Assembly: GCF_009789075.1 (NCBI RefSeq)
Contig: NZ_WNXQ01000003.1
Span: forward strand, 372,001-436,000
Reading direction: 5' to 3'
Source: Pseudooceanicola pacificus
Lineage (GTDB): Bacteria > Pseudomonadota > Alphaproteobacteria > Rhodobacterales > Rhodobacteraceae
DNA length: 64,000 nucleotides
In this document: positions 1-64,000 of the stretch, in pieces
How the letters are laid out: each line of letters begins with the position of its first letter
Numbering within the stretch: position 1 is the stretch's first letter
Program-made: the position numbers and the translations under genes
Notes under the pieces: model-generated
What the model was told of the DNA's origin: nothing
The model's input: the letters and a program-made list of their open reading frames with translations, nothing else
The model's database searches: none

Positions 1-1135
1 CCCGCTCCGTCGCTTCGCCCGCCTGACGGGCGGCGGGATCGACCGGCATGTCCGAGGCGGGGATCGGCGCGGCGCTGTCCTCGCCCGAGACGCCGCGGTA
101 GAGCAGGCTGCTTTTGTATTTCTGCAGCACGAAGCGGGCCAGAACCCCGATCGCCGCGGCCACCGGCACCGCGACCAGCATCCCGACAAAGCCGAAGAGC
201 GAGCCAAAGACCGACAGGGCAAAGATCAGCCAGACCGGGTGCAGCCCGACCGAGGACCCGACCAGCTTGGGCGTCAGCACGTTGCCCTCGATCACCTGGC
301 CCAGCACGAAGATGCCGGCGACCAGCCCGATCGACACCCAGTCCCCCCAGAACTGGAACAGCGCCAGCCCGATCGCCAGCGCCCCGCCGAACACCGCGCC
401 CACATAGGGGATAAATGTCACCAGCCCCGCGATGGCGCCCACCACCAGCCCGAATTGCAGCCCCACGATCATCAGCGCAACGGCGTAATAGGCGCCCAGC
501 AACAGGCAGACCGTGCCCATGCCCCGGATGAAGCTGGCCAGCGTCCGGTCGATTTCCCCGGCGAGGTAGCGGATGGTCGGCGCATGGTCGCGCGGCAGCA
601 GGTCGTCGATCCGGGCGACCATGTTGTCCCAGTCGTAGAGCAGGTAGAAGGCGACGACCGGCACGATGACAAACAGCATCACGATGTTGATCAGCGTCGC
701 CGCCGAGGACAGCGCCGTGTTCAGCAACTCGCCGCCCTTGGACTGGATGGTCTCGCCCAGGGCGGTCAGCGACTGGCGCACCGTCGATCCCTCGTCCAGC
801 AGTTCGGGGAAGCGCTCGGTCAGGAATGCCTGCAGGTCCTGGAACAGCTTGGGCGCGGTGTCGAACAGCGCCACCGCCTGGTTGATCAGGGTCGGCACCA
901 CCAGCAGCGCCAGCACGGCAAAGATCAGCACCGCCGACAGGGTGATGATCGCCGTCGCCGTCGCCCGGCTGGCCCCTGCGCGTTCGATCCGGTCGGCCAC
1001 GGGGTCGAGGAAATAGGCCACCGCACCGCCCAGGACGAAGGGCAGGATCACGTCGCCCATCCACCACAGGGCGACAAAGAAGATCACCGTGGCGATCCCC
1101 CAGTATTTCAGTTGCTCCCGTACCGGCAGGGCCAT
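1..1135 (-). CDS. AI-2E family transporter (PerM-like), C-terminus cut by window edge
   Basis: Reading leftward from the ATG at 1135 gives 378 uninterrupted codons that run off the window, so the last few residues are missing. The protein starts MALPVREQLKYWG and has about eight hydrophobic segments. The C-terminal half carries family-typical stretches: LPRDHAPTIRYLAGEID, then GNVLTPKLVGSSVGLHP, then a long final membrane helix. This matches the AI-2E/PerM permease family, usually about 350 residues, so almost all of it is visible. Members are inner-membrane proteins. Some export autoinducer-2 and others act as Na+/H+ antiporters, so the substrate cannot be told from sequence. An AGAAGGA ribosome site lies just upstream of the start. 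The last visible residues are acidic and polar, probably a cytoplasmic tail. Confidence 0.85.
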   Translation of the reverse strand, partial: MALPVREQLKYWGIATVIFFVALWWMGDVILPFVLGGAVAYFLDPVADRIERAGASRATATAIITLSAVLIFAVLALLVVPTLINQAVALFDTAPKLFQDLQAFLTERFPELLDEGSTVRQSLTALGETIQSKGGELLNTALSSAATLINIVMLFVIVPVVAFYLLYDWDNMVARIDDLLPRDHAPTIRYLAGEIDRTLASFIRGMGTVCLLLGAYYAVALMIVGLQFGLVVGAIAGLVTFIPYVGAVFGGALAIGLALFQFWGDWVSIGLVAGIFVLGQVIEGNVLTPKLVGSSVGLHPVWLIFALSVFGSLFGFVGMLVAVPVAAAIGVLARFVLQKYKSSLLYRGVSGEDSAAPIPASDMPVDPAARQAGEATER

Positions 1136-1409
1136 GCGCGCATCCTTCTGTCCCCCTCCTTGATGGTGGGCTTCGTCCGCCGATTCAAGAGGCAAGGCCG
1201 GGGGGCTGGGCGACTTTCAGCGCGGCGCCGGCCCGTCGAGCCGGTCCCCGGCGGATGCCCCTGCCAGCCGGGGGGGCCGCCTGCCCGCACGGCGGCCCGT
1301 GTCCGCGCCCGCCGCGCGGGGGCCGGGACAGGCGATTTCCATGTTGTACCGGCGCATCCGCTCTTCTAAACCCGGCTGCACGATGGAGTGATGCCAGAAA
1401 GGGCCCGCG

Positions 1410-2747
1410 ATGCGTCTATCCCGCTACTTCCTGCCGGTGCTCAAGGAGACCCCCGCCGAGGCCCAGATCGTCAGCCACCGGCTGATGCTGCGCACCGGGA
1501 TGATCAAGCAGGCCAGCGCCGGGATCTATTCGTGGCTGCCGATGGGCTACAAGGTCCTGAAACGGGTCGAGCAGATCGTGCACGAGGAACAGCAGCGCGC
1601 CGGGCATATCCCGCTGCTGATGCCCACGCTGCAATCCACCGAGCTGTGGGAGGAATCCGGCCGCATCAACGCCTATGGCCCGGAACTCCTGCGTCTGCGG
1701 GACCGGCACGACCGGCCGATGCTCTACGGCCCGACCAACGAGGAGATGATCACCGACATCTTCCGCTCCTACGTGCGCTCCTACAAGGACCTGCCGCTGA
1801 CGCTCTATCACATCCAGTGGAAGTTCCGTGACGAGGTTCGCCCCCGCTTCGGCGTGATGCGCGGGCGCGAGTTCCTGATGAAGGACGGCTATACCTTCGA
1901 CCTCACGAAAGAGGACGCGCTGCACGCCTATAACCGCCACCTCGTCAGCTACCTGCGCAGCTACGAGCGCATGGGCCTGCAGGCGATCCCGATGCGCGCC
2001 GACAGCGGGCCCATCGGGGGCGACGACACCCATGAATTCCTGGTGCTGGCCGAAACCGGCGAGAGCGAAGTCTTTTACGACAGCGAGATCACCGACCTGA
2101 AATTCGGCGACCGCGACATCGACTATGACAGCCACGACCAGTGCCGCGCCGTGCTCGAGGAGTTCACCTCGCGCTACGCCCGCACCGACGAGACCCATGA
2201 CGCGGCGCTGTTCGACGAGGTTCCCGAACATCGCCGCCGCGTCGCCCGCGGGATCGAGGTCGGCCAGATCTTCTACTTCGGCACCAAGTATTCCGAACCG
2301 ATGGGCGCCACGGTCCAGACGGCGGATGGCGGCAAGGTGCCGGTGCACATGGGCTCGCACGGCATCGGCGTCAGCCGCCTGCTGGGCGCGATCATCGAGG
2401 CCAACCATGACGACAAGGGCATCATCTGGCCCGAGGGCGTCACGCCCTTCCACGTCGGCATCGTGAACCTGCGCCAGGGCGATGCGGACTGCGACGCCGC
2501 CTGCGATGCGCTGCACGACAGCTTCACCGCCCTCGGCCTCGACCCGCTCTATGACGACACGACAGAGCGGGCAGGGGCCAAATTCGCGACGATGGACCTG
2601 ATCGGCCTGCCGTGGCGCATCACCGTCGGCCCGCGCGGGCTCAAGAACGGCGTGGTCGAACTGACCTCGCGCCGCACCGGCGAAAGCGAGGAGATGCCGC
2701 CCGAACAGGCCGTCGCCCGCATCGCCGAAATCTACCAGGGCCTCTGA
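1410..2747 (+). CDS. proS: Prolyl-tRNA synthetase, short alphaproteobacterial type
   Basis: Class II aminoacyl-tRNA synthetase that charges tRNA-Pro with proline in the cytoplasm. The 445-residue protein starts [19 protein letters not shown] and contains the class II motif 2 region ([20 protein letters not shown], about residues 135-155), the TNEEM proline/ATP pocket segment, and motif 3 ([13 protein letters not shown], about 315-328). A C-terminal anticodon-binding domain follows. It lacks the large editing insertion of the E. coli-type enzyme, which explains the length. This short form is standard in Alphaproteobacteria, where mischarged Ala-tRNA-Pro is cleared in trans. It stands alone, with about 270 bp of non-coding sequence on each side. 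Confidence 0.96.
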
Positions 2748-2782
2748 CCGCAGGCGAGGGGGGCAGGGCACCGACCCGGCCC

Positions 2783-2815
2783 CTTCCTCTTGCCGAAAAT
2801 ATGCCCGCCGGAGGC
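2783..2815 (+). repeat. Intergenic motif copy 1 (CTTCCTCTTG...GCCCGCCGGAGGC)
   Basis: A 33-bp non-coding element downstream of proS. It reads CTTCCTCTTG, then an A/T-rich centre, then ATGCCCGCCGGAGGC. Near-identical sequence lies at 34449-34481 (+), and a diverged copy lies at 43049-43080 (-). All three sit a short distance downstream of a gene end. I recall similar motifs as common in Rhodobacterales intergenic DNA. Function unknown. Nothing else is recognisable in the 277-bp gap between proS and the MORN gene. Confidence 0.7.
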
Positions 2816-3024
2816 ACCGCGAAGGCCCGCAGGGCCTTCGCAAAACATCGTGTGCGCCGCAGGCGCTCCGGTTTGCACTGCGTCGGTCCGCACTCAGTTG
2901 CACGGGTTTTACGCCTTGTGGCGATGTCCCCTCAGGCTGTCCCCGTCTCCTGCGGGCAGGACACACCCCCGGCAGGGGCAATCCGCCGCCACGGGCACAG
3001 GCCGGCGGCGCCTGGCCTTCCGGC

Positions 3025-4500
3025 TCAGTCGGCGGGCGCCACGGGCGTTTCGCTGGCGCCTTCCAGCGCCGGGCGGGTACCGGCATCGTCCTCGTCACTC
3101 ACCGGCGTGCCGTTGTCCCATTCGCCCGAGATCCGCTCGCCCGAGGCATAGCGCATGGTGCCGTTGCCCTGGCGCCGCCCGTCGAGGAAATCACCCTCGT
3201 AGACATCGCCGTTGGAATAGGTCGCCACGCCCTGGCCCGAGATCTCTCCGGCCTTCCACTCGCCCTCGTAGAGGAAACCGTCGGGCATGCGGATCGTGCC
3301 GGTGCCGTCGCGCTGGCCGTTCCTGAACGTGCCCTCGTAGACCGTGCCGTCGGGATAGGTGGCCTTGCCCTCGCCCTCGCGCTGGCCGGCCACCCAGTTG
3401 CCTTCGTAGCGGTAGCCGTCGGGATAGGTCATCACGCCGAAGCCGTCGTTCTTGGCATCCTTGAAACTGCCCTCGTAGGTCAGCCCGTTGGGATAGGTGG
3501 CGACGCCTTCGCCCTCGATCACGCCGGCCTTCCAGGCGCCCTCGTAGGTGGCGCCGTCGGGATAGGTGATCTTGCCGGTGCCGTCGGCCAGGTCGGCGCG
3601 GAACTGGCCCTCGTAGACCGAGCCGTCGGGATAGGTGACCTTGCCCTCGCCCTCGATCCGCCCGGCGACCCAGGTGCCGGTGTAGGTATAGCCGTCCACG
3701 CCCGTAAAGGTGCCCAGCCCGTGGCGCTGGTCGTCGTGGAATTCGCCCTCGTAGATATCGCCATTGGCATAGGTGACCTTGCCCTGGCCCTCGCGGCGGC
3801 CGGACACCAGCTCGCCCTCGTAGACATCGCCATTGGGCTGGGTCAGCTTGCCCTCGCCGTTGATCTGGCCGTCCTTCCAGGTGCCGGTATAGGTCAGCCC
3901 GTCGGGCATGGTCAGCGTGCCCTGGCCCTCGCGCGCGCCGCGCACGATGTCGCCCTCGTAGACCGCGCCGTCGGGATAGGTGATCGTGCCGCGCCCTTCC
4001 TTGACGCCGTTCACCCAGTCGCCTTCGTAGACATAGCCGCCCGGGCTTTCCATCCGGCCGCGGCCGTGGTGCATCGCGTTGCGGAACCCGCCCTCGTAGC
4101 GCACGCCGTTGGCATAGGTGGCCACGCCCCGGCCCATGATCTTGCCCTCGGACCACTCGCCTTCGTAGGTGCCGCCGTCGGAAAAGACGATCTTGCCGAA
4201 CCCGTCCGGCTTGCCCTTGGCGAATTCGCCCTCGTAGACCGATCCGTTGGGAAAGCGCGCGACGCCCTTGCCCTTGATCTCGCCCTCGACCCATTCGCCG
4301 GAATATTCATAGCCGTTCGGCAGGCGGTAGCTGCCGGTGCCATGCTGCAATCCGTTGAGGAACGTGCCCTCGTATACGCCGCCGTCCTCGTATTGCTTGG
4401 TCTGCACGTCGCCGGACTGCGCCAGCGCCACGTCCATCCCGAACACAAGCACCAGGCCGCACAGGAGGGCCGCCTTCAGCGTCGATTGCCTGTCCTTCAT
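3025..4500 (-). CDS. Secreted MORN-repeat protein (about 19 repeats)
   Basis: 491 residues. The first 28 form a signal peptide (MKDRQSTLKAALLCGLVLVF..., cleavage near ALA-QS). From about residue 38 to 475 the protein is an unbroken series of about 19 MORN units of 23 residues, each with a Y-x-G-x-W/F core (YEGEW, YTGTW, YEGDF) and a G-x-G turn before a PDG or PNG motif. The tail is short and acidic. MORN repeats form an extended beta-sheet ribbon that in other proteins binds lipids or acts as a scaffold. An exported, MORN-only bacterial protein has no assigned function. The start is supported by GGGGGAG a few bases upstream. It is divergent from nadE across a 176-bp gap. Because each unit is 69 bp, the DNA is highly repetitive and copy number could vary between strains. 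Confidence 0.93.
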   Translation of the reverse strand: MKDRQSTLKAALLCGLVLVFGMDVALAQSGDVQTKQYEDGGVYEGTFLNGLQHGTGSYRLPNGYEYSGEWVEGEIKGKGVARFPNGSVYEGEFAKGKPDGFGKIVFSDGGTYEGEWSEGKIMGRGVATYANGVRYEGGFRNAMHHGRGRMESPGGYVYEGDWVNGVKEGRGTITYPDGAVYEGDIVRGAREGQGTLTMPDGLTYTGTWKDGQINGEGKLTQPNGDVYEGELVSGRREGQGKVTYANGDIYEGEFHDDQRHGLGTFTGVDGYTYTGTWVAGRIEGEGKVTYPDGSVYEGQFRADLADGTGKITYPDGATYEGAWKAGVIEGEGVATYPNGLTYEGSFKDAKNDGFGVMTYPDGYRYEGNWVAGQREGEGKATYPDGTVYEGTFRNGQRDGTGTIRMPDGFLYEGEWKAGEISGQGVATYSNGDVYEGDFLDGRRQGNGTMRYASGERISGEWDNGTPVSDEDDAGTRPALEGASETPVAPAD

Positions 4501-4676
4501 CGCTGCTCCCCCGGGGCACCTGAGTCACGGCCCGGCCCGGATCTTTGCATCCCGGCGGGCAGGTGCCGAAAACCTAAATGACGGGAACGGCCCTTACAAC
4601 GTCTTTCGGGCAAACCGGCTTTCCCTTCCGCGTCATGGCCGCTAATCAGGCGGGGACAGGCAGAAGGGCAGATCGC

Positions 4677-6332
4677 ATGGCCGACAGGTTCCGCATCACG
4701 CTGGCGCAGCTGAACCCGACAGTGGGTGACATTCCCGGCAACGTCGCCAAGGCCCGCGCGGCCTGGGAGGCCGGGCGCGACGCCGGGGCCGACCTCGTCG
4801 CCTGCACCGAGATGTTCGTGACCGGCTACAACACCCAGGATCTGGTGGAAAAGCCCGCCTTTCACCAGCATGCCATCGCCGCGATCGAGGATCTGGCCGC
4901 CGCCTGTGCCGATGGTCCCGCGCTGGCCGTGGGCGGGCCGTGGATCGAGGGCGCGCAGCTTTACAACGCCTATCACATCTGCCGGGGCGGCAAGGTCGTC
5001 AGCCGGGTGCTGAAACACAACCTGCCGAACGAAACGGTGTTCGACGAGGTGCGCATATTCGACAGCGGCCCCCTGGGCGGGCCCTATTCCGTGGGCAATA
5101 CCCGTGTCGGATCGCCGATCTGCGAGGACGCCTGGCACCCCGAGGTGCCCGAGACCCTGGCTGAAACGGGGGCGGAATTCCTGCTGGTGCCCAATGGCTC
5201 GCCCTATTACCGGGACAAGATGGACACCCGGTTCAACCATATGGTTGCCCGCGTGGTCGAAACCGGGCTGCCGCTGATCTATCTGAACATGGTCGGCGGG
5301 CAGGACGATCAGGTGTTCGACGGTGGCTCCTTCGGGCTGAACCCCGGCGGAGGGCTGGCGTTCCACATGCCGGTCTTTGACGAGCAGATCACCCATATCG
5401 ACCTGGTCCGCGGCGCCGAGGGCTGGCGCATCGAACAGGGCGAGATGGCCCATATTCCCGACGAGTGGGAACAGGATTACCGCGCGATGGTCGAATCCCT
5501 GCGCGATTACTGCGGCAAATGCGGGTTCGGCAAGGTTCTGCTGGGCCTGTCGGGCGGGATCGACAGCGCCATCGTGGCAACCATCGCCAGCGATGCGCTT
5601 GGCCCGCAGAACGTGCGCTGCGTGATGCTGCCGTCGGAATACACCTCGGAGCATTCGCTGGAGGATGCCAAGGCGGTGGCCGAGGCCCTGGGCTGCCATT
5701 ACGATTTCGTGCCGATCTCGGGCCCCCGCGCCGCGGTGACCGAGGCGCTGGCGCCGATGTTCGAGGGGCTCAAGCCCGACCTGACCGAGGAAAACATCCA
5801 GTCCCGCCTGCGCGGCCTGCTGCTGATGGCCCTGTCCAACAAGTTCGGCGAGATGCTGCTGACCACCGGCAACAAGTCCGAGGTCGCGGTCGGCTATGCC
5901 ACGATCTACGGCGACATGGCGGGCGGCTACAACCCGATCAAGGATCTCTACAAGACCCGCGTCTTTGAACAGTGCCGCTGGCGCAATGCCAATCACCGGC
6001 CCTGGATGATGGGCCCCGAAGGCGCCGTGATTCCCGAACGGGTCATCACCAAGCCCCCTTCGGCCGAGCTGCGCGAGGATCAGAAGGACAGCGATTCGCT
6101 GCCCGATTACCCTGTGCTGGACGCGATCCTGACCATCTTGATCGACCTGGACGGTTCGGTGTCGGACTGTGTCGCGGCGGGCTACGCCCACGAGGATGCC
6201 AAACGGGTCGAACGGCTGATCTACCTCAGCGAATACAAGCGGTTCCAGTCCGCGCCCGGCACGCGGCTGACCAAGCGCGCCTTCTGGCTGGACCGGCGCT
6301 ATCCCATCGTGAACGGCTGGCGCGACAGGTAG
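4677..6332 (+). CDS. nadE: Glutamine-dependent NAD+ synthetase
   Basis: Catalyses the last step of NAD biosynthesis: deamido-NAD + ATP + glutamine to NAD+. The 551-residue protein has two domains. An N-terminal nitrilase-type glutaminase carries the triad E45, K113 and C149 (in PICEDAW). A C-terminal synthetase carries the ATP PP-loop SGGIDS at 292-297. The length equals the usual bacterial two-domain form. The ATG at 4677 (MADRFRITLAQLNP) is chosen over an in-frame ATG 99 bp upstream because AGAAGGG precedes it and the conserved domain begins at once. Confidence 0.96.
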   Translation: MADRFRITLAQLNPTVGDIPGNVAKARAAWEAGRDAGADLVACTEMFVTGYNTQDLVEKPAFHQHAIAAIEDLAAACADGPALAVGGPWIEGAQLYNAYHICRGGKVVSRVLKHNLPNETVFDEVRIFDSGPLGGPYSVGNTRVGSPICEDAWHPEVPETLAETGAEFLLVPNGSPYYRDKMDTRFNHMVARVVETGLPLIYLNMVGGQDDQVFDGGSFGLNPGGGLAFHMPVFDEQITHIDLVRGAEGWRIEQGEMAHIPDEWEQDYRAMVESLRDYCGKCGFGKVLLGLSGGIDSAIVATIASDALGPQNVRCVMLPSEYTSEHSLEDAKAVAEALGCHYDFVPISGPRAAVTEALAPMFEGLKPDLTEENIQSRLRGLLLMALSNKFGEMLLTTGNKSEVAVGYATIYGDMAGGYNPIKDLYKTRVFEQCRWRNANHRPWMMGPEGAVIPERVITKPPSAELREDQKDSDSLPDYPVLDAILTILIDLDGSVSDCVAAGYAHEDAKRVERLIYLSEYKRFQSAPGTRLTKRAFWLDRRYPIVNGWRDR

Positions 6333-6413
6333 GGGCCTTGCGGGCCCAGGATCACCGGGTCCTGACCCCGGACCTGCCGGTTGCGCTGCCGTAACTGGCA
6401 TCGCCCCCGGGCC

Positions 6414-6890
6414 TCAATCCTCCAGCGCGTCCTCGCGCTTGGCCTCGATCAGTTCCAGCTCCTGCGCCTTGCGGGTCTGGAACCGCGCGCCGAAACTCTC
6501 GTTCTTTTCGGCGCCGATCACTTTCCTGGCGCGGGCGAAAACCTCGTTTTCCTCTTCTTCCATGTGATGTTCGTAATCGTGCTTGAGCGTGCGGAAGCGC
6601 TGGATCCAGCCGGGCGAGGACATGTCCATCCCGCGCAGCTCTTCCATGATCTCGTCCATCTCGGCGTGCTCATGCACCGAATGGCGCGCCGCATCCTGGC
6701 CCCAGGTCTGCTGCATCAGCTTGGAATAAAAGGTTTCTTCCTCGGCGGCCGAATGGCTTTTGACGTCCTGGTAGAAGGCCCGCCAGGCTGTCTTGCGCTC
6801 GGCGCTGTCGCCGCTGGTGTCGTCGATGCGCTCCAGCAGCTCGCGGTGGCGGTCATGGTCCGCGCGAATCGCGTCGTAGATCGATGTCAT
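6414..6890 (-). CDS. Hemerythrin-like (HHE) domain protein
   Basis: 158-residue cytoplasmic helical protein starting MTSIYDAIRADHDRH. Histidine and glutamate clusters that could bind a di-iron centre are visible: DHDRHRELL (about 10-18), SHSAAEEE (about 46-53), HSVHEHAEMDE (about 70-80) and HDYEHHMEEEENE (about 103-115). This is the four-helix HHE arrangement. Members bind oxygen or nitric oxide, or take part in iron and stress physiology. It lacks the C-terminal domain of RIC/YtfE proteins. The tail is highly charged. It converges with nadE across an 81-bp gap and lies just downstream of a small membrane peptide gene on the same strand. Confidence 0.88.
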   Translation of the reverse strand: MTSIYDAIRADHDRHRELLERIDDTSGDSAERKTAWRAFYQDVKSHSAAEEETFYSKLMQQTWGQDAARHSVHEHAEMDEIMEELRGMDMSSPGWIQRFRTLKHDYEHHMEEEENEVFARARKVIGAEKNESFGARFQTRKAQELELIEAKREDALED

Positions 6891-6982
6891 GGGACTGTCC
6901 TTTCCGATGGTCTCGGGAGTCGAACCATCGGGAAGGGCGGCGGGTTCCCCGGCGCGGGGCGCACCGGGGCAGGCCGGCAGGG

Positions 6983-7108
6983 TCAGGTCGTGGCAAGCCC
7001 TGCGACGGCCAGGACAAATACGGCAATGCCCGTCAGGAAAATCACCCAGTCGATGCCCGGGATGGGAAATCCCCGGGCCCGGCCCGTGGATTGCGCGCTG
7101 TCGCTCAT
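6983..7108 (-). CDS. Small single-pass membrane protein (41 aa), unknown
   Basis: A 42-codon frame on the minus strand, starting MSDSAQSTGRARGFPIPGID and ending with one hydrophobic helix (WVIFLTGIAVFVLAVAGLA, about residues 21-39) just before the stop. GGAGC lies about 8 bases upstream. The composition is that of a real small tail-anchored membrane peptide: a polar N-terminus followed by one helix. It lies upstream of, and on the same strand as, the hemerythrin-like gene, 92 bp away, so the two may be co-transcribed. I recognise no family. Confidence 0.55.
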   Translation of the reverse strand: MSDSAQSTGRARGFPIPGIDWVIFLTGIAVFVLAVAGLATT

Positions 7109-7301
7109 GCGGTCTGCTCCGTTTCTGCCTCGTTACCTCACGGGTGCGGTTGTGCCGGGGCATTGCGGCACCAATTGGGAAAACCTGCGCTGCACCTCGG
7201 GCAAGGGGCCGGATGGGCAGAATCCTGCCAGCCGGATGGGCCTTTCGCCCGGCGGCCAAGGTGCTAGTCTCCGCCAGCGCACAAGCCGAAAGGAGGCAGC
7301 G

Positions 7302-8015
7302 ATGTCCCAGGACCGCCCGGTCGGAGCCATTGTCGAGAACTGGACCCCGCCGCCCGCACCCGGTGCGCTGCGGCTGGACGGGCGCTATGGCGAACTCGTC
7401 CCGCTCAGCGCCGCCGATCACGCCGCCCCGCTGTGGGAGGCGTTCCAGGGCCATGACTGGCTGTGGGATTACATGTTCGCGGGCCCATTCGACTCGTTTG
7501 AAGGCTTTCGCGACTGGATCGCCAGCTGCGAAGCGGGCAGCGATCCGCTGTTCCTGGCCATCCGCGACAAGGAAACCGGGCAATGGGGCGGCATGGCCTC
7601 TTACCTGCGCATCGCCCCGGAGGCGGGGTCCATCGAGGTCGGCAACATCAACTTCGCCCCCTGCCTGCAGCGCACCCGCGCCGCGACCGAGGCCATGGCC
7701 CTGATGATGGGCTGGGCCTTCGAGGCGGGGTATCGGCGCTACGAATGGAAGTGCAACGCGCTGAACGCCCCGTCGCGCCGGGCCGCGCAGCGCTATGGGT
7801 TTTCCTACGAGGGGATCTTTCGCCAGGCTCTGGTGGTGAAGGGGCGCAACCGCGATACCGCCTGGCTGGCCGTGATCGACAGCGAATGGCCCGAGCTGAA
7901 GGCGGGATTCGAGGCCTGGCTGGACCCGTCGAATTTCGACGGCGAGGGCCGGCAGAAACGCAGCCTGTCCGACTGGACCGCGCCGGTGCTCAAGATGATC
8001 GACCCGTCGCTCTGA
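7302..8015 (+). CDS. GNAT family N-acetyltransferase (RimJ/RimL type)
   Basis: 237 residues starting MSQDRPVGAIVENW, with AGGAGG 5 bases upstream of the ATG. Strand and helix order fits the GNAT fold. A substrate-side segment (GRYGELVPLSAADHAAPLWEAF, written here only as about 29-50) is followed by an acyl-CoA-binding core with CLQRTRAATEAMALMMGWAF (about 125-145) and the typical NAPSRRAAQRYGFSYEGIFR (about 155-175). This resembles the family that acetylates ribosomal-protein N-termini or small amines. The exact substrate is unknown. No operon partner is evident. Confidence 0.87.
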   Translation: MSQDRPVGAIVENWTPPPAPGALRLDGRYGELVPLSAADHAAPLWEAFQGHDWLWDYMFAGPFDSFEGFRDWIASCEAGSDPLFLAIRDKETGQWGGMASYLRIAPEAGSIEVGNINFAPCLQRTRAATEAMALMMGWAFEAGYRRYEWKCNALNAPSRRAAQRYGFSYEGIFRQALVVKGRNRDTAWLAVIDSEWPELKAGFEAWLDPSNFDGEGRQKRSLSDWTAPVLKMIDPSL

Positions 8016-8118
8016 GCTGCCGGGGCGCCGCGCCTGCGGGGCGAGTTCCCGGACAGCGCCCCCCTCTGATCATGCCGAAGGGGCGGCAGCCCGCCCCGCC
8101 AGGGCCCGTGCGCCGGGG

Positions 8119-8988
8119 TCAGAGGGGCGAGCCGGCCGCCCAGTCCCAGTAAAGGTCGCGCACCCGGCGGGTCACCGGCCCGACCTGGTATTGCACATCG
8201 TCAAAGGCGGTGACGGGCGTGACCTTCATCAAGTTGCCCGACAGGAAGACCTCGTCGGCGGCTTCGAAATCGGCGAAGGACAGCACGCTTTCATGCACCT
8301 TCACCCCGTCGGCGCGCAGGTTGGCCATGTGGCGCGCGCGGGTGATCCCGGCCAGGAAGGTGCCGTTGGCGATCGGGGTGAAGACCTCGCCATCCTTGAC
8401 CATGAAGACATTGGCGGTGGCGGTTTCTGCCACATTGCCCATGGCATCGGCGACCAGGGCATTGCCGAACCCCTTCCGGCGCGCCTCGACCAGCATCCGG
8501 GCGTTGTTGGGATAGAGGCAGCCGGCCTTGGCATTTGTCACCGCGCAGTCCAGCGTCGGGCGGCGGAACCGGGTGCGGGTGAGGGTGGTCGCGGCCTCGG
8601 GCGGGGCCATCGGGATCTCTTCGAGCGAGACGCAGAAACCGGTCTCGCCGCCCTCCTTGGGGGCCACGCCCATGTCGCCGCCCTCCAGCGCCCAGTACAT
8701 CGGGCGGATATAGACCGGGGCACCGGCGGGATAGCGTGACAGCCCGTCGCGGATGATGGCGATCATCTGCTCGGTCGCCACCGAGGGGGTGATCATCAAC
8801 GCCTCGGCAGAGCGGTTGACGCGGGCGCAATGGGCGTCGAGGTCGGGCACCAGCCCGTTCACCATCCGCGCCCCGTCGAACACCGTGGTGCCCAGCCATG
8901 ACCCGTGATCGGCGGCCTTCATCACCGGCACGTCGCCCTCGTGCCATGTGCCCTGGAAATATGTGCGCAGGTTGGTGCCGGTGGCCAT
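8119..8988 (-). CDS. Branched-chain amino acid aminotransferase-like, PLP class IV
   Basis: 289-residue fold-type IV PLP enzyme starting MATGTNLRTYFQGTWHEG. Visible family signatures are the N-terminal HGSWLGTTVFDGAR, TNAKAGCLYPNNARMLVEAR around the expected catalytic lysine (about 153-175), and ATANVFMVKDGEVFTP with GTFLAGITRARHM (about 195-225) forming the phosphate pocket. The family transfers amino groups between branched-chain amino acids and 2-oxoglutarate, or acts as D-amino acid aminotransferase or aminodeoxychorismate lyase. The sequence looks closest to IlvE, but it is a separate, single gene, so a secondary paralogue is possible. GAGGGGAG precedes the ATG. Confidence 0.85.
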   Translation of the reverse strand: MATGTNLRTYFQGTWHEGDVPVMKAADHGSWLGTTVFDGARMVNGLVPDLDAHCARVNRSAEALMITPSVATEQMIAIIRDGLSRYPAGAPVYIRPMYWALEGGDMGVAPKEGGETGFCVSLEEIPMAPPEAATTLTRTRFRRPTLDCAVTNAKAGCLYPNNARMLVEARRKGFGNALVADAMGNVAETATANVFMVKDGEVFTPIANGTFLAGITRARHMANLRADGVKVHESVLSFADFEAADEVFLSGNLMKVTPVTAFDDVQYQVGPVTRRVRDLYWDWAAGSPL

Positions 8989-9066
8989 GATCGCTCCCCT
9001 CGTCTCGTGTCGCGCAACCTTATGGCAGACGTGAACCGACTTGCCCAGCGGGGGGACAGGTAAAGT

Positions 9067-9092
9067 GCCCCCGGCCGCGGGGGGCCGGGGGC
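9067..9092. other. GC hairpin in a 499-bp gene-free gap
   Basis: Perfect 10-bp stem (GCCCCCGGCC / GGCCGGGGGC) with a six-base loop, upstream of the aminotransferase gene. No T-tract follows in either direction. The gap 8989-9487 otherwise holds only the left copy of a 28-bp inverted repeat at 9450-9477. Short open frames there, such as 9111-9396, lack ribosome sites and look like GC noise. Confidence 0.4.
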
Positions 9093-9449
9093 GTCACCAA
9101 AAAACAGGTCATGGAAAAGGGTCTTGGGGGGGAAATTCCGGAAAGGTCAGTGGATTGGGCCTGCACCGCCGCAGGTGAGGAAAAGTGCGAGGGCCAGGGC
9201 GCTCCTCGGGCGGGCGAGGCAAAAGGCGCCGTGGCCTGGCGCGCAATCGCCCGGCCCGGCAGTGCCGCGGGCCGGGTCCAGCGTCACGGCACCCGGGGCG
9301 GGGAGCTGGTATGCGATGGTTGGCAGTGGCCGGCGGGTCATCTCTTGGCTCTCGCAGAGGGACGGTGATTTGCGCCGGACCCTATGGAGCCTGTGAAACG
9401 CCCGTGTGACAGCCGCGCGACATTTTCCCGAAGGCGGCGCGCGGGGTCC

Positions 9450-9477
9450 CGGCGGGGTCCCGGGGCAGGCCCGGGAC
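9450..9477 (+). repeat. 28-bp inverted repeat, left copy
   Basis: This 28-bp sequence begins CGGCGGGGTCCCGGGGCAGG and ends CCCGGGAC. Its exact reverse complement occurs at 10251-10278, so the pair brackets the VOC gene. Each copy also folds on itself (GTCCCGGG / CCCGGGAC), like a REP-type element. Confidence 0.7.
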
Positions 9478-9487
9478 GCGGTTGGGG

Positions 9488-9979
9488 TCAGGCGGCGGGG
9501 GCCTCGGCCAGCAGGGCGTCGAGGTCGAGCGGCGTGTTGACCATCTTCAGCTCGCCCTTGGCATTGCGGGGCCAGTCGGCCTCGGCCCGGTCGCGGTAGA
9601 GCTCCACCCCGTTGCCGTCGGGGTCGCGCAGGTAGATCGCCTCGCTCACCCCGTGATCGGCGGCGCCGTCGATGGGGATGCCGGCCTGCACCACCCGGCG
9701 CAGGGCGTCGGCAAGCTGGGCGCGGTCGGGGTAGAGGAAGGCAGTATGGTAGAGCCCGGTGTGCCCGTGCGGGGCCGGGGAACCGCCCTTGCTCTCCCAG
9801 GTGTTGAGGCCGATGTGGTGGTGATAGCCGCCGGCCGACAGAAAGGCGGCCTGGGGGCCGTATCTCTGCTGCAGCTCGAAGCCGAGGACGCCCGAATAGA
9901 AGCCGATGGCGCGGTCGAGGTCGGCGACCTTCAGGTGGATATGGCCGATGCGGGTTTGCGGGTGGACTGGCTGTGTCAT
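9488..9979 (-). CDS. VOC (glyoxalase/bleomycin resistance/extradiol dioxygenase) family protein
   Basis: 163 residues starting MTQPVHPQTRIGHIHLKVADLDRAIGFYSGVLGF, written here as residues 1-34. Two beta-alpha-beta-beta-beta modules are visible. Candidate metal ligands are H13 or H15 in GHIHLKV, the histidines of GYHHHIGLNTWESKGG (about 50-65), HTAFLYP in module 2, and E in DPDGNGVELYRD near 135. The layout and the HHIGLNTW motif resemble CatE-type catechol 2,3-dioxygenase or other one-subunit extradiol enzymes, but the substrate cannot be assigned. It is a single gene bracketed by a perfect 28-bp inverted repeat pair. Confidence 0.82.
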   Translation of the reverse strand: MTQPVHPQTRIGHIHLKVADLDRAIGFYSGVLGFELQQRYGPQAAFLSAGGYHHHIGLNTWESKGGSPAPHGHTGLYHTAFLYPDRAQLADALRRVVQAGIPIDGAADHGVSEAIYLRDPDGNGVELYRDRAEADWPRNAKGELKMVNTPLDLDALLAEAPAA

Positions 9980-10066
9980 GATGCTGTTCCCTTGCTTTGC
10001 ACCAATCTAGGCACGGCGTAGCGGCGGGCAAAGGATCATGGGCGCAGGCCATCTGTGCATGGCTGA

Positions 10067-10231
10067 GCGGATTGCCGGGCGCGGATCAGGGATCGGCGGG
10101 GCCCCGGCGCAAGGCCGGGGCGTGGCAGCGTGCGGTGCGGCGGTGTGCCTGGCGGATTGCCGGGCGCGGGCCAGGGATCGGCGGGGCCCCGGCGCAAGGC
10201 CGGGGCAGCATACGGTGCGGCGGTGTGCGGT
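10067..10231 (+). repeat. Imperfect tandem duplication, two units of about 85 bp
   Basis: Unit 1 starts at 10067 and unit 2 at 10152, both with GCGGATTGCCGGGCGCGG. Both contain the hairpin-forming GGGGCCCCGGCGCAAGGCCGGGGC block and end in GGTGCGGCGGTGTGC. Unit 2 is about 5 bp shorter. The array lies in the 385-bp gap between trpS and the VOC gene, which holds no convincing gene. Confidence 0.75.
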
Positions 10232-10250
10232 GCGGCCCCCGCCATCCGGT

Positions 10251-10278
10251 GTCCCGGGCCTGCCCCGGGACCCCGCCG
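10251..10278 (-). repeat. 28-bp inverted repeat, right copy
   Basis: Exact reverse complement of 9450-9477. It lies between the 85-bp tandem duplication and the 3' end of trpS, with the VOC gene between the two copies. Confidence 0.7.
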
Positions 10279-10364
10279 GTCAGCGTCCCGACGTTTCGGC
10301 CCGCCGGCCGCGCCCCGTCGCCCCTCGACCCGCCGTGCCCCTTTGGCCCCGACTCACCGCGGCC

Positions 10365-11405
10365 TCAGCTGCGGACCATCCCCACGATCTCGTAGGTCTT
10401 TTCCAGGATCGGCGCGGCGATGGCGCGGGCGTCGGCGGCGCCGCGGCCCAGGATCGCGTCGATTTCCTCGGGCGCCTGCATCAGGCGGGCCATTTCGGTG
10501 GAGATCGGCGCCAGCTTGGCCACCGCAAGCTCGGCCAGCATCGGCTTGAATTCCGAGAACTGCTTGCCGCCGACATCCGCCAGAACCTCGGCCATCGTCA
10601 TGTCCGAAAGCGCCGCATAGATGCTGACCAGGTTGCGCGCCTCGGGCCGGTCCTTCAGCCCGTCGGTCTCGGAGGGCAGGGCATCGGCATCGGTGCGCGC
10701 CTTGCGGATCTTCTGCGAGATCGTGTCGGCATCGTCGGTCATGTTGATCCGGCTCATGTCCGAGGGATCGCTTTTCGACATCTTCCGGGACCCGTCGCGC
10801 AGGGACATGACGCGGGTCGCCGTGCCCTCGATCACCGGCTCGGTCATGGGGAAGAAATCGACCTTGTAATCATGGTTGAACTTGGCCGCGATATCGCGCG
10901 TCAGCTCGACATGCTGTTTCTGGTCCTCGCCCACGGGCACATGGGTGGCGTGGTAGATCAGGATGTCGGCGGCCATCAGCGCCGGATAGGCAAAGAGGCC
11001 AAGCGAGGCGTTCTGCGAATTCTTGCCCGCCTTGTCCTTCCACTGGGTCATCCGCTGCATCCAGCCCATCCGGGCGACGCAGTTGAAGATCCAGGCCAGC
11101 TGCGCATGTTCGGGCACCTGGCTCTGGTTGAACAGGATCGACCTGGCCGGGTCGAGGCCCGCGGCGATGTAGCCCGCCGCCAGCTCGCGCGTCTGGCGGC
11201 GCAGCGCGGCCGGATCCTGCCAGACGGTGATCGCATGCAGGTCGACCATGCAATAGATCGTCTGGATGCCCTCGTTCTGCATGTCGACAAAGCGGCGGAT
11301 GGCGCCCAGGTAGTTGCCCAGTGTCAGCCCGCCCGAGGGCTGGATCCCCGAAAACACCCGCGGGGTGAACGTCGTCGCCGTCTGGCTGGCCTGATCTTCT
11401 GACAT
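10365..11405 (-). CDS. trpS: Tryptophanyl-tRNA synthetase
   Basis: Class I aminoacyl-tRNA synthetase charging tRNA-Trp. 346 residues. The HIGH-like segment is [13 protein letters not shown] (about 23-35) with TLGN in the TIGN position. The KMSKS loop is intact ([11 protein letters not shown], about 200-210). The MVDLHAIT segment of the Trp/ATP pocket is present. The length fits the bacterial enzyme (about 330-350). It is divergent from the rhomboid-like gene across 113 bp. No T-box or trp leader is visible upstream. Confidence 0.96.
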
Positions 11406-11518
11406 GCGTCGCTCCGCTCACTGGAATTCCGGACGGACCTCGCTTACCCATGCGGCATGAGGGCGTCAAGCGACGCGCCCCCGCGGCCCGGCCGCGCGGC
11501 ACAGGAAAGGCAGCAGCA

Positions 11519-12223
11519 ATGGCACTACCCGACGGCGAACCCCCGCGCTTTGAAAGCGCGGTGAACCCGCTGCCCCCGGCGGTCTGGCTGCTGTTCCTGG
11601 CGATCATCGGGGTCGAGGCGGCCCTGACCCTTGGCGCCAACGGCATTGTCGGCGGCCCCGGTGCCGTGGGCTGGCGCCTGCAGGCGATCCGCGATTACGG
11701 CTTTTCGGCGCAGGTCTTCCAGTGGATGCTGGAGCAGCATTTCTGGCCGCGCGAGCATTTGCTGCGCTTCGTCACCTATCCCTTCATCCACCCGGTCTTT
11801 ACCTCGACGCTGTTTTCCTGCGCGATGCTGCTGGCGCTCGGGAAATGGGTGGGCGAGATCATGGGCTCGCTTGCGGTGCTGGTGATCTTCTTTGCCGCCG
11901 CGATCCTGGGTGCCCTGCTCTACGGCCTGCTCGCGACCGAGGACTTTCCCCTGATTGGGGCCTTCCCGCCGGTCTACGGGCTGATCGGGGCCTTCACCTG
12001 GGCGCTCTGGGTGCGGCTCAGGGCCTATGGGCAGCAGCAGCTGCGGGCCTTTACCCTGATCGGCGTGCTGATGGGGCTGCAGCTGCTGTTCGGGCTGATC
12101 TTTGGCGCCACGCAGGGCTGGATCGCGGATATCGGCGGCTTCATCGCCGGTTTCGTGCTGGCGCCGGTGCTGGTGCCCGGCGGGTTCAGGGCCCTGGTCG
12201 CGCGGCTGCGGCGCGAAGGCTAG
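11519..12223 (+). CDS. Rhomboid-family membrane protein lacking catalytic residues
   Basis: 234 residues with six hydrophobic helices and the rhomboid pattern. AGGAAAGG precedes the ATG at 11519. In active rhomboid proteases the nucleophile lies in GxSG and the histidine in AHxxG. Here the corresponding places read GAFPPVYGLIGAFTW (about 145-160) and ADIGGFIAGF (about 203-212), so serine is replaced by proline and histidine is missing. The protein is therefore probably a non-proteolytic rhomboid-like protein, although annotation pipelines would call it a peptidase. It ends in a CTAG shared with the stop codon of the convergent hydrolase-OsmC gene. Confidence 0.8.
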   Translation: MALPDGEPPRFESAVNPLPPAVWLLFLAIIGVEAALTLGANGIVGGPGAVGWRLQAIRDYGFSAQVFQWMLEQHFWPREHLLRFVTYPFIHPVFTSTLFSCAMLLALGKWVGEIMGSLAVLVIFFAAAILGALLYGLLATEDFPLIGAFPPVYGLIGAFTWALWVRLRAYGQQQLRAFTLIGVLMGLQLLFGLIFGATQGWIADIGGFIAGFVLAPVLVPGGFRALVARLRREG

Positions 12224-13476
12224 GGGCAGCCCTGCGGCTCCGTCTCGGCCGCGGGGCGGGGCGCCTCGGCCAGCTCGGTGCGCACCTCCGAGGCCATCTC
12301 CAGAGTGCGGTGCACCGGGCAGCGGTCGGCGATCTCGCGCAGGCGGGCCCGCTGGTCGGGGGACAGGGGCCCCTCCAGCCGGATCACCCGGCGGAAGACG
12401 TCGACCTTGGTGTCGGCGGTGGTCCCGGCATCCTGGGCATGGACCTTGTCGTGGCTCACGTCGACCTGCACATGCTCCAGCGGCCAGCCCTTGCGGCGGG
12501 CATACATGCGGATCGTCATCGAGGTGCAGGCCCCCAGCCCGGCGGCCAGAAAGCCATAGGGCGACATGCCCCGGTTGGTGCCGCCATAGGCCTCGGGCTC
12601 ATCTGCCAGCAGGTGGTGAAAGGGGCCGTCGTTCACATCCTGCAGGAACCCGTCCGGGTCGGCCTCGGCCACGCGCACGATGCCTTCGGGTGCGCCGGGC
12701 GGCGGGGCGGGCGGGGTCAGCGGGATGTAGCGCCCGGCCCAGGCGGCGATGACCTCGGCCGCGTATTCCGCATCGGCGGCATTGCTGACCAGGTGATCCG
12801 CATCGTCCAGGGTGACAAAGCTCTTGGGATGTTTGGCCGCCTCGAAAATCCGCTGGGCATTGTCGATGCCGACCACCGCGTCGCGCGGCGCATGCAGGAT
12901 CAGCAGGGCGCGGCGCAGCCCGGCAATCGCCTCGCCCAGCGAGGCGGCGCGGATGTCGTCGACAAAGGACCGCCGGATGACAAAGCTGCGCTCGCCAAGG
13001 GGCACGAGGGCCTCTCCCTCCGTCTCGATCCGGTCCAGCGCGTCGCCGAAATTATGCGTCACATGCGCGGGATCGAAGGGCGCGGCGATGCTGACCACGG
13101 CCCGCGCCGAGGGGATCGCCTGCGCCGCCCTGAGGATCGCCGCCCCGCCCAGCGAATGGCCGATCAGCAGGGTCGGGGCCATGCCCTCGTCGCGCAGCCA
13201 GTCGGCGGCACGTTCCAGATCGCCCACGTTGGAGGAAAACGTCGTATTGGCGAATTCCCCGCCGGAATGGCCCAGCCCGGTGAAATCGAACCGCAGGACC
13301 GCGATGCCCATGGCCGCCAGCCGTTGCGAGATCCGGCGCGCGGCGGCGATGTCCTTGGAACAGGTGAAGCAATGGGCAAACAGCGCGGTCGCCAGCTGCG
13401 GCCCCTCGGGCCGGTCCAGCCGGGCTGCCAGGGGGTGGCCGTCATGGCCGGGGAACTGGATCTTCGAGCTGGGCAT
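12220..13476 (-). CDS. Alpha/beta hydrolase fused to OsmC-like peroxiredoxin domain
   Basis: 418 residues starting MPSSKIQFPGHDGHPLAARL, with AGGAG upstream. Residues 1-250 are an alpha/beta hydrolase with HCFTCSKD near the oxyanion hole and nucleophile elbow GHSLGG at about 125. Residues 270-415 are an OsmC/Ohr-type domain with both redox cysteines: ACTSMTIRMYARRKG (about 317) and CPVHRTLEMASEV (about 390). OsmC proteins reduce organic hydroperoxides. This fusion is a known bifunctional family and suggests cleavage of an ester or lipid substrate linked to peroxide removal. It converges with the rhomboid-like gene with a 4-bp overlap. Confidence 0.92.
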   Translation of the reverse strand: MPSSKIQFPGHDGHPLAARLDRPEGPQLATALFAHCFTCSKDIAAARRISQRLAAMGIAVLRFDFTGLGHSGGEFANTTFSSNVGDLERAADWLRDEGMAPTLLIGHSLGGAAILRAAQAIPSARAVVSIAAPFDPAHVTHNFGDALDRIETEGEALVPLGERSFVIRRSFVDDIRAASLGEAIAGLRRALLILHAPRDAVVGIDNAQRIFEAAKHPKSFVTLDDADHLVSNAADAEYAAEVIAAWAGRYIPLTPPAPPPGAPEGIVRVAEADPDGFLQDVNDGPFHHLLADEPEAYGGTNRGMSPYGFLAAGLGACTSMTIRMYARRKGWPLEHVQVDVSHDKVHAQDAGTTADTKVDVFRRVIRLEGPLSPDQRARLREIADRCPVHRTLEMASEVRTELAEAPRPAAETEPQGCP

Positions 13477-13649
13477 CGGCTGGGCTCCTTTTTCCAAGAT
13501 CAGTGGCCTTCGGGCGCGCATGGGGCAAGGGGGCAGGGTGCAACGTCACGGCAAGGTGACGGACTGCGATGTGCCCGCGGATCGGGCAGGGGGCCCGGCG
13601 CCGCGCCCCGGCGATGGACAGCGCCGCGCTTTGACGGCAATCCTGACGC

Positions 13650-14405
13650 ATGACCGAGATCCTGCAGAACGCCATCCCTTATGCCGCCCATGACCACCGC
13701 CGCCTGCCGGGCATCCAGCCGCTGGACCCGGCGGAGTGGCTGCTGGTCGACGAGGCCTATGCCATCCAGATGGCCGAACGCGCCCGCCTGCTGGCCGAGC
13801 GGCGCGACGCCGTGCTGCGCCTGGCGCCCGAGGCCATGCCGGCGGCGCGCGAACTGCTGGCGGCGGTGCTGGATTTCCTGCGCGGCGCCAGCGGCTTTGC
13901 CGTGGGGGCGGGACAGGTGACGCGGCCCGATGGCCGGACGGTGGCGGTGGATCCGGAGGATCCGCTGGGCACCCTGGCCCTGCTGGTGCAGGAGGATTTC
14001 TGCCTGTTGCAAAAGCGGGGCGCGGAACATGTGCTGACCGGCGCGGTGCTGTGTTTCCCCTCGGCCTGGACGCTGGAGCAGAAGTTCATGATGCCGCTGA
14101 TCCGCATCCACCGGCCCGTCGCGGTCTATGACGCGGATGTCGCCAAACGGGTGCAGCGCCTGTTCGACGGCATCCGCGCGGGCAAGCCGCTGTGGCGCTA
14201 CAACTACCTGCCCTATGCCAACCCCGCGCTGTTCCAGCCCCGGCGCGAGGAGGACCCCCGCGATCCGGCCCGCGCGGGGCGGGAAAAGATGAAGTTCCTC
14301 AGAAGCGAAAGGCAGACGCTGTGGCGCCTGCCTGAAACGGATGCGGTTGTGTTCGGCATCCATACCTTTGTCACCCGCGCGCCCGAGGAGAGCACCGGGG
14401 AGTGA
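13650..14405 (+). CDS. DUF3445 haem-dependent oxidative N-demethylase family protein
   Basis: 251 residues starting MTEILQNAIPYAAHDHRRLPG. It carries the family core: QEDFCLLQK (about 111-119), then CFPSAWTLEQKFMMPLIRIHRPV (split here, about 133-155), and later YNYLPYANPALFQP, FLRSERQTLWRLP and VFGIHTFV. Characterised relatives form the haem-containing alpha subunit of dimethylamine or other N-demethylating oxygenases. The one-subunit homologues common in marine bacteria are uncharacterised. No partner subunits are adjacent, so the physiological substrate is open. It converges with the next gene across 4 bp. Confidence 0.85.
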   Translation: MTEILQNAIPYAAHDHRRLPGIQPLDPAEWLLVDEAYAIQMAERARLLAERRDAVLRLAPEAMPAARELLAAVLDFLRGASGFAVGAGQVTRPDGRTVAVDPEDPLGTLALLVQEDFCLLQKRGAEHVLTGAVLCFPSAWTLEQKFMMPLIRIHRPVAVYDADVAKRVQRLFDGIRAGKPLWRYNYLPYANPALFQPRREEDPRDPARAGREKMKFLRSERQTLWRLPETDAVVFGIHTFVTRAPEESTGE

Positions 14406-14409
14406 GCGA

Positions 14410-15417
14410 TCAGAACGCCAGGGCGGCCAGGGTGCTGGCCATCGTCTGGTGCACGCCCAGCCCGATGGAGGCGGTGACCAGCGTCAGCGTGTGCATCGAG
14501 ACGCGGAAGTTCTCGCCCCGCAGCAGGTTGTAGACCAGCAGGGCGGCGCCCACGGGCGGCGAGAAGACGGCAACCGAGGCATTGACGGTCCAGGTGGCCA
14601 GACGTGCCTCGATCGGGGTGCGCTTGCCGTTTTCGTCATCGAAGATCACCGGCTCGGTGCGGAAGACGGCGGCCAGGCTGCGCAGGTCGCTGGTGGCCTT
14701 GTCCTCGACATCGGGGGTTTCGGCTGCGGTATCCTCGTAGCGGACCCATGCGCCGGCGGCGATGGTGGTGGCATCGGTTTCGCCAGCCTTGACCGGCCCG
14801 GCGAAGGGCGACGCGACAAAGGGGGTGGTGCGGCGCGCAGGCGCCGTGGCCGGGCGGACGCGGCGCGGGGTGGCGACGGTGCCTTCGGCCTGCAGGGCGG
14901 CCAGGCGGTTGCATTCGGCCTTGCGCATGCGGATCGGCTGGAAGGCGTTGATGAAACGGTCGGCCCGCAGGATGGTGTCGCGGTTCAGCCACTGGACGAA
15001 GGGCGCGCCGGTCACCTCGACATAGTGGTGGATGATTTCGGCCAGCATCGCCTGGGCGGTGCCGCGGGGCATGTCGTCGCTGTCGGACAGGGCACGCACG
15101 GTCACATGCACCCAGGAGGTCGGCGCGGACACGGCCTGACGCGTCGCATCGTCCACCAGGGGATTGTCCCGGCTGCATTCGGTCAGCATCTTCAGCATGT
15201 CGGGATCGGCATCGGGCGCGTCGAAAATCTGCGCCTCGACCGCAAAGCTGCGGCCGATCATCACCACCCGGTCAAAGCTCACATCGGCTTCGGCCCGCAC
15301 CGTCTCGCCAAAAGTATCGAGCGCCACCTGGATCGGGCCGGTGAGAAGTTCGATGGTCACGTCGGTCTCGTCGGTGAAGATGAGGCCTGCCTGAAAGTCC
15401 TGAGCTGCGGTGGTCAT
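14410..15417 (-). CDS. Unknown protein with C-terminal hydrophobic segments
   Basis: About 335 residues if started at MTTAAQDFQAG. In-frame ATGs at 15444 and 15516 give 9 or 33 more residues, and none has a clear ribosome site. The N-terminal 200 residues look globular, with many beta strands and a cysteine- and arginine-containing RMRKAECNRL stretch near 185. A basic, alanine/proline-rich linker follows (VRPATAPARRTTPF). The end contains two hydrophobic segments (VNASVAVFSPPVGAALLVYNLL and HTLTLVTASIGLGVH) that may be membrane helices. I do not recognise a family. Codon use looks native. It lies downstream of a 398-bp gap from glnA. Confidence 0.7.
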   Translation of the reverse strand: MTTAAQDFQAGLIFTDETDVTIELLTGPIQVALDTFGETVRAEADVSFDRVVMIGRSFAVEAQIFDAPDADPDMLKMLTECSRDNPLVDDATRQAVSAPTSWVHVTVRALSDSDDMPRGTAQAMLAEIIHHYVEVTGAPFVQWLNRDTILRADRFINAFQPIRMRKAECNRLAALQAEGTVATPRRVRPATAPARRTTPFVASPFAGPVKAGETDATTIAAGAWVRYEDTAAETPDVEDKATSDLRSLAAVFRTEPVIFDDENGKRTPIEARLATWTVNASVAVFSPPVGAALLVYNLLRGENFRVSMHTLTLVTASIGLGVHQTMASTLAALAF

Positions 15418-15741
15418 GTGCACGGTTCCGGTGTTCTGTCCCATGCTGCGACCGTGCCACCGAAATGCGGACAAACTGTGCTGCCCAAGCAATTTTCTCG
15501 CAGGCATTCGGGTCATTTCGGGGCAGCCCCGCGCAATTTCGCCGCAATTCGGACCCGTAGGTCACAATTCGGCCGGATCCCGCAAAAACAGCCCCGTTTT
15601 GCAGGAAAATTTCCCGTTTCAGGCGCTGTCCCGGGCCAGAGACTGTGGCGACGCGGCGCGAAATGACCCGGAGAATCTCCCCTCACCGTTGACGGCCGGG
15701 CGACCCTGGGCGGGGGCGGGCGGGATTGTTCACGCGCTGCC

Positions 15742-15772
15742 CAAATGAAAGGGGCGCCCCGAAAGGCGCCCC
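15742..15772 (-). terminator. Intrinsic terminator of glnA
   Basis: On the minus strand an 8-bp perfect stem GGGGCGCC / GGCGCCCC with a six-base loop is followed by TTTCATTT, 44 bp beyond the glnA stop codon. The rest of the 15418-15741 gap shows nothing recognisable. Confidence 0.75.
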
Positions 15773-15815
15773 GATTGGTCTGTCGCGATGCTCCGGCGGG
15801 GCCGGAACGCCGGGA

Positions 15816-17222
15816 TCAGCAGCTGTAGTACATCGCGTATTCGACCGGGTGCGGCGTGTGCTCGTACATCTCGATCTCGTCCATTTTCAGGGCGATGTAG
15901 CCTTCGATCTGGTCCTTGGTGAACACGTCGCCGGCCAGCAGGAAGTCCATGTCCTTCTGCAGCTCGTCCAGGGCCTCGCGCAGCGAGCCGCAGACGGTCG
16001 GGATGTCGGCCAGCTCCTCGGGGGGCAGGTCGTACAGGTTCTTGTCCATGGCAGGGCCCGGATCGATCTTGTTCTTGATGCCGTCGACACCGGCCATCAT
16101 GAGGGCCGCAAACGCCAGGTAGGGGTTTGCCGAGGGATCGGGGAAACGCGCTTCGACGCGCTTGGCCTTGGGCGATTCCGACCACGGAATACGCACGCAG
16201 CCCGACCGGTTCCGTGCCGAATAGGCGCGCAGGACCGGGGCTTCGAAGCCGGGGATCAGGCGCTTGTACGAGTTGGTTCCGGGGTTGGTGAAGGCGTTGA
16301 GCGCCTTGGCGTGCTTCAGGATGCCGCCGATGTACCACAGCGCCTCGTCCGACAGATCGGCATATTTGTCACCTGCGAAGAGCGGCTTGCCGTCCTTCCA
16401 GATCGACATGTTCACATGCATGCCGGTGCCGTTGTCGCCCTTGATCGGCTTCGGCATGAAGGTCGCCGACTTGCCATAGGCCTGGGCCACGTTGTGGATC
16501 ACGTACTTGTACTTCTGGATCTCGTCGGCCTGCTTGGTCAGCGTGCCGAAGATCAGGCCCAGCTCGTGCTGGCACGAGGCTACTTCGTGGTGGTGCTTGT
16601 CGACCTTCATGCCCATGCGCTTCATGGTGGAGAGCATTTCCGAACGCAGGTCCTGCGCATCGTCCACGGGGTTGACCGGGAAATAGCCGCCCTTGACGCC
16701 GGGACGGTGGCCGGTGTTGCCCATCTCGTAGTCGGTGTCGGTGTTCCACGCGCCGTCCAGCGCGTCGACCTCGTAGGAGACCTTGTTCATCGAGACGGCG
16801 TATTTGACGTTGTCGAAGATGAAGAATTCGGCTTCCGGACCCATGAACGCGCTGTCGCCCACACCCGAAGAGATCAGGTAGGCTTCGGCCTTCTGGGCGG
16901 TGCCGCGCGGGTCACGCTCGTAGGGTTCGCCGGTGTCGGGTTCCACGACCGAGCAATGGATGCAGATCGTCTTTTCAGCGTAGAACGGGTCGACATAGGC
17001 GCTTTCGGTGTCGGGCATCAGTTTCATGTCCGATGCCTCGATCGACTTCCAGCCCTCGATCGACGAGCCGTCGAACATGAAGCCTTCCTCAAGGAAGTCA
17101 GCGTCGACCTGGTCGGACATCACGGTGACGTGCTGCAGCTTGCCGCGCGGGTCGGTGAAGCGGATGTCGACGTATTCGGCACCCTCGTCCTTGATAAGCT
17201 TCAAGAGCTTCTCTGTGCTCAT
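15816..17222 (-). CDS. glnA: Glutamine synthetase type I
   Basis: Makes glutamine from glutamate, ammonia and ATP. It is the main ammonium assimilation enzyme, a cytoplasmic dodecamer. 468 residues starting [19 protein letters not shown]. The glutamate and ATP signature regions are present ([53 protein letters not shown]). The adenylylation tyrosine is Y397 in [10 protein letters not shown], so activity should be controlled by GlnE. The start at 17222 is preferred over 17252 because AAGGGAA precedes it. It lies 30 bp downstream of glnB on the same strand, forming the usual alphaproteobacterial glnBA operon. Confidence 0.98.
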
Positions 17223-17252
17223 TCCCTTTTCCCTTCCTTTAGGAACGTTCAA

Positions 17253-17717
<465 letters not shown>

Positions 17718-17758
17718 TCATGCCCGTTATTTGGGCGGAATGTGAAAACGGGGCGGAA

Positions 17759-19351
17759 ATGACCGAATTGATGACCGCGGCGCAGATGCGGGCCACCGAA
17801 GAGGCGGCAATCGCCGCCGGCCGGACCACAGGCCTGGCGCTGATGGAACGTGCCGGCCGGGCGGTCGTGGCGGCGGTATTCCAACGCTGGCCCGCCCTGT
17901 CCGAAGGGGCCCATGCGGCGCTGGTCCTCTGCGGGCCGGGCAACAATGGGGGCGACGGTTTTGTCATCGCGCGCCGGCTGCGCGACCTGGGCTGGGCGGT
18001 CACGGTGCAGATCTTCGGTGACGCCGCGCGCCTGCCGCCGGATGCGCGGCGGATGCATGACCTCTGGGCCGCCTCCGGTCCGGTCGCGCCGCTCGGGCCC
18101 TGCGAGGGCGGGGTCGACCTGGTGGTCGATGCGCTGTTCGGCACCGGGCTGACCCGCCCCCTGCCGCAGGCGGTGGCCGAGGCGGTAGCGCGCCCGTCCC
18201 GGGGCGGCGACCAGGTGCAACGCGTGGCGGTCGATGCGCCAAGCGGGCTGAACCTCGACACCGGGGCGATCCCGGGCGGGCAGGGCGTGTTCCTGGCGGA
18301 TCTGACCGTGACCTTTCACACTGCGAAACCCGGGCACTACCTGGGCGCCGGGCCGGCGGTCTGCGGGCAGCTTGTCTGCGCCGATATCGGGCTGGGCGGA
18401 TCGGGGGGCAATCTGGCCGGATCGCCCCCGGCGGCGGGATCGCTGCGTCTGGCCGAACCTGTGACGGCGGACACCGGCCCCGGGCTGCGGGTCTTTCCCG
18501 GCGCTGCGATCGCCAAGCTGGCCGCCACGGGGCACAAATACGATTTCGGTCACGCGGTTGTGCTGGCAGGCGGTGTCGGGCGCGGCGGGGCCGGTCGGCT
18601 GGCCGCGCGCGCCGCGCTCAGGGCCGGGGCGGGGCTGGTCACCATGCTTTGCCCGCCCGCCGCCCTGCAGGAAAACGCCGCCCGGATGGATGCGGTGATG
18701 CTGCGCGCCTGCCGCGACGCCGAGGCGTTCGAGGCGCTGGTGGATGACCGGGTGACGGCGCTCTGCCTTGGCCCCGGGCTTGGGGTGGGCGAGCGGACCC
18801 GCAGCCTTGTCGCTGCGGTCTGCGCCAGACGGGCGGGCGCGCGGGCGGGCCGGGATCCGGCGGTGGTGCTGGACGCCGATGCGCTGACCAGCTTTGCCCC
18901 GGCTCCGGACGCGCTGTTTGCGCTGCTGCACCCGCGCTGCATCCTGACGCCGCATGAAGGAGAGTTCGGGCGGCTTTTCCCGGACCTTGCCCTGTCGGCG
19001 CGCGCGGGGATGTCCAAGGTCGAGGCGGTGCGCCATGCGGCGGCCCGGGCCGGCTGCGTGGTGCTGTTGAAGGGGGCCGACACCGTGATCGCCCGGCCCG
19101 ATGGCGCGGCGAGCCTGCATGCGGCGGTCTATGACCGGGCGGTGCCCTGGCTGGCCACGGCGGGGGCGGGGGATGTGCTGGCGGGGCTGATCGCGGGGCT
19201 TGCCGCGCCCGCCAGCGCGCCCGAGCTGATCTGCGTGGCCGAGGCCGCCGCCTGGCTGCATGTGGAGGCCGCCCGCGCCTTTGGCCCCGGTCTGATCGCC
19301 GAGGACCTGCCCGACATGCTCCCCGAGGTGTTCCGCCGGGTCGCGGGCTGA
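17759..19351 (+). CDS. nnr: Bifunctional NAD(P)H-hydrate epimerase / ADP-dependent dehydratase
   Basis: Repairs hydrated NAD(P)H. 530 residues in two domains. The N-terminal YjeF_N epimerase has GPGNNGGDGFVIARRL (about 60-75). The C-terminal carbohydrate-kinase-like dehydratase has GHKYDFGHAVVLAGGVGRGGAGRL in its ATP region (about 260-283), LTPHEGEFGRLFP (about 398-410), LLKGADTVIARPDG and WLATAGAGDVLAGLIAG (about 460-477). The ATG at 17759 is preferred to one 39 bp upstream because it directly precedes the conserved MTELMTAAQMRATEE start. Confidence 0.95.
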   Translation: MTELMTAAQMRATEEAAIAAGRTTGLALMERAGRAVVAAVFQRWPALSEGAHAALVLCGPGNNGGDGFVIARRLRDLGWAVTVQIFGDAARLPPDARRMHDLWAASGPVAPLGPCEGGVDLVVDALFGTGLTRPLPQAVAEAVARPSRGGDQVQRVAVDAPSGLNLDTGAIPGGQGVFLADLTVTFHTAKPGHYLGAGPAVCGQLVCADIGLGGSGGNLAGSPPAAGSLRLAEPVTADTGPGLRVFPGAAIAKLAATGHKYDFGHAVVLAGGVGRGGAGRLAARAALRAGAGLVTMLCPPAALQENAARMDAVMLRACRDAEAFEALVDDRVTALCLGPGLGVGERTRSLVAAVCARRAGARAGRDPAVVLDADALTSFAPAPDALFALLHPRCILTPHEGEFGRLFPDLALSARAGMSKVEAVRHAAARAGCVVLLKGADTVIARPDGAASLHAAVYDRAVPWLATAGAGDVLAGLIAGLAAPASAPELICVAEAAAWLHVEAARAFGPGLIAEDLPDMLPEVFRRVAG

Positions 19352-19388
19352 GGCGGCATCCCGCGCGGTCCCGGTGCAGGCCCGCCCG

Positions 19389-19628
19389 GTCTTGCGCGCC
19401 CTGGGCGCCGCCGGGGATCCGGGCAGGGCGTTGCGTGTCTTGGACTGCCGTCGGGGATCCGGGCCGGGCGCTGCGCGCCTTGACGCGTCGCCGGGGCTTG
19501 GCCCAAGGCGTTGCGTGTCCTGGGCCGCCGCAGGGGGCGCTGTCGAAGGGGTGCGCGCCGTGGAGCGCCGCCGGGTATCCGGGCCGGGCGCTGCGCGCCG
19601 TGGAGTGCCGCCGGGTATCCGCGTCAGG
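19389..19628 (+). repeat. Tandem array of six 40-bp units
   Basis: Six consecutive units start at 19389, 19429, 19469, 19509, 19549 and 19589, with an exact 40-bp period. The shared pattern is CGyTGCGyGyC, then a TGGrsyGCCG block, then CGGGGATCCGGGCCGGG or CGGGTATCCGGGCCGGG. Units 2, 5 and 6 are closest. Units 3 and 4 have diverged. Forty is not a multiple of three, so the array does not encode a repeated peptide. It fills most of the 351-bp gap between nnr and the Hint gene. Confidence 0.85.
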
Positions 19629-19650
19629 CATTGCGATCTGCCCGCAATGG

Positions 19651-19674
19651 AAAAGGCCGCCCCGAAGGACGGCC
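19651..19674 (-). terminator. Intrinsic terminator of the Hint-domain gene
   Basis: On the minus strand a GGCCG / CGGCC stem, extended by two more pairs past one mismatch, is followed by TTTTCC about 30 bp beyond the stop codon. Confidence 0.6.
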
Positions 19675-19702
19675 CTGGTTCAGAATTCCGTGGGTATGCG
19701 GG

Positions 19703-20191
19703 TCAGGCGGGAGCGCTTGCGGGGGCAGGAGCGGCCAGTTCCATGCCACCGGCATAGATCACGTGGTCGCGGTCGAAGCGAAGCTCGAAGACCCTCATCT
19801 CGACTTCGCCGATGTGCCGCACGAACTGGCCGTCTGCCAGACGCGATACCGGCACCATCGCCTGCTGTTGACCGAAAAGCGCCTGTGCGCGCCAGTCGCG
19901 GACCAGCACCTGCTGGCCTGCGGGAAGAACCATGTCGGCCTCGGGACGATCGTGGCCCAGCGAGCTGGCCGCGATGGCAACGGCGGCGACCTTGACGGTG
20001 CGCACGCGGATGTCCCGGAGGACGGCCATTCCGCTGTCGCGGGTGATCACGCGATCGCCTGCGTTCAGGAATTCGACGGGCAGCTCGCCGTCAAGGGTCA
20101 GGACCTTGGTCCCTGCCGCGATCCCCTGGATCTTGGCGCCTTTGACATCTGCCGCTGCGCGGGTGGCCGTATTCGGTTTCATTGACTGCAT
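19703..20191 (-). CDS. Stand-alone Hint-domain protein
   Basis: 162 residues if started at MQSMKPNTATR. An alternative start three codons in is also possible, and the ribosome site is weak. Residues 22-140 form a Hint (hedgehog/intein) fold: GIAAGTKVLTLDGELPVEFL (about 24-43), in which the usual catalytic cysteine position is not C, then AGDRVITRDSGMAVLRDIR, ADMVLPAGQQVLVRDWRA, and a final YAGGMELAA. In Rhodobacterales such domains often end large secreted proteins, but here the domain stands alone without a signal peptide. No self-processing cysteine or terminal asparagine is visible, so it may be a non-splicing variant. Function unknown. Confidence 0.8.
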   Translation of the reverse strand: MQSMKPNTATRAAADVKGAKIQGIAAGTKVLTLDGELPVEFLNAGDRVITRDSGMAVLRDIRVRTVKVAAVAIAASSLGHDRPEADMVLPAGQQVLVRDWRAQALFGQQQAMVPVSRLADGQFVRHIGEVEMRVFELRFDRDHVIYAGGMELAAPAPASAPA

Positions 20192-20519
20192 CCCATGTCT
20201 GAACTGCCTCTTTTTTTCCCTCAGACTAAGGCAGAATTGGGGCCTGATCCAGATTTTACCGGGGCATTCGCGCGAAGACCGGTTCGTAAGTGCCTTATTT
20301 CCCGGGGTATTGTGGCCCATCGGCCTCGGTTGGGTGCCAGAATAGGGCGGAATTCTGTAAGAAACGGTGAAGATGCGGGAACCCGATCCGACATCTTTGC
20401 ACGCGCCCGCGGGCATGGCCTGCACCCCGCGACCGGCGCGGCACCGGTTTTTCCGCTCGCATGCGCCCGCGCGCTTTGCTAGATAGCGCCGCACCTGCGC
20501 TGGCCAGCCGGTGCAGGAT

Positions 20520-20604
20520 GCGGGTGTGGCGGAATTGGTAGACGCACCAGATTTAGGTTCTGGCGCCGCAAGGCGTGGGGGTTCAAGTCCCTTCACCCGC
20601 ACCA
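20520..20604 (+). tRNA. tRNA-Leu(UAG)
   Basis: 85-nt class II tRNA including an encoded CCA. Acceptor GCGGGTG pairs with CACCCGC. The D-loop is TGGCGGAATTGGTAGACGC. The anticodon stem CCAGA / TCTGG encloses loop TTTAGGT with anticodon TAG at 20554-20556. A long variable arm (GCGCCGCAAGGCGT) typical of leucine tRNAs is present, then GTTCAAGTC for the T loop. It reads CUA and other CUN codons. The 328-bp gap before it (20192-20519) is more A/T-rich than its surroundings and holds no gene I can support. Confidence 0.97.
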
Positions 20605-20606
20605 GA

Positions 20607-20629
20607 CACCTTTCGCAAGGCGAAAGGTG
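20607..20629 (+). terminator. Hairpin immediately 3' of tRNA-Leu
   Basis: 10-bp perfect stem CACCTTTCGC / GCGAAAGGTG with loop AAG, starting three bases after the encoded CCA. It lacks a T-run, so it may serve transcript end formation or 3' processing rather than classic termination. Confidence 0.45.
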
Positions 20630-20784
20630 GCACTCCTTCGAGCTATGGGATGACGCGGCCGTGGGTCCGGTGACCGCCCGGCCTCCTGCCAAGCGCAGAA
20701 CGTGCGTTTCATCTATCTGCAAGCGGCACCGCGCCGACGCGGCCGCGCTGTGCGGCGAGGGCCCTTACCTGCTGCCCCCCGGGG

Positions 20785-22020
20785 TCAGATGACCATGTCG
20801 AACGGGTCGGCAATCGGGGGGATGTTGTCGTCCGTCCGGCCCTCGGCCAGTCCGAACTGTATATAGTGCAGGGTCGCCGCCGCCTGGTCGCTGCCGAAAC
20901 CGGCCTGCAGATCCGCGTAATTCGCAAGGTATTGCAAAGCGTCAAAGCTGTCGCGGCTGCGTCCCTCGCCCAGGCCCGCGACGATGAAATGCAGCGCCCC
21001 GGCCTCGGCATCGGCCCCGAGCGCCATCACGAGGTCGTCATGCGAGGCGATGTATTGCAGCGGGTCGAAAGTGGTCTGCCGCCCCTCGGCGCGCCCGGCG
21101 TCGATGAAATGCCGGGTGCCCCCGTTCTCGTTGCCGCCTATGGCAAAGATCAGATCGTCGTGGGATGCGATGTAATTCAGCCCGTCAAAGCCGATGCCCC
21201 GCCCCTCGGCCGCCCCGGCGTTGAGGAAATGCTGCAACCCGGCCCCGGCATCCGTGCCGAAGGACGCCGAAAGATCGGCATAGGTGGCGATATAGGCGAG
21301 CGCGTCGAACGAGGTCTGCCGCCCCTCGCCATAGCCCTGGGTGATGTAATGCGTCACGGCCCCGGTGCCCGCGGGTCCGAAGGCGGCGATCAGGTCCGGA
21401 TTGGCGGCGATGTATTGCAGCGTGTCGAAGCTGATCATCCGCCCCTCGACAATGCCCTGGGCCAGATAATGCGCCACCCCGGCGGCCGCGTTCGGGCCGA
21501 ACCCCGCGATCAGGTCGGGGTAGGAGGCGATGTAGCGCAGCCCGTCGATCCCGCGCCCGTCGTCGATATAGACCGGGGCCGAGGTCGCGGCGAAATTCTG
21601 GGTCACCAGCACCGCGTCGGGCGCACCGCCAAAGGGCGCCTCGACAATGCCGATGCCGATGTAGCGGAATTCGGGGGTGAGGATATTGGCCCGGTGCCCC
21701 GGGCTGTTCATCAGCGCCACATGCAGGTCGGTCACGTCGTCCGAGATGCCCGGCGCACCGCGTTCGGACTGCCAGGCGATATTCTCGGCCGAGGACCAGT
21801 TCCCCGCAAAGGTGAAGCCCGCCGCCTGCATCCGCTGGGTGGCAGAGGACCCGCCCGCGCCGGTGTGCGAGAAGATGCCCGAGGCCTGCATCCATGCGCT
21901 GTGATCCTCGGAGGAGTCGTTGAGCCTGAGCTCCAGGCTCAGCGGGACCAGTCCGCGCGACTGGCGCTCCTGGTTGATGAGCGACAGCATCTGCTGTTCG
22001 AATGTGCTGGCCAGGGACAT
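20785..22020 (-). CDS. CAP-domain protein with six C-terminal 40-residue repeats
   Basis: 411 residues starting MSLASTFEQQMLSLINQER, with GGAGGAGG upstream. Residues 8-140 form a CAP/SCP (YkwD-like) domain with its conserved pocket: DHSAWM, FSHTG, SAENIAW and SPGHRANIL. The remainder, about 158-400, is six repeats of about 40 residues with the pattern FDxLxYIAxxxDLxxxFGxxxxxGxxHYxxxGxxEGR. It ends in an IADPFDMVI tail. There is no N-terminal signal peptide, which with the hydrophobic end suggests type I secretion (inference). Similar YIAxxPDLI repeats occur in large secreted proteins of this group. CAP proteins are linked to lipid binding or proteolysis. The role here is unknown. Confidence 0.85.
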   Translation of the reverse strand: MSLASTFEQQMLSLINQERQSRGLVPLSLELRLNDSSEDHSAWMQASGIFSHTGAGGSSATQRMQAAGFTFAGNWSSAENIAWQSERGAPGISDDVTDLHVALMNSPGHRANILTPEFRYIGIGIVEAPFGGAPDAVLVTQNFAATSAPVYIDDGRGIDGLRYIASYPDLIAGFGPNAAAGVAHYLAQGIVEGRMISFDTLQYIAANPDLIAAFGPAGTGAVTHYITQGYGEGRQTSFDALAYIATYADLSASFGTDAGAGLQHFLNAGAAEGRGIGFDGLNYIASHDDLIFAIGGNENGGTRHFIDAGRAEGRQTTFDPLQYIASHDDLVMALGADAEAGALHFIVAGLGEGRSRDSFDALQYLANYADLQAGFGSDQAAATLHYIQFGLAEGRTDDNIPPIADPFDMVI

Positions 22021-22115
22021 GCGGGCCTCCTCCGCTGGGGATTGTGCCTTGCAGTATACAGTGGTCCCGGCGGGCTGGGGAGTATGGGATTCCGGATATT
22101 CGCGTCACCGGTCTG

Positions 22116-23564
22116 TCAGGCCCCGGCGACGAGGCTGTCGAGATAGGCATCGGCGAAATCGCTTTCGATCTCGACCCACATCGGCAGGTGATCCGACATC
22201 TGATGCGTGCGCCAGGCCCGGTAATCGGCATAGCTGCGCCCGACCTCGGCCATGCGGGCGCGGAAATAGGCCTCGTCTGCGCCGCCGGGATCCTCGTCGC
22301 CCTGGCGGTAGACATGGCGGAAGACGTCGAAGATTCCGGCATCGGCCACCTCAAGCCGGGCATAGCTGTCCGCGCCATAGCCGCCATCGCCCTGCCAGAA
22401 GGCGATCTGATCGTAATACTTGTCCCGCGCCACATTCGATCCGGCGGGGATTTCGCGGATCCTCTCGGGCACCTCGAAACCGTTGGCGCGCAGGGCCGAC
22501 ATGGTCTCGTGCTCGGGGCTCTTGATGTTGAAATCGCCCAGGGCGGCAAAGAAGCTGTTGGCGTCGCTGTCGTTCTTTTCACGCGCCTTGCGGGACAGGG
22601 CGGCGGTCAGCGCCGCGATCTCGGCCCGCCGGCGGGCCAGCTGGGGAGAGCCCTCGCTGTTGGAGCCAAAGAAGATATGCACGGTGCAGAGCGCGATCTT
22701 GACCCAGGCGGCCTGGAAATAGACGATGAAGGGCGTGCGCGCGAATTGCTGCGAGGCAAGTTCGACCTGCCCGGATGGCCAGCGCAGGCGGACGGGGTCG
22801 GAAAAGGCGCGGGAGCTGCCGTCCTGCAGATCCAGCCGCTTGTTCGCGATGCGGTTGTTCACCACGTCAAAGCCGAACTCAGCCGGCCTGTCCTTGAAGG
22901 CGAGCTGCGTTCCCGCGGGCAGCACCAGCCGCGTGCCCTCGGGCAGGTCGACCAGCGCGGCGGGGTCGATCCGGTAATCGCCATCTCCGACCTTGTCCGA
23001 GGGGATGCGGTCGGGCTGATCCAGCGTGGTGCCGTCGGGCAGTTCGATCCGGATGCCGCCGGGCAGGGCCAGGTCGACGCTGTCGGGGAGCATCAGGCAG
23101 TTGTCCCCGCTCAGGTTCAGCTCTCCGGCCGTGCCCTGGAACCGGACGCGGGTGGTGTCGAAGACAAAGACCATGCGCTCGTTATGGGCGGCCGGGCCCT
23201 CGTCGGCATCGGTCATGATCGAGTCCCAGTCCGGGCCCAGCAGACGCATCAGCCGCCGCAGCGCCCTGAGATCGCCGCGCACCTCCTGCAGGGCGACGAG
23301 GTCGAAGGCCGAGATCACCTCGGCCAGGTAAAAGAACGCCTCGGGCAGGCGGTAGCCATAGCTGCCGCTGTCGAATTCGCGCAGGTTCCATGTGGCGATG
23401 CGCAGGCGGCCCTGGTCGCGCCCCGGCGCGCGCGAGGTGTCACCGGGCGCGGGCGCGGCGTTCAGCGCGGCGCGCAGGCGCTGCAGGTCATGGGTGGTGC
23501 GGGTCTTCCAGCGGCGGGTGGCGGTGTCGTCCTCGGGCTGGATGCGCAGATCGCCGTAGAGCAT
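22116..23564 (-). CDS. Endonuclease/exonuclease/phosphatase (EEP) fold protein with central insertion
   Basis: 482 residues starting MLYGDLRIQPEDD, with GGAGG upstream. EEP motifs are in order: IATWNLREFD (about 55-64), ALQEVRG (about 93-99), a histidine-containing CTVHIFFG strand, LGDFNIKSPEH (about 342-352) and MSDHLPMWVEIE (about 455-466). Together these give the metal site and catalytic Asn/His pairs of the Mg-dependent phosphoesterase superfamily. Between about 145 and 270 there is a family-atypical insertion rich in PDG/LPEGT strand-turn motifs. No signal peptide is visible. Substrate unknown: it may be a nuclease, a phospholipase or another phosphodiesterase. Confidence 0.85.
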   Translation of the reverse strand: MLYGDLRIQPEDDTATRRWKTRTTHDLQRLRAALNAAPAPGDTSRAPGRDQGRLRIATWNLREFDSGSYGYRLPEAFFYLAEVISAFDLVALQEVRGDLRALRRLMRLLGPDWDSIMTDADEGPAAHNERMVFVFDTTRVRFQGTAGELNLSGDNCLMLPDSVDLALPGGIRIELPDGTTLDQPDRIPSDKVGDGDYRIDPAALVDLPEGTRLVLPAGTQLAFKDRPAEFGFDVVNNRIANKRLDLQDGSSRAFSDPVRLRWPSGQVELASQQFARTPFIVYFQAAWVKIALCTVHIFFGSNSEGSPQLARRRAEIAALTAALSRKAREKNDSDANSFFAALGDFNIKSPEHETMSALRANGFEVPERIREIPAGSNVARDKYYDQIAFWQGDGGYGADSYARLEVADAGIFDVFRHVYRQGDEDPGGADEAYFRARMAEVGRSYADYRAWRTHQMSDHLPMWVEIESDFADAYLDSLVAGA

Positions 23565-23617
23565 GGGGCCGGTCCTCCGGTTGAGTCCGGGACCAGCCTA
23601 GCACGTCTGGCGCGATA

Positions 23618-24775
23618 TTACCCCGACATGCCGGTCCTTGGTCCGCCGCCGGTGTCGCGGTTGCGCTTGCGCAGGTTCCACGGCGTCTGGATTTCGGTCT
23701 GTATGCGCGACAGGGCATCGGCCAGGGCGGCGCTTTCCCGGCTGGTGCGATCCGGCGCGGGATATTCCGTTTCCCCGCGCGACAGGGCGGCCGCGCTGTC
23801 GATCAGCCGCAGGAACGGGCGGAAGATGAAGTTGAAATGCAGCAGCAGCGCGGCCACCACCGTCAGCGCCGCAACCCCGAGGATCACCCAGATCGAGCGT
23901 TCCAGGTTCGGCATGGCGCCGCCGTAATCGCCGCGGTCCATCTCGGTCACCAGGGTCCAGTCGGTGCCGGGCAGGGTGTCGCCCACAAAGCCCGACTGCA
24001 CGGCATAGAGCGCCTGGGTGGCATTGCCTTCGCCCGCGACCTGCAGCTGCTGGCCACCCGCCCGGGCGCCATCCATCAGCCGCCGGACCACGGGGGGCAG
24101 GTCGGACATCTCGGGGTTGCTGGACACGACGACGCTGCCATCCGCGTTCAGCACGTGGAAATCCGCGCCCATGCGCTCGGCCGTTTCGGTCAGGTAATCC
24201 CGCATCCAGCCGACCTTCAGGCTGTAGACCATGACCCCCTTGGTCAGGCCGGTGCCGGTGCGGACCGGGACGGACAGGTTGATCACGCCGCCTTCCTCGT
24301 TCGGGGCGCGCACGCGCAGGGCGTCCTGATCGGCCACGGCAGCCGCCACCGGGGCCAGCATGCCGTCCCGGAACCAGCGCCGCGAGGCGACGTTCTCGCC
24401 CTCGCGTTCCCGCTCGGTGCCCGCGATGATCCGCCCGGTGCTGTCGGCGAACCCGGCCCAGCGGATGCGGTTGCTGGCGCGGCCCACGGCGTCGAGGAAG
24501 CTGCGCGCCTCGTCCAGGTCGGCCTGGGCCATGCGGCCCGCCACGGCGTTCAGGCTTTCCCATTCCCGCGACAGCGCGCGTTCGAAGCTGAGCTTGGCCG
24601 CCTCGGCGCTGCGGGTCACGAGTTCCTGCCTCAGGCGGAACTCGAAGGCGTTGGCGCTGGATTTCACGGCGGGGACCACCGCCATCATCGCCAGCAGGAG
24701 CGCCAGTACGAGCACGCCGAAATACGACGTGCTGATCGACGGAAATCGCGAAAAACCATTGGGTGTCTTGGTCAC
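23618..24775 (-). CDS. Cache-domain membrane sensor without an output domain
   Basis: About 385 residues from a GTG at 24775 preceded by GAGGACAGG. An upstream in-frame TTG (24811) is less likely. An N-terminal helix (YFGVLVLALLLAMMAVVPAV, about 19-38) leads into a roughly 240-residue periplasmic region. That region has double-Cache features: RWAGFADSTGRIIAGTE, RRWFRDGM, INLSVPVRTGTGLTKGVMVYSL, HVLNADGSVVVSS and GTDWTLVTEMDR. A second helix near 295-315 and a HAMP-like coiled stretch with LSRGETEYPAP follow. The protein then ends with no GGDEF, kinase or chemoreceptor module. It probably senses a small solute next to the peptide-importer genes it is divergent from, signalling through a partner (inference). 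Confidence 0.78.
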   Translation of the reverse strand: MTKTPNGFSRFPSISTSYFGVLVLALLLAMMAVVPAVKSSANAFEFRLRQELVTRSAEAAKLSFERALSREWESLNAVAGRMAQADLDEARSFLDAVGRASNRIRWAGFADSTGRIIAGTEREREGENVASRRWFRDGMLAPVAAAVADQDALRVRAPNEEGGVINLSVPVRTGTGLTKGVMVYSLKVGWMRDYLTETAERMGADFHVLNADGSVVVSSNPEMSDLPPVVRRLMDGARAGGQQLQVAGEGNATQALYAVQSGFVGDTLPGTDWTLVTEMDRGDYGGAMPNLERSIWVILGVAALTVVAALLLHFNFIFRPFLRLIDSAAALSRGETEYPAPDRTSRESAALADALSRIQTEIQTPWNLRKRNRDTGGGPRTGMSG

Positions 24776-25060
24776 GGCCTGTCCTCGGAGCCTCTGTCCC
24801 CCGGTGCGCAATCCGGAGTTGTGGTTGGTATTGTTTCTTATCTCTCAGGTAATACTAAAAGGGTCCGTGCAACTACGCCATAGGTTGTTGACGCAATTTA
24901 CAGAAATCTACGCATTTTCAGGTATGCGACAAACGTCGGATGTGCGTCAGGCTGCGATGGTCGTCAGGAAATTTGGTATTCTCGGGTATTCCGATTTCCG
25001 CAACACTCCCCGGACCGGTGAGGTGCTTCGCACCTCGCCGAATTCAGGGAGGAAAATGCA

Positions 25061-26599
25061 ATGAGACGAACCATGACCGGGTCTGCCCGGTTCGCCGCGC
25101 TGATGCTGGGCGCGGCTGTGCTGGCCACCAGCACGGCCTTTGCCAATGAAATGCACAAGGGCGGCACGCTGACTTTTGCCATCTCGAACGACATCCGCGG
25201 CTTTGACAGCGTCAAGGGCGGCGTTCTGGGGCAGGCGGGCGAGACCGTCATGCGCACGATGCAGGAGCCGCTGCTGAACTGGAACCCCGAGACCGGCCAG
25301 GCCGAGCCGCTGCTGGCCACCGAGTGGAGCGCCAGCGACGACCAGCTTGTCTGGACCTTCAAGCTGCGCGAGGGCGTGAAATTCCACGATGGCAGCGATT
25401 TCGACGCCGGGGACGTGGCCGCGCATTACAACCGCATCCTCGATCCCGAGATGAAGTCCCGCTCGCGCGCCTTCATCGAGCCGGTCGAGAAAGTCGTGGC
25501 GGTGGATCCCCTGACGGTGGAATTCCACCTCAAGCATGTCTGGCAGGGCCTGCTGCCGATGATCGCGACCACCTCGATGTCCGGGCCGATCCCGGCAAAG
25601 GAGAATGTCGAGGCCGACGCGCAGCAGCGCCACCCCGTGGGCACCGGGCCGTTCCGCTTTGTCGACTGGATGTCCGGCGACCGCATCGTGGTCGAGCGCA
25701 ACCCCGATTACTGGGCCGCGGACGAGATCAACCTCGACACGATCGTGTTCCGGGTCCTGCCCGACAACCAGACGCGCTTTGCCTCGCTGAAATCGGGCGA
25801 GGTCGACATGCTCTGGACCGACCGGGGCAATACGATCAACGAGGCCAAGAAGGTCCCCGGCATCGTGACGCTGGTCACCGACGGGGCAGGGGCCGCGACG
25901 GTGATGCTGAACGCCAAGCGTGAACCGCTGAGCGACCCGCGCCTGCGCGCCGCCCTGGCCCATGCCTGGAACCAGGAGGCGGTGAACAAGATCAGCTGGC
26001 AGAACACCCGGCCCAACGTCACCCACCCGCTGGGCCCGGATTACGACTGCGGCGACGCCGGCTACCGCCATTTCGATCTGAAGGAGGCCAAGCGCCTGGT
26101 GGACGAGTACAAGGCCGACAAGGGGGTCGACACGGTCAAGGTCGTGATGGTCAACACCGCCACGCCGCGGGGCCGCGAACTGGGCGAGATCTACCAGCAG
26201 ACCGCCGCAGCCGCCGGGATCGAGATGGAACTGGTGCCTTATGACTCGGTCGTGAAGCCCGTGTTCGCCGGGGACTGGGACGTCTCGGGCTGGCGCATTG
26301 CCGACGGTCCGGACATGGGGCCGCAGCTTTACGGCTATGTCCACACCGGCAGTTCGTACAACCTGACCGGCTTCAACGATCCCGCGCTGGACGCGCTGTC
26401 CGAGAAGATGCGCGTGGCGCCCACCCGCGAGGAGCGGCTGAAGCTGCAATGCGACATCGTCGAGGCGATGAACCGCGACGGCTCGATCCTCTATCGTGGT
26501 GGCGGGCGCTACCATGTCTTCACCAGGGACTCCGTGAAGAACGTGCCGCCGCCCTACAAGGGTGTGGCCGACGTGACCCGCGCCTGGCTGGAAGACTAG
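25061..26599 (+). CDS. ABC importer substrate-binding protein 1 (family 5, Dpp/Opp type)
   Basis: 512-residue periplasmic binding protein. The signal peptide is MRRTMTGSARFAALMLGAAV..., cut near AFA-NE. The mature start KGGTLTFAISNDIRGFDSV and the SBP_bac_5 signature region (WTFKLREGVKFHDGSDFDA, about 98-116) mark family 5. The C-terminus ends in RYHVF...GVADVTRAWLED. It is the first of three consecutive paralogues that share the same ends and most internal motifs. AGGGAGG lies 9 bases before the ATG. Family 5 proteins bind peptides, opines, nickel chelates or glycosides. The specific ligand is unknown. No Cys lipidation site is present. Confidence 0.92.
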   Translation: MRRTMTGSARFAALMLGAAVLATSTAFANEMHKGGTLTFAISNDIRGFDSVKGGVLGQAGETVMRTMQEPLLNWNPETGQAEPLLATEWSASDDQLVWTFKLREGVKFHDGSDFDAGDVAAHYNRILDPEMKSRSRAFIEPVEKVVAVDPLTVEFHLKHVWQGLLPMIATTSMSGPIPAKENVEADAQQRHPVGTGPFRFVDWMSGDRIVVERNPDYWAADEINLDTIVFRVLPDNQTRFASLKSGEVDMLWTDRGNTINEAKKVPGIVTLVTDGAGAATVMLNAKREPLSDPRLRAALAHAWNQEAVNKISWQNTRPNVTHPLGPDYDCGDAGYRHFDLKEAKRLVDEYKADKGVDTVKVVMVNTATPRGRELGEIYQQTAAAAGIEMELVPYDSVVKPVFAGDWDVSGWRIADGPDMGPQLYGYVHTGSSYNLTGFNDPALDALSEKMRVAPTREERLKLQCDIVEAMNRDGSILYRGGGRYHVFTRDSVKNVPPPYKGVADVTRAWLED

Positions 26600-26609
26600 G
26601 CGAATCTCC

Positions 26610-26638
26610 TTTTCCGGCGACCCCGTGTCGCCGGAAAA
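26610..26638 (+). other. Strong hairpin after binding-protein gene 1
   Basis: 12-bp perfect stem TTTTCCGGCGAC / GTCGCCGGAAAA with loop CCCGT, 10 bp after the stop codon. No long T-run follows. The rest of the 409-bp gap to the next gene (26600-27008) is A/T-richer and probably holds a promoter. GGGTATTC at 26923-26930 also occurs at 24984-24991 upstream of binding-protein gene 1. Confidence 0.6.
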
Positions 26639-27008
26639 TAATTCCGCAGCGGGCAGATTTCCCACTTTCAAATATACGGTATGGTCGCCGTCGGATTTGA
26701 TGCTCTGCGCATGTTTGCTGCGTTGCGGCGCGAACCAAATGTTCCGCAAAGTGGAATTGCGTCACCCGGCGAAGGGGTTTTTGGCAAGATCTGACGCAAA
26801 CCAGCGTGATTTTCGCCCAAATGGCGGGCAAATCCGGTAGAATTTCCCGAACGGCAGACGATTGCCGCCGCGCGATCGCGGGGGCCGCGAAACCCGACTG
26901 ACGAGTCAAACCTTCGAATATTGGGTATTCACAACTGAGGGATTTCGCGCCACACTCGCATCACCCGCAGGGAGAGCGGGCCGCGAGAACTTTCAGGGAG
27001 GAATAACC

Positions 27009-28577
27009 ATGCGGACACCAGGTCTGCCATTTTCGAATGTCACCCGGCGCGCCGGGTTGCTGGCAGGGGTTGCGATCACCGCTGCCGTCATGCTGGCGCC
27101 CTTCGCGCAGGCGCAGGAAGTCAAGAAGGGCGGCACGCTGACCGTTGCGGTTGAAACCGACGTCCGCGGTTTCGACACGGTCAAGGGTGGTGTGCTTGGG
27201 CAGACCGGTGAGATCGTGCTGCGCTCGATGCAGGAGCCGCTGCTTGGCTTCAACAAGGAGACCAACCAGCCCGAGCCGCTGCTGGCGACGGAATGGTCGT
27301 CGAACGAGGACGGGACCGTCTGGACCTTCAAGCTGCGCGAAGGCGTCAAGTATCATGACGGCAGCGAATTCGATGCCGAGGACGTGGCCGCGCATTACAA
27401 CCGCATTCTCGACCCCGAGATGAAATCGGCCTCGCGCTCGTTCATCGCCTCGATCGACAAGGTGGTGGCCGTCGACAAGTACACGGTGGAGTTCCACCTG
27501 AAACACGTCTGGATGGCGCTGCTGCCCTACCTCGCCACCACCTCGATGTCGGGGCCGATCCCGGCGAAAGAGGCGGTCGAGGCCGACACCCAGAACCGTC
27601 ATCCGATCGGGACCGGGCCCTTCCGCTTTGTCGAATGGGCCTCGGGCGACCGGATCGTGGTCGAGAGGAACCCGGATTACTGGAACGCCGACGAGATCAA
27701 CCTGGACAAGATCGTCTTTCGCATCCTGCCCGACACCCAGACCCGCTATGCCTCGCTGCAATCGGGCGAGGTCGACGTGATCTGGACCGACCGTGGCCCG
27801 ACCATCGTCGAGGCCGAGAAGAACGACAACCTCGTCACCCTGACAACCGAAGGGGCCGGCGCGGCGGTCAACCTGCTGAACGGGCGCAAGGAACCGCTGT
27901 CCAACCCGCTGCTGCGCAAGGCGCTGGCGCATGCCTGGAACCAGGACGCGCTGGTCAAGATTTCCTGGCAGAACACCCGCCCCGCGGTCACCCATCCGCT
28001 GGGTCAGGCCAAGGATTGCGGCGAGGCGAACTATCGTCATTTCGACATCGCCAAGGCCAAGGAATTCGTGGCCGAATACCTGAAGGAGACGGGCAAGTCC
28101 GAAGTGCCGCCAATCGTGATGATCCACACCACCACCCCGCGCGGGCGTGAGCTGGGCGAGATCTATCAGCAGACCGCCAAGGCCGCAGGCATCAACCTGA
28201 CGCTGGAGCCGGTCGACCAGTCGACGCTGGTGGCGCGGACCTTCAAGGGCGATTTCGACATCACCGGCTGGCGGATCGCCGACGGTGCCGACATGGGCCC
28301 GCAGCTCTACGCCTATGTGACCGAGGGGTCTTCGTACAACCTGACCGGGTTCAACAACCCCGAGCTGGACGCGCTGGCCAAGAAGATGCGTGTCGCCCCC
28401 ACCATGGAAGAGCGCCTGGACATGCAGTGCGAGATGGTTGGCATGATGAACGACGACGGCTCCATCCTGTACCGTGGCGGCGGGCGTTACTACGCCTTCA
28501 CCACCAAGCGGGTGAAAGGTGTGCCGCCGCCCTATCGCGGTGCGGTCGACGTGACCCGCGCCTGGATCGACGGCTGA
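27009..28577 (+). CDS. ABC importer substrate-binding protein 2 (family 5)
   Basis: 522 residues from the ATG at 27009, preceded by AGGGAGGA. The signal peptide is MRTPGLPFSNVTRRAGLLAG..., cut near AQA-QE, with an RR pair that could allow Tat export. The mature part starts KKGGTLTVAVETDVRGFDTV and parallels binding protein 1 nearly residue for residue: WTFKLREGVKYHDGSEFDA, MSGPIPAKEAVEAD, VIWTDRGPTIVEAE. It ends GAVDVTRAWIDG. The differences from paralogue 1 concentrate in the middle and in the loop before the C-terminus, as expected if ligand preference has diverged. Confidence 0.92.
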   Translation: MRTPGLPFSNVTRRAGLLAGVAITAAVMLAPFAQAQEVKKGGTLTVAVETDVRGFDTVKGGVLGQTGEIVLRSMQEPLLGFNKETNQPEPLLATEWSSNEDGTVWTFKLREGVKYHDGSEFDAEDVAAHYNRILDPEMKSASRSFIASIDKVVAVDKYTVEFHLKHVWMALLPYLATTSMSGPIPAKEAVEADTQNRHPIGTGPFRFVEWASGDRIVVERNPDYWNADEINLDKIVFRILPDTQTRYASLQSGEVDVIWTDRGPTIVEAEKNDNLVTLTTEGAGAAVNLLNGRKEPLSNPLLRKALAHAWNQDALVKISWQNTRPAVTHPLGQAKDCGEANYRHFDIAKAKEFVAEYLKETGKSEVPPIVMIHTTTPRGRELGEIYQQTAKAAGINLTLEPVDQSTLVARTFKGDFDITGWRIADGADMGPQLYAYVTEGSSYNLTGFNNPELDALAKKMRVAPTMEERLDMQCEMVGMMNDDGSILYRGGGRYYAFTTKRVKGVPPPYRGAVDVTRAWIDG

Positions 28578-28598
28578 TCCGGCAGGTCTGACCCAAGC

Positions 28599-28626
28599 GG
28601 CCCCCGGGGGCACACCCCCGGGGGCC
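28599..28626 (+). other. Strong hairpin after binding-protein gene 2
   Basis: 12-bp perfect stem GGCCCCCGGGGG / CCCCCGGGGGCC with loop CACA, 21 bp after the stop codon and without a T-run. A 288-bp gap with a likely separate promoter precedes gene 3. Confidence 0.6.
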
Positions 28627-28865
28627 AGCCGCCGCCGCCCGGGCTGAACGGACCCGGCGGATGGCCGCCACAGGGTGTTTCCCCTCTGCTTTCGGTGGGT
28701 GGATTTCCCATGTTTATCAGACCTTTGTCCGAAGTTTTGGGCACATTCACGTAGGTGCGATATCGGAGAGGCGGTTTGATGGATGCTCGGGAATATGCCA
28801 AGTTTTTGACACTCAAAGACCCCGCTTGGGAGGGCGGGGACACGAGGAAACAGGGAGGAACCATC

Positions 28866-30425
28866 ATGAGAACGGAGACATTCCGCTTCAAGGGATTCGG
28901 TCGGCTGTCCGCCGGTCTGGTCCTGGCGCTTGGGCTTGCGACCGGCCCGGCCGCGCTGGCCCAGGAGGCCAAGAAGGGCGGCACGCTGACAGTGGCCATC
29001 GAAACCGACATGGAAGGGTTCGACGCGGTCGAATCGGGGGCTGCAGGGATCACGGACCAGACCGTCATGAAGACGGTGATGGAACCGCTGATGACCTGGA
29101 ACCACGAGACCAACGAACCCGGCCCGCTGCTGGCGACCGAATGGTCGCCGAACGAGGACCAGACGGTCTGGACAGTGAAATTGCGTGACGACGTCAAGTT
29201 CCACGACGGCAGCCCCTTCACCGCGACCGATGTGGCGCATCACTACAACCGGGTGCTGGACCCGGCGAACAAGTCGCGCTCGCGCAGCTATATCTCGGTG
29301 ATCGAGCATGTGGATGCGATCGACGACACCACGGTGGAATTCCACCTCAAGCATCCCTGGGCGGCGCTTCTGCCCTACCTCGCCTCGACCGGCTATTCCG
29401 GCATGATCCCGTCGCACAAGCAGGTGGAGGCCGGCAAGCAGCAGCGCGAGCCGATCGGCACCGGCCCCTATCGCCTGGTGGAATGGCGTTCGGGCGACCG
29501 GCTGGTGATGGAGAAGAACCAGGACTATTGGGCCAAGGACGAGATCAACGTCGACAAGATCGTCTTTCGCCAGCTGCCGGACACGCAGACGCGGTTCGCA
29601 TCGCTGCAGTCCGGTCAGGTCGACGTGATCTGGACCGACCGTGGCCCGACCATCCTTGAGGCGCAGACGGATCCGAACATCGTGACCCTGATCGCCGAAG
29701 GCGGCGGCGCCGCGACGGTCATGCTGAACGGCAAGGAGGGCATGGTCCTCGCCAATGACAACCTGCGCTTTGCCCTGGCCCATGCCTGGAACCAGGCGGC
29801 GGTGACCAAGATCAGCTGGCAGGACACCCGTCCCAATGTCGAGCATCCGCTGGGCAACGTGGATTGCAGCGCCTTCGACATGCATTACCGCGCCTTCGAC
29901 ATCGACAAGGCCAAGGACTATCTGGCCAAGTACAAGGAAGAGACCGGCAAGGACAACGTCACCCTGACGATGATCCACACCGCCACCGCGCGGGGCCGGG
30001 AACTTGGCGAGATCTACCAGCAGACCGCCCGCGCCGCGGGGATCGAGCTGGAACTGGTGCCCGTCGACCAGACGACCCTGGTGAAACGCACCTACGGCAG
30101 CGATTTCGACATCACCGGCTGGCGCATTTCGGACGGGGCGGACCTTGGCCCGCAGCTGTTCAGCTACACCCAGCCCGGCAGCTCGTACAACCTGACCGGC
30201 TTCGACGATCCCGAGCTGACCCAGTTGGGTGAAGAGATGCGCGTCGCCACCTCGCTGCGCGAACGCCACGACCTGCAGTGCAAGATGGCCGCCCGGATGA
30301 ACGAACGGGCGCGGATCCTCTATCGCGGCGGCGGGCGTTACTACGCCTTCACCCGCCCGAACATCAAGAACGTGCCCGAGCCTTTCAGCGGCGTGACCGA
30401 CGTCACCCGCGCCTGGATCGAATAG
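28866..30425 (+). CDS. ABC importer substrate-binding protein 3 (family 5)
   Basis: 519 residues from the ATG at 28866, preceded by CAGGGAGGA. The signal peptide is MRTETFRFKGFGRLSAGLVL..., cut near ALA-QE. The mature start KKGGTLTVAIETDMEGFDAV and the motifs WTVKLRDDVKFHDGSPFTA, GYSGMIPSHKQVEAGKQQ and VIWTDRGPTILEAQ show it is the third paralogue and the most diverged. The C-terminus again ends GVTDVTRAWIE. It is the binding protein closest to the permease genes, 79 bp away, and probably the ancestral partner of the complex (inference). Confidence 0.92.
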   Translation: MRTETFRFKGFGRLSAGLVLALGLATGPAALAQEAKKGGTLTVAIETDMEGFDAVESGAAGITDQTVMKTVMEPLMTWNHETNEPGPLLATEWSPNEDQTVWTVKLRDDVKFHDGSPFTATDVAHHYNRVLDPANKSRSRSYISVIEHVDAIDDTTVEFHLKHPWAALLPYLASTGYSGMIPSHKQVEAGKQQREPIGTGPYRLVEWRSGDRLVMEKNQDYWAKDEINVDKIVFRQLPDTQTRFASLQSGQVDVIWTDRGPTILEAQTDPNIVTLIAEGGGAATVMLNGKEGMVLANDNLRFALAHAWNQAAVTKISWQDTRPNVEHPLGNVDCSAFDMHYRAFDIDKAKDYLAKYKEETGKDNVTLTMIHTATARGRELGEIYQQTARAAGIELELVPVDQTTLVKRTYGSDFDITGWRISDGADLGPQLFSYTQPGSSYNLTGFDDPELTQLGEEMRVATSLRERHDLQCKMAARMNERARILYRGGGRYYAFTRPNIKNVPEPFSGVTDVTRAWIE

Positions 30426-30443
30426 GCCACCGCAGGCAACACC

Positions 30444-30470
30444 TCCGGCGGCGGACGGTCCGCCGCCGGA
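30444..30470 (+). other. Strong hairpin between binding-protein gene 3 and permease gene
   Basis: 11-bp perfect stem TCCGGCGGCGG / CCGCCGCCGGA with loop ACGGT and no T-run. Such hairpins after binding-protein genes commonly protect the upstream mRNA from 3' decay, so that the binding protein is made in excess over the permease. Confidence 0.6.
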
Positions 30471-30504
30471 TACCCACAGCCAACGCATGCCCCGGGGAGG
30501 AAAG

Positions 30505-31458
30505 ATGCGATACCTGTTACAGAGGTTCCAACGGCTTCTGATCGTGCTGGCGGCGGTGACATTTGTCACCTTCCTGCTGGTCAACGTTCTGCCGGGGGAT
30601 GTCGCTTACGAGATCGCGGGCATGGATTCCTCGGAGGAGGAAGTACAGCAAATCCGGGAGGATCTGGGCCTGAACCGGCCGATTCTGGTGCGGTACGGCG
30701 AATGGGTCGGCGGCATCTTCACCGGGGACTGGGGCCGCAGCTACCTCAGCGACGAGGACGTATGGGAATCGATCACCGACCGCTTCCCCGTCTCGTTCGA
30801 ACTGATGATCCTGGCGCAGATCCTTGCGCTGACGATGGCCATTCCGGCGGGCATCGTGTCGGCCTTCCGGCCCAACGGGCGGGGGGACAGGCTGATCGGC
30901 TCCGTCGCCTTTGCCAGCGTGTCGATGCCGTCCTTCATGACGGCGATCCTGCTGATCTATTTCTTCGCGCTCTACCTCGGCTGGCTGCCGGCCACCGGCT
31001 ATGAACCCATATCCTCGGGGCTGTGGGAGAACCTGCGCCCGATGATCCTGCCCGCGCTTTCGCTGGCGCTGGTCGAATGGACGGTGCTGATGCGCACGCT
31101 CCGGGTCGAGATGATCTCGGTCCTGCAAGAGAACTACATCGCGCTGGCCCGGGCCAAGGGGATGCCGAACTATCGCATCCTGCTGGTGCATGCGCTGCGC
31201 CCGTCGTCCTTTTCCATGATCACCCTTCTGGGGTTGCAGGTCGCGCGCCTGCTGGGCGGGACGATCATCATCGAACAGATCTTCGGCATCCCCGGGGTGG
31301 GGCGGCTGCTGATCCACGCGGTCTATACCCGCGACTTCATCGTCATCCAGGGCTGTGTGACCTTCTTCGCGCTGGCCTTCGTGACGGCAAACTTCATCGT
31401 GGACATCGCCTATGCCTGGCTCGATCCGCGGGTGAGAACCGGAGGCGCACATGGCTGA
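30505..31458 (+). CDS. ABC importer permease 1 (DppB/OppB type)
   Basis: 317-residue inner-membrane permease starting MRYLLQRFQRLLIVLAAVTF, with GGGGAGGAAAG upstream. It has six hydrophobic helices. The periplasmic loop after helix 1 has VNVLPGDVAYEIAGMDSSEEEVQ. The cytoplasmic EAA loop that docks the ATPases is ENYIALARAKGMPNYRILL (about 212-230). The sequence GIPGVGRLLIHAVYTRDF near the end is typical of the DppB class. It overlaps the next permease gene by 8 bp, indicating translational coupling. Confidence 0.94.
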   Translation: MRYLLQRFQRLLIVLAAVTFVTFLLVNVLPGDVAYEIAGMDSSEEEVQQIREDLGLNRPILVRYGEWVGGIFTGDWGRSYLSDEDVWESITDRFPVSFELMILAQILALTMAIPAGIVSAFRPNGRGDRLIGSVAFASVSMPSFMTAILLIYFFALYLGWLPATGYEPISSGLWENLRPMILPALSLALVEWTVLMRTLRVEMISVLQENYIALARAKGMPNYRILLVHALRPSSFSMITLLGLQVARLLGGTIIIEQIFGIPGVGRLLIHAVYTRDFIVIQGCVTFFALAFVTANFIVDIAYAWLDPRVRTGGAHG

Positions 31459-32368
31459 TATTTCGCAGGAGAGCGGCACCAAGAGCTACGCCGCCACCCC
31501 CGACGACAAGGCGGCCAAGCACGCCGAGGCCATCGCTCATTTCAAGAAGCGCAACAAGTTCGGCCTGTATTTCTGGATCCCGATGGTCTGGCTGCTGTTC
31601 GTGCTGTTCTGCGCCGTCTTCGCCCCGCTCTTCGGCCTGCCGCCCGCGGACGAAATCGACTGGATGTACATCAAGGAAGGCCCGAACGAGGTGCACTGGC
31701 TGGGCACCGACAGCCTGGGCCGCGACATGCTGAGCCGGATCATCTATGGCGGGCGCGTCTCGCTGACCGTCGGGTTCGCCGCGCCCTTCATCGGCGTGGG
31801 GCTGGGCCTGATTCTGGGCATGATCGCCGGCTATTACCGGGGCTGGGCGGACGAGATCATCGGCATCGCCATCGACACCTGGCTGGCGATCCCGGGTCTG
31901 GTGATCCTGCTGCTCTTCTCGGTCGTCTTCGGCGGCTCGCTCTTCATGGTCTGCTTCTCGCTCGGGCTGCTTTTCATCCCGACCGCGGCGCGGATCACCC
32001 GGGCGGCCACGCTGAACTACGCCGGGCGCGAATTCGTGCTGGCGGCCAAGGCGCTTGGCGCGTCGGATTTCCGGATCCTCACCAAGGAGGTCTTTCCGAA
32101 CATCATCTGGCCGCTGATCGCCTTCATCCTGATCGACATCCCGATCGCCATCGTGATCGAGGGTTCGCTGTCCTTCCTCGGCCTTTCGGTCAAGGCGCCG
32201 ACGCCCTCCTGGGGCGGCATCATCGCCGAGGGCCGCGAGGTGCTGTCGACCAGCCCGCATATCGCCATGTACCCGACGCTGGTGATGTTCCTGACGGTGC
32301 TGAGTTTCAACCTGGTGGGTGATGCGATCCGCCGCCGTCTCGCGGATGTCCGCGAAGGCGCGATCTGA
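31451..32368 (+). CDS. ABC importer permease 2 (DppC/OppC type)
   Basis: 305 residues. A 40-residue cytoplasmic N-terminus (MADISQESGTKSYAATPDD) precedes the first helix. LGTDSLGRDMLSRIIYGGRVSLTVG (about 77-101, shown in part) is the conserved OppC start of the transmembrane domain. The EAA loop is GREFVLAAKALGASDFRIL (about 193-211). LSFLGLSVKAPTPSWGG near the end is a DppC hallmark. It forms the second half of the transport channel with permease 1. The start overlaps the upstream gene, and GGAGG lies in the preceding codons. Confidence 0.94.
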   Translation: MADISQESGTKSYAATPDDKAAKHAEAIAHFKKRNKFGLYFWIPMVWLLFVLFCAVFAPLFGLPPADEIDWMYIKEGPNEVHWLGTDSLGRDMLSRIIYGGRVSLTVGFAAPFIGVGLGLILGMIAGYYRGWADEIIGIAIDTWLAIPGLVILLLFSVVFGGSLFMVCFSLGLLFIPTAARITRAATLNYAGREFVLAAKALGASDFRILTKEVFPNIIWPLIAFILIDIPIAIVIEGSLSFLGLSVKAPTPSWGGIIAEGREVLSTSPHIAMYPTLVMFLTVLSFNLVGDAIRRRLADVREGAI

Positions 32369-32379
32369 GGGAGGTCCAG

Positions 32380-33366
32380 ATGGGAGAGATCATTCTCGAC
32401 GTGCAGAACCAGCGTACGGCCTTTGCCACGGGGCGGGGCCTGCTGCAGGCGGTGGAGGGTGTCAGCTTCACCCTCGAACGCGGCAAGACGCTGGGTGTGG
32501 TGGGCGAATCCGGCTCGGGCAAATCGGTGCTGTCGCGCTCGATCATGCGCCTGCTGCCGGGCACCGCGATCACCGGCCCCGGCAGCCGTGTCCTGCTGAA
32601 CGGCAAGGACCTGACCGGCATGACCGAGCACGAGCTGCGCCGCCTGCGCGGGCCCGAGGTCGCCATCGTGTTCCAGGACCCGATGACCTCGCTCAACCCG
32701 GTGCTGACCATCGGCAAGCAGATCGCCGAGGTGCTGGTGTTCCACATGGGCATGTCCAAACGCGCCGCCCGGGCGAAATCCATCGAGCTGCTCAGGGCCG
32801 TCGGCCTGCCGCAGCCCGACGTCCGGGTGGACCAGTATCCGCACCAGCTCTCGGGTGGCATGCGCCAGCGCGTGGCCATCGCCATCGCCATCGCCTGCGA
32901 GCCCGACCTGCTGATCGCGGACGAGCCGACAACCGCACTCGACGTGACCGTGCAGGCCGAGATCCTCGACCTGCTGGGCCGCATGGTGCGCGAGCGGAAC
33001 ATGGCGATGATCCTGATCACCCATGACATGGGCGTGGTGGCCGGCCGCTGCGACGATGTGGCGGTGATGTATGCGGGCCGGATCGTGGAAAAGGCCCCGG
33101 TGCGCGAACTCTTCGGCAACACGCGCATGCCCTATACGGCGGCGCTGCTGGCCTCGATCCCGCGGGTGACCGATCCGCCGCATCGCAAGCTCGACGCCAT
33201 CGAGGGGCGGCCGCCGGATCTGATCAACCCGCCGCCCGGCTGCCCCTTCGCCCCGCGCTGCCGCTTTGCCTCGGCCGAATGCCAGCAGCAGGTGCCGGCG
33301 CTGGAAGGGCAGGGCGCGCATCAATATGCCTGCATCAAGCCGCTCAACACGGGAGTAGCCGCATGA
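32380..33366 (+). CDS. ABC importer ATPase (DppD/OppD type)
   Basis: 328 residues starting MGEIILDVQNQRTAF. Walker A is GESGSGKS (about 41-48). The Q-loop is VFQDPMTSLNPV. The ABC signature is QLSGGMRQR (about 156). Walker B plus D-loop is LLIADEPTTALDVT. The switch histidine is in ITHDMG. The C-terminal family extension carries PPGCPFAPRCRFASAEC, a cysteine cluster that binds an iron-sulfur centre in some homologues. It energises import together with the next gene. Its TGA overlaps the following ATG (ATGA). Confidence 0.95.
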   Translation: MGEIILDVQNQRTAFATGRGLLQAVEGVSFTLERGKTLGVVGESGSGKSVLSRSIMRLLPGTAITGPGSRVLLNGKDLTGMTEHELRRLRGPEVAIVFQDPMTSLNPVLTIGKQIAEVLVFHMGMSKRAARAKSIELLRAVGLPQPDVRVDQYPHQLSGGMRQRVAIAIAIACEPDLLIADEPTTALDVTVQAEILDLLGRMVRERNMAMILITHDMGVVAGRCDDVAVMYAGRIVEKAPVRELFGNTRMPYTAALLASIPRVTDPPHRKLDAIEGRPPDLINPPPGCPFAPRCRFASAECQQQVPALEGQGAHQYACIKPLNTGVAA

Positions 33367-34343
33367 ACGCCCATTCCGGCGAGATCGACACCTTCCTCTC
33401 CATCGACAACCTGACGGTGGAATACCCGCTGGGCGGCGGCAAGAGGGTCTATGCGGTGACCAACTTCACCGCCCATGTGAAACGGGGCGAGACCCTGGGC
33501 CTCGTGGGCGAGTCCGGCTGCGGCAAGTCCTCGGCGGCGCGCGCGGTGATGCAGCTGCCGCGCCCGACCGGGGGCAAGGTCACGCTGGACGGGCAGGAGC
33601 TGACCGGCCTGCGCGGCAAGGCCCTGCAGGCGGCGCGGCGGCGGTTCCAGATGATCTTCCAGGACCCGATCGCCTCGCTCAACCCGCGCCAGACGATCCG
33701 CGACATCGTCGCCGCGCCGCTGGAAATCGCCGGCATCGGCACCAGGGAAGAGCAGACCAGGCGCGTGGCCGAGATGCTCGACCTCGTCGGCATCAACTCC
33801 GAACAGGCGCTGGAGCGCCGCCCGCATGAATTCTCGGGCGGGCAGTGCCAGCGGATCTCGATCGCCCGGGCGCTGATCCTCGAACCCGATCTGCTGGTCT
33901 GCGACGAGGCGGTCTCGGCGCTCGACGTCTCGGTCCAGGCCCAGGTGCTGAACCTGCTGGAAAAGCTCAAGACCGAACTCGGCCTGACCATGCTCTTCAT
34001 CAGCCATGACCTGGCGGTGGTGAAACATGTCAGCGACCGCGTGGCGGTGATGTATCTCGGCAAGCTCTGCGAACTGGCGGATGCCGAAACCATCTACCGC
34101 CACCCGGTGCATCCCTACACCCGCACGCTGCTCTCGGCCGTGCCGGAACCGGACCCGGATGCGGACCGCGCGGTGATGGAGCTGATCCCGGGCGAACTGC
34201 CCAGCCCGGTCAACCCGCCCTCCGGCTGCCGGTTCCGCACCCGCTGCCCCTATGCGACAGAGCTCTGCGCCAGGGAGGTTCCGCAGGAACGCGAGATCGC
34301 CAAGGGCCATATCGTCGCCTGCCACCACCCCCTGATCAACTGA
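33363..34343 (+). CDS. ABC importer ATPase (DppF/OppF type)
   Basis: 326 residues starting MNAHSGEIDTFLSIDNLTVEYP from the ATG inside the ATGA overlap. Walker A is GESGCGKS (about 51-58). The Q-loop is IFQDPIASLNPR. The signature is FSGGQCQR (about 158). Walker B is LLVCDEAVSALDVS, with EAVSALD where most transporters have EPTSALD, as is usual in OppF. The switch is ISHDLA. The C-terminal PPSGCRFRTRCPYATELC extension is present. It is the last gene of the importer operon. A GC-rich hairpin without T-run follows, and no clear terminator is visible. Confidence 0.95.
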   Translation: MNAHSGEIDTFLSIDNLTVEYPLGGGKRVYAVTNFTAHVKRGETLGLVGESGCGKSSAARAVMQLPRPTGGKVTLDGQELTGLRGKALQAARRRFQMIFQDPIASLNPRQTIRDIVAAPLEIAGIGTREEQTRRVAEMLDLVGINSEQALERRPHEFSGGQCQRISIARALILEPDLLVCDEAVSALDVSVQAQVLNLLEKLKTELGLTMLFISHDLAVVKHVSDRVAVMYLGKLCELADAETIYRHPVHPYTRTLLSAVPEPDPDADRAVMELIPGELPSPVNPPSGCRFRTRCPYATELCAREVPQEREIAKGHIVACHHPLIN

Positions 34344-34448
34344 CGGGGGGGGGGCGGCGGCACCCGTTCCAACAGAGCGCCGCCGCGCAATCCGGTAACT
34401 GACATCGGCCCCGCGACTCCCGTCCCGGGCCGGTGCACAGGTCCCCAT

Positions 34449-34481
34449 CTTCCTCTTGCTCCAAATATGCCCGCCGGAGGC
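34449..34481 (+). repeat. Intergenic motif copy 2
   Basis: 33 bp nearly identical to 2783-2815, differing in about four central bases (TTGCTCCAAATAT versus TTGCCGAAAATAT). It lies about 105 bp after oppF, in the 278-bp gap before the convergent oxidoreductase gene. Nothing else is recognisable in that gap apart from a run of ten G at about 34345. Confidence 0.7.
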
Positions 34482-34621
34482 TTTGCGCGCGCAGGTCACC
34501 CCGCAGGGGTGGAATGCGCGCGCAAACCCTCGCGCGACGCCAAAGGCGGCGCAACCCCGCCCCTGCGTCCCGGCCCGTCCGGTATCGCCCTCTTTGCCTG
34601 CGCGCGCAGACCCGGGCGGCC

Positions 34622-35563
34622 TCAGCCCCCGTGGTATTCCGCCTCCATCCCCGCCACGATCTCGGCCACCGACGGCGCCCCGACGATGCCCGAAACCGAA
34701 TGCCCCGCCGCCCAGATGTCCTTCCACCGCTTCGGCCGCTCCAGCCCGCCCGAGCCGTAATGCGTCTGCGCCCGGGCCTGGGTCATCGTCTCGTCCAGGT
34801 CGTCCATGCTCAGCCCGGCCTTCAGGATCGAGGGCCGCATGAAGTTCGCGATCAGCCCGGTGAAGGTCTTGGTCTGCTGGATATCGTCCAGCGAACACTC
34901 CGCCAGCATCTGCTTGTAGCCCGGCTCGGCCATGCTCTCGGCCGTGGCGATGAACCGGGTCCCCATATAGCCCAGATCGGCGCCAAGCACCCGCGCCGCC
35001 CTCAGCGCGACCCCGTCGCTCAAGCCGCCGGACAGGATCACCGGCCCGTCAAAGAACTCCCGCACCGCGCGCACAAAGCTGAAGGGATTGGCCCAGCCGG
35101 TCTGGCCGCCCGCGCCCGCGGACAGCAGCACCAGCCCGTCCGCCCCGGCCTCCACCGCGCGGCGCGCGTGATGCAGGGTCGAGATATCGGCAAAGACCGT
35201 CGCCCCGATCTCCTTGAGCGCCGGCAGCACCGGCGCGGGGGAGCCGACCGCGGTGATCACCAGCTCCACCCGGTGCCGCACCAGAACCTCCACATCCTCC
35301 ATCAGCCGCGGGTTGCGCATGATCAGGTTCGCAGCCCAGGGCGCGGCGCCGTCGGCCCGCCCGCCCTCGATCGCGGTGATCCAGTCGTCCAGCTGCTCGA
35401 CCGAGCGGGCGTTCACCGTGGGAAAGGAGCCCACGATCCCCGCATTGCAGCAGGCGGTCACCAGTTCCACGCCCGAGACGCGCAGCATCGGCGCGGCCAC
35501 CAGCGGCAGGCGCAGGCGCCCGGCGATATGTGCGGGCAGGCGGCTTGGCAGATCGTCGAACAT
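34622..35563 (-). CDS. Nitronate monooxygenase / NAD(P)H-dependent flavin oxidoreductase family
   Basis: 313-residue FMN-binding TIM barrel starting MFDDLPSRLPAHIAGRLRLP. Family markers: LVAAPMLRVSGVELVTACCNAGIVGSFP (about 20-47, shown in part), ITAVGSPAP, LVLLSAGAGGQTGW (about 150-163) near the substrate, and ILSGGLSDGVALRAARVLGADLGYMGTRF with the phosphate-binding glycines (about 180-208). Members oxidise nitronates or reduce enoyl substrates. The FabK-like and DUF561-like variants are hard to separate by eye. It starts 3 bp after the SDR stop codon, so the two are co-transcribed. The surrounding fatty- or ketone-catabolism genes suggest a degradative role. Confidence 0.85.
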   Translation of the reverse strand: MFDDLPSRLPAHIAGRLRLPLVAAPMLRVSGVELVTACCNAGIVGSFPTVNARSVEQLDDWITAIEGGRADGAAPWAANLIMRNPRLMEDVEVLVRHRVELVITAVGSPAPVLPALKEIGATVFADISTLHHARRAVEAGADGLVLLSAGAGGQTGWANPFSFVRAVREFFDGPVILSGGLSDGVALRAARVLGADLGYMGTRFIATAESMAEPGYKQMLAECSLDDIQQTKTFTGLIANFMRPSILKAGLSMDDLDETMTQARAQTHYGSGGLERPKRWKDIWAAGHSVSGIVGAPSVAEIVAGMEAEYHGG

Positions 35564-35565
35564 CT

Positions 35566-36360
35566 TCAAACTCCCAGGTGAAAGCCGCCGGAGACGGAAT
35601 AGGTCTGCCCGGTGATCCATTCCGAAGCGTCCGAGGCCAGGAACAGCGCCATATTGGCGATATCCGTCGGCTGGCCCGGGCGGCGGATGATGTAGCGCTG
35701 CATCATCTTCTTGAACCGCGCCGCGTCGGCCATGACCCGGGCAGAGACCTGCGGCGTGGCGGTAAAGGCGATGGCGATGCAGTTCGCCGTGATCCCGTGC
35801 CGCCCCAGCGTGCGCGCCGTGGCCCGCATGAACCCCGCCGCCCCCGCCTTGGCCCCGGCATAGGCTTCCAGCCCGGAATCGCCAAAATGCGCGGCCTCGG
35901 AAATGATGGTGATGATCCGCCCCGGCGCGTCGCGGGCGATCATCCCGGGGATCACCGCGGCGGTGGCGTTCATCACGCCATAGAAGTTCACCCCGATGTA
36001 GCTGTCCCAGTCCTTCGGCGTGGTCTCCCAGAAGGGTTTGCGCGCATCCTCGGTCGGTTCGGCCCCGGCATTGCCCGCATTGTTCACCAGGATGCCCACG
36101 GGGCCAAAGGCCTCGGCCGCCCGGGCATTCATCTCTTTCACCGCGTCGAAATCCGTCACGTCGCACTGGATCGGCAGGGCGGTGCCGCCCAGGGCGCGGA
36201 CCTCCTCGGCCACGGCCTCGGCCCGGTCCATGTGGTAGTCGTTCACCACCACGCCCGGGCAACCATGCGCGGCCAGGTGCAGCGCGATCTGCCGCCCCAC
36301 GCCTTGCCCGGCGCCGGTGATCAGCGCGGGGCGGTCCCCGAGGTTCAGGATATCGCTCAT
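35566..36360 (-). CDS. Short-chain dehydrogenase/reductase (SDR)
   Basis: 264 residues starting MSDILNLGDRPALITGAGQGVGRQ. The cofactor motif is TGAGQGVG (about 15-22). D66 lies in CDVTDF. NNAG is at about 92. The catalytic serine region is IISEAAHFG, and YAGAK (about 164-168) supplies the Tyr/Lys pair. A C-terminal SGGFHLGV closes the fold. The aspartate in VVVNDYHMD suggests NAD(H) preference. It is translated just ahead of the flavin oxidoreductase gene and is divergent from tesB. The likely reaction is a 3-hydroxyacyl or alcohol/ketone interconversion. Substrate unknown. Confidence 0.9.
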   Translation of the reverse strand: MSDILNLGDRPALITGAGQGVGRQIALHLAAHGCPGVVVNDYHMDRAEAVAEEVRALGGTALPIQCDVTDFDAVKEMNARAAEAFGPVGILVNNAGNAGAEPTEDARKPFWETTPKDWDSYIGVNFYGVMNATAAVIPGMIARDAPGRIITIISEAAHFGDSGLEAYAGAKAGAAGFMRATARTLGRHGITANCIAIAFTATPQVSARVMADAARFKKMMQRYIIRRPGQPTDIANMALFLASDASEWITGQTYSVSGGFHLGV

Positions 36361-36614
36361 GCCGTTGTCTTCCTAATGTCGTTCCAGCGGGCCGGGATGG
36401 TCCCGCGCCGGCATTCTACCGGCAATGCCCGGCGGCGGGCCAATTCCCGTGCAATGTCGCAAGGATGCAAAAACATACCGTCGGGTCAATGAATATTCCC
36501 GAAAGTCACATCAGGATGCCGCGGGGCAGAAATACCTTGCATTCCGGGTCGCATTCACGGACGAAAACATCCGGTCCCGGTCTGCGTGCCGGCACGACGA
36601 CGAAGGAGAGCCCC

Positions 36615-37532
36615 ATGAGCACCGCCAATCGCGCGCCCGCAGGCGACGACCACAATCGCGCGCCCGCAGGCGACGACCAGCTGACCCCGATCCTGGATGT
36701 CGAACGTGTCGAGGACAATTTCTTCCTCGGCATCGCCACGCCCGAGGGGCGGGGCCGCAGCTTTGGCGGGCAGGTGATCGCGCAGGCACTGGCCGCGGCG
36801 GTGCGCACGGTGGATGCAGACCGGCCGCCGCATTCGCTGCATGCCTATTTCATGCGACCCGGCGATGCGACCAAGCCGGTGCTTTACCGGATCGAGCGTG
36901 ACCGCGACGGCGGCAGTTTCGCCACCCGCCGCGTCGTCGCGATCCAGCACGGCCAGCCGATCCTGAACATGGCCGCCTCGTTCCATGTCGAGGAAGCGGG
37001 CCTGCATCACCAGAGCGACATGCCCGACGTGCCCGGCCCCGACGGGCTGAGGAACGAACAGGAGCTGGCCGAGGCCTTCGAGGACAAGGTGCCCCGCGCC
37101 TACCGCAACTTCCTGAAGATGAAGCGCCCGATCGAGGTCCGCCCCTGCGAGGAGCGCCCGCCCTATTTCGACACCGGCCCGATGGAACGCCAGGCCGTCT
37201 GGATCCGCACCCGGACCGCAATGCCCGATGACACGCTGCTGCACCGCGTGGCGCTGGCCTATGCGTCGGATCTGGGGCTGCTGGGGGCCTCGCTCACCCG
37301 GCATGGCATTAGCTTTGCCACCCGCGACATGATGATCGCAAGCCTGGATCACGCGATCTGGCTGCACGGCGATTTTCGCATGGACGAATGGCTGCTCTAC
37401 GATATGGACAGCACCTGGACGGGCGGCGCGCGCGGGTTCTGCCGTGGCCGGATCTTCACCCGCGAGGGGCGGCTGGTCGCCAATGTGGCGCAGGAAGGGC
37501 TGATCCGTCAGACCACCCCGAAAGAGAGCTGA
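36615..37532 (+). CDS. tesB: Acyl-CoA thioesterase II
   Basis: 305-residue double hot-dog thioesterase that hydrolyses acyl-CoA to free acid and CoA. GAAGGAG precedes the ATG at 36615. Markers: TPEGRGRSFGGQVIAQALAA (about 44-63), HSLHAYFMRPGD (about 76-87), RRVVAIQHGQPILNMAASF (about 106-124), YASDLGLLGASLTRHG (about 217-232) with the catalytic Asp, and SLDHAIWLHGDFRMDEWLLYDM near 245-265. The N-terminus has an in-frame 27-bp duplication giving NRAPAGDDH-NRAPAGDDQ (residues 5-22), which is outside the conserved fold and unusual for TesB. Neighbouring SDR and oxidoreductase genes fit lipid or ketone catabolism. Confidence 0.92.
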   Translation: MSTANRAPAGDDHNRAPAGDDQLTPILDVERVEDNFFLGIATPEGRGRSFGGQVIAQALAAAVRTVDADRPPHSLHAYFMRPGDATKPVLYRIERDRDGGSFATRRVVAIQHGQPILNMAASFHVEEAGLHHQSDMPDVPGPDGLRNEQELAEAFEDKVPRAYRNFLKMKRPIEVRPCEERPPYFDTGPMERQAVWIRTRTAMPDDTLLHRVALAYASDLGLLGASLTRHGISFATRDMMIASLDHAIWLHGDFRMDEWLLYDMDSTWTGGARGFCRGRIFTREGRLVANVAQEGLIRQTTPKES

Positions 37533-37572
37533 GCAAGACGGCTGACCGGCCCGAAACCGGGTTGAGTGTCGC

Positions 37573-37962
37573 TCAGAACCACAGGTCGCGCACGCAGCGC
37601 CCGTCGCGCGGCAGGTCGTCGAATGTCGCAAGTCCGTCGAAGTGATCGACGGGCAGGGCGGCGACGGCTTCGGGCTCGGCCAGGCGCAGGTTGACGGCCA
37701 GCTGCACGCGCCCCTCGTCGTCCTGCCGCAGCCCGCGCCGGGCGCAGGGGCAGCCGCAGGTCGGGCAGAACAGGAACTCCAGCGCCTTGCCCCGGCGATA
37801 GGCGCTGACCTTCCCGGACAGGTGCACATCGGCCCCGTCCCAGCCATAGCCCCAGAGCGCGCCATAGCGCCGGCAGGCCGTGCAGTTGCAGGCGGTGGCC
37901 GATCCGGGCGTCTTGTCCATGCGCCAGGTGATCGCCCCGCACAGGCAGGATCCGTTCAGCAT
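37573..37962 (-). CDS. GFA-family zinc-binding protein
   Basis: 129 residues starting MLNGSCLCGAITWRMDKTPG. Conserved cysteines of the GFA (glutathione-dependent formaldehyde-activating) fold are present: CLCG (6-9), CNCTACRRYG (about 25-34) and CPTCGCPCARRG (about 66-77). The last 35 residues hold the LATFDDLPRDGRCVRDLWF end seen in this subgroup. The family includes formaldehyde-glutathione adduct enzymes, but most members are uncharacterised. GAGGTG lies upstream. It converges with tesB across 40 bp. Confidence 0.9.
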   Translation of the reverse strand: MLNGSCLCGAITWRMDKTPGSATACNCTACRRYGALWGYGWDGADVHLSGKVSAYRRGKALEFLFCPTCGCPCARRGLRQDDEGRVQLAVNLRLAEPEAVAALPVDHFDGLATFDDLPRDGRCVRDLWF

Positions 37963-38055
37963 CGTGACACCTCATGCGCTGTCGGGGTCAGGGCCCCCTG
38001 GCGCACCGCCGGGGGCGCGCCAGGGGGGCGGCACGGCGTGCGCCCCCCGCCGGGC

Positions 38056-38946
38056 TCAGGCCTTCAGCGTCGCAAGCTCCATCGCGTCGATGATCCGGTC
38101 GAAGATCTGCGGCGGCAGGTTGTGGCCCATGCCGTCGATCTCGACCAGTTCGCAGCCGGGGATATTGGCGGCGGTGTCGCGCCCGCCCTCGACCGGCACC
38201 AGCGGATCCTGCACGCCGTGGATCGCCACGCAGGGCAGTTTCAGCTTTTGCAGGAAGGGGCGGCGGTCGTAGGTCGCCAGGATCGCGGCATATTGCCGGG
38301 GGAAGCCGGTCGGGTGGTACGACCGCTCGTAGTCGCTGAGGATATTGGCGGCCAGGACATCGTCGGGAATGGGCCATGCGGGGCTGCCGATGACCTTGGC
38401 GCTGGCGACACCGTGGGCGACGAAGGCATCGAGATCCGCGTTGGCATCGGGGCGCGGGGTGGTCAGGGCGGCCATCGCCTCGGGCGTGGCCTTGGGCAGG
38501 TCGGGATTGGCGGTGTTCGACATGATCGAGGCCATCGACAGCACCTTGTCGGGATGTTCGATCGCCATCAGCTGCACGATCATGCCGCCCATCGAAAAGC
38601 CCGCCACATGCGCCTTGTCGATCCCCAGGTGATCCAGCAGCGCAGCACCATCGGCGGCGAAATCCGACAGCTGATAGGCCAGGTCGGCCTGCCGGCCCTC
38701 GGCCTTGGCGGCCATCGCCTCCTTGAAGTCGGGCAGGCCGTGGTCGGTGAACTTCTGGCTCAGCCCGATGTCGCGGTTGTCCATCCGGATCACCCGGTAT
38801 CCGCGCGCAACCAGCTTGTCGACAAAGGGTTTGGGGAATCGGGTCATCTGCGTGCCGACGCCGGTGATCAGAAGAATCGGTTTGCCGTCATCGGGGCCTT
38901 CGACCTCGTAATAGATCGTGATTCCGTTGACCTGTGCCTCGGGCAT
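38056..38946 (-). CDS. Alpha/beta hydrolase
   Basis: 296 residues starting MPEAQVNGITIYYEVEGPDDG, with GGAGGAGG upstream. It has the oxyanion strand LLITGVGTQM (about 25-34), then the nucleophile elbow GFSMGG with Ser near 115, acid D in HGVQDPLVP (about 243-251), and catalytic His in IDGMGHNLPP (about 270-279). It is the epoxide-hydrolase/esterase type without a signal peptide. It is divergent from the Baeyer-Villiger-type monooxygenase across 184 bp. That partnership is typical of ketone degradation, where the monooxygenase makes an ester or lactone and the hydrolase opens it (inference from neighbourhood). Confidence 0.9.
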   Translation of the reverse strand: MPEAQVNGITIYYEVEGPDDGKPILLITGVGTQMTRFPKPFVDKLVARGYRVIRMDNRDIGLSQKFTDHGLPDFKEAMAAKAEGRQADLAYQLSDFAADGAALLDHLGIDKAHVAGFSMGGMIVQLMAIEHPDKVLSMASIMSNTANPDLPKATPEAMAALTTPRPDANADLDAFVAHGVASAKVIGSPAWPIPDDVLAANILSDYERSYHPTGFPRQYAAILATYDRRPFLQKLKLPCVAIHGVQDPLVPVEGGRDTAANIPGCELVEIDGMGHNLPPQIFDRIIDAMELATLKA

Positions 38947-39130
38947 GATGCGTCCTCCTCCGCAAGTTTGGGCGTGAATCGCCTGATAACATCAACTTAT
39001 GCCCATGTTTTGCGGTTGGAAACATGTCTCGGCGGATTCGGCCCGATACCTGCGAAATATTATTTCACGGTTCCCAGGTGCCCGCGCAACGTGTAGAAGG
39101 AGAGAGGTTTTCGAAAGGCGGGTATGGAGC

Positions 39131-40654
39131 ATGATGCAGGCTGACTTGGACGTTGTCGTCATCGGGGCGGGGCTTTCCGGTATCGGGGTGGCCCGCTATC
39201 TCAAGGTGAACTGCCCGGGCAAGCGCTTTGCCATCCTGGAAAGCAAGCCGCGCATCGGCGGCACCTGGGACCTGTTTCGGTATCCGGGTATCCGCTCGGA
39301 CAGCGACATGCATACGATGGGCTATGCCTTCAAGCCGTGGAAGAACGCCAAGGCGATCTCGGACGGCGAGTCGATCCGCGACTACGTCCAGGAATGCGCC
39401 GACGAGAACGGCCTGACCCCGCTGATCCGGTTCGAGCACAGGGTGATCCGCGCCGAATACGTCTCGCGCGATTGCCTGTGGACGCTGACCTGCGCCACGC
39501 CCGAGGGCGAAAAGGTCATCACCTGCAATTTCCTGTTCTCGGCTGCCGGGTATTACAAGCATGACGAGGGCTATCTGCCCGACTTCGCCGGCTATGACGA
39601 TTTCAGGGGCACGATCATCCACCCGCAGTTCTGGCCCGAAGGGTTCGATCATGCCGGCAAGACGATTGCCATCATCGGCTCGGGGGCCACGGCGGTGACG
39701 CTGACCCCGACGCTGGCCGAGACGGCGAAACACGTCTACCAGATCCAGCGCTCGCCGACCTATGTCCGCGCGCGCCCGATGAAGGACAAGGTGGGCAATA
39801 TCCTCAAGACGATCTTTCCGGGGCAGTTGGGCTATTCCCTCACCCGGTGGAAAATCATCTGGGAGGGCCGGATGCGCCGCCGCCGCTTTGCCGGTGACAT
39901 CGAGGGCCTGAAGGCCGAGATGATCGGCGAGGTCGCCAAGGCGCTTGGCGACACGGTCGACTGGAAGACCCATTTCACCCCCAGCTACTGGCCCGGCCAG
40001 CAGCGGATCTGCGCGATCCCCGACGGCGACATGTTCGACGTCCTGAAAGAGGGGCGCGCCACGATGGTCACCGGCCATATCGACCGCTTCACCGAAACCG
40101 GGATCCTGATGCAGGACGGCAGCCATATCGAGGCCGATGTGATCGTCACCGCCACCGGGCTGGTGCTGGATTATTTCGGCGGCATGGAAATGACCGTCGA
40201 CAGCCAGAAGGTCGACCCCGGCAAGCCGCTGATCTTCAAGGGCTTCATGTATTCCAACGTGCCGAACATGATCTATTTCCGCGGCTACACCAATGCCTCG
40301 TGGACGCTGAAGGTGGACCTGGTGGCGGAATATGCCTGCCGGCTGCTGAACCACATGGACCGGAACGGGTATACCCAGGTGGTGCCGGTCGCGGGATCGG
40401 GGGATTTTGCCACGATCAACACGGCAAGCCTGTTCACCTCGGGTTATTTCGTCCGGGTGGCGCATCGCCTGCCCAAGCACGGGACCAGCTTTCCCTGGAT
40501 CCACAAGCAGGAGTATTTCTGGGACCGCAAGACGCTGAAACGCGGCCGGGTCGACGACGGCACGCTGACCTTCTCGACCGGGGAGGGGATCGTCTTTCCG
40601 CCGGAACAGCTGGCCGGGACTGGCGGCACCGGCCGCGATATCGCCGCCGAGTGA
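39131..40654 (+). CDS. Flavin-containing Baeyer-Villiger-type monooxygenase
   Basis: About 507 residues from ATG 39131 (MMQADLDVVVIGAG). Only GGAGC lies close upstream, and the second ATG at 39134 is equally possible. The FAD Rossmann motif is GAGLSGIG (about 12-19). The Baeyer-Villiger fingerprint FxGxxxHxxxWP is exact: FRGTIIHPQFWP at residues 158-169. The NADPH Rossmann motif GSGATAVT follows near 180. ATG motifs (ATGLVLDYFGG) are near 340. It should insert oxygen next to a ketone carbonyl to give an ester or lactone using NADPH and O2. Neighbouring hydrolase, SDR and TetR genes support a degradative pathway, but the ketone is unknown. Confidence 0.9.
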   Translation: MMQADLDVVVIGAGLSGIGVARYLKVNCPGKRFAILESKPRIGGTWDLFRYPGIRSDSDMHTMGYAFKPWKNAKAISDGESIRDYVQECADENGLTPLIRFEHRVIRAEYVSRDCLWTLTCATPEGEKVITCNFLFSAAGYYKHDEGYLPDFAGYDDFRGTIIHPQFWPEGFDHAGKTIAIIGSGATAVTLTPTLAETAKHVYQIQRSPTYVRARPMKDKVGNILKTIFPGQLGYSLTRWKIIWEGRMRRRRFAGDIEGLKAEMIGEVAKALGDTVDWKTHFTPSYWPGQQRICAIPDGDMFDVLKEGRATMVTGHIDRFTETGILMQDGSHIEADVIVTATGLVLDYFGGMEMTVDSQKVDPGKPLIFKGFMYSNVPNMIYFRGYTNASWTLKVDLVAEYACRLLNHMDRNGYTQVVPVAGSGDFATINTASLFTSGYFVRVAHRLPKHGTSFPWIHKQEYFWDRKTLKRGRVDDGTLTFSTGEGIVFPPEQLAGTGGTGRDIAAE

Positions 40655-40662
40655 CGGCGAGG

Positions 40663-40700
40663 GGCCCGGCGGTGTCCTCCGCCGTCGGGTCCGTTTTTTT
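40663..40700 (+). terminator. Intrinsic terminator after the monooxygenase gene
   Basis: A hairpin with a CGGCGG / CCGCCG core of six pairs, extended past a small bulge, is followed by seven T at 40694-40700. It separates the monooxygenase gene from the convergent TetR gene, whose stop codon begins at 40706. Confidence 0.7.
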
Positions 40701-40705
40701 CAGGA

Positions 40706-41965
40706 TCAGAGCGGCGTGAACAGACCGAAGGCCAGCGGATGCGCATAGAGTTCGATGGCCCGTTGCCGGGTCGGCAGCTGATCGGCCCAGTGCCGCATGT
40801 CATAGGCCGAGTTGATGATGCCGGTGACGCACTGGCTGGCGATCAGCGGATCCACCGCGCGGATCGAACCTTCGGCGATGCCGTCGCTGATGATGCCGGC
40901 AAAGCGGATGGCCATGCGGTCGGACCGGGCCAGCACCTGCAGGCGCAGCTCTGTCGGCAGGGCCTGCAGCGCGGTGATGCGCAGCAGCGGGTAGGTCTTA
41001 CCGAACTGCACATCCAGCAGCTCGGCCATGCAGGCGGTCAACCGGTCGAGATGGCTGCCCGGCAGCTCGATACAGCGGCGCTGCGACTGGCTGAACCGGC
41101 CATAGCTGCGCTGGAAGCATTCCAGCACCAGATCGTCCTTGCCGTCGATATGGTGGTAGAAGCTGCCCTTGGAGACGTTCAGCTCGGCCGCGATCCGTTC
41201 GACCGAGGCGCCGCGATAGCCGCGGTCGTTGATCAGGCGGGTGGCCACGCGCAGATAGGTCTCGCGGCTGATCTCGGCCGTGGCGGCGGTGTCGGGGGCA
41301 GGCGGCGGCGGGCTGGCGGTCCAGGGCGTGCCCTCGGGGATGAAGCCCCGGGTGAGCAGGTCCATCGTGCGCAGGCCGATCCGCTCGTAATCGCCGACGG
41401 AATATTTCGGCAGCCAGGCCCGCATCCAGAACAGCGTGTCGAGCAGGACATGTGCCCGCGCCCGGTTCAGCATCGGCCCTTCCGGCCCCGGCCCGGGGTC
41501 GAAGAGCCGCGCGGTGGGGCCCGAGATCCGCTCGACAAAGGTGTCCATCAGGCGGCCGCGGATCACGTTTTCGGTGGCGCGCAGGTCCGACAGCAGGGTC
41601 ATCGGGCGTTCGCGGCCCAGCCGGGTGTTGGCCATGTGCTCGATATAGAGACGGACCAGCACGCGCACCCGGTCGCGGGGCGTGGCCTCTTGCGCGGCGC
41701 GCTGCAGCATGCCGGCCAGCTGGTCCATCGACCGGTCCAGCGCGGCGGCGGCCAGCAGCTCCTTGCGCTTGAAGTAATAGGTGACCGAGGTGGTGTTCAG
41801 CCCGACCTCGTCGGCCACCGCGACAAAGGTCAGCGCCTTCAGCCCGCGTTCGTTGATGATGCGGGCGGCGGCGTCCAGGATGCGGTCGCGCTTTTCGCGG
41901 AACCGGTCCGAGGGTTCCGCGATGGTGGCCGTATCCGGTTCGCTGGTCGCGCTGCTGTCTGTCAT
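40706..41965 (-). CDS. Double TetR-family regulator (two HTH domains in one chain)
   Basis: 419 residues, about twice the TetR norm. Half 1 has a TetR helix-turn-helix at about 27-72 (RDRILDAAARIINERG, then VADEVGLNTTSVTYYFKRKELL) and a ligand domain. A proline-rich linker (SPPPPAPDTAATAE, about 215-229) leads to half 2. Half 2 has a second complete HTH (YLRVATRLINDRGYRG, then IAAELNVSKGSFYHHIDGKDDLV, about 236-281) and its own ligand domain with FAGIISDGIAEGSIRAVDP. Each half has the pattern of a functional repressor. The gene is divergent from an SDR gene (104 bp) and convergent with the monooxygenase. It probably controls this catabolic block. The ribosome site is weak. Confidence 0.92.
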   Translation of the reverse strand: MTDSSATSEPDTATIAEPSDRFREKRDRILDAAARIINERGLKALTFVAVADEVGLNTTSVTYYFKRKELLAAAALDRSMDQLAGMLQRAAQEATPRDRVRVLVRLYIEHMANTRLGRERPMTLLSDLRATENVIRGRLMDTFVERISGPTARLFDPGPGPEGPMLNRARAHVLLDTLFWMRAWLPKYSVGDYERIGLRTMDLLTRGFIPEGTPWTASPPPPAPDTAATAEISRETYLRVATRLINDRGYRGASVERIAAELNVSKGSFYHHIDGKDDLVLECFQRSYGRFSQSQRRCIELPGSHLDRLTACMAELLDVQFGKTYPLLRITALQALPTELRLQVLARSDRMAIRFAGIISDGIAEGSIRAVDPLIASQCVTGIINSAYDMRHWADQLPTRQRAIELYAHPLAFGLFTPL

Positions 41966-42069
41966 CGTGACTGCTTAGCAAGCCAGGCGGGCGCTGTCAT
42001 CAACAAGGCCGGTCCGTCGCATCCTGGCGGGGCGCGGGGCGGCGCAGGAATTTCAATGGGAGGAAGACC

Positions 42070-42924
42070 ATGACGGGAATTGCAATCGACCTGACGGGGA
42101 AAGGCGCCATCGTCACCGGCGCCGCATCCGGTATCGGGCGGGCCAGCGCGCGGATGCTGGCGCAGGCGGGGGCGCAGGTGCTGTGCTGCGACAAGGCCGA
42201 GGCGGTGGCGGCGGTGGCCGAAGGCATCGTCGCCGATGGCGGCCAGGCGCAGGCGATGGAGATGGATGCCGGTGACGAGGCCGACGTGATCCGCGCGGTT
42301 GCGCTGGCCGAGCAATCCTTTGGCGGGCTCGACATCTATTTTGCCAATGCCGGGATCACCGGCGGGGTGCGCAGCCTGTTCGACGCGACCCCCGAGATCT
42401 GGGCCGAGGTGCTGCGGGTGAACCTGATCGGGCCCTTCCTGGCGGTGAAACACGGCTCGGCCGCCATGCGCAAACGCGGGGGCGGGTCGATCGTGATGAC
42501 CGCCTCGGTCGCCGGGATGCGCGCCAATGCAGGACCGGCGCAATATTCCGCCTCGAAGGCCGGGGTGATCAACCTGGCGCAGACGGCGAGCTACGATCTG
42601 GCCGGATCGGGGGTGCGGGTGAACGCCATCTGCCCGGGCCTGATCGAGACCGAGATGACGCGCGTGCTCTACGATTATGCCAAGGCCACCGGCGGGGAGA
42701 GCTGGATCGGCGCCCGCAATGCGATGAGGCGGGGCGGCGAGCCGGACGAGATCGCGGCGATGGTGCTGTTCCTGTCCTCGCCGCTCGCCTCTTACGTGAA
42801 CGGCCAGGCGCTGCCGGTCTGCGGCGGGCTGTCTGCGTCCCATCCCTATGGGCCGCGGCCGGATCCGGACGAGGTGCAGCGCGCGATTGCCGAGATGAAG
42901 GCGCGCGAGGCGGCGGCGGGCTGA
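42070..42924 (+). CDS. Short-chain dehydrogenase/reductase (SDR)
   Basis: 284 residues starting MTGIAIDLTGKGAIVTGAASG, with GGGAGGAAG upstream. The cofactor motif is TGAASGIG (about 16-23). NAG is at about 92. Catalytic serine is in VMTASVAGM, and YSASK (about 158-162) supplies Tyr/Lys. The C-terminal part has RRGGEPDEIAAMVLFLSSPLASYVNGQALPVCGG (about 220-253, shown in part), typical of classical SDRs acting on hydroxy/keto substrates. It is next to the divergent double TetR gene and probably under its control. It may supply the ketone to, or process the alcohol from, the monooxygenase pathway (inference). Confidence 0.9.
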   Translation: MTGIAIDLTGKGAIVTGAASGIGRASARMLAQAGAQVLCCDKAEAVAAVAEGIVADGGQAQAMEMDAGDEADVIRAVALAEQSFGGLDIYFANAGITGGVRSLFDATPEIWAEVLRVNLIGPFLAVKHGSAAMRKRGGGSIVMTASVAGMRANAGPAQYSASKAGVINLAQTASYDLAGSGVRVNAICPGLIETEMTRVLYDYAKATGGESWIGARNAMRRGGEPDEIAAMVLFLSSPLASYVNGQALPVCGGLSASHPYGPRPDPDEVQRAIAEMKAREAAAG

Positions 42925-42933
42925 GGTCGCCGT

Positions 42934-43007
42934 AGATTTGGCCGGGCGCCTCGGGCGCCCCGGCCGGGGGGAGATTTGGCCGGGCGCGGGGCGCCACGGC
43001 CGGGGAA
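42934..43007 (+). repeat. Two tandem palindromic units of about 37 bp
   Basis: Units start at 42934 and 42972, both with AGATTTGGCCGGGCGC, followed by GGCGCC and CGGCCGGGG. Each can fold on itself as GGCCGGGCGCC / GGCGCCCCGGCC. They lie 10 bp after the SDR stop codon and lack a T-run. Confidence 0.65.
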
Positions 43008-43048
43008 GGGGGGCTGTCTGCCCCCCTCTTGCGCCTGCGGCGCAATTC

Positions 43049-43080
43049 ACCCCCCGAGGATATTTTTGGCCAGAGGAAGC
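43049..43080 (-). repeat. Intergenic motif copy 3, diverged
   Basis: On the minus strand it reads GCTTCCTCTGGCCAAAAATA then TCCTCGGGGGGT. It shares the CTTCCTCT start and the A/T-rich centre with the copies at 2783 and 34449, but its 3' half has diverged. It lies just beyond the stop codon of the DUF1045 gene. Confidence 0.5.
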
Positions 43081-43087
43081 GGGCGGG

Positions 43088-43777
43088 TCAGCCCTGCAGC
43101 GGGTAGCGGTCGAGCAGGTGGAAGCGGCCGGTGGCGTCTTCGCCGGCGAGGCAGAGGCTGGTGATCACGAAGGGTTCCGGCAGCAGGGGGGCGAGGATCG
43201 GGGCCAGGGCGGCCCGGGTCGCTTCGGCCTCGGGGGCGGGCAGGCGACCGGTCAGGGTGATGTGAAAGCGGAACTCCTCCATCACATAAGGGTAGCCCCA
43301 TTGCAGCAGGTTGGCCTCTTGCCGTGCGCTCAGGCCGGATGTGCGGCGGCGGGCGAGTTCCTCGGGCGGGGCGGGGGCGCGGAAGCGGTCGAGCCCCTCG
43401 ACACAGGCTGCCGCAAGCGCCTCCAGCGGGGCGGGATCGCCGGTGGCCTTGAGCGCGAGGAAGCCGCCGAGGGCAGCGAGTTCCAGCCCCTGCATCCGGA
43501 TCGGGGCGAGGCGGGCGCAGAGGGCGCGGGCCTCGGCCTCCAGCATCGCGGCATCGCTGCCTGTCGCCAGGCGGAAGGGCGGCTTGATCGTGCCGTGCAG
43601 GCCGTATTTGCGGGGCGTGGCGGTGAGCTCTGCGACCGGGCGGGGCAGGCCGGGGATCCGGGGGTGGGGCGCCTCGGTTCCGGCGGCGGTGTCCCAGCCC
43701 AGCCAGGCGGCGCCGAAGCTGGCCAGCGGCCCGGGCTCGGGCGCGTAATAGATGGCGTAACGGGCGAATTGCTGCAT
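43088..43777 (-). CDS. DUF1045 protein, 2H phosphoesterase superfamily
   Basis: 229 residues from ATG 43777 (MQQFARYAIYYAPEPG), with GGAGG upstream. Two HxT motifs, each on a beta strand, define the 2H fold: YGLHGTIKPPF (about 59-69) and FRFHITLTGRL (about 172-182). DUF1045 proteins are often linked to phosphonate metabolism gene clusters, where they are proposed cyclic phosphodiesterases or RNA ligase-like enzymes. No phn genes are present in this window, so that link is weak here. It stands between the SDR and the sox region. Confidence 0.85.
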   Translation of the reverse strand: MQQFARYAIYYAPEPGPLASFGAAWLGWDTAAGTEAPHPRIPGLPRPVAELTATPRKYGLHGTIKPPFRLATGSDAAMLEAEARALCARLAPIRMQGLELAALGGFLALKATGDPAPLEALAAACVEGLDRFRAPAPPEELARRRTSGLSARQEANLLQWGYPYVMEEFRFHITLTGRLPAPEAEATRAALAPILAPLLPEPFVITSLCLAGEDATGRFHLLDRYPLQG

Positions 43778-43874
43778 CGGGCACCTCCGGCATTTGCGAT
43801 GGCATAGCGCGCGGGGCATGACAAGGCGGTGACGGGCCGGGCGGAAAGGGCGAGAGGCCGCGGCGCGCCGGGGG

Positions 43875-44936
43875 CTATTCGACGGTCGAGAAGCCGGCGA
43901 TCAGCTGGCGCAGGCCAAGCGCGGCCCCGGCGAGGATGGCGGCGAAGGTGACCGGCGCCGAGAAGGCCAGCACCGAAAAGGCCGAGACGCCCTGACCGAT
44001 GGTGCAGCCCGCCGCCACCACCGCGCCCGCGCCCATCAGGGCGGCCCCGGCGATCTGGCGGCGCAGCTCGCGCGGATCCTCGCAGGCCTCCCAGCGGAAA
44101 TGGCCCTTGATCAGCGACCCGGCAAAGGCGCCGAGGATCACGCCGGCGACCGAGCCGACGCCGAAGCCCGGCGCGCCGGAACTGCCGAGCATCGCGTAGA
44201 GCAGCGTCTCGCCCACCGGGGCGGCGAAGCTGTGGCTGGTGACCTGTGCCGCCGCAAAGCCGTGATCGGCGATGTATTGGGTGCCGGCCCAGGCGCTAAG
44301 GACGGCCAGCGCGACCACACCGCCCCAGACAATCGCCCCGGGCCGGGCCAGCATCTCGCGCGAGGCCAGCGCCGCAAGGGTGATCGCGAGGCCGATGGCG
44401 AGACCGGGCAGGGCGGGGGGCAGGCCGGTCAGCCCGCCCGCCCAGGCGGCGATGCCGGGGGGCATGTCGCCGGGCAGCAGCGCCTCTTGCGGGAAGATCA
44501 GGACGCGCAGGTGGGCGAAGGGCCCCGAGAGGCAGAGGAAGGCCGAGATGCCCATCACCAGCACGATGACGAAGGCGCGCAGGTCCCCCCCGCCCAGCCG
44601 TGCGATGGCGCCGTAGCCGCAATTGCCCGCCAGCGCCATCCCGTAGCCGAAGGCGAGCCCGCCAAGGATCGAGGCCAGCGGCACCCAGCGGGTGGAGAGG
44701 TAGAAGCTGGCCGCGGGGTCGAACAGCCCGGCCAGCTGCATCCCGTGCACGCCCAGCACCGACAGCCCGATGGCCAGCACCCACATGCGCATCCGCAGGC
44801 TGGAGCCGCCGTAGAGCATGTCTTCGATCGCGCCCATGGTGCAGAAGCGGCCGAGGCGCGCGGCCAGGCCCAGCAGGATGCCGCCGGCCAGGCCGACAAG
44901 CAGCAGGGACCAGCCCTCTCCGATGGCGTCGATCAT
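43875..44936 (-). CDS. soxT: YeeE/YedE-family sulfur transporter (SoxT)
   Basis: 353-residue inner-membrane protein with about nine hydrophobic helices, starting MIDAIGEGWSLLLVGLAGG, with GGAGGAG upstream. Conserved cysteine motifs of thiosulfate/sulfur-transporting YeeE proteins are present: GRFCTMGAIEDM (about 29-40), GNCGYGAIARLGGG (about 104-117) and AAGCTIGQGVSAFSVLA (about 310-326). It is the third gene of the leftward soxS-soxR-soxT set. By position and family it should carry a sulfur compound across the membrane and could feed the SoxR signal. Symbol from context. Confidence 0.85.
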   Translation of the reverse strand: MIDAIGEGWSLLLVGLAGGILLGLAARLGRFCTMGAIEDMLYGGSSLRMRMWVLAIGLSVLGVHGMQLAGLFDPAASFYLSTRWVPLASILGGLAFGYGMALAGNCGYGAIARLGGGDLRAFVIVLVMGISAFLCLSGPFAHLRVLIFPQEALLPGDMPPGIAAWAGGLTGLPPALPGLAIGLAITLAALASREMLARPGAIVWGGVVALAVLSAWAGTQYIADHGFAAAQVTSHSFAAPVGETLLYAMLGSSGAPGFGVGSVAGVILGAFAGSLIKGHFRWEACEDPRELRRQIAGAALMGAGAVVAAGCTIGQGVSAFSVLAFSAPVTFAAILAGAALGLRQLIAGFSTVE

Positions 44937-44990
44937 GGCGGGGCTCCTCCTCTCCGACATGCCGCGCAGGCCGCCGAGGCGGCGCTTGCG

Positions 44991-45371
44991 TTACTTTTCG
45001 CAGAACAGCTCGTAAACCAGTTCCAGCATCCGGCGCGGCTTGTCGTCGGCCAGCCGGTAGTAGATCGCCTTGCCCTCGCGCCGGGGCACGACCAGCCCCT
45101 CAAGCCGCAGGCGCGACAGCTGCTGCGAAACGGCGGCCTGGCGGGCGGAGAGTAGCTCTTCCAGCTCGGTCACCGATTTCTCGCCCGAGACCAGGTGGCA
45201 CAGGATCATCAGCCGGCCCTCGTGGCTGACCGCCTTGAGGAAATTCGAGGCCCGCGTCGCGTTGTCCACGAAACGGTCCATATCCTCGTCGCTCAGATTC
45301 TTGTCGAGTACCGGTATGCTCATATGTCCGTCGATTGCGTCGCCCGGGTCCAGTTTTCGAAGTTCAGTCAT
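44991..45371 (-). CDS. soxR: SoxR, ArsR-family sulfur-responsive repressor
   Basis: 126 residues if started at MTELRKLDPGD (45371). A start at 45323 (MSIPVLDKN) gives 110, closer to some homologues, and neither has a strong ribosome site. It has a winged helix with recognition region SARQAAVSQQLSRLRLEGLV (about 75-94). Two cysteines, C58 in MILCHLV and C124 in ELFCEK, occupy the places where SqrR/BigR/SoxR proteins form an intramolecular persulfide or tetrasulfide bridge. This bridge releases them from DNA. The gene should therefore repress sox genes until reactive sulfur appears. Sites matching its expected ATTC-N8-GAAT operator occur in the sox intergenic regions. Confidence 0.9.
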   Translation of the reverse strand: MTELRKLDPGDAIDGHMSIPVLDKNLSDEDMDRFVDNATRASNFLKAVSHEGRLMILCHLVSGEKSVTELEELLSARQAAVSQQLSRLRLEGLVVPRREGKAIYYRLADDKPRRMLELVYELFCEK

Positions 45372-45430
45372 ATTTCCCGACTTTCCGCCGCGACGCAATT
45401 CCAACGCGGCCGGTTGCATGTTCCTGTGGC

Positions 45431-45796
45431 CTAGCTGCCGCCTGAAAGGGCGCCGCGTTCGGCCAGCATCTTTTCCAGCAGGCCCCAGAAGAAGTCCTCT
45501 CCCGGGTAGCCCTCGATCCGCCCGACCTCGCGGCCAGCGTCGATCAGCAGGAAGGTGGGGGTGAACAGGACCGGGCGGGCATAGGTCACGCCCTCGGGCG
45601 GATCGGCGCGCAGGTCGACACGGTGCAGGGGCGCGGCGGCGCCGGCCTCGGTCTTGGGGTAGATCGGGGCGATCGCCCTGTCCCAGGCGGCGCAGTAGAC
45701 GCAGCCGTCCTGTTCCACCATCAGCAGTTCCAGCGCGCGGGTGGGCAGGGCCCAGAGGCCCGTCATTGCAGCCAGCGCCAGAAGTGTCATTCGCAT
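45431..45796 (-). CDS. soxS: SoxS, periplasmic thioredoxin-like protein
   Basis: 121 residues with an N-terminal signal peptide (MRMTLLALAAMTGLWALP, cut near TRA-LE). The thioredoxin fold has the redox motif DGCVYCAAW (CxxC, about 31-34), and VLFTPTFLLID carries the expected cis-proline. In Paracoccus, SoxS keeps the SoxY carrier cysteine reduced and reactivates SoxYZ. Gene order soxS, soxR, soxT on the minus strand, divergent from soxV across 72 bp, resembles the classical arrangement. ATG at 45796 or 45790. The ribosome site is weak. Confidence 0.88.
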   Translation of the reverse strand: MRMTLLALAAMTGLWALPTRALELLMVEQDGCVYCAAWDRAIAPIYPKTEAGAAAPLHRVDLRADPPEGVTYARPVLFTPTFLLIDAGREVGRIEGYPGEDFFWGLLEKMLAERGALSGGS

Positions 45797-45807
45797 GCGA
45801 GACCCGG

Positions 45808-45835
45808 TTGACCTTTGTTCAACGCTCAACATAAT
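45808..45835 (+). promoter_or_regulatory. Predicted sigma-70 promoter of soxVW
   Basis: TTGACC (45808-45813) and CATAAT (45830-45835) are separated by 16 bp. They match the consensus hexamers at five of six positions each. This is the clearest promoter in the window, and it ends inside the candidate SoxR site. Confidence 0.6.
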
Positions 45836-45851
45836 TTGAATGTGTGAATTC
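45833..45851. promoter_or_regulatory. Candidate SoxR operator, soxS/soxV gap
   Basis: AATTT-N8-GAATTC, one mismatch from ATTC-N8-GAAT. It overlaps the -10 element of the predicted soxV promoter, as a repressor site should. The SoxR-bound site in this gap of Pseudaminobacter is the known precedent. Confidence 0.55.
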
Positions 45852-45868
45852 TTCAAGGGAGGGGAGCG

Positions 45869-46609
45869 GTGCTTGAGATAACCTATCTCGGGGCCGTCGT
45901 CGCGGGGGTGCTGTCGTTCTTCACCCCCTGCATTCTGCCGATGGTGCCCTTCTACCTGTGCTACATGGCCGGGCTGTCGATGTCGGAACTGCGCGACGAG
46001 GGGGCGGCCATCGCCCCGGGGGCGCAGCGGCGGCTGGTGCTGTCCTCGGTCTTCTTCGCGCTTGGGGTGACCACGATCTTTGTCCTGCTCGGCATGGGGG
46101 CCACGGCGCTTGGCCAGACCTTCGCCCAGTGGAAACAGCCGCTGAGCTGGGTCGCGGCGGCGGTCCTGCTGCTCTTTGGCCTGCATTTCCTGGGCGTTGT
46201 GCGGATCCCGATCCTTTACCGCGAGGCGCGGATCGAGGCACCGGGCCGGCCGACCACCGCCGCCGGGGCCTATGTCATGGGGCTGGCCTTCGGCTTTGGC
46301 TGGACGCCCTGCGTGGGCCCGGCGCTGGCCTCGATCCTGATGGTGGCCAGCGGCATGGGCGACATCGCCCGCGGCGGGCTGCTGCTGCTGGCCTATGGCC
46401 TGGGGATGACCGCGCCCTTCGTGGTGGCGGCCCTGTTCGCCCGGCCGTTCCTGGGCTGGATGGCGCGCAACCGGGGGCTGATGAAACATGTGGAAAAAGT
46501 GATGGGTGCCATGCTCATCCTCTTTGCCGTACTGATTGCAACCAACAGCGTGAACCTGATCGCCGATGCGCTGATCCGCTGGTTCCCCGCGTTCACAAAC
46601 CTTGGCTGA
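45869..46609 (+). CDS. soxV: SoxV, CcdA-type membrane electron carrier
   Basis: 246 residues from a GTG start (MLEITYLGAVVAGVLSFF), with GGGAGGGGAG upstream. It has six hydrophobic helices. The two redox cysteines characteristic of CcdA/DsbD-beta are in FFTPCILPMVPFY (about 17-29) and FGWTPCVGPALAS (about 148-160). It moves electrons from cytoplasmic thioredoxin across the inner membrane to SoxW. It is the first rightward gene of the sox cluster, driven by the predicted promoter at 45808-45835. soxW follows 19 bp later. Confidence 0.95.
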   Translation: MLEITYLGAVVAGVLSFFTPCILPMVPFYLCYMAGLSMSELRDEGAAIAPGAQRRLVLSSVFFALGVTTIFVLLGMGATALGQTFAQWKQPLSWVAAAVLLLFGLHFLGVVRIPILYREARIEAPGRPTTAAGAYVMGLAFGFGWTPCVGPALASILMVASGMGDIARGGLLLLAYGLGMTAPFVVAALFARPFLGWMARNRGLMKHVEKVMGAMLILFAVLIATNSVNLIADALIRWFPAFTNLG

Positions 46610-46628
46610 GGCCGGAAAGGATGCTGCC

Positions 46629-47195
46629 ATGAAACCCCTCCGTTATCTTGCCGCCGCCCTGATGCTGGCGGGGACCGGTGCCGGTGCCGTCACGATGGGT
46701 GACGACGGGCTGCACAAGGCGCCCTGGATGCGCAACACCTTCAAGGACCTGCGCGAGGACCTGGCCGAGGCCACCGCCGACGGCCGCCGCCTGATGGTGA
46801 TCGTCGAGCAGCGCGGCTGCATCTACTGCACCAAGATGCACGAGGAGGTGTTTCCCGCCCCGGCCATCGACTCGCTGCTGCGCGAGAAGTATTTCGTTGT
46901 TCAGATCAACATGTTCGGCGATGTCGAGGTGACCGATTTCGACGGCGAGACGCTGTCCGAGAAGCAGGCGGTGCGCAAGTGGGGCCTGCTTTTCACCCCG
47001 ACGATGATGTTCTTCCCCGAGGAGGTCCCCGACGAGGTGCCCGCCAGCCGCGCCGCCGTGGCGATCATGCCCGGCGCGTTCGAGAAGGGGACGACGCAGG
47101 ATCTGCTGACCTGGGTGCTGGAAAAGGGCTATGATCTGGAAGAGCCGTTCCAGAAATACCACGCCCGCAAGCTGGAAGAGCGCCGCTCTCAGTAA
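46629..47195 (+). CDS. soxW: SoxW, periplasmic thioredoxin
   Basis: 188 residues from ATG 46629 (MKPLRYLAAALMLAGTGAGA), with AAAGGA upstream. A signal peptide precedes a mature start near VTMGDDG. The thioredoxin CxxC is in EQRGCIYCTKMHEEVF (about 61-76), and LLFTPTMMFF (about 122-131) carries cis-proline. SoxW takes electrons from SoxV and keeps Sox components reduced. It is also CcmG-like in fold. It is the last gene before the 247-bp gap that contains the next SoxR site. Confidence 0.93.
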   Translation: MKPLRYLAAALMLAGTGAGAVTMGDDGLHKAPWMRNTFKDLREDLAEATADGRRLMVIVEQRGCIYCTKMHEEVFPAPAIDSLLREKYFVVQINMFGDVEVTDFDGETLSEKQAVRKWGLLFTPTMMFFPEEVPDEVPASRAAVAIMPGAFEKGTTQDLLTWVLEKGYDLEEPFQKYHARKLEERRSQ

Positions 47196-47347
47196 CGCGC
47201 TGGCCGCGGGATCGGGGAGCGCAGCGGCGGGGCCGGACAAAGGCGGGACCGGATGATTTGCATCCGTCCTGCGGGTATCGTAACGCCAAGGCAGGGCGTC
47301 CTGCCGTTCCGCAGCCCGGAGCCGGCGGAAATTGCTGCAGTGCAGAT

Positions 47348-47367
47348 AAATTCACGTTAATGAATTT
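47348..47367. promoter_or_regulatory. Candidate SoxR operator, soxW/soxX gap
   Basis: AAATTC-N8-GAATTT, an exact inverted repeat with six-base half-sites, 76 bp before the soxX start. It contains ATTC-N8-GAAT. In Pseudaminobacter, SoxR binds in the soxW-soxX gap, so location and sequence agree. Confidence 0.7.
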
Positions 47368-47442
47368 GATGTTGCGTTGCGGTGTGCGACTGGATACCAA
47401 TTGAGGGAAACCGGGGTCCGCGCCCGGGGACAGGGAGGAAAG

Positions 47443-47919
47443 ATGAGGATCACAGCTATCACGCTTGGCATCACGGCGCTGGCCGCCGGTGCGGCGCTGG
47501 CCGACCCGGTCGAGCCGATGAGCGTCAAGTACGACGACTATGGCGCGATCGAAACGTCGCTCTCGGGGATGCCCGGCGATGCCGTCGAGGGCAAGAAGGT
47601 GATGTCGAGCCGTGGCCTGGGCAACTGCGTGGCCTGTCACGAGGTCTCGGCCCTGGCCGACGTGCCCTTCCAGGGCGAAATCGGCCCCTCGCTGGACGGC
47701 GCGGGCGATCGCTGGAACGAGGCCGAACTGCGCGGCATCGTGGCCGATGCCAAGAAGACCTACGATGGCACCATGATGCCGTCGTTCTACAAGACCAGCG
47801 GCTATATCCGCCCCGGCAACGCCTTCACCGGCAAGGCGGGAACCGAGCCTTTGCCGCCGCTGCTTACAGCACAGCAGATCGAGGACGTGGTGGCCTTCCT
47901 GCTCACCCTGAAGGATTGA
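47443..47919 (+). CDS. soxX: SoxX, monohaem cytochrome c
   Basis: 158 residues from ATG 47443 (MRITAITLGITALAAGAALA, signal peptide cut before DPVEP), with AGGGAGG upstream. Haem c motif CVACH is at 62-66. MM at 111-112 in GTMMPSF supplies the axial methionine. The C-terminal helix is LTAQQIEDVVAFLLTLKD. With SoxA it forms the complex that oxidatively joins thiosulfate to SoxY cysteine. First gene of the soxXYZABCD set. Confidence 0.96.
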   Translation: MRITAITLGITALAAGAALADPVEPMSVKYDDYGAIETSLSGMPGDAVEGKKVMSSRGLGNCVACHEVSALADVPFQGEIGPSLDGAGDRWNEAELRGIVADAKKTYDGTMMPSFYKTSGYIRPGNAFTGKAGTEPLPPLLTAQQIEDVVAFLLTLKD

Positions 47920-47949
47920 GCGGGCGCGGCCCCTGACAAGGAGACGAGA

Positions 47950-48369
47950 ATGGATTTCACACGACGCGATACACTGGCCCTGGGCCTTGGCGCCGCGGCT
48001 ATGACCGTCCTGCCGTTCCGCGTGAACGCGGCGGCCACCGATGATCTGATCGCCGAATTCACCGGCGGGGCCGAGATGGGCGCGGGCGGGCTGACCCTGA
48101 CCGCCCCGGAAATCGCCGAGAACGGCAACACGGTTCCGATCTCGGTCGATGCCGAGGGCGCGACCGCGATCATGGTGCTGGCGACCGGCAACCCGACGCC
48201 GCCGGTGGCCACCTTCAACTTCGGTGAACTGGCCGGCAGCCAGTCCGCCTCCACCCGTATCCGGCTCGCCGGGACGCAAGAGCTGATCGCCATCGCCAGG
48301 ATGAGCGACGGCAGTTTCCAGCGCGACAGCAAGACCGTGAAGGTCACCATCGGCGGCTGCGGCGGCTGA
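47950..48369 (+). CDS. soxY: SoxY, sulfur-carrier subunit
   Basis: 139 residues. The N-terminus MDFTRRDTLALGLGAAAMTV is a Tat signal with RR, consistent with export of a folded SoxYZ dimer. The C-terminus ends GGCGG with C137, the swinging-arm cysteine on which thiosulfate sulfur is carried through the cycle. SoxY lacks a Tat-independent partner signal, and SoxZ is co-exported. Four genes, soxX-Y-Z-A, are spaced by about 24-30 bp. Confidence 0.97.
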   Translation: MDFTRRDTLALGLGAAAMTVLPFRVNAAATDDLIAEFTGGAEMGAGGLTLTAPEIAENGNTVPISVDAEGATAIMVLATGNPTPPVATFNFGELAGSQSASTRIRLAGTQELIAIARMSDGSFQRDSKTVKVTIGGCGG

Positions 48370-48393
48370 TCGGCGAGAGAGAGGAACAGGACC

Positions 48394-48723
48394 ATGGCAG
48401 ACAATGTCAAACCCCGGGTGAAGGCACCCAAATCCGCTTCCGCCGGCGAGGTCGTCACCATCAAGACGCTCATCAGCCACCAGATGGAAAGCGGCCAGCG
48501 CAAGGACAAGGACGGCAACAAGATCCCGCGCTCGATCATCAATCGCTTCACCGCCGAGTATAACGGCCAGATGGTGATCGACGTGACGATGGAGCCCGCG
48601 ATCTCGACCAATCCGTACTTCGAGTTCGACGCCACCATCCCGGAAGCGGGCGAATTCAAGTTCACCTGGTATGACGATGACGGCTCCGTCTACGAGGACA
48701 GCAAGGCCGTGTCGGTCGCCTGA
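48394..48723 (+). CDS. soxZ: SoxZ, sulfur-carrier partner
   Basis: 109 residues starting MADNVKPRVKAPKSASAGEV. An immunoglobulin-like beta sandwich with LISHQMESGQRKDKDGNKIP (about 25-44), NRFTAEYNGQ, FDATIPEAGEFKFTWYDDDGS and the last strand. No signal peptide, as expected for the partner that rides out with SoxY by Tat. It binds SoxY and presents its GGCGG arm to SoxXA, SoxB and SoxCD. Confidence 0.97.
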   Translation: MADNVKPRVKAPKSASAGEVVTIKTLISHQMESGQRKDKDGNKIPRSIINRFTAEYNGQMVIDVTMEPAISTNPYFEFDATIPEAGEFKFTWYDDDGSVYEDSKAVSVA

Positions 48724-48753
48724 CGGCCGCACATCCAGGGAGGAGTAACCAAG

Positions 48754-49611
48754 GTGAACAAAACAACAGCAAGCCGGCTCGCACTGACCCTCGTCCTGTC
48801 CTTCGGGGCGGGGGCCGCGCTGGCCGATGAGAACGCCGACCTCGTGGTCAACGAAGAGATCGAAATGACTGTCCGGGCCCCGGCCCCCGCCTATCTGGAC
48901 GGCCACCTGCCCGAGATCCTGTCGGGCTGGCTTTTCCGGTCGGACGAGACGCAGGACCTGCAGCGCGACGATTTCGACAATCCCGGCATGATCTTCGTCG
49001 ACCAGGCGTTGGACCAGTGGGCGATGGTCGATGGCTCCGAGGGCAAGAGCTGCGCCTCGTGCCATGACGATCCCGCCGACAGCATGGCCGGTGTCCGCGC
49101 GGTCTATCCCAAGTGGAACGCCGATGCCGGCGAGGTGCGCACCCTGGCGATGCAGATCAACGACTGCCGCGAGACCCAGATGGGCGCCAAGAAATGGGGC
49201 TATACCAGCGGCGACATGACCGCGATGGAGGCCCTGATCTCGGTCCAGTCGCGCGGCATGCCGGTGAATGTCGCCATCGACGGTCCCGTCGCCGCGACAT
49301 GGGAGCAGGGCAAGGAGATGTACTATACCCGGTACGGTCAGCTCGAACTCTCCTGCGCGAATTGCCACGAGGACAATTACGGCAACCACATCCGCGCCGA
49401 CCACCTGTCCCAGGGCCAGATCAACGGCTTCCCGGTCTACCGGCTGAAGAACACCAAGCTCAACGCGGCGCATGACCGCTTCAAGGGCTGTGTGCGCGAC
49501 ACCCGGGCGGAAACCTTTGACCCCGGTTCGCCGGAATTCGTGGCGCTTGAGCTTTACGTCGCCAGCCGCGGCAACGGTCTCTCGGTCGAGGCGCCTTCGG
49601 TCCGGAACTGA
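48754..49611 (+). CDS. soxA: SoxA, dihaem cytochrome c
   Basis: 285 residues from a GTG start (MNKTTASRLALTLVLSFGAG, signal cut before DENAD), with AGGGAGGAG upstream. Two haem motifs, CASCH (100-104) and CANCH (201-205), identify the dihaem subclass. C246 in KGCVRDTRAET is the active-site cysteine that ligates the second haem as cysteine persulfide. It pairs with SoxX. Position in the cluster and length match Paracoccus SoxA. Confidence 0.97.
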   Translation: MNKTTASRLALTLVLSFGAGAALADENADLVVNEEIEMTVRAPAPAYLDGHLPEILSGWLFRSDETQDLQRDDFDNPGMIFVDQALDQWAMVDGSEGKSCASCHDDPADSMAGVRAVYPKWNADAGEVRTLAMQINDCRETQMGAKKWGYTSGDMTAMEALISVQSRGMPVNVAIDGPVAATWEQGKEMYYTRYGQLELSCANCHEDNYGNHIRADHLSQGQINGFPVYRLKNTKLNAAHDRFKGCVRDTRAETFDPGSPEFVALELYVASRGNGLSVEAPSVRN

Positions 49612-49723
49612 TCGCGGGGCCTGAACTTCGCTTCGCAACCAATTGAGAACAGGCTGAAAAGCCGATCCCCTTCCGCCCCGTGCGGGAGGGGGCGCAGACC
49701 CCGCTTGCCCAGGAGCATGCCAG

Positions 49724-51421
49724 ATGATCTCCCGCCGCGATTTCCTCCAGGTCTCGATGGCCGCCGCGTCTCTCTACGGCGCCTCGGGCTTTGGCCACTG
49801 GTCCCGCCTTGCCGCGCAGCAGGCGCTGACGCAGGACGACCTGCTGCGGTTCGACACCTATGGCAATGTCTCGCTGATCCACATCACCGACATCCACGCA
49901 CAGCTGAAACCGATCTATTTCCGCGAACCCGAGGTCAACATCGGCGTCGGCGCCAACAAGGGCCAGGTGCCGCATCTGACCGGCGCCGATTTCCGCAAGT
50001 TCTATGGTATCGCTGATGGAAGTCCGTCCCATTACGCGCTGACCTACAACGATTTTTCCGCGCTGGCCAAGGGCTATGGCAAGATGGGCGGGCTGGATCG
50101 CATGGCCACGGTGATCGACGCCATCCGCGCCGACCGCCCCGATGCGCTGCTGCTGGACGGGGGCGACACCTGGCACGGCTCGATGACCTGCTACAAGACC
50201 GCCGGGCAGGACATGGTCAACGTGATGAACGCGCTCAAGCCCGACGCGATGACCTTCCACTGGGAATTCACCCTCGGCTCCGACCGGGTGGCCGAGATCG
50301 TCGAGGGCCTGCCCTTTGCCGCGCTCGGGCAGAACATATTCGACGCCGAATGGGACGAGCCGGCCGAACTCTTCAAGCCCTACGAATGGTACGAATCCGG
50401 CGGGGTCAAGATCGCCGTGATCGGCCAGGCCTTCCCCTATATGCCGATTGCCAACCCCGGCTGGATGTTCCCCGAATATACTTTCGGCATCCGCGACGAG
50501 CACATGCAGGAGGTGGTCGACGAGGTCCGCGCCCAGGGGGCCGAGCTGGTTGTCTGCCTCAGCCACAACGGGTTCGACGTCGACAAGCGCATGGCGGGCA
50601 TCGTCAAGGGCATCGACGTGATCCTGTCGGGTCACACCCATGACGCGCTGCCCGAACCGGTGCTGGTGGGCGAGACGGTGATCGTGGCCTCCGGCTCCAA
50701 CGGCAAGTTCGTCAGCCGCGTGGACCTTGATGTGCGCGACGGGCGGATGATGGGCTTCCGCCACAAGCTGATCCCCGTCTTCTCGGATGTGATCGCGCCC
50801 AAGGCCGAGGTCACGGCCCTGATCGACGCACAGCGCGCGCCCTACGAGGGCGAGTTGAGCGAGGTGATCGGCCAGACCGAAAGCCTGCTTTACCGCCGCG
50901 GCAATTTCAACGGGTCCTGGGATGACCTGATCTGCGACGCCCTGCTGTCCGAACGCGAGGCCGAGATCGCGCTGTCGCCCGGCGTCCGCTGGGGCCCGTC
51001 GCTGATCCCCGGGCAGGACATCACGCGCGAGGATATCTGGAACGTCACCTCGATGAGCTATGGCGAGGCGTATCGCACGGAAATGACGGGTGAATTCCTG
51101 AAGGTGGTGATGGAAGACGTGGCCGACAACATCTTCAACCCCGACCCCTATTACCAGCAGGGCGGCGACATGGTCCGCGTTGGCGGGCTGGGCTACCGCA
51201 TCGACGTCAGCAAGAAACAGGGCGAGCGGATCACCGACATGGTGCTGCTGAAGACCGGAGAGCCGATCGACCCCGCCCGCAATTACGTCGTGGCCGGCTG
51301 GGCCAGCGTGAACGAGGGCACCGAAGGGCCGCAGATCTGGGATGTGGTCGAAAGCCACATCCGCAAGCTGGGCACCGTCCGGCTGGACGACAACACCAGC
51401 GTGACCGTCACCGGGACCTGA
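49724..51421 (+). CDS. soxB: SoxB, dimanganese sulfate thiol hydrolase
   Basis: 565 residues. The Tat signal MISRRDFLQVSMAAASLYGA has RRDFLQ. The calcineurin-like metallophosphoesterase domain carries ligand motifs HITDIHAQLKP (about 55-65), LLLDGGDTWHGS (about 143-154), TFHWEFTLGSDR (about 175-186) and LSGHTHDALPEP (about 302-313). A 5'-nucleotidase C-terminal domain follows. It hydrolyses the sulfone group from SoxY-bound thiosulfate as sulfate. It is preceded by a 112-bp gap that holds no operator-like site. The following soxB/soxC gap does hold one. Confidence 0.97.
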   Translation: MISRRDFLQVSMAAASLYGASGFGHWSRLAAQQALTQDDLLRFDTYGNVSLIHITDIHAQLKPIYFREPEVNIGVGANKGQVPHLTGADFRKFYGIADGSPSHYALTYNDFSALAKGYGKMGGLDRMATVIDAIRADRPDALLLDGGDTWHGSMTCYKTAGQDMVNVMNALKPDAMTFHWEFTLGSDRVAEIVEGLPFAALGQNIFDAEWDEPAELFKPYEWYESGGVKIAVIGQAFPYMPIANPGWMFPEYTFGIRDEHMQEVVDEVRAQGAELVVCLSHNGFDVDKRMAGIVKGIDVILSGHTHDALPEPVLVGETVIVASGSNGKFVSRVDLDVRDGRMMGFRHKLIPVFSDVIAPKAEVTALIDAQRAPYEGELSEVIGQTESLLYRRGNFNGSWDDLICDALLSEREAEIALSPGVRWGPSLIPGQDITREDIWNVTSMSYGEAYRTEMTGEFLKVVMEDVADNIFNPDPYYQQGGDMVRVGGLGYRIDVSKKQGERITDMVLLKTGEPIDPARNYVVAGWASVNEGTEGPQIWDVVESHIRKLGTVRLDDNTSVTVTGT

Positions 51422-51447
51422 CCCGGGGCGGCTTTTTTTGCCATATC

Positions 51448-51465
51448 CATTCACACCTGTGAATG
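51448..51465. promoter_or_regulatory. Candidate third SoxR operator, soxB/soxC gap
   Basis: CATTCACA-CC-TGTGAATG, a perfect 8-bp inverted repeat with two central bases, containing ATTC-N8-GAAT. It lies 28 bp before soxC and 27 bp after soxB. It is the most symmetric of the three candidate SoxR sites, and I know of no report of SoxR binding in this gap. Confidence 0.6.
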
Positions 51466-51492
51466 CGGTGATCTGAAAGGAGGCGAAATCCA

Positions 51493-52758
51493 ATGAGCGA
51501 CCACAAGGCAGAGAGCCCGACGCGGCGCGCCTTCCTGCAGGGCGCGGCGGGCGGGGCGGCGATGCTTGCGGCCGGGCCGGGCCGGGCCGAAGGGGGCGAT
51601 CCCCTGATCACCGAGGTCCAGCCCTGGGCCAACGGCTTTGGCGATGGTGTCGACGCCACGCCCTATGGCCTGCCCATCGAGTACGAGGCCGACGTGATCC
51701 GCCGCAACGTGCCCTGGCTGACGGCCGATCCGATATCCTCGATCAACTTCACCCCGATCCATGCGCTGGACGGCACGATCACCCCGCAGGGCTGCGCCTT
51801 CGAGCGTCACCATTCCGGCGCGATCGAGTTGCGGAAAGAGGATTATCGTTTGATGATCAATGGCCTGGTGGACACTCCTCTGGTGTTTACCTACGCCGAT
51901 CTGGAACGGTTCCCGCGCCAGAACCACGTCTATTTCTGCGAATGCGCGGCGAATACGGGCATGGAATGGGCCGGTGCCCAGCTGAACGGCGCCCAGTTCA
52001 CCCACGGCATGATCCACAACATGGAATATACCGGCGTTCCCCTGCGCACCCTGCTTGAAGAAGCTGGCGTAAGTCCCGAAGGAAAATGGATTTATGTCGA
52101 AGGCGCCGATGCGTCGTCCAACGGGCGCTCGATCCCGATGGACAAGGCGATGGACGATGTCCTGGTGGCCTTCAAGGCCAATGGCGAGGCGCTGCGCAAG
52201 GAACATGGCTATCCGGTGCGCCTTGTCGTGCCCGGCTGGGAAGGCAACATGTGGGTCAAGTGGCTGCGCCGGATCGAGGTCGGGGACCAGCCCTGGGAAA
52301 GCCGCGAAGAGACGTCGAAATATACCGACACCCTCGCCGACGGCACCAGCCGCCGGTTCACCTGGGTGATGGATGCGAAATCCGTGATCACCTCGCCCTC
52401 GCCGCAGGCGCCGATCACGCATGGGCATGGTCCGCTGGTGATCACCGGGCTGGCCTGGTCGGGCCACGGGGCGATCAAGCGGGTCGACGTGTCCAAGGAC
52501 GGCGGCAAGACCTGGGAGACGGCGCGCCTGGCGAAACCCGGTGAAACCAAGGCCCTGGCGCGCTTCTACCTGGATACCGAGTGGAACGGCGAAGAGATGC
52601 TGCTGCAATCCCGCGCGATGGACGAGACCGGCTATGTCCAGCCGACCAAGGCCATGCTGCGTGCAGTGCGGGGCGAGAATTCGGTCTATCACAACAACTG
52701 CATCCAGACCTGGTGGGTCAAGGACAACGGGGAGGCCGAGAATGTCGAAGTCTCTTAA
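51493..52758 (+). CDS. soxC: SoxC, molybdenum subunit of sulfane dehydrogenase
   Basis: 421 residues starting MSDHKAESPTRRAFLQGAAG, a Tat signal with RRAFLQ. GAAAGGAGG lies upstream. It is a sulfite oxidase-type molybdopterin enzyme. VYFCECAANTGMEWAGAQ contains the molybdenum-ligating Cys, expected at C151, and C149 lies two residues before it. A C-terminal dimerisation domain has GHGPLVITGLAWSGHGAIKRVDVS. With SoxD it oxidises the remaining sulfane sulfur on SoxY by six electrons, which makes the pathway complete to sulfate without sulfur globules. Its 3' end overlaps soxD by 17 bp. Confidence 0.96.
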   Translation: MSDHKAESPTRRAFLQGAAGGAAMLAAGPGRAEGGDPLITEVQPWANGFGDGVDATPYGLPIEYEADVIRRNVPWLTADPISSINFTPIHALDGTITPQGCAFERHHSGAIELRKEDYRLMINGLVDTPLVFTYADLERFPRQNHVYFCECAANTGMEWAGAQLNGAQFTHGMIHNMEYTGVPLRTLLEEAGVSPEGKWIYVEGADASSNGRSIPMDKAMDDVLVAFKANGEALRKEHGYPVRLVVPGWEGNMWVKWLRRIEVGDQPWESREETSKYTDTLADGTSRRFTWVMDAKSVITSPSPQAPITHGHGPLVITGLAWSGHGAIKRVDVSKDGGKTWETARLAKPGETKALARFYLDTEWNGEEMLLQSRAMDETGYVQPTKAMLRAVRGENSVYHNNCIQTWWVKDNGEAENVEVS

Positions 52759-53998
52759 ACTTTTCGCCGCTGCGGGCGCGGGCACGGCTGTCGTGCTGGG
52801 CGCCGCGGTCTTCATGGCCGACGGCCATATCGTGCATCCACCCGCCGCCAGCGTGAAAACCGCTGTGCAAGCATTTGATAAAGTGGAGCAATCCACAGAA
52901 GGTCAGGCTGCCGCCGTCGCCACGCAACAACCGGCCGCAGAGGCCGAACCCTCTGGCCTTGTCGCCGCCGCCCATGCCGAAGAGATGCCGGTGCGCAAGC
53001 TGGGCTTGGGCCGGCCTGCGCTGCCCGAGGAAATCGCGGCCTGGGACCTCGACGTGCGCCCCGATGGCCAGGGTCTGCCCGAAGGGTCCGGCGATGTCTG
53101 GACCGGGGACGAGATATTTTCGGAACGGTGCGCCTCGTGCCACGGCGATTTCGCCGAGGGGCGTGGCAACTGGCCCAAGCTGGCCGGGGGCATGGACACG
53201 CTCGCCGACAAGGACCCGCTCAAGACCGTGGGCAGCTACTGGCCCTACCTCACCACGACCTGGGATTATGTCCACCGTTCGATGCCCTTTGGCGACGCGC
53301 AGACGCTCAGCCCCGACGAGGTCTATGCCGTGGTGGCCTATATCCTCTATTCCAACGATATCGTGGACGAGGATTTCACCCTGTCGAACGAGAACCTGCT
53401 CGACATCGCGATGCCCAATGCCGATGGCTTCATCCTCGACGACCGACCGCAGACGGAATATCCGCAATGGACCGGCGAACCCTGCATGGACAACTGCAAG
53501 GACAATGTCGCGATCACCATGCGCGCCGCCGTGCTGGACGTGACGCCGGATGACGGCACCGACGCGGCGGTGGAGGAGGCCAGCGCCGAGGCGGCCGAGT
53601 CACCTGCCGAGGCACCAGCGGCCGCGCCGCAGGACACCGGCGCCGAGGCCCCCGCCGGCGATGCAGCGGCGATCGACATGGCGCTGGCGGGCGAGGGCGA
53701 GAAGGTGTTCCGCAAGTGCAAGGCCTGCCACCAGGTGGGCGAGGGCGCGCAGAACCGCACCGGGCCCGAGTTGAACGGCATTGTCGGACGCACTGCCGGG
53801 GCCATCGACGGGTTCCGCTATTCGCCGGCGATGCAGAAGCTCGCCGATGGCGGCGCGGTCTGGGATGTCGAGGCGCTGCACGGGTTCCTGGCCGATCCCA
53901 AGGGCTATCTGCCCGGGACCAAGATGTCCTTCACCGGCCTCAGGAAGCAGGGCGACCTGGACGCGGTGATCGAATACCTCAAGACCTTCGGCGGCTGA
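52742..53998 (+). CDS. soxD: SoxD, dihaem cytochrome c subunit of sulfane dehydrogenase
   Basis: 418 residues from ATG 52742, inside the end of soxC, so translation is coupled. The N-terminus MSKSLKLFAAAGAGTAVVLG is a signal peptide or anchor. Two haem motifs: CASCHGD (130-134) in the first cytochrome domain and CKACHQ (326-330) in the second. The two are separated by an alanine/glutamate/proline-rich linker (about 270-315). It passes electrons from SoxC to cytochrome c. Not all SoxD proteins have both haems, so the intact second domain is worth noting. It is the last sox gene present: clpP follows, with no soxE-H. Confidence 0.95.
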   Translation: MSKSLKLFAAAGAGTAVVLGAAVFMADGHIVHPPAASVKTAVQAFDKVEQSTEGQAAAVATQQPAAEAEPSGLVAAAHAEEMPVRKLGLGRPALPEEIAAWDLDVRPDGQGLPEGSGDVWTGDEIFSERCASCHGDFAEGRGNWPKLAGGMDTLADKDPLKTVGSYWPYLTTTWDYVHRSMPFGDAQTLSPDEVYAVVAYILYSNDIVDEDFTLSNENLLDIAMPNADGFILDDRPQTEYPQWTGEPCMDNCKDNVAITMRAAVLDVTPDDGTDAAVEEASAEAAESPAEAPAAAPQDTGAEAPAGDAAAIDMALAGEGEKVFRKCKACHQVGEGAQNRTGPELNGIVGRTAGAIDGFRYSPAMQKLADGGAVWDVEALHGFLADPKGYLPGTKMSFTGLRKQGDLDAVIEYLKTFGG

Positions 53999-54104
53999 CC
54001 CCGGCCGCCGCGGGGCACAGGCCATTGCGAATGGGCCCCTCTCGCCTTTGTGTCATCGGCAGAGACAGAAGGCCCTGCGCGGGGCCATTATGTCCGACCC
54101 GCTC

Positions 54105-54162
54105 TTGCAGCCCCTCTCGGGCGTGACTAAGACTCTCTTAGGAACTGATCGCTAGGGATCAG
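54105..54162 (+). promoter_or_regulatory. Possible clpP promoter and leader hairpin
   Basis: TTGCAG (54105-54110) and TAAGAC (54128-54133) are 17 bp apart and form a weak sigma-70-like promoter. A leader hairpin CTGATC / GATCAG with a six-base loop lies at 54145-54162, 26 bp before the start codon. No clear sigma-32 consensus. Confidence 0.35.
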
Positions 54163-54187
54163 AAGTGCACAAGCAGGCAGGTCGGAC

Positions 54188-54817
54188 ATGAAAGATCCAG
54201 CAGAATTCTACATGAACACGCTTGTTCCGATGGTGGTCGAACAGACCAGCCGGGGCGAGCGCGCATATGACATCTTTTCGCGCCTGCTGAAGGAGCGGAT
54301 CATCTTCGTGTCCGGGCCGGTGCATGACGGCATGTCCAGCCTCATCGTGGCGCAGCTGCTCCACCTGGAGGCAGAGAACCCGTCCAAGGAAATCTCGATG
54401 TATATCAACTCGCCCGGCGGCGTGGTGACCTCGGGTCTGTCGATCTACGACACGATGCAATACATCAAGCCCAAGGTCGCGACGCTGGTGATCGGGCAGG
54501 CGGCCTCGATGGGCTCGCTCCTGCTGACGGCGGGCGAAAAGGGCATGCGCTCCTCGCTGCCGAACAGCCGGATCATGGTGCACCAGCCCTCGGGCGGCTA
54601 CCAGGGCCAGGCGACGGACATCATGATCCACGCCGAAGAGACGCTGAAGCTCAAGCGCCGGCTGAATGAGATTTACGTGAAACACACCGGTCAGGATCTG
54701 GAAACGGTCGAGCGCGCGCTGGAGCGCGACAACTTCATGTCGCCGGAAGACGCCAAGGAATGGGGACTGATCGACGAAATCGTCGAAAGCCGTTCCAAGG
54801 TCGAAGGCGACTCGTGA
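54188..54817 (+). CDS. clpP: ATP-dependent Clp protease proteolytic subunit
   Basis: 209-residue serine peptidase that forms the tetradecameric chamber served by ClpX or ClpA. Catalytic S107 is in GQAASMGS, H132 is in IMVHQPSGG, and the Asp is expected near 181. The N-terminal [20 protein letters not shown] has no long propeptide. It precedes clpX on the same strand, but an intrinsic terminator stands between them, so the two can be expressed in unequal amounts. Confidence 0.98.
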
Positions 54818-54821
54818 TCGG

Positions 54822-54854
54822 ATTGCTTCACAAGTGACTTTGTGAAGCAATTTT
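54822..54854 (+). terminator. Intrinsic terminator between clpP and clpX
   Basis: 12-bp perfect stem ATTGCTTCACAA / TTGTGAAGCAAT with a six-base loop and a TTTT tail, starting 5 bp after the clpP stop. A TTGACA at 54853-54858 just after it may be the -35 of a separate clpX promoter, although no convincing -10 was seen. Confidence 0.75.
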
Positions 54855-54956
54855 GACATTGTGGACTGTGGGGGGCTGCCCTAGTCTGCTTGGAAATACG
54901 GGTCTGGGTGGGCCTACCGAAGACCGGGAAAGCCCATCCAGGGCGAAAGGTACAAG

Positions 54957-56222
54957 ATGGCGAACAATTCGGGTAGCGACAGCAAAAATACGCTCTACTG
55001 CAGTTTCTGCGGCAAGAGCCAGCACGAAGTACGCAAGCTGATCGCGGGTCCCACGGTGTTCATCTGCGACGAATGCGTCGAACTCTGCATGGACATCATC
55101 CGCGAGGAAACGAAGTCCACCGGGCTGAAAAGCTCGGACGGGGTGCCGACGCCGCAGGACATCTGCAACGTGCTCGACGATTACGTCATCGGGCAGAAGA
55201 TCGCCAAGCGGGTGCTCTCGGTCGCGGTGCACAACCATTACAAGCGCCTGAACCACTCGCAGAAATCGGGCGAAATCGAACTCGCCAAATCCAACATCCT
55301 GCTGATCGGGCCGACGGGCTGCGGCAAGACGCTGCTGGCCCAGACGCTGGCGCGCATCCTCGACGTGCCGTTCACCATGGCCGATGCCACCACGCTGACC
55401 GAAGCGGGCTATGTGGGCGAGGATGTGGAAAACATCATCCTCAAGCTGCTCCAGGCCTCGGAATACAATGTCGAGCGGGCGCAGCGCGGCATCGTCTATA
55501 TCGACGAGGTCGACAAGATCACCCGCAAGTCGGAAAACCCCTCGATCACCCGCGACGTGTCGGGCGAGGGCGTGCAGCAAGCCCTGCTGAAGCTGATGGA
55601 AGGCACTGTCGCCTCTGTCCCGCCGCAGGGCGGGCGCAAGCATCCGCAGCAGGAATTCCTGCAGGTCGACACCACGAACATCCTGTTCATCTGCGGCGGG
55701 GCCTTTGCCGGCCTCGACCGGATCATCGCGCAGCGCGGCAAGGGCTCGGCCATGGGCTTTGGCGCCGATGTGCGCGACAATGACGAACGCGGTGTGGGCG
55801 AAATCTTCAAGGATCTCGAACCCGAGGATCTGCTGAAATTCGGCCTGATCCCGGAATTTGTCGGCCGTCTGCCGGTTCTGGCAACGCTGGAAGACCTGGA
55901 CGAAGACGCCCTGGTCACCATCCTGACCGAACCCAAGAACGCCCTGGTCAAGCAGTACCAGCGCCTGTTCGAACTGGAAGGCGCGCAGCTGACCTTTACC
56001 GACGACGCGCTCAAGGCGATCGCCAAGCGGGCCATCGCCCGCAAGACCGGCGCCCGCGGCCTGCGCTCGATCCTGGAGGACATCCTGCTCGACACCATGT
56101 TCGACCTGCCCAGCATGTCGAACGTCGAAGAGGTGGTCGTGAACGAAGAGGCCGTGACCTCGGAAGCCGCGCCGCTGATGATCTATGCCGACAGCAAGAA
56201 AGAGGGCGCCTCGGCCGGCTGA
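54957..56222 (+). CDS. clpX: ATP-dependent Clp protease ATP-binding subunit ClpX
   Basis: 421-residue AAA+ unfoldase. N-terminal zinc finger cysteines C15, C18, C37 and C40 are present (CSFCGK and CDECVELC). Walker A is GPTGCGKT (about 119-126), and Walker B is VYIDEVDK (about 180-187). Sensor 2 is KTGARGLRS near 363-371. The length fits the bacterial norm. It feeds substrates to ClpP, and in Alphaproteobacteria it degrades cell-cycle regulators such as CtrA. It ends at a strong terminator. Confidence 0.98.
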
Positions 56223-56249
56223 CCGGCTCGACGCTGCGACCCGCGCCAC

Positions 56250-56281
56250 AAACCGCCCGTGCATCGCTGCACGGGCGGTTT
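56250..56281 (+). terminator. Intrinsic terminator after clpX
   Basis: 14-bp perfect stem AAACCGCCCGTGCA / TGCACGGGCGGTTT with loop TCGC. The TTT at the stem base serves as the U-tract. It starts 28 bp after the clpX stop. Confidence 0.8.
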
Positions 56282-56374
56282 CGCATTCTGCGCGCCCCTG
56301 TCGCACGGCGGCGCTGGACGGGCAGGGGCACCGGCCCGATAGTGGCGCCATCAGTGCAACAGGCGGAGGCGGCA

Positions 56375-56758
56375 ATGGCGCATCGCAGGATTTCGTCCGG
56401 GGGGCCCTACGAGGCCAGGATCGGCTATTGCCGCGCGGTTGTGACCGGCGACGGCTGGGTGCATGTGGCGGGATCGACCGGCGCGGACCCGCAGACCGGC
56501 GAGGTGCCCGATGACGTGGTCGCCCAGTGCCGCAACACCCTGGCCAAGATCGCCGCCGCGCTGGACGAGGCCGGGGCCACATGGGCCGATGTCGTCCGCG
56601 TCCACTACATCCTGCCCAGGGCCGCCGATTTCGAACCCTGCTGGCCCTTGCTGGCCGAAATCTTCGGCCCCAATCCGCCCGCCGCCACGATGATCGAGGC
56701 GGGGCTGCTCGACCCGGTTTTCCGCATCGAGATCGAGGTGACGGCAAAGATCGGTTGA
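56375..56758 (+). CDS. RidA (YjgF/UK114) family protein
   Basis: 127 residues starting [20 protein letters not shown], with GGAGG upstream. An in-frame GTG 33 bp earlier is less likely. The chorismate-mutase-like fold has [11 protein letters not shown] (about 33-43) and the C-terminal [21 protein letters not shown] (about 103-123). The arginine that binds imines in RidA is normally in the RxxV or IEVEAIA region. Here VFRIEIEV provides R116. RidA proteins hydrolyse reactive enamines such as those made by PLP enzymes. The exact subgroup is unclear. Confidence 0.88.
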
Positions 56759-56838
56759 GGCCACGCGCCGCGGGCCTATCCACTGGACCTTGCCGCAGCG
56801 ATCGGTCATATCAGGGGTGGAATTTCTCGGAGGCGTCC

Positions 56839-57222
56839 ATGGGCATTCTCAACACCCTTCTGCGCGCGGTCACCTGGTGGAACGGCTCCACCATCAACAC
56901 CGCGCTCTACACCCGCCGCTTCGGCAAGAAGGTGGGCGAGGACGATCAGGGCAACGTCTTTTACGAGACGGCCGACGGCAAGCGCCGTTGGGTGATCTTC
57001 AACGGCGAGGCCGAGGCAAGCCGCGTGAGCCCCGACTGGCACGGCTGGCTGCACCACACCTTTGACGAAACGCCCAGCCAGGCGCCGCTGACCCACAAGG
57101 CCTGGGAAAAGCCGCACCAGGAAAACCTAACCGGCACCCCGCAGGCCTATGCGCCGATTGGCTCCATCCGTCGCCCCGATCCGGCCCCGCGCCGCGATTA
57201 CGAGGCGTGGAGCCCGGAATAA
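56839..57222 (+). CDS. NDUFA12-family NADH:ubiquinone oxidoreductase accessory protein
   Basis: 127 residues starting [20 protein letters not shown], with CTCGGAGG upstream. It has the family pattern [28 protein letters not shown] (about 18-45, shown in part), then [25 protein letters not shown] (about 49-72) and [15 protein letters not shown]. It is the bacterial form of an accessory subunit of complex I found in Alphaproteobacteria and mitochondria. It is soluble, with no membrane helix. It lies with the mlaD and DUF2155 genes in an order well conserved in Rhodobacterales. Confidence 0.93.
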
Positions 57223-57228
57223 TCCCGC

Positions 57229-57687
57229 ATGGCCAGTGAAACCACCGAGATCGTCGTCGGCGGGGCCGTGCTGGCCCTTGCCATCGGGTTCGGCGTCTAT
57301 GCCAGCCAGGCCGCAGGGTTTTCGACCAGCACGGCGGGCTACACGCTCAACGCCTCGTTCCGTTCGGCCGAGGGGGTGCAGGTCGGCACCGATGTCCGGC
57401 TGGCCGGGGTCAAGATCGGCACCGTCACCGGGATCGAGCTGAACCCCAAGACCTTCCGCGCGGTGACCTCCTTCTCGATCGCCAACGGCATCGAGATCCC
57501 CGACGACAGCGCCGTCCTCGTCAGCTCCGAAGGGCTGCTTGGCGGCAATTTCATCGAGATCAGCCCCGGCGGGTCACCGATGAACTACACCGCGGGCGCC
57601 GAGATCGAGGACACACAGGGCGCCGTCAGCCTGATTTCGCTGCTGCTGAAATTTGTCGGCGGGAGCGGGGGGAGCTCGTCGGAATGA
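57229..57687 (+). CDS. mlaD: MlaD-family periplasmic lipid-transport protein
   Basis: 152 residues starting MASETTEIVVGGAVLALAIG, one N-terminal membrane helix (about 8-26). An MCE domain follows: YTLNASFRSAEGVQVGTDVRLAGVKIGTV (about 38-66, shown in part), with the typical VGLGGNFIEISPGG-like VSSEGLLGGNFIEISPGG (about 97-115). It is anchored in the inner membrane and forms hexameric rings that carry phospholipids between membranes in the Mla system. Here it is separated from any mlaEF genes, the usual state in this clade. Its stop overlaps the start of DUF2155 (ATGA). Confidence 0.92.
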   Translation: MASETTEIVVGGAVLALAIGFGVYASQAAGFSTSTAGYTLNASFRSAEGVQVGTDVRLAGVKIGTVTGIELNPKTFRAVTSFSIANGIEIPDDSAVLVSSEGLLGGNFIEISPGGSPMNYTAGAEIEDTQGAVSLISLLLKFVGGSGGSSSE

Positions 57688-58061
57688 TCCGTGCCGCCGC
57701 CCTTGCCCTGGCCCTGCTGGCCGGGCCCGCCGCCGCCGTCACCTCGGTGCTTGAGGAAGATGCCAGTTTGGGCCTGGGCGCCGAACTCAAGGCGCTGGAC
57801 AAGATCAACGGGCAGGTTTCGTCCTTCGAGATGCTGGCGGGCGGATCGGTGCAGATCGGCAAGCTGGTGATCCGGCTCAAGGAATGCCGCTACCCCCGGG
57901 ACAACCCGGATGGCGACGCCTTTGCCTTTCTCACGATCAGCGAACCGGCGAAATCGGAAACCCCGATCTTCGAGGGCTGGATGATCGCCTCGTCGCCCGC
58001 GCTGAACGCGCTGGATCATTTCCGCTACGACGTCTGGGTCCTGCGCTGCAAGACGCTCTGA
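57684..58061 (+). CDS. DUF2155 secreted protein
   Basis: 125 residues starting MIRAAALALALLAGPAAAVT with a signal peptide (cut near AAA-VT). The DUF2155 core is ALDKINGQVSSFEMLAGGSVQIGKLVIRLKECRYP (about 37-71, shown in part) and FEGWMIASSPALNALDHFRYDVWVLRC (about 95-121). A pair of cysteines (CRYP and RCKTL) may form a disulfide. The function is unknown, but its position after mlaD and NDUFA12 in Alphaproteobacteria suggests an envelope role. Its last 37 bp are shared, in opposite orientation, with the end of aat. Confidence 0.9.
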   Translation: MIRAAALALALLAGPAAAVTSVLEEDASLGLGAELKALDKINGQVSSFEMLAGGSVQIGKLVIRLKECRYPRDNPDGDAFAFLTISEPAKSETPIFEGWMIASSPALNALDHFRYDVWVLRCKTL

Positions 58062-58672
58062 GGGTCGCGCGGGATCGTCGGCGCGGTGAAATCCGCGCTG
58101 ACCTGCAACGCCTCGGCCAGCCGTGATCTGTACTCTGCCCGGCTGATTTCCTGCGCGCCCAGCGAGGCGAGGTGAGGGGTCACGAACTGGGTGTCGAACA
58201 GGGTGAACCCCGCGCTGTTCAACCGCTCCACCAGCCAGGCGAGCGCGATCTTGGACGCGTCCCGCTGGCGCGAGAACATGCTTTCGCCAAAGAACGCGCC
58301 GCCGATGGCCACGCCGTAGACCCCGCCGATCAGGGTGCCGTCGCGGGTCACTTCCAGCGAATGGGCGTGCCCCATGTCATGCAGGTCCTGATAGAGCCGG
58401 GCGATGGTCGTGTTGATCCAGGTCTCGGGCCGGTCGGCGCAGGCATCCACCACGCCCGCGAAATCGCGGTTCACCGTGACGCGGTAATCCATCCGGCGGA
58501 TCGTGCGCGCCAGCGAGCGCGAGATGCGGAACCCGTCCAGCGGAAAGACGCCGCGCCGCCGGGGATCGACCCAGAAGATATCGGGATCGTCGCGGTGTTC
58601 GGACATGGGAAAGACGCCCACGGCATAGGCATGCAGCAGCAGTTCCGGTGTCAGGCCGTCGTGATCTTTCAT
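58025..58672 (-). CDS. aat: Leucyl/phenylalanyl-tRNA--protein transferase
   Basis: 215 residues starting MKDHDGLTPELLLHAYAVGV, with a GGAGAC-type site upstream. It transfers Leu or Phe to N-terminal Lys/Arg of proteins, marking them for ClpS-ClpAP (N-degron pathway). Conserved: GVFPMSEHRDDPDIFWVDPRRRGVFPLDGF (about 19-48, shown in part), FAGVVDACADR, TWINTTIARLYQDLHDMGHAHSLE (about 83-106, shown in part), and GGVYGVAIGGAFFGESMFSRQRDASKIAL. It overlaps the 3' end of DUF2155 by 37 bp. It belongs to the conserved accBC-aat block. Confidence 0.97.
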   Translation of the reverse strand: MKDHDGLTPELLLHAYAVGVFPMSEHRDDPDIFWVDPRRRGVFPLDGFRISRSLARTIRRMDYRVTVNRDFAGVVDACADRPETWINTTIARLYQDLHDMGHAHSLEVTRDGTLIGGVYGVAIGGAFFGESMFSRQRDASKIALAWLVERLNSAGFTLFDTQFVTPHLASLGAQEISRAEYRSRLAEALQVSADFTAPTIPRDPQSVLQRRTQTS

Positions 58673-58767
58673 CCGCGTCGCAGTCTCCTTGCCGGGAATC
58701 TGCCACGGAGACATCGGAAATGCGAGAGGGCCCTGTGCCGCGGCGCTCAGGCGCGCGGCACGTCCCG

Positions 58768-60117
58768 TCAGCTTTCGAAGGTGCGTTCCAGCCAGCCTTC
58801 CAGCCAGTGGATGTTGTAGGTGCCGGACAGGATGTCGGGCTCCTGCAGCAGCGCGTGGAACAGCGGCACGGTGTTCTCGACCCCGTCGACGATCAGCTCG
58901 CCCAGGGCGCGGGACAGCCGGGCCAGCGCCTCGGGCCGGTCGCGGCCATGCACGATCAGCTTGCCGATCAGGCTGTCGTAATAGGGCGGGATCGAATAGC
59001 CGTCATAGAGTGCCGAATCCATCCGCACACCCAGCCCGCCGGGGGCGTGGTAATGGGTGATCCGCCCCGGGCGCGGCGCGAAATCGGGCAGGCGCTCGGC
59101 GTTGATGCGCACCTCGATGGCATGGCCGTTGATCGTCAGGTCGTCCTGGCTGAACGACAGGGGATAGCCCTCGGCCACGCGGATCTGCTCGCGCACCAGG
59201 TCGACGCCGAATATCGCCTCGGTCACCGGGTGTTCCACCTGAAGACGGGTGTTCATCTCGATGAAGTAGAATTCGCCGTTCTCGTACAGGAATTCGATGG
59301 TGCCCGCGCCGGAATAGCCGATCTCGGCCACGGCCTTGGCGCAGATGGCGCCGATCTCGGCCCGCAGCTCGGGGGTGATGACGGGGCCGGGGGCCTCTTC
59401 GAACACCTTCTGGTGGCGCCGCTGGAGCGAGCAGTCCCGCTCGCCCAGATGCACCGCATGGCCCTTGCCGTCGCCAAAGACCTGGATCTCGATATGGCGC
59501 GGTGTGGTCAGGTATTTTTCGATATAGACTTCGTCATTGCCAAAGGCCGCCTTGGCCTCGGCCCGGGCCGAGTGAAAGGCGCGTTCGATATCTGCCGCGG
59601 TCTTGGCGACCTTCATGCCGCGCCCGCCGCCGCCGGCGGTGGCCTTGATGATGACGGGATAGCCGATCTCGGCCCCGATGCGCTTGGCATCCTCCAGCGT
59701 GGGCACGCCGCCGTCCGATCCGGGCACGCAGGGCACGCCCAGGGCCTTCATCGTGTCCTTGGCGGTGATCTTGTCGCCCATGATGCGGATATGTTCCGCG
59801 CGCGGGCCGATGAAGGTCAGGCCGTGATCCTCGACGATCTGCACAAAGCCCGCGTTTTCCGACAGGAAGCCATAGCCCGGATGGATCGCCTGCGCGCCCG
59901 TGACCTCGCAGGCCGCGATGATCGAGGGGATGTGCAGGTAGCTGGCCGAGCTGGGCGGCGGGCCGATGCAGACGCTTTCGTCTGCCATGCGGACATGCAT
60001 CGCATCGGCGTCGGCGGTGGAATGGACCGCAACGCTGCGGATGCCCATTTCCCGTGCCGCGCGGATGACGCGAAGGGCGATTTCGCCGCGGTTGGCGATG
60101 AGGATCTTCTCGAACAT
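58768..60117 (-). CDS. accC: Acetyl-CoA carboxylase biotin carboxylase subunit
   Basis: 449 residues starting [23 protein letters not shown]-grasp enzyme that carboxylates biotin on AccB, the committed step of fatty acid synthesis. Motifs: [11 protein letters not shown] (about 82-92), the glycine-rich ATP loop [12 protein letters not shown] (about 159-170), [13 protein letters not shown] (about 236-248), [31 protein letters not shown] (about 276-306, shown in part) with the metal-binding Glu and catalytic Arg. It is separated by 10 bp from accB, on the same strand. Confidence 0.98.
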
Positions 60118-60127
60118 GCGAGCGGCC

Positions 60128-60610
60128 TTATTCGATGATCATCAGCGGGGCGCCGAATTCGACGGCGGCGCGGTCCTCGATCAGGATCCGCTTGACCGTC
60201 CCGCTGCGCGGCGCGGGGATGTGGTTCATCGTCTTCATGGCTTCGACGATCAGCAGGGTGTCGCCTTCGGACACCGTGTCGCCCACCTTGACGAAGGCAT
60301 CCGCGCCGGGTTCCGGCTGCAGATAGACCGTGCCCACCATCGGAGAGGTGACAGCGCCGGGATGGCTGGCCGGATCCTCGCCCGCGGCCTTGGCGGCGGG
60401 GGCCGCCGCAGGGGCGGGCGCGGCGGCGGCGGCCGGGGCGGCGGCCTGGACGGTGGTGACCACCTGCGTCTGGCGGCTGACCCGCACGTTCAGACTGTCG
60501 TCTTCTCCGTAATCGCGCTTGACCTGCAGTTCGGTCAGGTCGTTGTCGCGCAGCAGTTCAGCAAGCGCCCGGATAAAGGCGACGTCGTCGTCATGCGTCT
60601 TGTTGGTCAT
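60128..60610 (-). CDS. accB: Acetyl-CoA carboxylase biotin carboxyl carrier protein
   Basis: 160 residues starting [20 protein letters not shown]. The first 60 residues are a helical interaction domain. A flexible alanine/proline linker (about 55-75) follows, then an 80-residue biotinyl domain with EAMKTMNH, biotin on K126. GAGGA lies upstream. It carries carboxyl groups from AccC to AccAD. Cotranscribed with accC. Confidence 0.98.
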
Positions 60611-60740
60611 GCAGTCCTCAATCGGCAACCCCGGCCCTTCGTTTCGGGGCCTCTCGTGAATTGGCTGTCTTATAGGGGATGCGAGAGGGGGAGGAAAGCG
60701 GCCAGATCCCGCGATCAGGGCCGATTCGGCCATTCCCGGC

Positions 60741-60773
60741 AAAAGAGCCGCCCCGCGCGTTGGCGGAGCGGCC
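60741..60773 (-). terminator. Intrinsic terminator after the PRC-barrel gene
   Basis: On the minus strand a GCCGC / GCGGC stem, extended past one mismatch, is followed by TCTTTT, starting about 27 bp after the stop codon of the PRC gene. Confidence 0.6.
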
Positions 60774-60799
60774 CTATTGTGCACTGTCCTGGCCCGGGG

Positions 60800-61480
60800 T
60801 CAGGAACGGCCCAGCGTCACCGGCTCGTCCGCCTCGACGGCGGTGGCCAGCTCGGCATCATACGCGGCCATGCTCTTGAGCTGTTCTTCCGAATAGCCAA
60901 AGGCGGTCACGGTCTCGCCTTGCCAGCCCAGTTCGGTGATCGGCAGCGCGACTTCGTGCTCGCCTATTCCGAGGAAGCCGCCGACGCCGATCACGGCCAT
61001 GACCTCGTCGTTGATGCGCACGACGCGGTCGATCTCGCCAATCGGCTCGCCCGAGGACGAGGCGACATTGGCGCCGACCAGGCTGCCCGCGGTCATCGTG
61101 CCACCGGCCGTGGCTGCGGCATCGCCGGCCATCCTGTCCTCGCTGTCGGCAATGGCGGTTGCCGCGCTGTCGGTACCCTCGGCCACGGCTTCGGCCCCGG
61201 CCTCGGCGGTGTCGGATGCGGCATCCACGGTGGCCGTGGCGGCGTTGCCGATGGCCTCGCCGGTCTTTTCGAGCGCCTGGCCCGCCGCGTCGACAGCCTC
61301 ACGCGCCTTGTCGCGCAGGGTTTCGGTGTCGCCCGATGCCTCTGCCTGGGCCGAGATCTCGCCGTCGCCAAGCCGCGAGCTGGTCGCGGCGTCGGAGTCG
61401 GCGGTCTGGGCGGACAGCGGGGCTGCCAGCAACGCGATGGCTGCGGCGCCGGACATCAGGGTGGCCTTGATGGTGGTCAT
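60800..61480 (-). CDS. Secreted PRC-barrel domain protein
   Basis: 226 residues starting MTTIKATLMSGAAAIALLAA (signal, cut near LSA-QT), with AGGAGA upstream. Residues 30-140 are low-complexity, rich in Ala, Glu, Asp and Thr, and look like an unstructured or coiled helical stretch (EAVDAAGQALEKTGEAIGNA). From about 142 a PRC-barrel domain follows: AGSLVGANVASSSGEPIGEI (about 142-161), VVRINDEVMAVIGVGGFLGIG (about 164-184) and ITELGWQGE. Bacterial PRC-barrel proteins with such N-termini are envelope proteins of unknown role, often induced by stress. Confidence 0.88.
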   Translation of the reverse strand: MTTIKATLMSGAAAIALLAAPLSAQTADSDAATSSRLGDGEISAQAEASGDTETLRDKAREAVDAAGQALEKTGEAIGNAATATVDAASDTAEAGAEAVAEGTDSAATAIADSEDRMAGDAAATAGGTMTAGSLVGANVASSSGEPIGEIDRVVRINDEVMAVIGVGGFLGIGEHEVALPITELGWQGETVTAFGYSEEQLKSMAAYDAELATAVEADEPVTLGRS

Positions 61481-61627
61481 GTTCGGTCTCCTGTCGTGGT
61501 TGCGATGGTTCACCGTGGCAACCGGCGGGGGGCCGAGTCGGTTCCCGGGGCGTCCCGTCGCGGCAGGTTTCCGCCGCAGGGGCCGGGCAGGCGGGCCGGG
61601 CGGGGGGCCGGGCAGGGACCGGAACGG

Positions 61628-61658
61628 AAAACCCCCGGCGCTTGTGCGGCACCGGGGG
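61628..61658 (-). terminator. Intrinsic terminator after acs
   Basis: On the minus strand CCCCCGG / CCGGGGG, extended inward past one mismatch to ten positions with a 7-base loop, is followed by TTTT, about 30 bp after the acs stop codon. Confidence 0.7.
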
Positions 61659-61685
61659 GCGGGGTTCAGGATATGCGGGGCCGGG

Positions 61686-63641
<1,956 letters not shown>

Positions 63642-63733
63642 CTTGGTGCTCCTCATCCCGTGGACGGTTGGGGCCATTCATGAACCCCCGCCAAGGCGGT
63701 CGCAACCAGTCCTTTTGGCGGAGATGGTCCGTG

Positions 63734-64000
63734 TCAGATCGCCAGGTATTCCGCCCGCAGGTCGTCATTGCCCAGCACCTCGGCTGCGGTGCCGTCAAAA
63801 ACCACCGATCCGGTGTCCAGGATCACGGCCCGGTCCGCCAGTTCCAGCGCGCGCACGGCGTTCTGTTCCACCAGGATCGTGGTGATGCCCTGTTCCTTGA
63901 TGATGCGCAGGGTCTTTTCGATCTCGTCCACGATCACTGGGGCCAGCCCTTCGTAGGGTTCGTCCAGCAGCAGCACCTTGATGTCCCGGCTCAGCGCGCG
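63734..64000 (-). CDS. ABC transporter ATPase, LivF type, N-terminus outside window
   Basis: The last 88 codons are visible. They contain Walker B with D-loop LLLDEPYEGLAPVIV, the switch histidine region replaced by LVEQNAVRALELADRAVILD, and the C-terminal VVFDGTAAEVLGNDDLRAEYLAI. The Q-N pair in VEQN and the overall end are typical of LivF, the second ATPase of branched-chain amino acid importers, and the same end occurs in related amide or urea importers. Walker A and signature lie beyond position 64000. It is upstream of acs on the same strand. Confidence 0.85.
   Translation of the reverse strand, partial: RALSRDIKVLLLDEPYEGLAPVIVDEIEKTLRIIKEQGITTILVEQNAVRALELADRAVILDTGSVVFDGTAAEVLGNDDLRAEYLAI

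Follow-up and report, generated by a model that had tools for sequence, protein, structure and literature searches.

We analysed a 64,000-nucleotide stretch of the Pseudooceanicola pacificus genome (the window), which contains a sox cluster. On its minus strand lie soxR (44991-45371), which encodes an ArsR-family repressor of 126 amino acids, and soxS (45431-45796), an open reading frame that had no NCBIfam match and is recognised by its position and named from synteny. The other elements are on the plus strand. A predicted promoter, TTGACC-N16-CATAAT (45808-45835), for which 37 of 53 aligned loci have a -35-like hexamer at the matching offset, precedes soxV (45869-46609; CcdA/DsbD-like), which is followed by the soxW reading frame (46602-47195), whose true start is perhaps the ATG at 46629; both matched the DsbD model below its cut-off and take their names from synteny. 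The genes soxX, soxY, soxZ and soxA (47443-49611) match NCBIfam equivalogs above cut-off, soxB (49724-51421) matches TIGR04486, soxC (51493-52758) matches TIGR04555, and soxD (52742-53998), a reading frame named from synteny whose start was assigned here, overlaps the end of soxC. A likely soxC ribosome-binding site, GAAAGGAGG, is found at 51475-51483. Folding revealed a strong hairpin without a T-run in the soxA/soxB gap (49666-49692) and, at the end of soxB, a terminator-like hairpin (51405-51431, which includes the soxB stop; -17.2 to -18.3 kcal/mol) followed by C and T7 (to 51439). The latter gave no match in simple terminator scans, presumably because of its bulge.

The sensor cysteines that had been attributed to SoxR, C58 and C124, are both present in the 126-residue reading from 45371, and cysteine is found at these positions in 136/136 and 133/136 aligned SoxR proteins, respectively. 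The cluster therefore contains a cognate regulator with both sensor residues. SoxR matched PDB chain 6o8k, which we take to be SqrR, at 4e-35; the two share the recognition-helix residues RQAAVSQQL. It also matched NCBIfam HTH_metalloreg above cut-off. The BigR equivalog NF040642 gave only 94.2 bits against a cut-off of 155; thus, SoxR is a relative of BigR and not BigR itself.

Control by SoxR in complete Sox clusters is known at soxW/soxX. Rother in 2005 and Mandal in 2007 are said to have placed the SoxR-bound regions at soxS-soxV and soxW-soxX. Excerpts of the published work describe SoxR-bound regions in sox promoter-operator segments of Paracoccus pantotrophus and Pseudaminobacter salicylatoxidans (cited in PMC10451225), a SoxR-binding region at soxS/soxV (PMC5748708), ATTC-N8-GAAT as the deduced SqrR site (PMC9774250) and the release of Hyphomicrobium SoxR by sulfane sulfur (PMC10451225, PMC12423496).

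The original prediction placed three SoxR-type operators in this cluster, and sequence, position and recurrence bear this out, the soxS/soxV site fitting least closely. Exact ATTC-N8-GAAT cores are found at 47350-47365 and 51449-51464, within the wider spans first proposed, which are correct: the predicted soxW/soxX operator (47348-47367; AAATTCA-N6-TGAATTT) and the predicted soxB/soxC operator (51448-51465; CATTCACA-CC-TGTGAATG), which thus has the core of a SoxR/SqrR-type operator. The predicted soxS/soxV operator (45834-45849; ATTTGAATGTGTGAAT) has one mismatch and, as proposed, overlaps the -10 of the soxV promoter, by 2 bases. No strand is assigned to any of the three. In the window, 3 exact matches were found versus 0.68 expected, and 3 of 100 shuffles reached this number; one-mismatch matches (17 versus 13.3 expected) were not above chance, so that the soxS/soxV site rests on its promoter overlap and its recurrence. 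The third exact match in the window, at 16175, lies inside an open reading frame resembling glutamine synthetase. The 3.89 Mb of this genome that was searched contains just two copies of the longer form ATTCA-N6-TGAAT, one at soxW/soxX and one at soxB/soxC; the reversed-pattern control for such counts is weak, since words as TA-rich as these are probably uncommon in the genomes concerned.

To place these sites in a wider setting, we surveyed about 150 sox clusters of the GTDB family to which the window belongs, counting matches that were exact or fitted ATKC-N8-GMAT; the relaxed motif was drawn up once the soxA/soxB sites described below had been seen. The soxB/soxC site was found in 33 of 142 family gaps, versus 0.42 expected in 142 shuffled gaps, so that recurrence at the same place exceeds chance in a minority of clusters. 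The strict motif occurred 31 times in 7.55 kb of soxB/soxC gap, whereas sox coding sequence, 1.05 Mb in all, contained 8 occurrences and the V/W, X/Y, Y/Z and Z/A gaps none. Using a scoring matrix built from 101 soxW/soxX sites, with the window left out, scores of at least 8 were obtained in 32/138 soxB/soxC gaps and in none of the V/W (0/112), X/Y (0/137), Y/Z (0/141) or Z/A (0/139) gaps. At this threshold, the soxB/soxC gaps with a match measure 58-122 bp, and the match ends 23-34 bases ahead of soxC. Among 80 named genomes, which partly overlap the family sample, the relaxed motif was present in 14 of 74 measurable soxB/soxC gaps. The exact core was present in 103/130 soxW/soxX gaps. At soxS/soxV, an exact match was found in only 2/132 gaps; 51/132 had a match with at most one mismatch (9.8 expected from shuffles), in a register that is not common to all 51. 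A looser soxB/soxC count, 36 matches at no more than one mismatch, was set aside; L046 and L147 lie in an apparent inserted gene, and L148 is doubtful.

The soxB/soxC palindrome had been expected to persist in close relatives, and this holds in part. It is present in 4 of the 8 sox-positive genomes of the genus (2 exact, 2 with ATGC for ATTC), as in the minority of family gaps given above; the other 4 genomes lack it, two having ordinary gaps without a site and two having soxB and soxC about 500 bp apart. The site is patchy: it occurs in 4/43 gaps of the more distantly related family members, and the tree requires a minimum of 23 changes.

A second kind of internal site, new here, lies between soxA and soxB; it is the commoner of the two but is without counterpart in the window, whose soxA/soxB gap contains no operator (best motif score, -26.5). 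The relaxed motif was found in 109 of 146 soxA/soxB gaps, in a layout that resembles that at soxB/soxC: a T-run, about 12 nt, the operator, about 29 nt and the start codon. The original prediction mentioned neither this recurrent operator nor the terminator beside the soxB/soxC site. By a terminator rule that was widened after the window hairpin had been seen, terminators accompany 74/109 soxA/soxB gaps with the site versus 6/37 without it, and 9/33 soxB/soxC gaps with the site versus 2/109 without it; the other 24 of these 33 gaps have none even by this rule. Under the earlier, simpler rule, the corresponding values were 78/109 versus 7/37 and 4/33 versus 2/109, with the window not among the 4. 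Two of the 9 soxB/soxC terminators are doubtful: the L136 hairpin contains the operator, and the L066 stem is weak.

In the window, the hairpin and T7 at the end of soxB, a terminator as judged from sequence and fold, stand upstream of the soxB/soxC operator, so that soxCD is probably a separate unit under SoxR control. The separate soxCD control envisaged at the outset is to this extent probable; on the other side, no sigma-70 hexamer pair and no recognisable -35/-10 was found in this gap. Alphaproteobacterial promoters can deviate from consensus. Across the 33 soxB/soxC gaps with the site, no -35-like hexamer recurred at a fixed offset in over 8 of them, and a -10-like GATGAT at offset +18 was found in 16, without a -35 at a fitting distance. 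Matches resembling a -10 at -4 in soxW/soxX were judged to be largely a product of A-rich flanks and were not used.

Thus, it appears reasonably likely that the palindrome at 51448-51465, whose sequence, position, recurrence, specificity to the sox cluster and association with terminators we have documented, serves as a third SoxR operator at the border between two transcription units, with soxXYZAB ending at least partly at the hairpin and soxCD having its own start and being released by sulfane sulfur. Transcription of soxXYZAB would end, at least partly, at the hairpin and T7 that close soxB, and soxCD would start inside the gap, at a site overlapping or adjoining the operator. When sulfane sulfur is absent, a SoxR dimer on the ATTC/GAAT half-sites would block soxCD; sulfane sulfur derived from thiosulfate would then bridge C58 and C124, and SoxR would leave soxV, soxX and soxC together.

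It is also conceivable, though unlikely, that SoxR bound at 51448-51465 acts as a roadblock to polymerase reading through from soxB, trimming soxCD expression during repression with no separate promoter. The lack of a recognisable soxB/soxC promoter and the position of the operator directly after a terminator-like hairpin are consistent with this, but if the terminator works, soxCD would be poorly expressed from read-through alone, and the analogous soxA/soxB boundary, with its terminator and similar layout, needs a soxB promoter. Binding by a different ArsR-family protein seems quite improbable. The genome encodes, elsewhere, a SoxR paralog (G000:C5:31891-32199; 55% identity) that keeps two cysteines and has a near-identical recognition helix; however, the 3.3 kb surrounding the paralog contain no match to the relaxed motif, the site shares its motif with soxW/soxX in a cluster that holds soxR, and soxR lies within the fetched locus in 32 of the 33 cases that carry the soxB/soxC site.

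An RNA hairpin that acts in stability or attenuation, in place of a DNA element, is very improbable. The window repeat folds at -9.9 kcal/mol (z -2.8), and across the 33 sequences the site with 4 flanking bases gave raw energies, without shuffles, between -0.3 and -10.3 kcal/mol. However, a 30-nt composite with the commonest soxB/soxC core, ATTCACATAGATGAAT, folded at -2.4 (z +0.2), no better than shuffles; the recurring part is the outer half-sites, and the inner pairs 5-12, 6-11, 7-10 and 8-9 are possible in only 24, 17, 7 and 15 of 33 sequences, a poor conservation for which this reading was rejected. A chance palindrome or functionless relic, which would suit the patchiness (109/142 family gaps lack the site), is extremely improbable, the chance reading being already contradicted statistically across the family by the excess over shuffled gaps and the zero counts in four neighbouring gap classes.

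The soxB/soxC site had also been credited with deciding between complete and incomplete sulfane oxidation. The evidence does not support this: soxX is preceded by the same motif, so that a single signal should act on both units, and the idea of a pathway switch was set aside. The soxB/soxC site scored 16.1 and the soxW/soxX site 28.9 with the matrix, which favours soxW/soxX, having been built from such sites; hence, nothing suggests a tighter closure of soxCD.

The window SoxR belongs to the same repressor family as those of P. pantotrophus and P. salicylatoxidans, whereas the window has a third predicted operator, before soxC. In the plasmid loci of P. pantotrophus, P. versutus and P. denitrificans, no motif was found in the soxA/soxB gaps or in the 22-23 bp soxB/soxC gaps. 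The soxW/soxX gap of these loci also lacks it (2 mismatches), and ATTC-N8-GAAT may therefore describe Paracoccus operators poorly. The sulfide-responsive regulators SqrR, BigR and YgaV share recognition helix and motif with the window SoxR, but they control other genes, and the excerpts of the reports on them do not mention a sox operon boundary. Hyphomicrobium denitrificans SoxR responds to sulfane sulfur, as is proposed for the window SoxR, and has more than two target regions, as predicted for the window, in one shdr-sox locus, where it bound four of five probes (PMC10451225); however, its truncated Sox system lacks SoxCD, and it targets genes other than soxC. Among the matches listed in the literature search, no title or abstract opening reports a SoxR site at soxA/soxB or soxB/soxC.

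In most of the related clusters sampled, the boundary of terminator and then operator would lie one gene earlier, at soxA/soxB, and in the window lineage at soxB/soxC. Lineages without the soxA/soxB site tend to have the soxB/soxC site; within a 121-row clade that was picked post hoc, after the tree had been seen, this held for 7-8 of 10 (p 0.004-0.03). On this tree, the near-matches L039, L157 and L158 were set as present by hand, and long soxB/soxC gaps were counted as absent; without these three loci, the clade units gave 7/10 (p 0.026) and all units p 0.046. On supported branches, an independent-pairs test counted about 4.7 opposite versus 0.2 same pairs, with a median p of 0.125, and the exchange of one site for the other is therefore suggestive, not proven. 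We hold it possible, at a little short of an even chance, that a movable boundary of terminator and operator, under SoxR control, divides the sox structural operon of roseobacter-type bacteria at soxA|soxB or soxB|soxC, one position tending to replace the other; SoxB would then be produced together with SoxXYZA in some lineages and with SoxCD in others, in response to a single common sulfur signal. If the recurrent internal operator is real, soxB and soxCD, the enzymes completing sulfate release and sulfane oxidation, would be started separately in many marine bacteria, which suggests that the cluster would be switched on in separate yet co-regulated segments; the clusters would form a natural series with the same kind of boundary at two different genes. 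In the 15 basal rows, the soxW/soxX motif was found in only 6 of 13 measured gaps, and their lack of internal sites may thus partly reflect a different binding sequence.

In the window, soxR and soxS lie on the minus strand and are followed on the plus strand by soxV, W, X, Y, Z, A, B, C and D, with ORFs resembling clpP and clpX by eye 3' of the cluster. SoxX, Y, Z, A, B and C passed their NCBIfam cut-offs; SoxS, SoxV, SoxW, SoxD and SoxR were named by synteny and similarity. A motif scan bore out the positions originally predicted for three SoxR-type inverted repeats, at soxS/soxV (45834-45849), soxW/soxX (47348-47367) and soxB/soxC (51448-51465). The soxS/soxV copy carries one mismatch and overlaps the -10 element of a promoter-like pair ahead of soxV. 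ATTCA-N6-TGAAT occurs twice in 3.89 Mb of this genome (66.9% estimated completeness), at soxW/soxX and soxB/soxC, and the reversed pattern, used as a control, has 0 occurrences in the same 3.89 Mb. In the soxW/soxX gap (~47366-47410) and in relatives, the operator is followed by a conserved TTTGtTGTTGCGT, with TAcggTat about 18 bases further on; by their sequence, these elements may form a soxX promoter downstream of the operator. The soxB/soxC sites share a similar TTTGaTGaT flank on the downstream side.

The 126-aa SoxR has as its closest solved chains 6o8k and 13ct/6o8l-6o8o, which we take to be SqrR. It is present at 32 of the 33 loci with a soxB/soxC site, the remaining locus ending at 6.9 kb. 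The deduced SqrR site given in PMC9774250 is ATTC-N8-GAAT. A SoxR paralog (55%, two cysteines), a SqrR/SoxR-like ArsR gene, lies elsewhere in the window's genome (G000:C5:31891-32199, L421), and ATKC-N8-GMAT was not found in the surrounding 3.3 kb.

SoxC was detected at E <= 1e-80 in 238 of 394 genomes of the family. We took the 149 neighbourhoods of the best-listed SoxC matches and later added 6 from the genus; counting the window, 120 of the initial 150 loci are arranged as soxRS-VWXYZABC. With gaps >700 bp left out, exact ATTC-N8-GAAT occurred in 103/130 soxW/soxX, 37/140 soxA/soxB, 31/147 soxB/soxC and 2/132 soxS/soxV gaps, and was not found in soxX/soxY (0/138), soxY/soxZ (0/141) or soxZ/soxA (0/139) gaps. 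Its density in soxB/soxC gaps was ~500 times that in sox coding sequence, and a matrix from soxW/soxX sites alone, window excluded, told the gap classes apart. A relaxed motif, ATKC-N8-GMAT, with one base loosened per half-site and defined after the soxA/soxB sites were seen, occurred in 109/146 soxA/soxB gaps (0.68 expected by shuffling), 33/142 soxB/soxC gaps (0.42 expected), 111/130 soxW/soxX gaps and 2/136 soxS/soxV gaps. The soxA/soxB site, commoner in family loci (for example L033, L047, L058 and L072) than the soxB/soxC site, most often has the form ATTCACACATGCGCAT; none is present in the window gap (49612-49723). Sites in the soxB/soxC gap, ATTCAATAAGTTGAAT and ATTCAATAATACGAAT, extend to L312 and L313, loci of a divergent member of the family and of a genome from another family in the same class.

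A second search covered 88 other family genomes with SoxC, plus G387 repeated, giving 90 loci, of which 45 had no soxB within the sampled 1.5 kb and 2 had gaps >700 bp. The relaxed motif occurred in 4 of the 43 measurable soxB/soxC gaps; thus, the soxB/soxC site is a minority feature, whose frequency the best-listed set overstates. Among 80 named genomes, partly the same as those surveyed, 14/74 measurable soxB/soxC gaps and 64/74 soxA/soxB gaps had it.

At soxA/soxB, the operator is accompanied by an intrinsic terminator. Under a rule widened after the window's hairpin was folded, they were found in 74/109 soxA/soxB gaps with a site versus 6/37 without, and in 9/33 soxB/soxC gaps with a site versus 2/109 without; a first, simpler rule, which missed the window hairpin, gave 78/109 versus 7/37 and 4/33 versus 2/109. 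A T- or A-tract was present in 22/33 soxB/soxC gaps with a site, compared to 12/109 without. In the window, a terminator-like hairpin on the plus strand (51405-51431) spans the stop codon of soxB; C and T7 come next, and 8 bases lie between the T-run and the operator. The soxA/soxB gap of the window, which has no operator, contains a plus-strand hairpin (49666-49692) without a T-run. At this position in the window, and in the operator-less soxA/soxB gaps of L268, L269, L045 and L056, there is a CCCCTTCCGC...GCGGGAGGGG-like repeat that lacks a T-run and is perhaps an mRNA-stabilising hairpin; folding covered the window copy.

Most likely, soxCD has a start under SoxR control located behind a terminator: a terminator would act at the end of soxB, followed by a SoxR-controlled start for soxCD. 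Because promoter hexamers were not found at soxB/soxC, the main rival is a pure roadblock by SoxR at this site. A SoxR-controlled soxCD start fits PMC10090131, which reports that thiosulfate induced all sox genes of a Roseobacter strain, soxC over 14-fold, a result that does not discriminate between explanations. The original prediction that the soxB/soxC site decides between complete and partial sulfane oxidation was not supported: one signal should drive all three operators, so such a switch would require different thresholds, of which there was no sign here. A SoxR site at soxA/soxB or soxB/soxC is not described in the available portions of PMC10451225, PMC9774250, PMC12423496, PMC9995734, PMC10090131, PMC5748708 or PMC11582611.

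We also asked whether the soxA/soxB and soxB/soxC sites stand in for each other. A tree of SoxB+SoxC with 152 rows requires at least 23 changes of the soxB/soxC site and at least 12 of the soxA/soxB site. The soxA/soxB site is missing from 10 separate lineages of a 121-row clade that includes the window; 8 of these have the soxB/soxC site (7 without a hand-set near-match), versus 13 of 45 units with the soxA/soxB site. Exchange tests gave p values of 0.004 to 0.026 for the clade and 0.02 to 0.046 for all units, with a median of 0.125 for independent pairs. Both sites occurred in 19/136 loci and neither in 22/136, which counts against a strict either-or relationship. Neither site is present in a basal group of 15 rows (soxA/soxB unmeasurable in one) or in the named Paracoccus plasmid loci; since the soxW/soxX motif is present in just 6/13 gaps of the former and missing from the latter, these absences are weak evidence.

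Within the genus Pseudooceanicola, SoxC was found in 8 of 22 genomes. Both the window and P. onchidii carry an exact soxB/soxC site; two genomes have it in the form ATGC-N8-GAAT, two whose gaps are of ordinary length (25 and 84 bp) lack it, and in two others soxB and soxC are ~500 bp apart. Five of these genomes have a relaxed soxA/soxB site and three, the window and both ATGC-type genomes, do not. In the wider survey, some genera have an ORF of ~400-450 bp between soxB and soxC (L337, L351, L374, L387, L398 and L403, and probably L046 and L147). It encodes a small protein whose N-terminus resembles a signal peptide. By eye, the product looks DsrE-like.
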